NCBI GenBank assembly: GCA_024685655.1
Contig: JAIKVO010000071.1
Coordinates: 1-38,376, forward strand
DNA: 38,376 nt
Origin: Treponemataceae bacterium
Lineage (GTDB): Bacteria; Spirochaetota; Spirochaetia; Treponematales; Treponemataceae
Direction: 5' to 3'
Numbering within the stretch: position 1 is the first letter of the stretch; the number at the start of each line of letters is the position of its first letter. Below the pieces are notes generated by a model. The model saw only the letters and a list, made by a program, of their open reading frames with translations, was not told the origin of the DNA and did not search any database. This document shows positions 1 through 38,376 of the stretch, piece by piece. The position numbers and the translations under genes were made by a program.

Positions 1-155
1 GCGCAAGCCTCCTCGCCCGTCTTATGGCGGGCTGCGGTGTCTCGCGCTCCCCCACCCAGCGGGGGCAGAGAGTTTCGCTGCGCATTGTCAGCGAAGCGTT
101 TCAATAATTTATCTGCGTTTCGCGCCCCCGCAACGCCCCCATAACCACCCGACGT
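1..155. repeat. GC-rich multi-hairpin noncoding element, truncated by the window edge
   Basis: Successive hairpins, e.g. CCCCC-acccag-GGGGG and TTCGCTG(74-80)/CAGCGAA(89-95). Reverse-strand reading gives CCTAACGTCGGGTGGTTATGGGGGCGTT, whose TATGGG..CGTT resembles the edge of the 29397-29622 element. Confidence 0.5.
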
Positions 156-176
156 TAGGAATATTGCATTTAATTC

Positions 177-203
177 TTGACGTAAAATGTTCTATCCTAT
201 ACT
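177..203 (+). promoter_or_regulatory. Candidate promoter of def (TTGACG-N15-TATACT)
   Basis: TTGACG 177-182, TATACT 198-203; ATG of def at 215, no SD visible. Confidence 0.45.
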
Positions 204-214
204 TTAAATACGCT

Positions 215-769
215 ATGAAAGTATTGACGTTAGGTGATGAACTTCTTAGGCAGAAAAGTCTGCCAGTTGAGGAAGTAACCCCAGAAATAAAAGCTCTTGC
301 AGAAGAGATGTTTGCAACGATGATTGAGCAGCAAGGAGTCGGGCTTGCGGCTCCGCAGGTCGGTATTTTGAAGCGTATGTTCGTGCTTATTGCCGATGAC
401 GATGTTCGCCGAGTTTTTATTAATCCGCAGATTATCGCGACTTCAACTGAGCTTTCCGAATATGAGGAAGGCTGCCTTTCAATACCAAAAGTTTATGAAA
501 AAATAACGCGCCCCGTGAAAGTTACGGTACAGGCATTAAATGAAAACGGAAAGCCATTTACGATTGAAGCAGACGGACTTCTCGCAAGAATAATCCAGCA
601 CGAGTATGACCATCTTGAAGGAATCCTTTACATCGATAAGGGAGATCCGTTCTTCAAATTCAAAATAGAAGAGAATTTTAAGAAGAAAGCAGAAAAAAAG
701 AGGCTGAAAGAAGCGCAAAAAGCGGCTAAGGACGCAAAAATACAGGCAAAGAAGGCAGCAAAGAAATGA
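215..769 (+). CDS. def: Peptide deformylase
   Basis: Motifs GVGLAAPQVG, EGCLS and QHEYDHLEG; start taken at MKVLTLGDELLRQ. Confidence 0.95.
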   Translation: MKVLTLGDELLRQKSLPVEEVTPEIKALAEEMFATMIEQQGVGLAAPQVGILKRMFVLIADDDVRRVFINPQIIATSTELSEYEEGCLSIPKVYEKITRPVKVTVQALNENGKPFTIEADGLLARIIQHEYDHLEGILYIDKGDPFFKFKIEENFKKKAEKKRLKEAQKAAKDAKIQAKKAAKK

Positions 770-1770
770 AGATTCTTTATGCAGGTAGCCCGGACTGTTC
801 CGCAGAAGTGCTCAAAGAGCTTTTCAAGCTCCTTGACGGCACAGGCAACGAAATATCAGCAGTTCTCACAAACCCGCCTTCTGCAAAAGGAAGACATCAC
901 GATCTTACGCCGACACCAACAGGACTTGCGGCAGAAGAGCTGGGGCTTCCCGTACTTACTCCGGAAAAACTCGATGGTTCTGCAAGAGAAGCTGTCGCTG
1001 CATATTCCACGGATTTATTAGTTTGCTTTGCATACGGAAGAATTTTCGGACCAAAGTTTATGGCACTTTTTCCGCAGGGCGGCATAAACTACCACCCTTC
1101 TTTGTTACCGCAGTACAGAGGCTGCGCTCCGGTTCCTGCCGCAATATGGAATATGGAGAAAGTAACTGGGTTTACTGTACAAAGACTTGCTCAAAAAATG
1201 GACAGTGGCGACATTCTTTTGCAAAAGCAGTATACTATGACAGGAAAAGAAACTGCCGATTCCTTGCTCCATATTGCGGCAAAAGAAGGCGCACCAATGC
1301 TGCGTGACGCGATTCTTGCCATTCAGAACGGAACGGCTCACGGAACACCGCAAGAAGAAGCTAAAGCAACTTACTGCAAGATGTTCTGCAAAGAAGACGG
1401 TGAAATTGACTGGAACCGGAGCGCAGCCGAAATTGATGCGATTATAAGGGCATGCACACCATGGCCGGGAGCTTTCACCACGGCGAACGGAACTGTTCTT
1501 AAACTTGTGGAGGCTTCCGTTTATTCTGGAAATGCCGGAGAAGTCTGCGGTGCAGTTGCAGCAAGCGACTCCGATACATCTGGTGCGGCGGCTTGCCCCG
1601 GAACTGTAATCGGCATGGACAAAATGCAAGGCATTCTGTTCCAAACCGGAGACGGACTTCTTGCCGTCCGCGTTTTGCAGTGGCAGGCAAAAAAAGCAAT
1701 GCCGTTCAAAGATTTTCTAAACGGCAGCCGGAATTTTGTCGGCAATGTGTGCGGAGCGGCAAAAAACTAA
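766..1770 (+). CDS. fmt: Methionyl-tRNA formyltransferase
   Basis: ATGA overlap with def; HPSLLPQYRGCAPVPAAIWN formyltransferase motif. Confidence 0.95.
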   Translation: MKILYAGSPDCSAEVLKELFKLLDGTGNEISAVLTNPPSAKGRHHDLTPTPTGLAAEELGLPVLTPEKLDGSAREAVAAYSTDLLVCFAYGRIFGPKFMALFPQGGINYHPSLLPQYRGCAPVPAAIWNMEKVTGFTVQRLAQKMDSGDILLQKQYTMTGKETADSLLHIAAKEGAPMLRDAILAIQNGTAHGTPQEEAKATYCKMFCKEDGEIDWNRSAAEIDAIIRACTPWPGAFTTANGTVLKLVEASVYSGNAGEVCGAVAASDSDTSGAAACPGTVIGMDKMQGILFQTGDGLLAVRVLQWQAKKAMPFKDFLNGSRNFVGNVCGAAKN

Positions 1771-1848
1771 GCACAATCAGAGTAGGTTTCGGACTTTTCG
1801 AATAAGATAATTTGAGATATATTTTAATTACTTTATATAGGATTTGAG

Positions 1849-2868
1849 ATGAAAAAATTTCCTGACCCAAGAATCAATTTCCACAGATTTATGGAATCTC
1901 TCCAGCTTAACTGGAAAGCCCTTTTGCTTACGTCGTTACTCACAATTGTAATAATGGGTATTGCCGTGGTTGCTGTTTTCTTCGTGATTGTACAAAGCGA
2001 GGAACAAGTAATGGTTCCTAACGTTACAGGAAAACAGCTTGAAGATGCGCTCTTGGAGCTTCAGGCAAAAGAACTGTACCCCAAAATCCAGCTTCGATAT
2101 TCCAACAGTATAGACGAAAAAGGATCAATTCTTGAGCAGGATCCGCCGTTCGGTACAATCGTTAATGCTGGAAGACGAATTAATCTCGTAATAAGCCGTG
2201 GTATTGTTGTTGACAGTGTTGGAAACTACATAGGACAGAAGATAGATGACGTGCGCATTTCCCTTGCCACGCTTTTCTCCGGTTACGCAGTACCTCTTAT
2301 AACGCTGCCTGACAACCCGATATATCAGTCTGACGAGTCTGAGCCTGGAACCATCCTTGAGCAGGATCCACCGCCAGAAACGGCAATAACTTCGCCTGTA
2401 ACTATGTCGCTCGTGGTAAGCAGCGGCCCCGGCAACGAGACTGCAAAACTGCCGTGGCTCGTCGGTAAATCAATTGATGAGACATTGCTTCTTATGAGCC
2501 GCACGAAACTTGTGTTTGATTTCAATACAAGGCCATTAAAACAGGGAGAAAAACCTGGTGTTGTTGTGGCTCAAAAAGATTTTACGGATGAGCCGCTGCC
2601 TGTTTACTCTCGTTCGGAAGTGACAATCGCAATGCCGGATGAGCCTATTGATGATGAAGTATATGGAATTTTCTCCGCGAAGCTTGCAAAATATCCGTAT
2701 GCGCTTAAAGTTCAGATTGATATAATTCCTCAGGAAGGCGACAGTTACACATTGCTTTCATTCAAGCATCCTGGTGGAAACCTGACTGTTCCATATAAGA
2801 TTCCAAGATTCAGCGTGCTTGTGCTCTCTGTTCAGGACAAAGAGATAAGCCGTACGATGATTCAATAA
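1849..2868 (+). CDS. Membrane-anchored PASTA-domain protein (no kinase domain)
   Basis: One N-terminal TM segment, then repeated PASTA modules (VPNVTGKQLEDALLEL..., ILEQDPP). Confidence 0.85.
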   Translation: MKKFPDPRINFHRFMESLQLNWKALLLTSLLTIVIMGIAVVAVFFVIVQSEEQVMVPNVTGKQLEDALLELQAKELYPKIQLRYSNSIDEKGSILEQDPPFGTIVNAGRRINLVISRGIVVDSVGNYIGQKIDDVRISLATLFSGYAVPLITLPDNPIYQSDESEPGTILEQDPPPETAITSPVTMSLVVSSGPGNETAKLPWLVGKSIDETLLLMSRTKLVFDFNTRPLKQGEKPGVVVAQKDFTDEPLPVYSRSEVTIAMPDEPIDDEVYGIFSAKLAKYPYALKVQIDIIPQEGDSYTLLSFKHPGGNLTVPYKIPRFSVLVLSVQDKEISRTMIQ

Positions 2869-2965
2869 ATATCTGTACGAAGTAGTATGATAAGAGGGTT
2901 TGATCTTTGAAGAACCCGTAGCCCCTACGATGTTCCTGAGTTTTCAGTCAAAGAAAAGGTAGCAA

Positions 2966-2999
2966 TCTCGGAAAAGTCACCGAAGTGATTTTTCCGAGA
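2966..2999. terminator. Hairpin between convergent genes, likely bidirectional terminator
   Basis: TCTCGGAAAAGTCAC-cgaa-GTGATTTTTCCGAGA, near-perfect stem. Confidence 0.7.
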
Positions 3000-3010
3000 A
3001 GCCTATAATG

Positions 3011-4534
3011 TTATTTTGCTTTTGCTGTCCGTGTTTTCATTACGAACAAGAAACAAATAAGTACTGCTGCACCGAACACGATCGAGATAATTGCGCTCAC
3101 TGCTGTACCAAGTCCGGATGTAAGTCCTGCGATAATATATGTAAGGAATGAAACGATTGCAACGCATATTGCGTATGGCAGCTGAGTTGCAACGTGGTTC
3201 ACGTGATCACAAACTGCACCTGCGGATGCCATAATCGTTGTATCGGAGATTGGTGAACAATGGTCACCGCAAACAGCCCCTGCCATACAAGCAGAGATTG
3301 AGATAATGCGGATAGGGTCAGATGTTGACGGGAAAGCTGCTATACAGATCGGAATAAGGATACCGAACGTTCCCCAAGAAGTACCTGTGGCGAATGCAAG
3401 ACCGCATGCAATAACAAAGATAATTGCCGGCAAGAAAAGCTTTAATCCAGCAGCGCTGCCTTCTACAAGACCCGCGACATATTCTTTTGCGCCAAGACTG
3501 TCTGTCATAGATTTAAGTGTCCATGCGAGTGTAAGAATAAGAATGGCTGGAACCATAGCCTTAAATCCGTCTGGGATGCAGTTCATGCAATCTTTGAATG
3601 ACAGGATTCTGCGGATGAAATAGAAAACAATCGTAATTATAAGTGCAGCGAATGAACCAAGTACAAGACCGATTGAAGCATCGCTGTTTGCGAACGCATC
3701 GACAAATCCTGCTTTATCCTCGCCTGAAGCGAAGAATCCACCTGTATAAATCATTCCGAGAACACAGAAAACAATGAGTGTAACGACAGGGAAAACAAGG
3801 TCAATGACTTTTCCTTTGCCGACTGATTGTGTGTCATCGTCTTTTCCTTTGGATTCCACTGCAGCAATGGCTTTTTCGAAACTTGCCATCTTGCCGAATT
3901 CGAACTTCATAAGGACAAGTGCGAACATCATAACCAAAGTGAATAAAGCGTAGAAGTTGAAAGGAATTGCCTCTACGAAAAGCTTAATTCCGTTCTCTCC
4001 GTCACCGGCAAAACCTGCAACAGCCGCTGCCCATGAGCTTATCGGAGCGATAATACAGACTGGAGCCGCTGTGGCGTCTATAAGGTAAGCAAGTTTCTCT
4101 CGTGAAATACCGTATTTGTCCGTAACTGGCCGCATAACCGAACCAACTGTAAGACAGTTAAAATAGTCATCTATAAAAATAAAGATTCCCAAGCAGATTG
4201 TTGCTATTTGAGCACCTGCTTTTGTCTTTATGTGTTTTTTTGCCCATGCACCGAAAGCAGCTGAACCACCGGCTTTGTTCATGAGCGCAACCATAATTCC
4301 AAGAACTACAAGGAATACAAGAATACCGACATTCCAGCTGTCCGCAAGCTGCGCAATCATTCCATCGCTGAAAATGTGGTTGAAGAATCCGGAAAAACCA
4401 GAAGCTGCGTCTATTGCATAGAATAAACCGCCGATAACAATACCGACGAACAAGGAAGAATAGACTTCCTTAGTGATGAGTGCCAGTGCAATTGCAACGA
4501 TTGCAGGCACCAATGACCAAAATGTACCAACCAT
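3011..4534 (-). CDS. NhaC-family Na+/H+ antiporter
   Basis: 507-aa polytopic membrane protein; GTSWGTFGILIPI and GDHCSPISDTTIMASAGA motifs typical of the NhaC superfamily; SD AAGGAG. Confidence 0.85.
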   Translation of the reverse strand: MVGTFWSLVPAIVAIALALITKEVYSSLFVGIVIGGLFYAIDAASGFSGFFNHIFSDGMIAQLADSWNVGILVFLVVLGIMVALMNKAGGSAAFGAWAKKHIKTKAGAQIATICLGIFIFIDDYFNCLTVGSVMRPVTDKYGISREKLAYLIDATAAPVCIIAPISSWAAAVAGFAGDGENGIKLFVEAIPFNFYALFTLVMMFALVLMKFEFGKMASFEKAIAAVESKGKDDDTQSVGKGKVIDLVFPVVTLIVFCVLGMIYTGGFFASGEDKAGFVDAFANSDASIGLVLGSFAALIITIVFYFIRRILSFKDCMNCIPDGFKAMVPAILILTLAWTLKSMTDSLGAKEYVAGLVEGSAAGLKLFLPAIIFVIACGLAFATGTSWGTFGILIPICIAAFPSTSDPIRIISISACMAGAVCGDHCSPISDTTIMASAGAVCDHVNHVATQLPYAICVAIVSFLTYIIAGLTSGLGTAVSAIISIVFGAAVLICFLFVMKTRTAKAK

Positions 4535-4561
4535 TTTTAATCTCCTTAAAACTCAGCTTCG

Positions 4562-4726
4562 TTAGTCTTTCTGCAGCTTGGAAAAATCTGTGTTAAGTGG
4601 ATCTTTTACGCCGTCTTTATCAAGTTTTTTTATTACCTCAATGACGTAATCCAAACTGGTTAACTGAGGTGCTGTACAGTAAGTCCTGATTTGCTGCAAA
4701 GCCTCAATTATCTTCTCATTTGTCAT
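4562..4726 (-). CDS. Small conserved-looking protein of ~54 aa upstream of the antiporter
   Basis: MTNEKIIEALQQIRTYCTAPQL..., preceded by GGGAGG SD; 27 nt from the antiporter gene, same strand. Confidence 0.6.
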   Translation of the reverse strand: MTNEKIIEALQQIRTYCTAPQLTSLDYVIEVIKKLDKDGVKDPLNTDFSKLQKD

Positions 4727-4991
4727 AAAAACCTCCCGCAACAGCACAAAGGAAGCAAGAGTCAACAAGGCAACATCGCTTCCTGTTCTATCTGTCGTGA
4801 TTTTTGAAACAAGATTCCGTACTTTAATAAAGTACTTTTATGTAGTAATATTATCATGGTTTGTTCATGCCGTGTAGAGTTTTTTTGCAAATTTATTCAT
4901 TTTTTTGTAAAAATATAAAATTTCACCGCAATATATTCTTTAGTGAATATTTGCGATATTTGAAATAGAAGGAGCTTTTACAGTAAGCAAT

Positions 4992-6566
4992 ATGCCGCAA
5001 CGTCCGAAAATATGTCTTAGCCTTACAGGAAAAACAATCGCGGAGGATTTGGAGATACTCAATAAATATCGTAATTGGATAGATATAGCAGAACTGCGCG
5101 TCGATTTCCTCACCAAGGATGAAAGGCTGTATGTGCGTCGCTTTCCAGAACAAGCCGGAATTCCATGCATACTTACAATAAGAAGGCGTATTGATGGTGG
5201 TGAATACCTTGAAGGAGAGGCTGCCAGAACAACGCTTTTTGCCCGTGCCCTTGCTTTTGCAGAACAGGATGTTACGAAAAATTTCGCTTATATCGATTTG
5301 GAGAATGACTTTTTTGTTCCAAGCCTTCATGATGCGGCTCTTGCGTTCGGTACTTCTGTTATTCGGAGTTACCACAGCCTGAATTCAACCGTAAAAAACA
5401 TTGCAAGCGTTTTTGAAGAGCTGCGCTACACCGGATACGAGATTCCGAAGATAGCTTGTATGCCGCACTCCTTGAACGAAGTGACGAACCTTATGAAACA
5501 AGCAAAGGAACTTAGGGATACAAACCATATTCTGTCGATATCGGGTCCCTTCAGTATTCCTGCGACTATACTTTCATCAAAAACAAATTCATATCTTACA
5601 TACACGAATTCACATGATGAAACTGACGACAACAAGAATATCAGTTTCCTTGACCCGAAAGTATTATGTGAAACATATAATTTTAACTCAATCGACAAAA
5701 ATACGGAGCTGTTCGGAATAACAGGATTCCCTCTCGAAAGCTCAGACAGCCCGACGATACACAATAAGCTTTACAAAGAATTTGGAATAAACGCTATATA
5801 TATTCCTTTCAGGGCAAAAACTGTAGATGAAGCTATAGATTTTGCGAATGAAACGGGGATGAACGGTTTTTCCGTTGTGGCTCCGTATAAAACGGAGATT
5901 TTGCCGAACCTGCGGCAGATTTCTGCGGAAGTAGGTGATACCGGGGCGTGCAATATTGTGGTAAAGCGTGGCAATGACTGGATAGGCTACAATACTGATC
6001 CGGAAGGTTTGCAAAAGGCATTGTGCGGTTTCATGGAGGCAAAGAATCTTGCGCATAGGCGTGTAGCGATAATAGGCGGAGGAAGCGTGGCCAGGGCTGC
6101 GGCATATGCCGTAAAGATGTTGAGGGGAAAAGCCTGTGTTTTTAACAGGACAGTCTCAAAAGCAAGGCGGATAGCGGAGCAATTCGGTTTCAAATATGCA
6201 CCTCTTGACCCTTCAAGCAACGATATTCTTGAAAATTATTCTGATCTAATAATCCAAGCGACATCAGTCGGGTTCAATTATAAAAAAGAAGTTTTGCTGG
6301 AGAGCGCATACGAGAATTATTGGACTGAGGATTATTCAGATAACCGCAGTACACCTGAAAATGATCCTATTTACTTCTATAAATTCAGGGGACATGAAGC
6401 CGTGTACGACATAATCTATCATCCGGAAAGAACCCCGCTGTTGGAAAGGGCTGAAAATGCCGGTTGCAGGGTGTCGAACGGACATTCAATGCTGGAATTT
6501 CAGGCTTCAAAACAGTTCGAGCTTTTTATGGGACATGATAAAAAATATATAACGGAGCATCCGTAG
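4992..6566 (+). CDS. aroDE: Bifunctional 3-dehydroquinate dehydratase / shikimate dehydrogenase
   Basis: N-terminal type I DHQ dehydratase (ELRVDFL, IRSYHS) and C-terminal shikimate dehydrogenase (FGITGFPLESSDSPTIHN, GGGSVARAAAYAV, NGHSMLEFQA). Confidence 0.9.
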   Translation: MPQRPKICLSLTGKTIAEDLEILNKYRNWIDIAELRVDFLTKDERLYVRRFPEQAGIPCILTIRRRIDGGEYLEGEAARTTLFARALAFAEQDVTKNFAYIDLENDFFVPSLHDAALAFGTSVIRSYHSLNSTVKNIASVFEELRYTGYEIPKIACMPHSLNEVTNLMKQAKELRDTNHILSISGPFSIPATILSSKTNSYLTYTNSHDETDDNKNISFLDPKVLCETYNFNSIDKNTELFGITGFPLESSDSPTIHNKLYKEFGINAIYIPFRAKTVDEAIDFANETGMNGFSVVAPYKTEILPNLRQISAEVGDTGACNIVVKRGNDWIGYNTDPEGLQKALCGFMEAKNLAHRRVAIIGGGSVARAAAYAVKMLRGKACVFNRTVSKARRIAEQFGFKYAPLDPSSNDILENYSDLIIQATSVGFNYKKEVLLESAYENYWTEDYSDNRSTPENDPIYFYKFRGHEAVYDIIYHPERTPLLERAENAGCRVSNGHSMLEFQASKQFELFMGHDKKYITEHP

Positions 6567-6577
6567 AGGAGAAGAAA

Positions 6578-7294
6578 ATGCTTTCACAATCTGAACAGAA
6601 AAAATTAGTCGGCGAAACGGCAATAAACCGTCTTTTTGAGCGCGGGCTTATAAAAAACGGAACGAAGATAGGGCTTGGAACGGGTTCAACAGCTATGCCG
6701 GCTGTAAAAAGACTGGCGGAGCTTATTTCGGAAGGAAAGCTTTCCGGCATAAGAGCCGTTGCGACCAGCTACCAGACGACAATTGCGTGCGAGGAACTTG
6801 GGATTCCGGTATACTCTCTTTCTAGCCGGGAGATAGGTGGAAAGCTTGATATTGCAATAGACGGAGCCGATGAGATAAGCCCGGAGAATAATCTGATAAA
6901 GGGCGGCGGCGCGGCACATCTTAAAGAAAAACTTGTAGAGTATAACGCAGCGCAGCTCGTTATTATTGCAGATGAGACAAAAGATGTTGCCAGTCTTGGC
7001 ACAAAGTTTCCGCTGCCTGTAGAGGTATTCGCAGAGGCACGCGTTCCTGTCGCCGCCGCCCTTGAAAAACTGGGCGCAACTTGCAAGGTGCGAGAGGGTG
7101 TGAAAAAAGCCGGTCCGGTTATCACGGACAACGGTAACATCGTGCTTGATTGTGTTTGGGAAAAGCCGGTTGATGCAGCGAAAATGGAAGACGCAATCAA
7201 TGCTATTACAGGTGTTGTGGAGAACGGTTTTTTTACCAAAAATCATCCGATTGTGTTCATTTCACACGCTGACGGTAGCGTAACAGAGCGGTAA
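6578..7294 (+). CDS. rpiA: Ribose-5-phosphate isomerase A
   Basis: GLGTGSTA, DGADEI and KGGGAAHLKEK motifs. Confidence 0.95.
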   Translation: MLSQSEQKKLVGETAINRLFERGLIKNGTKIGLGTGSTAMPAVKRLAELISEGKLSGIRAVATSYQTTIACEELGIPVYSLSSREIGGKLDIAIDGADEISPENNLIKGGGAAHLKEKLVEYNAAQLVIIADETKDVASLGTKFPLPVEVFAEARVPVAAALEKLGATCKVREGVKKAGPVITDNGNIVLDCVWEKPVDAAKMEDAINAITGVVENGFFTKNHPIVFISHADGSVTER

Positions 7295-7309
7295 AACTTT
7301 CTGATTGAG

Positions 7310-7354
7310 TGCCAGCTGCGATATGTTGCCGTACATACCAGCTGGCATTTTTTT
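7310..7354 (+). terminator. Rho-independent terminator after rpiA
   Basis: TGCCAGCTG...CAGCTGGCA followed by T7. Confidence 0.85.
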
Positions 7355-7366
7355 GCATTCCATGTG

Positions 7367-8311
7367 CTAATGTATAAGTCGGGATAGAACGGGGTCTTTT
7401 TGACGCCAGTTTTTATTTACTTTTACCTGCAAATCAAGATCGATTCTGTAGTCAAAAATTTCGCGCATTGTCTTAAGTGATTCAATACGTATAGATTTTA
7501 TCATAGATGCGCCTTTTCCTATGACAATGCCTTTCTGGCTGTCACGTTCAACGACAAGGAATGCGCGTACCCACAGCTCGCGGCCGTCTTTGCGCCATTC
7601 CATATCCGCAACATCAACATAGATTGCATGTGGAATCTCGTCATGAAGCATATTCATCGCTTTCTCTCGGATAATCTCAGCGATACGGAAATTGACTTCC
7701 TGATCGGTATAATATTCTTCCGGGTACATTGGCTCGGCGATTGGCGCAAGCTCATACAATGCTTTCAAAACATCATTGATATTCTCGTCTTTTTCTGCCG
7801 ACATGCGGAAAATCCGGCTTTCTGGAATATCCGGCAAAGCTTCTTTTAGGAATTGTTCGGCTTTTTCCGGTCGAGAATCCGGTGAGTCTATCTTGTTAAT
7901 TGCCACTACAGTTTTTGCTGAAACTGGTGTGACTAACTCCGCAGTTTTGCGTTCTTCCTCGCCCGGCTGGCGTGTTGAGTCTATGATGTAAAGAACGGCA
8001 TCCGCATCTTTCAGCTGGTCGGACGTGACCCCCCTTAGCCGGATGTTCAGCTTTTTCTCTGAATCATGGAAACCGGGCGTATCCACAAAAACAAGTTGGC
8101 CGAACGATGTGTTTACAATTCCGCGAACTGCGTTTCTGGTTGTTTGCGGAATCGGCGAGACAATAGAGATTTTCTCACCGCTCGCTGTGTTCAGAAATGT
8201 CGATTTTCCGGCAGATGGTCTGCCGACTATGGTTACAAGGGCTGCTTTTCCGCCTTTTTTTTCTGCGTTGTTTTCTTTGGTTTCGTTGATGTTTTCCATA
8301 TGCTCTTCCAT
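7367..8311 (-). CDS. era: GTPase Era
   Basis: GRPSAGKST, DTPGFHD, NKID and a C-terminal KH domain (KGIVIGKGASMIKSI). Start at MEEHMEN preferred because TATACT lies just upstream of it. Confidence 0.92.
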   Translation of the reverse strand: MEEHMENINETKENNAEKKGGKAALVTIVGRPSAGKSTFLNTASGEKISIVSPIPQTTRNAVRGIVNTSFGQLVFVDTPGFHDSEKKLNIRLRGVTSDQLKDADAVLYIIDSTRQPGEEERKTAELVTPVSAKTVVAINKIDSPDSRPEKAEQFLKEALPDIPESRIFRMSAEKDENINDVLKALYELAPIAEPMYPEEYYTDQEVNFRIAEIIREKAMNMLHDEIPHAIYVDVADMEWRKDGRELWVRAFLVVERDSQKGIVIGKGASMIKSIRIESLKTMREIFDYRIDLDLQVKVNKNWRQKDPVLSRLIH

Positions 8312-8396
8312 ATCAGTTTGAGTATACTCCGCAGAAGCAGAAAAGTCCATTATTCACACGCACTGCAAAATTTTCGCAGAAAGCGGAATATCGTAC

Positions 8397-8425
8397 TTGC
8401 TCGGTTTTTTATCCCGTGCTACCAT
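8397..8425 (+). promoter_or_regulatory. Candidate sigma70 promoter of cheW
   Basis: TTGCTC-N17-TACCAT. Confidence 0.4.
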
Positions 8426-8443
8426 AAACGGAGAGAGGTAATA

Positions 8444-8953
8444 ATGAGCAGCCAGTTTCTGACATTCATGCTTGACGATTCCCAGTATGCGGTTGAAGTG
8501 TACAACGTGCAGGAAGTAATGGAATATACTCGAATCACGAAAATGCCGTGTGCCGACCCGTGGATGGAAGGATTAATCAGTTCCAGAGGCAAGGGAATTT
8601 CTGTAATTAATCTCCGTAAAAAATTTGGACTGCCTGCAAAAGAACCGGACAAAGAAACGCGTATTATCGTAATGGAGATGAAGCCATCTGATGACAGTAT
8701 CATTACATTTGGTGCAATCGCGGATTCTGTACAGGAAGTAATCGATATAGATGATTCTGAGATAGAACCACCACCGAAATTCGGAAACAATATAGCTGGC
8801 AAATTTATTTTCGGAATCGGCAAAAAAAACGGCAACTTCATAATTATCCTGAATATAAACCAGATATTCTCTGCTGATGAGATAATAAACCTGAGCGAGA
8901 TAACGAAAAACTTGGGCGCGACAGTTTCAGAAGATGAGCAGGAAAACAATTAA
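8444..8953 (+). CDS. cheW: Chemotaxis coupling protein CheW
   Basis: CheW fold (FLTFMLDDSQYAVEVYNVQEVMEYTRITKMP; GLISSRGKGISVINLRKKFG). Start with GAGAGG SD preferred over the longer ORF start. Confidence 0.9.
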   Translation: MSSQFLTFMLDDSQYAVEVYNVQEVMEYTRITKMPCADPWMEGLISSRGKGISVINLRKKFGLPAKEPDKETRIIVMEMKPSDDSIITFGAIADSVQEVIDIDDSEIEPPPKFGNNIAGKFIFGIGKKNGNFIIILNINQIFSADEIINLSEITKNLGATVSEDEQENN

Positions 8954-8954
8954 G

Positions 8955-8977
8955 AAAACAGATGAAATGTCTGTTTT
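8955..8977. terminator. Hairpin after cheW
   Basis: AAAACAGA-tgaaatg-TCTGTTTT, perfect stem. Confidence 0.55.
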
Positions 8978-9086
8978 AAAATGCTGTTCCTCAATTGTTA
9001 TGAATTAAGAAATATGGTAGCATTATCTCTATCGATTGACGTAATCCCACTGGTATTATGCTTTTGAAATTGGCTTAAGGCATTTT

Positions 9087-11231
9087 ATGGATTTTGCTTT
9101 ACAAGTATCGAACGGAAAACCTATTCCATACGGAGCTTCTGTAACGGAAAAAGGTGTTAATTTCAGTCTTTTCTCTCGCCATGCTACAAGTATAGTTCTA
9201 GCTTTGTTCAAAGAGCAGAACGATTCGGAACCGTATTTTACATATACATTTGACCCAGAAAAAGACCGGACAGGCGATATTTGGCATGTCTTTATAGAAG
9301 GCTTAAAGCCGGGGGCGCTATATTTATATCGTGCAGACGGTTCGTTTGCTCCGGAGAAAGGTCATCGGTTCAATAAGAATATTTATCTCCTTGATCCGTA
9401 TGCAAAAGCCCTTACATCGACATCACTTTTCAAGCATCTTCCTCCGGGATATGTAACAGCGACTGACAAGTTGGACATACAACTTGGAAAGATTTCAGAT
9501 GCTAAATGGTTCCCTAAGTGTGTCGTTGTGGATAACAGTTTTGACTGGCAGGGTGATCGTCCACTCAATTATCCGCTCAGAAAAAGTATTCTTTACGAAA
9601 CGCATCTTAAGGGAGCTACGGCAAACCCGAATTCCGAAGTCGCGCATCCTGGAACATACCGTGGACTTACTGAAAAAATCCCGTATTTCAAAGACTTAGG
9701 TATTACAAGCATAGAATTGTTGCCGATTCAAGAGTTTGATGAGTACGAGAACACGAATACAAATCCCAAAAACGGGGAGCGTCTTAAAAACTTCTGGGGT
9801 TACAGCACGATGGCGTTTTTTGCGCCAAAAGCATCGTATGCCGCAGACGGTACGCCGGGTGCTTGTGTCACCGAGTTCAAGGAAATGATACGCGAGATGC
9901 ACCGCGCTGGGATAGAGATTATTCTTGATATTGTTTTTAACCACACTGCGGAAGGAAACGAGCACGGAATAACGATGAATTTCCGTGGTCTTGACAACAG
10001 CATCTATTATATACTGGAAAACAATAACAAAGCATATTACTCCAACTACTCCGGCTGCGGTAACACGTTGAACTGCAACCATCCTGTAGTGCGCGACTTC
10101 ATTATTGACTGCTTGCGCTACTGGGTTTGCGAAATGCACGTTGACGGCTTCCGGTTTGATCTTGGTTCCATTCTTGGGCGCGACAGCACCGGAAAACTGA
10201 TGGAAGACCCCCCGGTTTTGGAGCGCATTGCAGAAGACCCTGTTCTGCGCAACACAAAAATAATCGCAGAAGCCTGGGATGCAGGCGGCGCGTACCAAGT
10301 CGGCAGCTTCCCCGGCGGACGCTGGGCGGAATGGAACGACCGTTTCCGCGACGACATACGTAAATTCTGGCGCGGCGATGACGGACTGTGCAATGCGCTC
10401 GCAACACGAATCGCCGGCTCATCTGACCTTTACCTTAGAGACGGCAGGAAGCCTTTCCATTCCGTAAACTTCCTTACAAGCCATGACGGTTTCACGCTGA
10501 ACGACCTTGTTTCATACAACGGCAAGCACAACGAAGAAAACGGCGAGAACAACAGGGACGGCTCAGACAACAACAACAGCTACAACTATGGATATGAGGG
10601 GCCTTCCGTAAACCCGAAACTTGAAAAAATCAGAACACGCCAGGTAAAAAACTTCTTGTTCACGCTGCTTTTGTCACAAGGAACGCCAATGCTACTTGCC
10701 GGCGATGAGTTCAGGCGGACGCAGGGCGGAAACAACAACGCATACTGCCAGGACAACCTTTCCACTTGGATAGACTGGAGCCTGCGGAACAAATACTCAG
10801 AGCTTTTCCGCTTTACAAAGAGGCTCATATTGTTCCGTCGCAAGCATCATGCTTTTATGCGCCCTGAATTCTTTCAGGGAAAAGATATTTCTTTCAACAG
10901 TTTGCCGGACATAACGTGGTTCGACGAATCAGGGGTAACTCCAGACTGGGGGCGCATAAATCATTTCTTGGCTTACCGGCTGGACGGCAGTCATGCAGAA
11001 ATTTTCGCAGACACGGATGACAACGATTTTTACATCATGTTCAACTCCGCGCTGCAGGACAAAACTGTAAAAGTTCCGCTGCCGCCAGCCGGGAAAAACT
11101 GGTACAGGTGCATAGACACCTCTATAGAAGCCCCGGACGATTTTATGTCGCCCAGCGAAGAGGAAATACTGCCGGTGCAGAACAGATACGTTCTTCCATC
11201 GCGTAGCTGCGCACTGCTTATGAGCAAATAA
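9087..11231 (+). CDS. glgX: Glycogen debranching enzyme, GH13 GlgX type
   Basis: GH13 motifs DIVFNH, VDGFRFDLGS, IIAEAWD, NFLTSHDGF, LAGDEF. Confidence 0.9.
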   Translation: MDFALQVSNGKPIPYGASVTEKGVNFSLFSRHATSIVLALFKEQNDSEPYFTYTFDPEKDRTGDIWHVFIEGLKPGALYLYRADGSFAPEKGHRFNKNIYLLDPYAKALTSTSLFKHLPPGYVTATDKLDIQLGKISDAKWFPKCVVVDNSFDWQGDRPLNYPLRKSILYETHLKGATANPNSEVAHPGTYRGLTEKIPYFKDLGITSIELLPIQEFDEYENTNTNPKNGERLKNFWGYSTMAFFAPKASYAADGTPGACVTEFKEMIREMHRAGIEIILDIVFNHTAEGNEHGITMNFRGLDNSIYYILENNNKAYYSNYSGCGNTLNCNHPVVRDFIIDCLRYWVCEMHVDGFRFDLGSILGRDSTGKLMEDPPVLERIAEDPVLRNTKIIAEAWDAGGAYQVGSFPGGRWAEWNDRFRDDIRKFWRGDDGLCNALATRIAGSSDLYLRDGRKPFHSVNFLTSHDGFTLNDLVSYNGKHNEENGENNRDGSDNNNSYNYGYEGPSVNPKLEKIRTRQVKNFLFTLLLSQGTPMLLAGDEFRRTQGGNNNAYCQDNLSTWIDWSLRNKYSELFRFTKRLILFRRKHHAFMRPEFFQGKDISFNSLPDITWFDESGVTPDWGRINHFLAYRLDGSHAEIFADTDDNDFYIMFNSALQDKTVKVPLPPAGKNWYRCIDTSIEAPDDFMSPSEEEILPVQNRYVLPSRSCALLMSK

Positions 11232-11324
11232 ACCAGGCAAAGCTGAACGTAAAGGTACAAACCTAAGGACGCAAGCGTTCAGCAAAACCTTTAACATGGC
11301 AGACTAGCTGCCAAGGGAGTTATA

Positions 11325-13772
11325 ATGCAATTCGACAAAGAATCTTTCAAAGCAAGTCTTTCCGCCAGACTTAAACGTCAGTACGGCAAAGACATAAGCC
11401 AGGCGACAAAGCACGATCTTTTTGATGCAGTCTCTGCATCCGCCATGGAAATTGTTCTTGAAAACTGGATGAAAACCCGAAACGCGTACTACAAGCATCA
11501 GGGCAGAAGAGTTTACTATCTTTCTGCCGAATTCCTTATGGGACGCGCACTTAGTAATAACCTTATAAACGCTGGAATCATGGACGGTGTAAAAGAAGTT
11601 CTTAAAGAACTGAATATTGATTACAACGTCGTTGAGGACGAGGAGCCGGATGCAGGACTCGGAAACGGTGGTCTTGGCCGTCTTGCCGCATGTTTCCTTG
11701 ATTCGCTCGCGACTCTCGACTATCCGGGACACGGCTATGGAATCCGCTATCAGTATGGTATGTTCGAGCAGCATATTGAAAACGGTTGTCAGGTAGAATA
11801 TCCGGACAACTGGCTTAAACACCGCGATCCTTGGGAAATTAAACGCAGTGATCTTGCCGTTACGGTAAAATTCGGCGGAAACGTTGTCTGCCACAAAGGA
11901 CCGAACGGAACAAGCCGCTTTGAGGTAGAGAATGCGGAAGAAGTGCTCGCGACCCCTTACGACATGCCGATTGTCGGTTACGACACAAACACAGTTAATA
12001 CGCTCCGTTTGTGGCAAGCATCGAGTCAGAACGGTTTTGACCTTCAGCTTTTTAATCAGATGGAATACCTTCGTGCGGTAGAACGGCAGAATTCTGCGGA
12101 GAACATAAGCCGTGTTCTTTATCCGAATGATAATGGACCTTCGGGCAAAGCTCTCCGCCTTAAACAGCAATATTTCTTCTCGTCTGCCAGTTTGCAGGAT
12201 CTTATAAACCACTTTATCAGTGACCATGGAACAGATTTCCAGAAGTTCCCAGATTATCAGGTTATCCAGTTGAATGACACACACCCAGTTGTGGCTATTC
12301 CGGAACTGATGCGTTTGTTGATGGACGAGCACGGTTTGGGATGGGAAGAGGCTTGGTCTATCGTTAAGCGTACATTCGCATACACAAACCACACAATTCT
12401 TGCAGAAGCCCTTGAAAAATGGCCTATCAGTATTTTCCAGTCGTTGCTTCCGCGCATTTATCAGATTGTCGAGGAAATCAACCGCCGCTTCTCAATTGAA
12501 CTGCGTGAAAAATACCCGAACGATTACGCAAAACAGAACCGCATGTCCATCATCCAAAACGGCATGATTCACATGGCTTGGCTTGCGATACACGGCTCAT
12601 TCAGCGTAAACGGTGTTGCTGCTTTGCACACTGAAATCCTTAAGACACAAGAGCTTGCAGATTGGTACGAACTTTATCCAGATAAATTCAATAACAAGAC
12701 GAACGGAATTACGCAACGCCGCTGGCTTTTGTGCGCAAACCCGAAGCTTTCTGCTTTTATTACGGATCGCATAGGTCACGGATGGGAGAAAGACCTTTCT
12801 CTTTTGCGCGGGCTTGAAAAATTCGCTGACGACGATGCTTCTTTGGAAGAGTTCCTTAAAATCAAGCAGGAAAACAAAGAGAGCCTTGCTAAATATCTTA
12901 AGGTTACACAAAATGAATTCCTTGACCCAGAGTCAATTTTCGATGTTCAGATAAAGCGTCTGCACGAGTACAAACGACAGCTTCTTAATATTTTGCACAT
13001 AATGTACTTATATAACAGGCTTTTGGAAGATCCTTCATTCAATCCACCTGCAAGAACATTTATTTTCGGTGCAAAAGCAGCATCGGGTTACAGGCGTGCA
13101 AAGAATATCATCAAACTGATAAATTGCGTCGCAGACAGAATAAACAACGATCGCCGTGTACGGGGAAAACTCCGTGTCGTGTTCGTAGAGAACTACAGGG
13201 TTTCAGTTGCAGAGAAAATTTTCCCGGCATCTGATGTCTCAGAGCAGATTTCTACAGCTGGAAAAGAAGCGTCAGGAACCGGAAACATGAAATTCATGGT
13301 GAACGGTGCGGTTACGCTCGGAACGCTTGACGGTGCGAACATCGAGATTGTTGAGGAAGCTGGAATGGAGAATGCTTTCATTTTTGGTCTTACAAAAGAT
13401 GAGATTATCAAGATTGAAAGTGAACATAGCTATAATCCGCAGAAATATCTGGAACGGAACCCTAAATTGGCAAAAGTCATGAATCAGCTTATTGACGGCA
13501 CATATGACCCGGATACACAGCTTTTCCGCGAGCTGTATGATTCGCTCGTATACGGTGTTGAAGGTCAGCGTCCTGATGTTTACTACGTTCTTGCAGATTT
13601 TGATGCGTATGTCAAAGCTCAGGAGCAGGTCGCAGAAGTCTATACAGACAGAAAACGCTGGGCAAAGATGGCATTGCTGAACATAGCAAGAAGCGGCAAG
13701 TTTTCTTCTGATAGAACGATAGAAGATTACGTCCGCGACATCTGGAAGCTCAAGAAGCTTAAAGTGGAATAG
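11325..13772 (+). CDS. glgP: Glycogen/starch phosphorylase
   Basis: YYLSAEFLMGR, ALGNGGLGRLAACFLDS-like motif, HEYKRQLLN, EASGTGNMKFMVNGA (PLP site region). Confidence 0.95.
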   Translation: MQFDKESFKASLSARLKRQYGKDISQATKHDLFDAVSASAMEIVLENWMKTRNAYYKHQGRRVYYLSAEFLMGRALSNNLINAGIMDGVKEVLKELNIDYNVVEDEEPDAGLGNGGLGRLAACFLDSLATLDYPGHGYGIRYQYGMFEQHIENGCQVEYPDNWLKHRDPWEIKRSDLAVTVKFGGNVVCHKGPNGTSRFEVENAEEVLATPYDMPIVGYDTNTVNTLRLWQASSQNGFDLQLFNQMEYLRAVERQNSAENISRVLYPNDNGPSGKALRLKQQYFFSSASLQDLINHFISDHGTDFQKFPDYQVIQLNDTHPVVAIPELMRLLMDEHGLGWEEAWSIVKRTFAYTNHTILAEALEKWPISIFQSLLPRIYQIVEEINRRFSIELREKYPNDYAKQNRMSIIQNGMIHMAWLAIHGSFSVNGVAALHTEILKTQELADWYELYPDKFNNKTNGITQRRWLLCANPKLSAFITDRIGHGWEKDLSLLRGLEKFADDDASLEEFLKIKQENKESLAKYLKVTQNEFLDPESIFDVQIKRLHEYKRQLLNILHIMYLYNRLLEDPSFNPPARTFIFGAKAASGYRRAKNIIKLINCVADRINNDRRVRGKLRVVFVENYRVSVAEKIFPASDVSEQISTAGKEASGTGNMKFMVNGAVTLGTLDGANIEIVEEAGMENAFIFGLTKDEIIKIESEHSYNPQKYLERNPKLAKVMNQLIDGTYDPDTQLFRELYDSLVYGVEGQRPDVYYVLADFDAYVKAQEQVAEVYTDRKRWAKMALLNIARSGKFSSDRTIEDYVRDIWKLKKLKVE

Positions 13773-13775
13773 GAC

Positions 13776-13803
13776 GTTAGGACGATATCCATGTCGTCCT
13801 AAC
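13776..13803 (+). terminator. Perfect 10-bp hairpin after glgP
   Basis: GTTAGGACGA-tatccatg-TCGTCCTAAC. Confidence 0.5.
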
Positions 13804-13837
13804 TACCCTGGTTTTGGATACAAAGCCAGCCAGTTTT

Positions 13838-13857
13838 TGCGGTCATTCATGACCGCA
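13838..13857. promoter_or_regulatory. Near-perfect palindrome just upstream of the PfkB-kinase start
   Basis: TGCGGTCAT-tc-ATGACCGCA, 9-bp arms, 14 nt before ATG 13872. Confidence 0.5.
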
Positions 13858-13871
13858 CATACTACAGAAGC

Positions 13872-15158
13872 ATGAAAAAAATCGTGATGCTTTGCCTGAG
13901 TGCGGGCATTCAAAAGACAGTTTCTTTTGAAAGTTTCGCGCCTGGCGAAGTGAACCGCTCAAAATCATACCGATACGATGCGTCCGGTAAGGCGATAAAC
14001 TCTGCTCGCGTTTTGACGCAGCTTATTAGTGCGGCTAGCGGGGCGGCGGGAGGCTCGCCAGTTGCGGCAGATTTGGCTATGACGGCAAAATCGACCGTTG
14101 CAAGTGAAGCATCGCCGGGCATTGTGTCACAGACGGAGTTTTCCGCGACTGATTCCGTAGGCGCAGATTTGTCTTCTACTCCAGCTGATTCGTCTGCGGG
14201 TACTCCTGTGAGCATCGTTTGTCCGCTCGGTGAGCGCAACAAGGACTTTTTCCTTGAAATGGCACGCGCTGATGGATTAAACGTAAAAGTTGTGCCTATT
14301 CCAGGTTTCACGCGCGAATGCTGTACGCTCTTGGACGAAAAAAGCGGGCAAACGACTGAGCTTGTCGTAGAAGAGCCAGTACCCACCGTGGATTCCACGC
14401 CTTACGAAGAAAAGCTTATGGAGCTGCTTGGTGCAGAGCTGGGGCTTGATGGTGGGCGTGAGGTGGACGGCGCGGGAGTAAGTTCTTGCGACCCGCGAAA
14501 AGCCGTACACACAAAAAAAGCAGATGCGCTTTTATTCTCCGGGAGTCGCCCAAAATTCTGGAACGCGCGCATAATAAAACGCATAGCGGCGGCGGCAAAA
14601 GCAAACGACATTCTTTTTATGGCAGATTTCCGTGGAAACGATTTGCTTTCTATTTTGAGCGAATATACGCCGGACATTATCAAAATAAATGAGGACGAAT
14701 TTTGGGCGACGTTTGGTGATAATTTTGCGGATTTCACGTCAGTTTCCGCAAGCCGCGCAAACGCTCCCGTCACAACGTGCTGCTCCAATTTACCAAACAC
14801 TACAACCACGATAAGTGCGGACTCCGCAAAGCACACTGGCAGCGCAAATGCCCATGCCGCGCCCCATACAGAACAACAGCTTTCCTACGCGATTACCGAA
14901 ACGAGTCGCAGTCTTAACAATATAGTCGTTGTGACGCGCGGTGCAAAACCGACTTTAGCTGCAGAAAAAGGCGCGGCGTATAAGAGCACATCGGAAAGGG
15001 TAAAAGCTATAAACACGATTGGTTGTGGTGACGCATACAATGCCGGATTTCTTTACGAATACTTAACCACAAAAGATATGCAAAAATCGCTTGAAAAAGG
15101 AAAATGGTGTGCGTCACGGAATGCCGAATGCCTGCGCCCCGGTGTACTAAAAGATTAG
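13872..15158 (+). CDS. PfkB-family sugar kinase (1-phosphofructokinase-like) with two low-complexity insertions
   Basis: DASGKAINSARVLTQL near the N-terminus, INEDEFWATFGD, C-terminal NTIGCGDAYNAGF catalytic motif. Confidence 0.8.
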   Translation: MKKIVMLCLSAGIQKTVSFESFAPGEVNRSKSYRYDASGKAINSARVLTQLISAASGAAGGSPVAADLAMTAKSTVASEASPGIVSQTEFSATDSVGADLSSTPADSSAGTPVSIVCPLGERNKDFFLEMARADGLNVKVVPIPGFTRECCTLLDEKSGQTTELVVEEPVPTVDSTPYEEKLMELLGAELGLDGGREVDGAGVSSCDPRKAVHTKKADALLFSGSRPKFWNARIIKRIAAAAKANDILFMADFRGNDLLSILSEYTPDIIKINEDEFWATFGDNFADFTSVSASRANAPVTTCCSNLPNTTTTISADSAKHTGSANAHAAPHTEQQLSYAITETSRSLNNIVVVTRGAKPTLAAEKGAAYKSTSERVKAINTIGCGDAYNAGFLYEYLTTKDMQKSLEKGKWCASRNAECLRPGVLKD

Positions 15159-15214
15159 CGTTTGAGATTTTTACCATCTTGTTTTTTCCATAAAAAAAGG
15201 TTAATATTGTTTTA

Positions 15215-15237
15215 GTTAGTTGCGAAGTCCAACTAAC
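15215..15237. promoter_or_regulatory. Hairpin/inverted repeat upstream of the GH130 gene
   Basis: GTTAGTTG-cgaagtc-CAACTAAC, perfect 8-bp arms. Confidence 0.35.
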
Positions 15238-15293
15238 ATGTATAAAACATCCATCAGAACAGTCGTAAATCAGACGATTAAAAAGGAGAAACC

Positions 15294-16472
15294 ATGATTC
15301 ATCCATTATATTTCGTAGAGAAAGCAAAGCAAGATGTTGTTTTGAATCGCAAGAACAATATAGACACTTCGTTTTACAACGGAATTTTCTCGCGATATGA
15401 AAATCCTGTTCTTACGAGGGAAAGTGTTCCTCTCTTTTGGCGATACGACCTTGATATGGAAACAAATCCTCATTTTATGGAGCGGCTTGGTATAAACGCT
15501 GTTTTTAATGCAGGTGCGATCGAGCTTAACGGAAAGTTCTACATTGTTGCGAGGGTTGAGGGTGCTGACAGAAAATCTTTCTTTGCAGTTGCTGAAAGCG
15601 ACAGTCCTGTGGACGGTTTCCGTTTCCACGACTATCCGATACTGCTTCCTGATACGGAGCCAAACGAAACAAACGTCTATGATATGCGTCTTACAAAGCA
15701 TGAAGATGGCTGGATTTACGGTGTTTTCTGTTCCGAAAGCAAAGACACTTCATCTAAAGATCTTTCTGCGGCTGTTGCTGCCGCCGGCATTGTCCGCACA
15801 AAAGACTTGGAGCACTGGGAACGCCTTCCCGACCTTAAGACATTAAACTCTCCGCAGCAAAGAAACGTTGTCCTTCACCCGGAGTTCGTGAAAGGAAAAT
15901 ATGCGTTCTATACACGCCCAATGGATGATTTTATAGAGACTGGTTCCGGCGGCGGCATAGGCTTCGGGCTTTGTGACGATATAACGCATGCTGTCATTGA
16001 CGAGGAGAAAATCACGAGCGCGCGTAAATATCACACGATAACGGAATCGAAGAACGGAGCTGGCGCTGTGCCGATAAAAACTGACAAAGGCTGGATCCAC
16101 ATTGCGCACGGAGTCCGCAATACTGCAGCCGGACTTAGGTATGTAATTTATGCGTTCGCCACATCTTTGGACGATCCTTCAAAAGTTATAGCGGAGCCGG
16201 GCGGACTCCTTATTGGGCCGAGAGGCTGGGAGCGGGTTGGCGATGTTTCGAATGTTGTCTTTACGAACGGGGCTATTGCGCGCGAAAATGGCGATGTTTT
16301 TATTTATTATGCGGCGAGCGATACTCGGCTTCATGTAGCTTCTACGACAATCGAAAAGCTTAAGGACTATGTGTTTAACACTCCATCTGATCCGCTGCGT
16401 TCAGTAAAGTGTGTGGAGCAGAGGAGTGCATTAATAAGGAAGAATCTTGCATTGTTGAGCGAAACCGATTAA
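15294..16472 (+). CDS. GH130 family mannosyl-glycoside phosphorylase (possibly 4-O-beta-D-mannosyl-D-glucose phosphorylase)
   Basis: GH130-like [79 protein letters not shown]. Confidence 0.85.
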
Positions 16473-16721
16473 TAGGACGCTTGCTAAGCGATATTTGTGT
16501 CATATCCTGATTCGTGCGGATTGTATCTGTTCCAGGTTGTAAACGGAACGCCGATGTTCGTTAGAATTTTGTAGCGTAGCTTGGTGCAAGTTGCGCTGCA
16601 AATAAAACAACCGTATTGTTGAGTTTTTTACTGTACGAAAGTAATAAATGAGCCGACTATTTAAAAAATAAGATTTTTTAAAAATTTTTGGAAAAAATGC
16701 CGAAAATGGAGTATATGGAGA

Positions 16722-16750
16722 TTCCAAAGAATCAAAAAACAGTATATAAT
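16722..16750 (+). promoter_or_regulatory. Promoter placing the start site at the ATG of the PP2C gene
   Basis: TTCCAA-N17-TATAAT, 6 nt before ATG 16757. Confidence 0.5.
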
Positions 16751-16756
16751 TCTAAT

Positions 16757-18928
16757 ATGCGGTTTTTCCGGTTTTCCAGAAAAAAAATAATTCTCTCGGT
16801 TTTAGTAGCGATTCTAGTTTTTGTTTGTATTCTTGCTGGATGTAGCAAAAAAGACGATTCCTTGTCGCGTGTGTATTTTAAGCACAGCTGGTTGTGGAAA
16901 CAAGGCAATGATGATGGTTCTATGCCGGAGACTCTTCTTTCTGGAGACGGATTCAGGCTTCTTGATGTGGACACTGAAGACCAGCTTTCGTCTCTTGTTG
17001 ATAATCAAACTGGATATATCTGGGTTCGTGCAGACTTCACCGTTCCTGATGATCTTAAGAATCTAAACTTAGGGCTTTTCTCAAATCGCATACGCTATTC
17101 CGGTGATTTTTTTGTAAACGGTTATGAAATTGGAAAACTGGGTTCTTTGCCTCCGAATCAATTTATGGCAGGGAACAAAGCTGGCGGATTTTATATCCCG
17201 GACTCAATAGTCAACAAAAACGGAAAGAATGTTCTTGCGATAAAAATATGGGTCGAGGCGTTCGGTAGTGTTCCGTCTTGCATTTATTTGGGCAGTTATG
17301 ATGAAGTTTCTTACGAAGCGGCAAAAACATCGTTCCTCTGTTCTACGATAAATCTTTCGTTCTCGTTCTCTTTGTTTGTCATAGGCATTTTGTATTTGTT
17401 CTTTTATTCGCAGCGTCGGTTCAAGGAATATTTCCTTCATGCGATGATGAACTTTTTTTCTGCATTGTTCCTTACACCGTTTTTTCAAGATCAGCTCGAT
17501 TTCTTGGAAGTTTTTTTCCCGTCATATCTTGTTTTTTGTAAATTCCTCTTTGCGATTCCGGCTTATATATCATCATATTTTGCTTCCTCATATATGCGGG
17601 AATTCTTGCACGAGAACGATTCAAACAATCTGACTATTGCCCGAATTATTATTCTGATAATTCCGATAATAATTACTCTGTCGATTTCGGATCTTCCTTC
17701 GCTTTTAAGGGCACAGCCTGTATTTATACTGTTCATTGCCACGCAAATCTATTTCGGCATTGAATCTGTTGGAAAATCCCTGATACGCGGTACAAAGGAA
17801 GTATTTGTCTTGATTGCTGGTTTCACACCAGTTCTTATTGCCATCCCTATTGATTTTTTTGTTCACTCAGTTTTCGAACTGGATAATGTGCCTTATTTCA
17901 CAATCCTTGGTTGGCAAGGTGTAATCCTTGCGTTCATGTTTATTCTTTCTATGCGCTACAATGATATTTTTAAGCGCGTTGAGTATTTGAACGCGAACCT
18001 TGAGAAAGAAGTTGAGGAAAGGACGCTCAGACTTTCAGATTCAAACGAGAAACTTGAGGCAGAGAAAAAACAAGCAAGCGCGGATATGGATTTTGCTGTT
18101 CATGTTCAGGAAGCATTCTTCAGACAGCCTGATTTTAAAATCAATGGCTGGGATATAGCGATGCAGTCAAATCCTGCGACAGGTATTTCTGGAGATATGT
18201 TCGATATCTATCATATAGGAAATGTTCTGGAAGGTATTTCTCTGTTTGATGTTTCTGGACACGGAATTGCGGCGGGGCTTGTAACTATGCTCTGCAAAAA
18301 CATTATAGCGCAGAATTTTCGCGATGGTCTTTATAGTGGTGAGACTCATGAAGATCTTGGTGTCGTAATGGAGAATATCAACCGCAGTATTATCAATGCA
18401 AAAGGGGATATAGAGAATTACCTGACAGGTATTCTTTTGAGGGTCGATAATGTTCCCGAAGGCGAAATTTGTCATGCGGAAATTACGAATGCAGGAAATC
18501 CAATTCCGCTTTTATACCAGCATAAGACGAAAACGTGTATCGAGATAAAGACTACAACGCCTTCAACGCAGTATGGAATGGTCGGTATCCGAGGTTTGGA
18601 GGTGTCTTTCCCGCCTCAGCAGTTTGAGATTGCTCCGGAAGATGCTCTTGTGCTTTACACTGACGGAATTACGGAAGCTGTAAATGCAGAGGGTGAGCAG
18701 TTTGGAAGAGACCGCCTTGCAAAAGCGATTGCCGCTTCTGGTTCGCTTTCAGCGTCTGCGAAACTTTCATTCATACTTAAAGAGCTTCGTACGTTTGCGG
18801 CAGATGTTCCGTTTGACGATGATATAACACTGATAATTCTTCAACGCAAAAAAAACGTCATAGATGGAGAAGAACTTTTTCTTTACGATGTTCCGTCCAC
18901 AGAAGCAAACGAACATAAAGAATCTTAA
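16757..18928 (+). CDS. Membrane/lipoprotein PP2C (SpoIIE/RsbU-type) phosphatase with 7TM sensor-like region
   Basis: Lipobox LVFVCILAGC; N-terminal beta-sandwich-like region, ~7 TM segments, coiled coil, then VHVQEAFF...GISGDMFD, FDVSGHGIAAGL, LYTDGITEA, DDDITLIIL. Confidence 0.85.
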   Translation: MRFFRFSRKKIILSVLVAILVFVCILAGCSKKDDSLSRVYFKHSWLWKQGNDDGSMPETLLSGDGFRLLDVDTEDQLSSLVDNQTGYIWVRADFTVPDDLKNLNLGLFSNRIRYSGDFFVNGYEIGKLGSLPPNQFMAGNKAGGFYIPDSIVNKNGKNVLAIKIWVEAFGSVPSCIYLGSYDEVSYEAAKTSFLCSTINLSFSFSLFVIGILYLFFYSQRRFKEYFLHAMMNFFSALFLTPFFQDQLDFLEVFFPSYLVFCKFLFAIPAYISSYFASSYMREFLHENDSNNLTIARIIILIIPIIITLSISDLPSLLRAQPVFILFIATQIYFGIESVGKSLIRGTKEVFVLIAGFTPVLIAIPIDFFVHSVFELDNVPYFTILGWQGVILAFMFILSMRYNDIFKRVEYLNANLEKEVEERTLRLSDSNEKLEAEKKQASADMDFAVHVQEAFFRQPDFKINGWDIAMQSNPATGISGDMFDIYHIGNVLEGISLFDVSGHGIAAGLVTMLCKNIIAQNFRDGLYSGETHEDLGVVMENINRSIINAKGDIENYLTGILLRVDNVPEGEICHAEITNAGNPIPLLYQHKTKTCIEIKTTTPSTQYGMVGIRGLEVSFPPQQFEIAPEDALVLYTDGITEAVNAEGEQFGRDRLAKAIAASGSLSASAKLSFILKELRTFAADVPFDDDITLIILQRKKNVIDGEELFLYDVPSTEANEHKES

Positions 18929-19142
18929 GTAAGAATCTTAAGTTACTCAGATTTTTTGCCTGATTTTCTCATTCATTTTTTTTCTTTACTTTTTTTTATT
19001 TTTTTCAGTTCAATAAATTCAAAAATGATGATATGCTATAAAGGCATTTTCAAAGTAATTTCATGTTCATAAAATGAGTAATCCTTGAAATGTCGCTACC
19101 GGCCGAACGGAGTGCTGCTGCAATTGTTTTTAGGAGGAAAAA

Positions 19143-20240
19143 GTGAAAACCCTGGAAATTGGTCAGGAAATACAAACAAAAATTGTTGCTGTTACAGATG
19201 ATTGCGTTTTTCTGGATCTTAATACAAAAAGCGAAGGTGTCTTGGATATTGCGGATGTCATTGACGAGAACGGAAAAGTCACTGTAAAAGAAGGTGATAC
19301 AATAAAAGTATTTTTTCTTGGCGACCAGCGAGGCGAAATGCGTTTCACAACGAAGATTACCGGTGATAAAGCAGATAAGACACTGCTTGAAAATGCATGG
19401 AAAAACGGAATTCCCGTTGAAGGTCACGTTGAAAAAGAGATAAAAGGTGGATTTGAAGTCAAAATAGGAGACAGCCGTGCGTTCTGCCCGTATTCGCAGA
19501 TGGGCTTTAAGCAAAAACAGGAACCACAGTTCTTTATCGGGAAGACAATGACATTCCGTATTCAGGAATACAAAGAAAACGGCAGGAATATACTTGTTTC
19601 CAACCGTGTTGTTGAAGAAGAAAAGTACAACGAATACAAAGAGACTTTGAAGCAAAAGCTTAAGACAGGTATGAAAGTAAAAGGAAAGGTACTTTCACTT
19701 CAGAGCTACGGTGCGTTCGTTGAGATTGAGGAATTCAAGGCATTGCTCCCGATATCAGAAATTTCACGCGGTCGAATTGACGATATTAGTACCGTTCTGT
19801 CTGTTGGGCAGGAAATTGAAGCTTCCATCATTCGTATCGATTGGTCAACAGAGCGAATTTCACTCAGTATGAAAGCCTTGCTTGCCGATCCGTGGGATTC
19901 TGTAAAAGAAAGATACTCTGTAGATGCGAAATTTACGGGAATTATTTCACGCATAGCGGATTTTGGACTTTTCGTGACATTGGAGCCTGGGATTGACGGT
20001 CTGCTTCATATATCAGAGATTGAGGATGCGGACAGAAAGACAAATCTGAGGAAAGTATACAAAACTGGAGAGTCTATTTCTGTTGCAATAAAAGAAGTTG
20101 ATGCAGAAAACAGACGTATTTCGCTTCGTCCTGCGACGACTAAAAAGCAGGATAATTCTGCGGAGGAATTCCTTTCAAAGCAGGACGAATCCGAAGGCGA
20201 GACATATAATCCATTCGCGGCTTTGCTCAAGAAAAAATAA
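19143..20240 (+). CDS. S1 RNA-binding domain protein (ribosomal protein S1-like), GTG start
   Basis: Multiple S1 repeats (GMKVKGKVLSLQSYGAFVEIEEFKALLPISEIS; GIISRIADFGLFVTLEPGIDGLLHISEI); SD AGGAGG. Confidence 0.85.
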   Translation: MKTLEIGQEIQTKIVAVTDDCVFLDLNTKSEGVLDIADVIDENGKVTVKEGDTIKVFFLGDQRGEMRFTTKITGDKADKTLLENAWKNGIPVEGHVEKEIKGGFEVKIGDSRAFCPYSQMGFKQKQEPQFFIGKTMTFRIQEYKENGRNILVSNRVVEEEKYNEYKETLKQKLKTGMKVKGKVLSLQSYGAFVEIEEFKALLPISEISRGRIDDISTVLSVGQEIEASIIRIDWSTERISLSMKALLADPWDSVKERYSVDAKFTGIISRIADFGLFVTLEPGIDGLLHISEIEDADRKTNLRKVYKTGESISVAIKEVDAENRRISLRPATTKKQDNSAEEFLSKQDESEGETYNPFAALLKKK

Positions 20241-20266
20241 TTCTGTATTTAATGTCTGCAATTGAG

Positions 20267-20390
20267 AACGGTTGAGTCAAGGTCCTGAGCGAAGCGTACC
20301 TTGACCACTTGTATTGACGCTTGATAATTGATAGCAAGCGTCAAAACGGTTGAGTCAAGGTCTTGAGCGAAGCGTACCTTGACCAACCGT
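20267..20390. repeat. Triple-hairpin element: two copies of a 41-nt hairpin repeat flanking a third hairpin
   Basis: AACGGTTGAGTCAAGGTC(C/T)TGAGCGAAGCGTACCTTGACCA at 20267-20307 and 20345-20385; between them TTGACGCTTG(20314-20323)/CAAGCGTCAA(20335-20344). Confidence 0.75.
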
Positions 20391-20415
20391 ATTTGCGGCT
20401 CATCGGTTAAAGCAA

Positions 20416-21081
20416 TCAGAACTGATAATTGAACTCGTACGCTTCTGTTTCCAGTTCTTTGATATGAGCCATTATTATTTCTGGATCTGTAATTTCTTTT
20501 ATTGTTTCAAGCTGTGATGGTGAAAAATACATAGTCATTTTCGGTGAGTAAATATCAGTTTGACCTTTTGCTAATCCTTGCTCCATGGACATGCTGAAAT
20601 ACGGCTTTCCGCCGATAATTTCATAATTGAACCGGACTTTTATATCAGCGTTGTAACTGCCGTAACCGAAAACTCCCCATGATACGCTAGTCTCCATAAC
20701 TCCGTATGAATTATCTTTTTTCGGTTTGTGGTTCTTGTCGAAGTTTCCTTCATTGTAGTCGTTCATGTATTTCATGAGGTTCTCGTCAAATGTAGCACAA
20801 TCCTTAGCATCCATCATAAGACAAACTTTATCTATAGAGCTGCGGAAATAAATTTCTATTTTGTTAGTGCGAGGTACGCAGAAAAGCTCCATTTCGCAAG
20901 GGGAAACATCATCACCATTTTTCCACAAACTTATAGCATCGCCCAGTTTGAACGGTGAAAAATTACCAAGTGTCGTAGGATATTGGGAATCTTCTTCAGA
21001 TGTTTGTTTTGATGTCGTTGCGCAACCTGCAATCATTAAAATCGTACAAATAAGAAAAAAAATATAAAGGCTTTTTTTCAT
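20416..21081 (-). CDS. Hypothetical lipoprotein
   Basis: MKKSLYIFFLICTILMIAGCATTSK signal with lipobox; SD AAGGAG. Confidence 0.75.
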   Translation of the reverse strand: MKKSLYIFFLICTILMIAGCATTSKQTSEEDSQYPTTLGNFSPFKLGDAISLWKNGDDVSPCEMELFCVPRTNKIEIYFRSSIDKVCLMMDAKDCATFDENLMKYMNDYNEGNFDKNHKPKKDNSYGVMETSVSWGVFGYGSYNADIKVRFNYEIIGGKPYFSMSMEQGLAKGQTDIYSPKMTMYFSPSQLETIKEITDPEIIMAHIKELETEAYEFNYQF

Positions 21082-21276
21082 TTTTTAGAACTCCTTAATT
21101 TCAATTCGTAAAATAATTACTTTGCAAACTTTTTAATCCAGTTTGTAAATGAAACACTTTTGTGTCAAAAAAGATACAATACGTTGTTTCAACGTCATGT
21201 CCGGAATCTTCTATAATAGAAGATGCTCCAAAATCATGTATTCAGGCAAATTCGTAAGTCTTCAGAAAGAACGTGA

Positions 21277-22992
21277 TTACTGTTTTTGTCCTGCCTGAAC
21301 AGCGAGTTTGTCACATATCTCGTTATATTTGTTTCCTGCATGTCCTTTTACCCAACGCCACTCGATATCAAGCTTGGAAACAACTTCGTCCAGCTCTAAC
21401 CATAGGTCTTTGTTTTTCACGGGCTCCTTGTTCGACGTGCGCCATCCGTTTTTCTTCCAGTTTTTTATCCATGTCTGGATACCGTTTTTCACATACTGGC
21501 TGTCACAAATAACTGTCACTTTGCGGCTCCGCCATTTCCGTTCCTCAAGAATTGCTTCAAGAGCCTCAATCGCAGCCATAAGCTCCATACGGTTGTTTGT
21601 GGTTAGCTTTTCGCCGCCACTCATTGTGTGTTCGTTTCCGTCCACTATGATTACGGCTCCCCAGCCTCCACGACCGGGGTTTCCGGAGCATGCTCCATCG
21701 GTGTAAACGACTATTGGTTCCTGCGAATCATTCTCAGGTTCCTCATTTACTTTTTCTGCTGATTTTTTGTTTTCTGCAGTTTTCTCAACTTCTTTTGAGG
21801 TTGTGGAATTCGTAGCCGGTATGTTTTTTTCAGCTATTGAAATTTTTGATGTGGTTGACTCTTCTGATAAGCTTTTTTTGTTGTTTTTCGAGCCGCTAAG
21901 CATATCTTTTGTTTCAAATGGATATACAATGCCCCATTTTGCGCGGAACGCATCCATAAGCTCAATTAAACGCATGGAATCTGCATGAGTATGATAAGGT
22001 GACTCAATTACGGGGGATTCTGCATCGATATTTGCAGACAATCCAAGACAGCGTATAACTTCTGCCACTTCATACTCATATCCGTTGACGATGAAAGGAA
22101 GTTTCTTCTGTTCGATAAGACTGCCGTCCGTTCCCAGGATGTTTATGTTCTGCGCATACCAAAAACCGGGAATATAAAGAGTTGCTTTAGATCCGATAAT
22201 TTTTGCTGATTTGAAATGATCACCGCTTCCTGCATCGATTCCAGATGTAAGGACGGCAGAAAAAGAAGTTTCCACAGGAAATTCAAAAAGCTCGCCTGTT
22301 TCTCCGCCAGTAAACTCCAGAATCATGGATTCGAACGCATCAACTCCAGCAGGAGTTTTTCGGCAGACTGAATGAACAGCGGAGTTTTTTACTGTTGCGA
22401 ACGGAACATTTTGGACTGCAGAAGCTACAGACAATGCATATGAAAGCGGATAAATACCCATATCAAGGAGTGCCCCGCCAGCAAGTTCCGGCTCATACAG
22501 TCTGGAACCGGGCGTATTAGGCATGTCGCTGCAAAAATCCGCGTATACAGCCCGAACAGCTCCGATTTCACCATTCTTTATAAGGCGCATAGTTTCAAGG
22601 TAAGCTGGTTGAAAACGTGTCCACAAAGCTTCCATAAAAAACATGCCGGTCTTTTTTGAAACTTCAAGCACTTCTCGCAGTTGTGCCGCGTTGACGGCAG
22701 CTGGTTTTTCGCATAAAACGGCCTTGCCTGCTTTCATCGCCTTGATTGCAAGCTCTGCGTGATTCATGTGCGGAGTAGCGATATAAATAACATCAATCTT
22801 CCTGTCAGAGAGCAGTTCGTCGTAACTGCCGTAAGCAACTGGAATATCCCATTTTTCGGCAAAGCTGCGGGCTTTAGCAAGAGAACGTGCCGCGCATCCA
22901 TAAAGACAAGCTCTATCAGTTTTTTTCACAGCTGGGGCAAGACAGGAAGCAATGTTTCCAGTCCCGATAAAACCCCAATTAATTGTTTCCAT
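21277..22992 (-). CDS. Fusion protein: Gfo/Idh/MocA-family oxidoreductase + low-complexity linker + ribonuclease HI
   Basis: N-term INWGFIGTGNIASCLAPAVKK...VLCEKPAAVN; C-term (about 21280-21720) VVYTDGACSGNPGRGGWG, NRMELMAAIEAL, VICDSQYV, NEICDKLA with the RNase H D-E-D-D residues. One uninterrupted ORF. Confidence 0.85.
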   Translation of the reverse strand: METINWGFIGTGNIASCLAPAVKKTDRACLYGCAARSLAKARSFAEKWDIPVAYGSYDELLSDRKIDVIYIATPHMNHAELAIKAMKAGKAVLCEKPAAVNAAQLREVLEVSKKTGMFFMEALWTRFQPAYLETMRLIKNGEIGAVRAVYADFCSDMPNTPGSRLYEPELAGGALLDMGIYPLSYALSVASAVQNVPFATVKNSAVHSVCRKTPAGVDAFESMILEFTGGETGELFEFPVETSFSAVLTSGIDAGSGDHFKSAKIIGSKATLYIPGFWYAQNINILGTDGSLIEQKKLPFIVNGYEYEVAEVIRCLGLSANIDAESPVIESPYHTHADSMRLIELMDAFRAKWGIVYPFETKDMLSGSKNNKKSLSEESTTSKISIAEKNIPATNSTTSKEVEKTAENKKSAEKVNEEPENDSQEPIVVYTDGACSGNPGRGGWGAVIIVDGNEHTMSGGEKLTTNNRMELMAAIEALEAILEERKWRSRKVTVICDSQYVKNGIQTWIKNWKKNGWRTSNKEPVKNKDLWLELDEVVSKLDIEWRWVKGHAGNKYNEICDKLAVQAGQKQ

Positions 22993-22998
22993 ATAGAT

Positions 22999-23027
22999 AC
23001 TTTACCATTTGAATCCATATTGTTCAA
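22999..23027 (-). promoter_or_regulatory. Promoter placing the start site at the ATG of the oxidoreductase-RNase HI gene
   Basis: TTGAAC-N17-TAAAGT with extended TGG; -10 ends 6 nt before ATG 22992. Confidence 0.55.
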
Positions 23028-23235
23028 TTAATTTTATGGGAGCAGGTGTGTCCATGGGTGATAAAGCCACCACATATCACAATGAGATCGAAATGCGTTG
23101 TTTCTGGCAGCAGACGTCCGCGGAGCAAGTGCATTGCCTGAGCTACAAAGCGGAGAAAAGTTGTACTGCCTGCAGGGCGATTTGCACGGTGTCTTGCTTG
23201 GAAGCAAGATACTCTGCTACTTATTCTGGTATCTG

Positions 23236-23264
23236 TTGCGGATTTCTTTGAATGTCTATATAAT
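23236..23264 (+). promoter_or_regulatory. Sigma70-like promoter upstream of ychF
   Basis: TTGCGG-N17-TATAAT. Confidence 0.55.
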
Positions 23265-23387
23265 AAGGAGATTTCCGTGTCTTGCTTAGTGTTGGCTGTG
23301 TTTTGCGCGACTTGTGCCATTTATTTGGTATGTGCGATATATGCAGCGCGTGCGGCGGAATCTATCGATTTTTTCAGGGAAGTAAAT

Positions 23388-24494
23388 ATGGCTATAAACT
23401 GTGGTATCGTCGGTTTGCCGAATGTAGGCAAATCCACTATTTTTTCTGCGCTTACGGCGGCTCCTGCTGAAGCTGCGAACTATCCTTTCTGTACGATTAA
23501 TCCGAATATCGGTATTGTTGATCTTCCAGATTCCCGTCTCGATTTCCTTGCCGAGAAATTCGCCACAAAACGCAAGGTTCCTGCGACTGTTGAGTTCGTA
23601 GACATTGCGGGGCTTGTAAAAGGCGCATCAAAGGGTGAAGGCCTTGGAAACCAGTTCCTTGCGAATATCCGCGAGGTCGGCGTTATAGCGCACGTCGTCC
23701 GTTGCTTCGAGAATCCGGATATTGTGCATGTGAACAACAAGATTGACCCGGCAGACGATATTGAGACAATCAATATGGAGCTGGCGTTTGCCGACCTTGA
23801 TACAGTGAACCGCCGCATAGAGAAATGCCAGAAAGCGGCTCGTGTGAGCAAGGAAGAAGCGAAAAAAGCTGAAATCGTGATGGCGGCGATAAACAAGATT
23901 AAGCCGCTTTTGGAGAACGGAAAGCCAGCTCGTCAGGCAGAGCTTACGGACGACGAGAAAGAAGCGATTTACGACTGCCACCTTATCACGATGAAGCCTC
24001 AGATGTATGTGTGCAACGTCGATGAGGACGGTATTAAGAACGGCAGCAAGTATATTGATACGGTAAAAGCAATTGCGGCGGAGGAAGGCGCGGATGTCGT
24101 CGTTATCTGCGGCAAGTTCGAGGCGGAATTGGCAGAGATGGGAAGCCCGGAAGAGCGGCTTGAGTTCCTTGGTGAGCTTGGCCTTAAGGAAAGCGGACTT
24201 GCGGTTCTTGCCCGCGCCGCATATCACCTGATGGGACTCCGCACCTTCCTTACGGCTGGTCCTGACGAGTGCCGCGCATGGACGATTCATGCGGGCGACA
24301 CAGCTCCGAAAGCGGCTGGCGTTATCCACACCGACTTTGAGAAAGGCTTTATAAAGGCCGAGGTTTACAGCTTCGAGGACTTGGTTAAGTACGGCACAGA
24401 AGCGGAAATCAAGGCTGCAGGAAAATACCGCATTGAGGGAAAAGAATACATCGTTCAGGACGGCGATGTCGTTTTCTTCCGGTTTAATGTGTAA
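23388..24494 (+). CDS. ychF: Ribosome-binding ATPase YchF (Obg-like)
   Basis: MAINCGIVGLPNVGKSTIFSALT, NYPFCTINPN, C-terminal TGS-like domain ending YIVQDGDVVFFRFNV. Confidence 0.95.
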   Translation: MAINCGIVGLPNVGKSTIFSALTAAPAEAANYPFCTINPNIGIVDLPDSRLDFLAEKFATKRKVPATVEFVDIAGLVKGASKGEGLGNQFLANIREVGVIAHVVRCFENPDIVHVNNKIDPADDIETINMELAFADLDTVNRRIEKCQKAARVSKEEAKKAEIVMAAINKIKPLLENGKPARQAELTDDEKEAIYDCHLITMKPQMYVCNVDEDGIKNGSKYIDTVKAIAAEEGADVVVICGKFEAELAEMGSPEERLEFLGELGLKESGLAVLARAAYHLMGLRTFLTAGPDECRAWTIHAGDTAPKAAGVIHTDFEKGFIKAEVYSFEDLVKYGTEAEIKAAGKYRIEGKEYIVQDGDVVFFRFNV

Positions 24495-24512
24495 TTTCGA
24501 AGTTAAATTGCG

Positions 24513-24735
24513 AAAAATCGAGGTTTTCTAACTCGGTATTAGGCCAAGCAGCTGCGTAGCCGGAGTTTGATACGAGAAACATCTGCAACCCCGAAGTGGT
24601 GAAGCCGTTTCTTGGAGCAAAATCCGGCGCAATGCGCCGGTGGCTATAGGAAGCTATTGTAGCTGCTCGCTCACGCGAGCTGGCTATCCGGCGAGAGCAG
24701 CTGTTTGGCTGTATGCGAATAATACCTCGATTTTT
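24513..24735. other. Nested inverted-repeat element; candidate structured ncRNA or MITE
   Basis: 12-bp perfect ends AAAAATCGAGGT(24513-24524)/ACCTCGATTTTT(24724-24735); inner 12-bp stem GCCAAGCAGCTG(24543-24554)/CAGCTGTTTGGC(24698-24709) with one G-U; inner hairpins at 24573-24614, 24624-24640 and 24665-24680. Confidence 0.65.
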
Positions 24736-24753
24736 CATCATACTAGTTAAATG

Positions 24754-24800
24754 AATAGGTGTATTTGCGAAAAAAATGCGCGGATACACCTATTTTTTTT
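24754..24800 (+). terminator. Rho-independent terminator
   Basis: AATAGGTGTAT...ATACACCTATT followed by a T-tract. Confidence 0.85.
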
Positions 24801-24859
24801 CTGAGAACTGATTTTTTTACCTTCTCTCGTTCGTATAAGAAATATTGAGCGGAGGTTTT

Positions 24860-26008
24860 ATGGAAAGAAAAAATCTTGCAGTGGTTGTATGGAACGCGAA
24901 AATCCCACGAATCCTGGTATTTATGATACTTTGCATTCTGCTTTTGGGCTGCGGATGCTCTAATTTGACAGACGGTTCTTCTGGTGCGCTCTCTTTTAGA
25001 AAAGCTGATAAAAATGAACTTTCCGTTGTTTCGTGGAATTTGCAAACATTTTTTGATGCTGTGGATACTGGAACTGAATACGAAGAATTTACCGGAAAAA
25101 AATCGAAATGGACAGAAGAGAAATACAAAGACCGTATTGAAAAGTTATGTACTTTTATGAAAACGATGAACGCTGATATTTTTTGCTTTATGGAAGTGGA
25201 GAATACTGCGGTAGTACAGGATATTGCAAATACTCTGCAAATCGGAATTTCTAGTATGGAGTGGCCGTATGTTTGTTTTGCGAGAGAAGAAGGATCTTGT
25301 TTAGGTTGTGCTGTTTTTTCTCGATATAAACCAGAATCATTTACTACTCACAGCACAAATTGTAAGGTTGCTGTTCAGACAGCAGCTTTCTCAGAGTTTT
25401 CTGCCGGAGAGTTTCTGGTAAAACCGGCAATGCGTCCGTTGATGGAAATACGCTTCTCGTTTGGAAGCACGTATGCTGCTGGGCGAACCAACGAATATGC
25501 ACAAAATACCGGAAGTGTAAGTGCTGACGGAGACTCAAACATAGTCGACCGAAAACTTGCGCTTTTTGTTGTTCACTGGAAATCAAAATCCGGAGGTGCA
25601 AAAGAAAGTGAAGTGTGGCGAAATTGTCAAGAAGCGGTTCTTGCTGGACGGGTAGAAAGCGCGCTGGCTGACGGTTGTAATGTCGTTGCGTGCGGAGATT
25701 TTAACAAGGATCTTTTGGAATTCAGGTATTCTAAAACGACAGGATGCGTTGATTTAATGGGGAACTTCAGCACAGTCACAGTAAAGTCGCCGTGGTTTTC
25801 GAGCAAGGATGAAGGCTCGTATTATTATAAAGAAGCTTGGAACCGTATAGATCATTTTTTCCTTGCGGGCGGTTCTGAGCTTATCAGTTTTAAGGTGGTG
25901 ACGACGGGAGAACATGTAACATCTGACGGACTTCCATATAGTTATGATGTTTGGTCAGGTCACGGATATTCAGATCATTTGCCGCTTTTATGCCGTCTGC
26001 GGTTGTAG
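24860..26008 (+). CDS. Endonuclease/exonuclease/phosphatase-family lipoprotein
   Basis: Lipobox CILLLGCGCSN; EEP motifs VVSWNLQTFFD, ADIFCFMEVEN, ACGDFNKD, GYSDHLPLL; SD GGAGG. Confidence 0.8.
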   Translation: MERKNLAVVVWNAKIPRILVFMILCILLLGCGCSNLTDGSSGALSFRKADKNELSVVSWNLQTFFDAVDTGTEYEEFTGKKSKWTEEKYKDRIEKLCTFMKTMNADIFCFMEVENTAVVQDIANTLQIGISSMEWPYVCFAREEGSCLGCAVFSRYKPESFTTHSTNCKVAVQTAAFSEFSAGEFLVKPAMRPLMEIRFSFGSTYAAGRTNEYAQNTGSVSADGDSNIVDRKLALFVVHWKSKSGGAKESEVWRNCQEAVLAGRVESALADGCNVVACGDFNKDLLEFRYSKTTGCVDLMGNFSTVTVKSPWFSSKDEGSYYYKEAWNRIDHFFLAGGSELISFKVVTTGEHVTSDGLPYSYDVWSGHGYSDHLPLLCRLRL

Positions 26009-26164
26009 TTTTTGCAGTCATTGTTTCCGTTGCCTTTAGGTATCTTTTACTGTAAATCGGTGTTTTTTTATAGTCATCTGGCGAATTTGTTTGTTATATT
26101 AAGGATGTGAGCACTGCATACCTAAATCCCGGTGGCTGTCGCTGATATTTTATAGGAGGTTATA

Positions 26165-26473
26165 ATGGCTGTTGTATCTTTAACAAAAGACAATTTCAAC
26201 TCAGAGGTACTGGAATCATCCGGTACAGTATTCGTAGATTTCTGGGCTCCGTGGTGCGGACCGTGCAGAATGACATCTCCGTTTGTTGATGCTGCTGCCG
26301 AAGAACGTACAGACGTTAAGTTTTGTAAAGTGAATGTAGAAGATGAGATGGATTTGGCAAGCATGTTCAATGTTACAAGCATTCCGACTCTGATGGTTTT
26401 TAAAGACGGAAAATCAGTTAAGCGTGAAATGGGTGCTAAAGATAAGGAAGGCATACTTGCTATGCTCGCATAG
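26165..26473 (+). CDS. trxA: Thioredoxin
   Basis: VDFWAPWCGPCRM active site; SD AGGAGG. Confidence 0.95.
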   Translation: MAVVSLTKDNFNSEVLESSGTVFVDFWAPWCGPCRMTSPFVDAAAEERTDVKFCKVNVEDEMDLASMFNVTSIPTLMVFKDGKSVKREMGAKDKEGILAMLA

Positions 26474-26490
26474 CGAGTATGGCTACATAA

Positions 26491-26520
26491 AGCCGGCACT
26501 ACGGTAGATTTGTGCCGGTT
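26491..26520. terminator. Hairpin between convergent trxA and ybaK
   Basis: AGCCGGCAC...GTGCCGGTT. Confidence 0.55.
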
Positions 26521-26989
26521 ACAGTGTCAATTCAGCCAGGGCAGCATTGCAGACTTCTGCTAGTTTTTCACCGTTTACCGCGATCTGCATTCCGCGTTGC
26601 CCTGCGCTCACGTAAATTTCATCGAAAAGTACAGCCGTCTCGTCTATAAAAGTGGGATATTTCTTTTTCATGCCGAGCGGTGAGCATCCTCCACGGATGT
26701 AACCTGTGAGTCCAAGCAGTTCTTGCGGTTTCACGGGATTTATGTCCTTCGAGGATGTTAGTGTCCTGACTTTTTTCAGATTAACTGTCGTTTCAGCCGG
26801 TACGCAGAAAACAAATATTTCGTTCCGCTCGTTTCTCATCACTATTGTTTTAAAAACCTGCTCTACAGGAAGTCCTGCAGAAGCCGCTGCATGAACAGCA
26901 TCAAGCTGGTCTTCCGAAAATTCATACTGTTTTGTGTTGAATGGAATACCTGCCGTTTCAAGAATCCGCATTGCGTTTGTTTTCACCAT
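26519..26989 (-). CDS. ybaK: YbaK/EbsC-type aminoacyl-tRNA deacylase
   Basis: KTIVMRNERNEIFVFCVPAETTVNLKKV and LGLTGYIRGGCSPLGMKKKYP motifs; start MVKTNAMRILE supported by the upstream promoter. Confidence 0.85.
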   Translation of the reverse strand: MVKTNAMRILETAGIPFNTKQYEFSEDQLDAVHAAASAGLPVEQVFKTIVMRNERNEIFVFCVPAETTVNLKKVRTLTSSKDINPVKPQELLGLTGYIRGGCSPLGMKKKYPTFIDETAVLFDEIYVSAGQRGMQIAVNGEKLAEVCNAALAELTL

Positions 26990-26995
26990 GCGCAA

Positions 26996-27024
26996 AGTAT
27001 GCCACTTTTTCCACCCCTCGACAA
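26996..27024 (-). promoter_or_regulatory. Promoter placing the start site at the ATG of ybaK
   Basis: TTGTCG-N17-CATACT with extended TGG; -10 ends 6 nt before ATG 26989. Confidence 0.5.
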
Positions 27025-27363
27025 TCGTTTTCCGCGAAAACATTTATAAGCTGCGGTCACAACTTGCAAATGTTTTCTACGGTATTGCTCTCGCTGGCAC
27101 CCATGAGAATGTTGTACAAAGACTGTTTTCTGGGGGGGAAAGTTGCATAAGCATTGTCTGTCACCGAGAAAGTCAAAAATTCGGAAAATTGTGCATTTTT
27201 CAGTATTAAATCTCGCATGATATTTTTTTGTGGAAGCCTGTATGATTCTATGTTAGAATAAACTCAACGTGCTTTGTTGTCTTAGCGTTATTACGTGTGC
27301 CGGGAAGATGGACGATGATGTTCGATAATCGGTTTGCCACGCCAACAAAAAATGGAGTTTACA

Positions 27364-28152
27364 ATGATAGATTACGCAGAAGGTTCTGGAAAACAATATC
27401 ATACGGGTGTAGGTCCTGATGATATAGGAAAATATATTATTATGCCGGGCGATCCCAAGCGGTGCGCAATTATCGCAGAGCATTTTGATAATGCGAAGCT
27501 TGTCGCTGACAGCCGTGAATATGTCACATATACGGGAACTCTTGAAGGAGTCAAGGTCAGTGTCACTTCAACAGGAATCGGAGGGCCCTCTTCTGCGATT
27601 GCGATAGAAGAGCTTTCTAAGTGCGGCGCGCACACATTTGTCCGTGTCGGAACTTGTGGCGGTATGCAAAAAGACGTTATGAGCGGCGATATCATAATTG
27701 CGAACGGCGCAATCCGTATGGAAGGAACAAGCAAAGAATATGCCCCTGTAGAATATCCTGCTGTACCGGATGTGAACGTGATGTGTGCACTTATTCAAGC
27801 TGCCAAAAACAGTAATATCGTTTATCATACAGGTGTAGTTCAGTGTAAAGACTCATTTTTCGGGCAGCACGAGCCGGAAGTTATGCCTGTCAGCTACGAG
27901 CTTCAGAACAAGTGGGAAGCGTGGCTCCGCATGGGCTGCCTCGCTTCGGAGATGGAATCTGCCGCGCTTTTTATAGCTGGAAGTTTCCTCCGTGTTCGCG
28001 TTGGAGCGTGCTTCCTTGTAGTCGCGAATCAGGAGAGGGCAAAAGCAGGGCTTCCTAATCCGCAAGTGCATGACACTGAACTTGCGATTGTGACAGGCGT
28101 TGAAGCATTGAGAATCCTGATAAAAGAGGATTTGCAAAAATCTCAGAATTAG
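27364..28152 (+). CDS. udp: Uridine phosphorylase-type nucleoside phosphorylase
   Basis: [49 protein letters not shown] motifs; GGAG SD. Confidence 0.85.
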
Positions 28153-28229
28153 AGGATGGCGGGCATTAAACCCACCATCGATTTGTGAAAGAGGTTTTGG
28201 GAAAAAGTTTGTAACACGGAGAGTATACT

Positions 28230-29390
28230 ATGATTCCTTTTTATGGCGTCGTTGTCTTATCGTGCGTGATGTGTATGATTACGCTGGCGATGGCTGTCGG
28301 TAAAAATACGATTCTAGATAAAAACAGCATTCAGTGGTTCAGGTTCACGTTCATCCTTGTCGCGATGGGCATGACCTTTGAATTCGCAGGAGTCTTATTC
28401 AGCCATCTGGGCAACATTCCGTCCTGGCTTTTTATCACCGTTACTCTGTGTGAATATGTGCTTTCTCCGTTCCTGACGCTCTCGCTCGCAAAAAGCTGCG
28501 GAATCAAAGCATCCTTAAAACCTATGTTTGCCGTAATGATGTTTCATGCGGCTCTCGAAATTGCCTTGGCACCTTTTGGTATCATTTTTTATATCAGTGA
28601 AGAAGGCTATTTTTGTAGAGGCGATTTTTACTGGATATATCTTGTTTTTTGCGGTATTTCCTTTTTGTTCATACTTTTCGTTTTTATCCATCTTGCCCGG
28701 AAAGCAAAGGAAAACAACCTTGGCGCACTGCTGATGATTGCAGTCACTTTCCTTTGCGGACAGATTCCTTCAATTGTCGAGGATCAAATTTACACTGGAT
28801 ATATGTCAATTTGCATTACAGCTGTTCTGCTTTATATCTTTACACAGGATTTAATGCGAGGGCAGTTAATCAAAATAATCGGACAGGAACAAGAAAAATC
28901 AACGCATGATTCACTTACAGGAGTTGCAAACCGTGAATTGTATGAGCGGAGAACAGGAATAATGAACGGAAATATCCAGAATGACGCTCAAGCCGTACAT
29001 TTTGCAATTTGTGAGTGCGATCTTAATAATCTTAAAGTTATAAATGACACATATGGCCATGAGTCCGGCGATTTTTATATAAAAGCGTGCTGCAAGGTAA
29101 TCTGTAATTTCTTTAAGCACAGCCCTGTGTTCCGCACTGGTGGCGATGAATTCGTAATTATTCTGCAGAACGAAGATTACGAGAATTATGAACAGATTAA
29201 AAAGGATATAAATGAATTTGTTATGTCCGAAGTACGCAAAAAAAGCTCGATTCTGGAGAAAATATCGTTCGCGGCAGGGTTTTCAAAATTCAACAGCAAG
29301 ACAGACAAAACTGTGGGCGATGTTTTGAATCGTGCCGATTTTGAGATGTATATCCACAAAAAATGCGTGAAAACGAACGCTTCTGTTTAG
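28230..29390 (+). CDS. Membrane-bound diguanylate cyclase (GGDEF)
   Basis: N-terminal TM segments; HDSLTGVANRELYE, NDTYGHESGD, RTGGDEFVIIL. Confidence 0.88.
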   Translation: MIPFYGVVVLSCVMCMITLAMAVGKNTILDKNSIQWFRFTFILVAMGMTFEFAGVLFSHLGNIPSWLFITVTLCEYVLSPFLTLSLAKSCGIKASLKPMFAVMMFHAALEIALAPFGIIFYISEEGYFCRGDFYWIYLVFCGISFLFILFVFIHLARKAKENNLGALLMIAVTFLCGQIPSIVEDQIYTGYMSICITAVLLYIFTQDLMRGQLIKIIGQEQEKSTHDSLTGVANRELYERRTGIMNGNIQNDAQAVHFAICECDLNNLKVINDTYGHESGDFYIKACCKVICNFFKHSPVFRTGGDEFVIILQNEDYENYEQIKKDINEFVMSEVRKKSSILEKISFAAGFSKFNSKTDKTVGDVLNRADFEMYIHKKCVKTNASV

Positions 29391-29396
29391 TTTCTG

Positions 29397-29622
29397 GGGA
29401 TATGGGCGTTCTGCCTGGTTCGGTCGCGACAAGTCGCTCCCGTCCCGGCAGCCGGGCTGCTACAGGTTTCGCGCTAACCGCGCTCCAGCCTCCCAAGCTT
29501 CGCTTGCCTTCGCAGCACAGCTGCTCGGAGACTCGCTCAAAATGCTCCACCGGAGCATTTTGCCCTGCTTCGCAGAGCCGCTCCCTAGGAGGCTGCCTTC
29601 GGCACCTTCCGCATCCCTAACG
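29397..29622. repeat. GC-rich chained-hairpin element
   Basis: Bounded by GATATGGGCGTT and CATCCCTAACG; includes the 11-bp perfect hairpin CAAAATGCTCC-acc-GGAGCATTTTG (29538-29562) and mini-hairpins AAGC-TTC-GCTT, CTGC-TTC-GCAG, CTCC-CTA-GGAG, TGCC-TTC-GGCA. Confidence 0.75.
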
Positions 29623-29681
29623 TAAATTGTTACTGTGCATCCTTCTGCGCATATTGAGATCTTCGCGTATCTACAGCAGGC

Positions 29682-29710
29682 TTGCCATAACTCCGTTCAA
29701 ATGCCATATT
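29682..29710 (+). promoter_or_regulatory. Promoter placing the start site at the ATG of the RluA-family gene
   Basis: TTGCCA-N17-CATATT, 6 nt before ATG 29717. Confidence 0.45.
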
Positions 29711-29716
29711 AACATC

Positions 29717-30520
29717 ATGTCAGAAAAGCTCCGCATTCTATATGAAGATAAATTCCTCGTCGTTGTTTATAAGCCTGAAAATATGCTGACAGTGCCTTAT
29801 CCTGGCTCGCGGGTGCGAACTGCAATCGATATTCTTACGGAAATACGGCGGAAACGCGGGCTTGTTCATGGCAGTTACAGGCCGGCTGCCGTTCATCGCC
29901 TGGACAGAGAAACTTCTGGCGTTATGATGTTTGCCCTAACCCCGGAATGTCGTGACAAAATTATGGACGACTGGCAGCGCTTAGTGAAACACCGCTATTA
30001 CGTGGCGCTTGCGGAAACTCCGCATTTTGGCGCAGTTTCGCGATCAGGAGCACAGAAAAACCGCCGAACAGAGCCACGCGCGGAAACACCGGCAGTCAGC
30101 AGAAACGCGCCACGCACGGAAACACCGGCAGCCGGCTTGCTTCCCGACGAGGGCGTAATAGATCTTCCGCTTACAAAAAACGCGATGCATCATTCTTACG
30201 TCGCGGATACAACGCGTGGCGGAAAACCGCTTAAAAACGAAGTACAGGCGGTGACGCACTACAGAATCCTTGAAAAAAGCAACAAATATACACTTTTCCA
30301 GCTGGAACTCGAAACCGGCAGAACGAATCAGATTCGTGCGCACCTTGCCGCAAAAAAGTACCCCATCGCTGGAGACAGCCTGTACCGCGCGCATTCTGAT
30401 CCGTTTCACCGGCTTTGTCTTCACGCCCGTACGCTTGAATTTGTTCATCCGTATACGCAAGAAACGCTTTCATTTGATGTTCCTGAGCCGGATTCTTGGC
30501 ATAAATTGTTCCAGCGGTAA
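29717..30520 (+). CDS. RluA-family pseudouridine synthase
   Basis: AAVHRLDRETSGVMMFA catalytic motif; LETGRTNQIRAHLA; HARTLEF. Confidence 0.9.
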   Translation: MSEKLRILYEDKFLVVVYKPENMLTVPYPGSRVRTAIDILTEIRRKRGLVHGSYRPAAVHRLDRETSGVMMFALTPECRDKIMDDWQRLVKHRYYVALAETPHFGAVSRSGAQKNRRTEPRAETPAVSRNAPRTETPAAGLLPDEGVIDLPLTKNAMHHSYVADTTRGGKPLKNEVQAVTHYRILEKSNKYTLFQLELETGRTNQIRAHLAAKKYPIAGDSLYRAHSDPFHRLCLHARTLEFVHPYTQETLSFDVPEPDSWHKLFQR

Positions 30521-30546
30521 AATAATTATCCTATTGCAAAACTTGC

Positions 30547-30575
30547 TTGACATCTGTTAAACGTTGTAATAACAT
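30547..30575 (+). promoter_or_regulatory. Promoter placing the start site at the ATG of uxuB
   Basis: TTGACA-N17-TAACAT, 6 nt before ATG 30582. Confidence 0.6.
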
Positions 30576-30581
30576 ACTAGT

Positions 30582-32213
30582 ATGTTAGAATTGGACAGAA
30601 ACTCTCTTTCATCTGAAGAATGGAAAAACATCGAAGTAGCACGTCCTGAGTATAATATTGAGGAAATGTGCAAGAAAACCCAGGAAGCTCCGGAATGGCT
30701 CCACTTTGGAGCGGGTAATATTTTCCGTGGTTTCATTGCCGTACTTCAGCAAAGGCTTCTTGACGCGGGGCTTGCAAAAACTGGTATTATCGCGTCAGAC
30801 ACATTTGATTACGAAATAATCGATAAAATATATGCGCCTCATGATAATCTCTCGCTGCTTGTCCTTATGAAAGCGGACGGTTCTCTTGAAAAAGAGATTG
30901 TCGCATCTGTTGCCGAGGCGGTCCACGCCGATTCTTCCGATGAGACTGCGTGGGGGCGTATGAAAGCGATATTCCGCTCGCCGTCGCTGAAAATGGTAAG
31001 CTTCACGATTACAGAAAAAGGATATTCCATAACGAACATTGACGGCAGCATAAATAAAATTGCCTCGGCGGATATGCAGACTGGTCCCGCTCATCCGGCT
31101 CATGCCATGAGCGTAGTTACGGCTCTTGCCTACGAGCGTTTTTGCAACGGCGCATCGCCAATCGCATTTGTCAGTATGGATAACTGCTCGCATAACGGAG
31201 AAAAATTAAGTAACTCTGTATTCGCCGTTGCGGAAGCTTGGTTCAGGAACGGTTTTGTTTCAAAAGATTTTGTGGACTGGCTTCATGATGAAAAGAAAGT
31301 GTCTTTCCCGTGGTCAATGATTGATAAAATCACACCACGCCCGGCTGCAGAAGTTCAAAAAAAGCTGGAAGATGCTGGAATCGATGGAATGGCACCTATA
31401 ACGACTTCGAAAGGCACATATATCGCTCCGTTCGTTAATTCGGAAAAACCTCAGTATCTTGTAATAGAAGATTCTTTCCCCGCCGGTCGTCCTGCGTTCG
31501 AAAAGCTTACTGACTGCGGTGTTTATCTTACAGACCGTGATACTGTAAATCGTACTGAGCAGATGAAAGTTACGACATGCTTGAATCCGCTCCATACCGC
31601 ACTCGCTGTTTACGGTTGTCTTTTAGGCTATACGTCTATTGCGGCGGAAATGAAAAATCCGCTTCTTGTAAAGCTGGTTAAGAAAATCGGCTATGATGAA
31701 GGCTTGCCGGTCGTCGTTAATCCGGGTATTCTTAACCCGCTTGATTTTATAAACGAAGTAGTCGAGGAAAGAGTTCCGAATCCTTATATCCCTGACACTC
31801 CGCAGCGTATTGCTACTGATACTTCGCAGAAGGTTCCGGTACGATACGGCGAGACTTTGAAGGCCTACATCAAGGCTGGAAAATCCATGGATTTTATGAT
31901 TGGAATTCCTCTTGCAATTGCTGGATGGTTGAGATATCTTCTTGCAGTTGATGATTCAGGGGCGGAGATGGCGCTTTCTTCTGATCCAATGCTGGGCGAG
32001 CTGAAGGAAAGCCTTAAGGACGTTGTCTTTGGAAAACCGGAGTCTGCACATGGCGTTTTGAAGCCTCTTTTGTCGAATCCGGTGATTTTTGGCGTTGATT
32101 TGTATTCTTCGCCTTATTCCGCAGGGCTTGCGGAAAAAATTGAATCGCTTTTCTGTGAACTGATTTCTGGAAAAGGCGCGGTAGCGAGAGTCCTGGAAGA
32201 ATATTTAAAATAA
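30582..32213 (+). CDS. uxuB: Mannitol dehydrogenase-family oxidoreductase, probable fructuronate reductase
   Basis: WLHFGAGNIFRGF, VSMDNCSHNG, FPWSMIDKITPRP; adjacent to uxuA. Confidence 0.85.
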   Translation: MLELDRNSLSSEEWKNIEVARPEYNIEEMCKKTQEAPEWLHFGAGNIFRGFIAVLQQRLLDAGLAKTGIIASDTFDYEIIDKIYAPHDNLSLLVLMKADGSLEKEIVASVAEAVHADSSDETAWGRMKAIFRSPSLKMVSFTITEKGYSITNIDGSINKIASADMQTGPAHPAHAMSVVTALAYERFCNGASPIAFVSMDNCSHNGEKLSNSVFAVAEAWFRNGFVSKDFVDWLHDEKKVSFPWSMIDKITPRPAAEVQKKLEDAGIDGMAPITTSKGTYIAPFVNSEKPQYLVIEDSFPAGRPAFEKLTDCGVYLTDRDTVNRTEQMKVTTCLNPLHTALAVYGCLLGYTSIAAEMKNPLLVKLVKKIGYDEGLPVVVNPGILNPLDFINEVVEERVPNPYIPDTPQRIATDTSQKVPVRYGETLKAYIKAGKSMDFMIGIPLAIAGWLRYLLAVDDSGAEMALSSDPMLGELKESLKDVVFGKPESAHGVLKPLLSNPVIFGVDLYSSPYSAGLAEKIESLFCELISGKGAVARVLEEYLK

Positions 32214-32356
32214 GATAAGTTGGCAGATGCCATATGAGTAGTCTGCGTTGAGTGCGTCTTGTAAAAGATGTCTCGTACAGCATCTGTCACAGTTTATAAC
32301 CCATTTTTGCACACGCTGAATGACCGCAAGACTGTTCGGCTTTGGAGGTTTGAAAG

Positions 32357-33463
32357 ATGAAAATGACATTCAGATGGTTCGGTACGGGCTTTGATTCTGT
32401 TTCCTTGAGCCAGATTCGCCAAATTCCTGGCGTAAAAGGGGTTATTACAACTTTGTATGACAGTGTGCCTGGAGAAGCATGGGCAGAAGATAAAATAAAA
32501 GCACTAAAAGCTGAGGTAGAGAAAGCCGGGCTTGAAATCTCCGGTATTGAAAGCGTCAATATTCACGACGACATCAAGACAGGAAGCGGTCGGCGTGATG
32601 AATACATAGAAAACTACATTAAAACGCTTGAGGTTCTGGGCAAAAACGATATCCGTATGGTTTGCTACAACTTTATGCCTGTTTTCGACTGGACACGCAG
32701 CGAACTTGCCCGTGTGTGCGAGGACGGCTCGACTGTTCTTGCATACAACTCAAAGGCTGTTGATGCTATTAAGCCTGAGGAAATGTTCGGTGCGCTCGAC
32801 AAAGATTCCAACGGTTTCGTTCTTCCTGGCTGGGAACCTGAGCGAATGGCTCGTGTAAAAGAACTTTTCGCGCTGTACAAAGAAATCGACAACGAAAAGC
32901 TTTTTGAAAATCTTGTTTATTTCCTTAAGGCAATTATGCCGGTGTGTGACAAATACGATATAGATATGGCGATTCATCCGGATGATCCTGCATGGCCGGT
33001 TTTCGGGCTTCCGCGAATCATCACATGCAAGGAAAGCGTGGTTCGCATGCTAAAAGCCGTGGACAATCCGCACAACGGCTTGACGTTCTGCACCGGCTCA
33101 TATGGCACGAACCGCAAGAATGATCTTTGCGAGATGATAAAAGCTGCTACTGGAAGAATCCATTTTGCGCACATAAGAAATCTTAAGTTCAACACTGCTA
33201 TCGATGATCCTGTTCAGGATTTTCAGGAGTCAGCACATCTTTCGAGCGCGGGATCGTTCGATATGTTCAAGATTGTGAGGACGCTCTACGAAACCGGATT
33301 TGACGGAGTTATCCGCCCTGATCATGGCCGTATGATTTGGGGTGAAAAAGCAATGCCTGGTTACGGACTTTACGACCGCGCGCTCGGAGCCGCATATCTT
33401 AACGGCTTGTGGGAAGCGTGCGAAAAGACAATTGACCGCAGCGGTGTAAAGATTTATAAATAA
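32357..33463 (+). CDS. uxuA: Mannonate dehydratase
   Basis: MTFRWFGTGFDSVSLSQIRQIPGVKGVITTLYD, MAIHPDDPAWPVFGLPRI, RPDHGRMIWGE. Confidence 0.95.
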   Translation: MKMTFRWFGTGFDSVSLSQIRQIPGVKGVITTLYDSVPGEAWAEDKIKALKAEVEKAGLEISGIESVNIHDDIKTGSGRRDEYIENYIKTLEVLGKNDIRMVCYNFMPVFDWTRSELARVCEDGSTVLAYNSKAVDAIKPEEMFGALDKDSNGFVLPGWEPERMARVKELFALYKEIDNEKLFENLVYFLKAIMPVCDKYDIDMAIHPDDPAWPVFGLPRIITCKESVVRMLKAVDNPHNGLTFCTGSYGTNRKNDLCEMIKAATGRIHFAHIRNLKFNTAIDDPVQDFQESAHLSSAGSFDMFKIVRTLYETGFDGVIRPDHGRMIWGEKAMPGYGLYDRALGAAYLNGLWEACEKTIDRSGVKIYK

Positions 33464-33598
33464 TAGATTTGGACTGATTCTCGGCCACCGTGTTTCGAAA
33501 TTTCTCGTTTTTCGCAAGTTACGAATGGTTTCACCCTTCGTATTTTGTAAATTGAAATGGGGCGAACAGAATTTCGGGTTAAACAGGGTATTCCTTGC

Positions 33599-34456
33599 TC
33601 AGTAATAAATAATCTCAAATGAAGTGTCTGTTACGAATCCTGCTTTCGTGTATGCTTTTTTGGCCGGAATATTTGCGCACTTAACGAAAAGAGCTGTTTT
33701 TTTACCCATTTCTGCATTTTTCAAAGCGAGTGTTTGTGCCAAAAAAGCAGCAAAGCCATGGTTCCTGTATTGCGGAACTGTGTAGATTCCCCCAAGCTGA
33801 TACCAATTAAGACCGCGTGCGTTTGTTCCTGCCTTTGCGACTGCTTTTTTCCCTGGCTCAGTGAAAAGTGCATAAACTATCTGCTCTCGTAATGTTTTCC
33901 TGAGTGTAAGACGGCATACGGCTTCTTCAAAATCTGCGGCATCAAGAAGAACTTCGTCCATTTCATAACCTTTTTGAAGAGGCACAAGGTCGTCAAGATG
34001 CATTGCTTCGCATTTTACAAGCTCCAGATTTTCTGGCAAATGCAGTTTTTCTGTGTTGCCTTCGTAATGCATGAGCATATAACTTCTTGTTTCTTGTCTG
34101 CGTCTTTTTACAGCAGATGCAACAAGCTCGCATCCTTCTTTTTCGCCTATAATGCAGAATACTTGTTTGTGTGGAATTTCATCGGCAAGGAGTTTACAAA
34201 ACTCTGCTTTTTCAGTTTCGGAAGTGAATTTCAGGCAATGAAGAATCTGCCCATGCTCTGAAAAAGAAACAACGCCTTTCAGTTCATCTTTTGTTGTTCT
34301 AAAGAGAAAGATCTTATACTTTGCCTCTGATGGCAAACTGCATTTCCCGTCACTATAGAAAAGACTTGAGAGCGTTATGTTTTTCTGCTCATCTTGTGCT
34401 ATGAATCTTGCGACATCAAGTAGCGAATCATCGTCAATTTCGGATATTAAAAGCAT
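33599..34456 (-). CDS. GNAT-family N-acetyltransferase
   Basis: C-terminal GNAT core (LGGIYTVPQYRNHGFAAFLAQTLALKNAEMGKKTALFVKCANIPAKKAYTKAGF). Confidence 0.8.
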   Translation of the reverse strand: MLLISEIDDDSLLDVARFIAQDEQKNITLSSLFYSDGKCSLPSEAKYKIFLFRTTKDELKGVVSFSEHGQILHCLKFTSETEKAEFCKLLADEIPHKQVFCIIGEKEGCELVASAVKRRRQETRSYMLMHYEGNTEKLHLPENLELVKCEAMHLDDLVPLQKGYEMDEVLLDAADFEEAVCRLTLRKTLREQIVYALFTEPGKKAVAKAGTNARGLNWYQLGGIYTVPQYRNHGFAAFLAQTLALKNAEMGKKTALFVKCANIPAKKAYTKAGFVTDTSFEIIYY

Positions 34457-36249
34457 TATTCTTTCTCCGGCAATGAAAGCGGGATTTTCCCATACACAGG
34501 AATTTCTCCTGAAAGAACTGCCGCCACTGCCTTGAACGAGTAATCAGAATAGCTGTATGCGAAAAGAATAGTATCAGCCCAATCCATGTCTATTACGAAA
34601 TTAGGAGAAAGGACAGAGATTATTATGATTTTTTTGCCGCAATTCTTGAGGGAATTTGCGATAGCAGCGGTTTCCTCATTGCCTACGATTATTATAGAAG
34701 TGTCGTATCTTCTGACCATCCGCAAAAGATCCTCAGAGCTGGTCGCAAGCTGGTCTGAATCCATCGTGTAACGATAATAAAACAGTTCGGCGTTTTTATA
34801 TCTTTTTTTCAATTCGCTCTGATATGTTATGAAAGGTCCCGCTATAAGCACACGCTCGTTCTGGGCTTGTTCCGGTGTATATGGGAACGAATCGCCTTTG
34901 TACAGACTTATGGAGCGGCACGCCTGCTCCAAGAAAAACTTTGAGCCTTCTGGATCCGGTATTCGTTCGGCAAGATTGTTTACATCAGGAAAAAGCGGAG
35001 CCGCATTCCCAGATTTGAAATACTTGAGTTTTTCTTTCAGTATGTGGATAGCCGCTTCTTTTACGCACCCCCTGAATTCCGGGTCAGAATTCATCAGCGG
35101 ATAATTATTTCGCCAAATTGCATCGTTCATGTCCGGTGTGTCTGAGAAAATGATGATATCGTTTCCGGCTTTTATTGCCATGCGTACTGCAAGCGAAACA
35201 CCACCGGCAAAAACAGTTGCAGCGTTCATCATCATGTCGTCCGTTATTACAAGACCGTTATAGCCAAGTTCTTCACGAAGTATGCTTTTGATATACCGTT
35301 TTGATAGAGATGCTGGAGTTCCGTCCGGCTCAATTTGCGGAAAACACAAATGTCCGCTCATTATGGCTGGAAATCCGGCTGCAATTATCGCTTTGAACGG
35401 AACAAGCTCTCTGTTGTAGAAAGTTTCTTTCGATATGTTTATGACAGGCAGTTTTCCGTGCGAGTCTGCATCTGTATCACCGTGACCGGGGAAATGTTTC
35501 GCAGTAGGAATGACTCCGGCATCAAAGAGTCCTTGAGAGAAAGAAACTCCCATAGTTCCTACATAGTCTGGATCGTCACCAAAGGAACGCGGACCTATGA
35601 CCATTGATTTTAATGAAGAATAGATATCGACGATAGGGGCAAAGTTCATGTTTATCCCCATAGCATTAAGCTCGCGGCCGATGTAATAACCGGAGTAGTA
35701 TGCGTCATAGGGATATCCGGATGCGCCTATGGCAAGATTTCCTGGTGTATCGCTTGTTTCTCCTTTTACATGCCTGATCCAGCCGCCTTCCTGATCGGTC
35801 GCGACAAAAAGTGGAATCTTGAATCGGCATTCAACCGATCTTTGCTGCAGCGAAGATACCGATTCTGCGACTTTGTAGATATTATCCGTGTTCCAGCCGT
35901 AGAGTTTTACGCTTCCAAGACCTCTTTCTTTGACCCATTGATATAAATTATTGGAAGGTTCTGAGCCTGACCATCCGAACATAAGTATCTGTGCTAAAAG
36001 TTCTTCATCTGTCATCCTGTTTACGATAGCTTCCGCAAGTTCATCATCCGGGTAGTCACTCCAAAAGTTAAGGTCTGCAGGATACCCGTCGCTGTAAAGG
36101 ATTACGGAGCTTTGCGCGTTAGCGTTGAAAATAGATGAGAAAAAAAATAAAAACGCAAATATCGAAATAATACTTGTCCGGTATTTTTGTTTTAAACAAG
36201 ATTTTAACAGTGTTCGAACAAGAGCCGGCACAGAACCTGAAAGGTGCAT
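34456..36249 (-). CDS. Secreted GH3 family glycosidase, beta-N-acetylhexosaminidase-like
   Basis: KHFPGHGDTDADSHGKLPVI motif of NagZ-type GH3; signal-like N-terminus ending NANAQ. Confidence 0.85.
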   Translation of the reverse strand: MHLSGSVPALVRTLLKSCLKQKYRTSIISIFAFLFFFSSIFNANAQSSVILYSDGYPADLNFWSDYPDDELAEAIVNRMTDEELLAQILMFGWSGSEPSNNLYQWVKERGLGSVKLYGWNTDNIYKVAESVSSLQQRSVECRFKIPLFVATDQEGGWIRHVKGETSDTPGNLAIGASGYPYDAYYSGYYIGRELNAMGINMNFAPIVDIYSSLKSMVIGPRSFGDDPDYVGTMGVSFSQGLFDAGVIPTAKHFPGHGDTDADSHGKLPVINISKETFYNRELVPFKAIIAAGFPAIMSGHLCFPQIEPDGTPASLSKRYIKSILREELGYNGLVITDDMMMNAATVFAGGVSLAVRMAIKAGNDIIIFSDTPDMNDAIWRNNYPLMNSDPEFRGCVKEAAIHILKEKLKYFKSGNAAPLFPDVNNLAERIPDPEGSKFFLEQACRSISLYKGDSFPYTPEQAQNERVLIAGPFITYQSELKKRYKNAELFYYRYTMDSDQLATSSEDLLRMVRRYDTSIIIVGNEETAAIANSLKNCGKKIIIISVLSPNFVIDMDWADTILFAYSYSDYSFKAVAAVLSGEIPVYGKIPLSLPEKE

Positions 36250-37185
36250 TTATTTGTAAATTTCTCCCTTAAGCTCACGGATATATTTGCCTGCGCTATC
36301 TGCGGCGATTGCACCGTCAGCCGTGGCCGTTACAACCTGGCGGAAGCTTTTGGAGCGGATGTCTCCGGCGCAATAAAGCCCTTTTACGGGAGTTTCCATT
36401 TTCTCGTTTGTTATGATGTAGCCGCCGTCATCTTTCGGGAGCATATCTACAAGGTCGGAGCGCGGAATCATTCCTACAAAAATGAACACACCGTCGGCAC
36501 CTATTTCCGAAGTTTCTCCAGTCATCATGTTTTCAACCACAACAGCCTCAACTTTCTCGGAGCCTTTTATTTCTTTGACTACGGTGTTGAACACTTTTTT
36601 TATGCTGTCGTTGGTCAAAATCCTGTCAGCCACCGCTTTCTGCGCCCTGAAACTTGATTTACGGTGAATAATTGTAACGTCTTTGCTCAACGTTGAAAGA
36701 TATGTAGCTTCATCGCAGGCTGCGTCGCCTCCGCCGATTACGATAATCCGCTTGTTTCGGAAAAAAGGACCGTCACATGTTGCGCAATACGAAACGCCTC
36801 TTCCCTCAAGTTCAGTTTCACCCGGAATGCCGAGTTTCCGATGTTCTGCTCCTGTCGCAATCAGTACAGTGTTACTTTTAAATGTCTCGCTGTCTGTTTT
36901 CAGCGTAAAAGTCTCACCGATTTTATCGATTGAGTTTATAGACGCAATGCGGAAATTTGCTCCGAAAGAAACGGCTTGGGATTTCATCGCATCCATGAAA
37001 TCTGGTCCGGAAACGGCAGGATAAAGTCCCGGATAGTTTTCCAGTTTATTTATATTGAAAGCCTGGCTGGATGCCCCGTTTTCAATTACAAGCACTTTAA
37101 GTGCGGCTCTTGCGGCATATTGTGCGGCAGAAAGCCCCGCAGGCCCTGAACCAAGAATAATCATGTCAAAAAAATTTGTTTCCAT
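36250..37185 (-). CDS. trxB: Thioredoxin reductase
   Basis: GSGPAGLSAAQYAAR, CATCDGPFFRNK redox motif, GGGDAACDEA. Confidence 0.95.
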   Translation of the reverse strand: METNFFDMIILGSGPAGLSAAQYAARAALKVLVIENGASSQAFNINKLENYPGLYPAVSGPDFMDAMKSQAVSFGANFRIASINSIDKIGETFTLKTDSETFKSNTVLIATGAEHRKLGIPGETELEGRGVSYCATCDGPFFRNKRIIVIGGGDAACDEATYLSTLSKDVTIIHRKSSFRAQKAVADRILTNDSIKKVFNTVVKEIKGSEKVEAVVVENMMTGETSEIGADGVFIFVGMIPRSDLVDMLPKDDGGYIITNEKMETPVKGLYCAGDIRSKSFRQVVTATADGAIAADSAGKYIRELKGEIYK

Positions 37186-37191
37186 ATTGAT

Positions 37192-37220
37192 ATTCTACAC
37201 GGTTTCGTAGTGTTTTTCTA
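37192..37220 (-). promoter_or_regulatory. Promoter placing the start site at the ATG of trxB
   Basis: TAGAAA-N17-TAGAAT; -10 ends 6 nt before ATG 37185. Confidence 0.45.
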
Positions 37221-37322
37221 CAAAAAAATGAATATGATCTAATTAAATGGTTTCCGAAAGATGATGAGTGCGCATTTTTATACAGGAATTGGTAGAAAGA
37301 TGCATAAACTTGCGGTTCTGAA

Positions 37323-37351
37323 TTGACGCAAAAACCTTGATATGGTAATCT
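37323..37351 (+). promoter_or_regulatory. Sigma70-like promoter of the ABC binding-protein gene
   Basis: TTGACG-N17-TAATCT with extended TGG. Confidence 0.7.
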
Positions 37352-37415
37352 AACCGAAGAGTAAGACTTTTCGTGCATAAATATATATGCAATTTTGAAA
37401 AGCTCGGAGGAAAAT

Positions 37416-38189
37416 ATGAAGAAATTACTTACAGTTGTTTGTTTGATTCTTATTGCTGCGACATTGTTCGCTGGCGGAAAGAAAGAGAAAGTTGTAATAA
37501 ACTCAGCTGCTGATCTGGAGGGTAAAAAAATCGGTGTCCAGACAGGTACGACAGGTGAGCTTTTTGTTACAGAGGATGTGAAAAACGCTAAGGTCGTTGG
37601 TTTCAAGACAGGTATGGATGCCGCGCTTGACCTTAAGAACGGTGCAATTGACCTTATCGTTCTGGACGAGCTTCCTGCGAAGGAAATCGTAAAACGCAAC
37701 TCTGACCTTACGATAGTTGATCTTGACCTTGCTATTGAAGAGTATGCTATCGCTATCAAAAAGGGAAACACAGAGCTTCTTGACTCAATCAACGCGACAA
37801 TTGCTACAATGAAAGCAAACGGTGATTATGAAAAGCTCGTCAATGCATTTATGCCTGTTGATGGAAACATCACGATTCCTGCAGAAGTCGTTTCTAGCGG
37901 AACAGAAATCGTAAAACTCGGCACAAACGCTGCGTTCCCTCCTTTTGAGTACGTTGAAGGTTCTGATATCGTTGGTTTCGACATCACGATGGGACAGAGA
38001 ATCGCCGCAGATTATGGCAAGAAGCTTGAAGTTGTGAACATGGAGTTCGACAGCCTTATTCCGGCTCTTTCATCCGGTGCAATCGACTTTATCGCTGCTG
38101 GTATGTCTGTAACAGAAGAGCGCAAGAAGAACGTTGATTTCTCTGAAGCATATTACGCCTCTAAGCAGGTTGTAATAGTCCGCAAATAG
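37416..38189 (+). CDS. Amino-acid ABC transporter substrate-binding protein with permuted domain order
   Basis: Signal peptide MKKLLTVVCLILIAATLFAGG, then ADLEGKKIGVQTGTTGE...YAIAIKKGN (normally the second half), then LGTNAAFPPFEY...VDFSEAYYASKQVVIVRK-stop (normally the first half); SD GGAGG. Confidence 0.85.
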   Translation: MKKLLTVVCLILIAATLFAGGKKEKVVINSAADLEGKKIGVQTGTTGELFVTEDVKNAKVVGFKTGMDAALDLKNGAIDLIVLDELPAKEIVKRNSDLTIVDLDLAIEEYAIAIKKGNTELLDSINATIATMKANGDYEKLVNAFMPVDGNITIPAEVVSSGTEIVKLGTNAAFPPFEYVEGSDIVGFDITMGQRIAADYGKKLEVVNMEFDSLIPALSSGAIDFIAAGMSVTEERKKNVDFSEAYYASKQVVIVRK

Positions 38190-38199
38190 TTTTGTTTAC

Positions 38200-38247
38200 A
38201 AGGGGTGCCGATGCTGTTTGTGTGGTTTCGGCTGCCCCTTTTTTTTG
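38200..38247 (+). terminator. Rho-independent terminator after the binding-protein gene
   Basis: AAGGGG-t-GCCGA...TCGGC-tg-CCCCTT followed by a T-tract. Confidence 0.75.
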
Positions 38248-38323
38248 TTTTAAGACGATGTGTGGAATCTGACTGGACTTTTCGCGCTCTTCGTCAATTC
38301 CCGCTACAAAGAATTATAAGACG

Positions 38324-38376
38324 ATGTTTCAATCCATTTACGATACGATGATAGCCGGCGGACGCTGGCATTTAAT
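38324..38376 (+). CDS. Start of a probable amino-acid ABC transporter permease (partial at window end)
   Basis: Open frame MFQSIYDTMIAGGRWHL... resembling N-termini of HisM/GlnP permeases, after a binding-protein gene. Only 17 codons visible. Confidence 0.4.
   Translation, partial: MFQSIYDTMIAGGRWHL

Follow-up and report, generated by a model that had tools for sequence, protein, structure and literature searches.

A Treponemataceae gene encodes what we judge, with a probability of roughly 0.88 and on the basis of sequence comparison and structure modeling, to be a functional, naturally circularly permuted receptor of a polar-amino-acid ABC importer. The swap of the two receptor halves is common to many gut and rumen bacteria, and the relatives of the gene suggest that a single importer family probably switches its receptor topology repeatedly and reversibly. 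In that reading, the canonical order would have given rise to the permuted order (CP1), and CP1 both to a second permuted order (CP2) and to a renewed canonical order with a vestigial linker tail, the ligand residues and permease partners being kept throughout. The window, by which we mean the whole stretch of DNA analyzed, is an entire contig of 38,376 bases from a MAG of 293 contigs and ends 187 bases past the gene. It contains the following features.

37416 to 38189, + strand: gene for the permuted substrate-binding protein, a 257-aa open reading frame from ATG to TAG, stop included, with full-length colinear homologues
37416 to 37490, + strand: putative signal peptide MKKLLTVVCLILIAATLFAGGKKEK, from the sequence and alignment A1
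37497 to 37850, + strand: former C-terminal half, now first (aa 28-145; SBP_bac_3 positions ~97-130; segment models Ca and Cb)
37851 to 37907, + strand: new linker MPVDGNITIPAEVVSSGTE (aa 146-164) connecting the former C and N termini, from alignment A1 and the linker listing
37908 to 38186, + strand: former N-terminal half, now last (aa 165-257; SBP_bac_3 positions 2-92; segment models and residue mapping)
38200 to 38240, + strand: hairpin in the RNA with a U8 run behind it, in the gap separating the binding-protein gene from the permease (-22.4 kcal/mol, z -3.7)
38324 to 38376, + strand: start of the cognate ABC permease, 17 codons, MFQSIYDTMIAGGRWHL, matching the permease of the relative L024

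The window protein scored 121.4 bits against SBP_bac_3 (PF00497; curated cut-off 26.4) in two stretches, with the profile positions 2-92 on protein residues 167-257; the whole-genome scan located positions 97-130 upstream of them. The N-half to C-half order that is canonical for PF00497 was absent, and the C half preceded the N half instead. The matches from Pfam, NCBIfam and PDB each consisted of two stretches in reversed order, the C part at aa ~28-147 and the N part at aa 167-257; the sole PDB sequence covered colinearly was 6h30, where the match took in the C half of SBD1 followed by the N half of SBD2. A chance match was rejected on the E-values of the profile and PDB matches (1e-35 to 1e-47). 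As both kinds of match come in reversed stretches, the swap is real and located at the first hinge, just as the original prediction had it, and the HMM alignment to SBP_bac_3 that had been suggested as a check did not put the segments back into the normal order. The new linker MPVDGNITIPAEVVSSGTE, also part of that prediction, proved to be real and homologous across Treponemataceae.

For comparison across genomes, all fetched open reading frames were classified with segment models for the N half, the early part of the C half (Ca) and the remainder of the C half (Cb), giving the classes CP0 (N-Ca-Cb, canonical), CP1 (Ca-Cb-N, as in the window) and CP2 (Cb-N-Ca). The window protein is Ca-Cb-Nh with one copy of each segment, rotated, and with the old termini linked by residues 146-164; it holds the segments for one binding domain, and Pfam and the segment models placed no permease domain in the chain. 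Its former C-terminal half carries the GTTG motif (T45) and, by residue mapping, the predicted ligand-binding Asp D84 within VLDE, and its former N-terminal half carries GTNAAFPPFEY, TEERK with the predicted ligand-binding Arg R236, and the final hinge strand QVVIVRK. The signal peptide lacks the lipobox Cys that alignment A1 places in most relatives (e.g., LTGCSK).

Scanning 84,980 species genomes gave 340 relatives, of which 80 contigs were retained, and the permuted order was present in all 80 of these public contigs. Together with the full-length colinear homologues found in all seven of the genus genomes searched (65-100% identity), this answers the question, raised with the original prediction, of whether related genomes keep the same order. 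Independent Treponema assemblies showed the permuted order at 61-95% identity and Clostridia at ~43-46%, and the carriers include the isolates T. bryantii XBD1002, B25 and NK4A124, Treponema sp. JC4 and C6A8, and T. lecithinolyticum ATCC 700332. Colinear permuted-order matches were found in 51 of 393 sampled Spirochaetota genomes, the order being verified with the segment models for genomes fetched as loci, and in 22 of 391 sampled genomes of the class to which the Clostridia locus L096 belongs; these counts describe samples and are not frequencies.

The segment models identified the second permutation, CP2, in eight Clostridia-side genomes (L167-L173 and L181). The CP2 proteins start with LKILDTEYA..., continue with the C-terminal helices, a linker and the N half with an intact first hinge, and end in ...VDCVIIDSEPAKAYVEANN; their break lies inside the C lobe. 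The CP2 genes mostly precede a permease and an ATPase. CP2 is also listed for L186-L188, again on the Clostridia side.

Canonical order was found in three Treponemataceae genomes (G288, G389 and G299), at loci where the gene adjoins the homologous permease. The canonical-order homologues, all nested in the permuted Treponema clade, are as follows.

L133, 2417 to 3205
L134, 4196 to 4957
L135, 4423 to 5238

The genes of these three loci have a permease downstream and no ATPase. In the careful SBP tree, from which the long-branch rows L136, L141, L142, L165 and L181 were left out, they fell inside the permuted clade with L036, L122 and L143 (100/98), and a tree built independently from the permeases gave them the same position (100/100), as did the concatenated data (100/99, then 100/98). 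The tail at their C terminus, (F/Y)MPLDG(D/E)VKI, matches the opening of the permuted linker, MPxDGxIxIP, and in the linker listing a tail of the MPLDG type was missing from the other canonical relatives. Such a remnant is what recombination between two tandem CP1 copies would leave, and we regard it as very probable, judging from these sequence comparisons, that L133-L135 represent a reversion from the permuted to the canonical order. The opposite view holds that the canonical order of L133-L135 is ancestral and that the permuted order arose several times independently. It gains from the weakness of the deep tree nodes and from the AU test on the SBP alignment alone, where a placement of L133-L135 outside the Treponema-side permuted clade was not rejected (P = 0.46), but it is made unlikely by the nesting of the three among permuted sequences in the SBP, permease and concatenated trees and by their permuted-linker tail. 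The concatenated AU test also speaks against it, rejecting a grouping of the permuted Treponema-side rows without L133-L135 (P = 0.018), for a group named post hoc, after the tree had been seen. On the Clostridia side, the canonical L178 may be a second reversion; it has no linker tail, and its placement in the SBP tree is weak.

The probable origin of the permuted order is that an ordinary binding-protein gene was duplicated in tandem and its outer halves were then lost, and later rounds appear to have produced CP2 in Clostridia and the return to the canonical order in some Treponemataceae; we infer both this route and the direction in which the order changed from the sequences of the relatives. 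The duplicated intermediates that a duplication-and-trimming route needs exist among them. L139 and L140 have two canonical binding-protein genes ~20 nt apart before one permease and ATPase, a tandem arrangement that is plausible as the parental state for the permutation, and L179 (a 772-aa open reading frame) and L180 (1555-3819, - strand) contain tandem CP1-CP1-permease fusions. Fusions of a single CP1 unit with the permease in one open reading frame were found in L138 (1690-3201), L161 (1462-2991), L162 (1354-2934) and L164 (793-2289).

The residues expected to contact the ligand are retained in the permuted proteins. D84, R236, G44 and T45 were invariant in all 40 members of alignment A1, and when aligned after reordering, D84 corresponds to HisJ D161 and GlnH D157 and R236 to HisJ R77 and GlnH R75, T45 being mapped to HisJ T121. 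In HisJ/GlnH-type receptors the Arg holds the alpha-carboxylate and the Asp the alpha-amino group of the ligand. AlphaFold2 run with A1 gave a mean pLDDT of 90.3 and a pTM of 0.78 with no segment below 50, and its single-chain model scored 84-93 per block, linker region included. With Foldseek in sequential order, binding proteins were retrieved at TMq 0.30-0.49, with the tandem 6h30 ranked first by E-value; sequential values below 0.5 are expected if the fold is right and the order rotated, and they do not in themselves prove closure into one domain. In the predicted protein, the chain would start at the first strand past the first hinge crossing and build the second lobe, then cross back and reach the old C terminus, from where the new linker of ~19 residues would lead to the old N terminus, the chain ending as the old first hinge strand. 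Since every element of the "Venus flytrap" is present once, the protein should close on an alpha-amino acid with the usual Arg and Asp, and it would deliver the ligand to the permease encoded just downstream. Amino-acid binding and transport by the permuted protein are what we infer from these conserved sequence features.

The downstream permease start, which had been called probable, was borne out: MFQSIYDTMIAGGRWHL is identical in all 17 amino acids to the start of the PF00528 permease in L024, a relative at 95%. With the contig ending 187 bases past the gene, the permease of the window is cut off, and a genome search did not find the remainder elsewhere in the 88% complete MAG. Among the relatives, a PF00528 permease follows the gene in 71 of the 76 loci with room for one, and in 63 there is an ABC ATPase too. 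L033, L045, L055, L056, L059, L084 and others have the permuted binding protein and a permease with no adjacent ATPase, which suggests a shared or distant ATPase, and L141 and L142 encode divergent permuted binding proteins that are orphans without an adjacent permease. The gene had also been credited with a promoter and a terminator of its own. A strong, GC-rich hairpin with a U-run does exist at 38200-38240, overlooked by the terminator scan, but it lies between the gene and the permease start at 38324, and for that reason a role as an attenuator or stabilizer within the operon is more likely than one as a terminator. The promoter part of the claim was not supported, the promoter scan giving no sigma-70-type promoter on the + strand.

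Order conservation, invariant contact residues, the permease/ATPase context and the confident predicted fold together support the functional permuted protein first proposed. That the permuted proteins have lost transport and act as sensors or decoys, or are degenerate paralogues, seems improbable: some permuted relatives (L141 and L142) do have no neighboring permease and distant permuted-like tandem units are found inside larger proteins (L179 and L180), but the contact residues are invariant, the SBP-permease-ATPase order is conserved, and the L179 and L180 proteins themselves end in a permease domain (L180 by Pfam and L179 by sequence). We give still less credence to closure between two copies in place of one monomeric domain. 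Swapped dimers do occur in TmArgBP-like proteins, and engineered TmArgBP domains were among the PDB matches; however, the AlphaFold2 single-chain model is confident throughout, linker region included, and the ~19 residues of the linker should suffice to join the adjacent termini. An artifact of the window MAG, with two tandem binding-protein genes falsely joined by assembly or binning, had to be excluded given that the MAG is split into 293 contigs, that the gene lies only 187 bases from the end of its own and that tandem binding-protein genes occur in the distant relatives L139 and L140, but this reading, foreseen in the original prediction, is refuted by the identical order and linker in at least 80 independent contigs, isolates included, at 61-95% identity among Treponema assemblies and ~45% for Clostridia and with the linker homologous across Treponemataceae.

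A functional single-chain receptor also makes redundant the other idea put forward at the outset, that the swapped halves complement a second copy. One chain holds each half once, and the one canonical receptor among the SBP_bac_3 matches of the genome, on contig C8, is accompanied by a permease and an ATPase of its own, so complementation is unnecessary; complementation by another half-gene was rejected, both halves being in one chain and no half-genes being seen in the genome. The further SBP_bac_3 matches in the genome lie in longer open frames, on C17 (495 aa) and C230 (1079 aa).

As a rule, circular permutation is a deep event that shows only when remote structures are compared. In this family, the permuted, twice-permuted and apparently de-permuted homologues retain ~40-75% identity and have common operon partners, which makes the permutation steps traceable in sequence and opens the forms to direct comparison of their folding, hinge motion, affinity and docking to the transporter. 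If true, reversible topology switching would provide a natural series of circular permutants that includes a reversal. Amino-acid biosensors could find ready-made scaffolds in natural permutants of this kind, which are single chains with their termini at the hinge. Permuted proteins can be missed by automatic annotation and sequential structure search, or be labeled as ordinary. That permuted binding proteins recur in treponemes and gut Gram-positives, both here and in the case of Tp0684 discussed below, raises the question of why they do so.

Among known systems, the SBP_bac_3 receptors (GlnH, HisJ, ArgT, ArtJ, TmArgBP and AncQR; PF00497/TIGR01096) have both halves, the Arg and Asp, the signal peptide and the permease/ATPase in common with the window family, whereas the window protein differs from them in having its halves swapped at the first hinge, a new linker and its termini at the hinge. 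With the SBD1-SBD2 tandem of GlnPQ (6h30), the window protein shows a colinear alignment that takes in the C half of the first domain and the N half of the second, the pattern to be expected from duplication in tandem and later trimming. 6h30 consists of two complete canonical domains in 460 aa, while the window protein amounts to one domain's worth; L179 and L180 are the permuted counterpart of the GlnPQ layout.

Permutation has been described in other binding proteins. OpuAC is related by circular permutation to ProX, both being glycine-betaine-binding proteins, and to the molybdate-binding proteins, all of type II, as found with CPSARST at less than 24% sequence identity and detectable only by structure (PMC2395249); OpuAC and ProX differ from the window family by ligand class. 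Tp0684 (TpMglB-2) of Treponema pallidum, termed "Type Ic / cluster Bc," is described in the accessible parts of its source as a naturally permuted cluster B glucose receptor with relatives in treponemes and gut Gram-positives, the moved piece comprising about the last 70-100 residues and showing little sequence conservation (PMC4990184). On that description it resembles the window protein as a natural permutation of an ABC-importer receptor with a strikingly similar host range. It has the cluster B sugar-binding fold, whereas the window protein matches SBP_bac_3 instead, with no MglB-type family among its Pfam or NCBIfam matches. The same parts of the source contain no mention of a second order or a reversion for the Tp0684 cluster (PMC4990184). 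In the literature searched, whose incomplete coverage makes absence a weak argument, we found no description of permuted SBP_bac_3 or glutamine-binding proteins, or of any family that combines several permuted orders with a reversal. The initial impression that no such case had been described thus stands for the SBP_bac_3 family and not for binding proteins at large, natural permutation having been described in other clusters. New here are the CP2 order in some Clostridia, the apparent reversion in three Treponemataceae genomes and the permease fusions.
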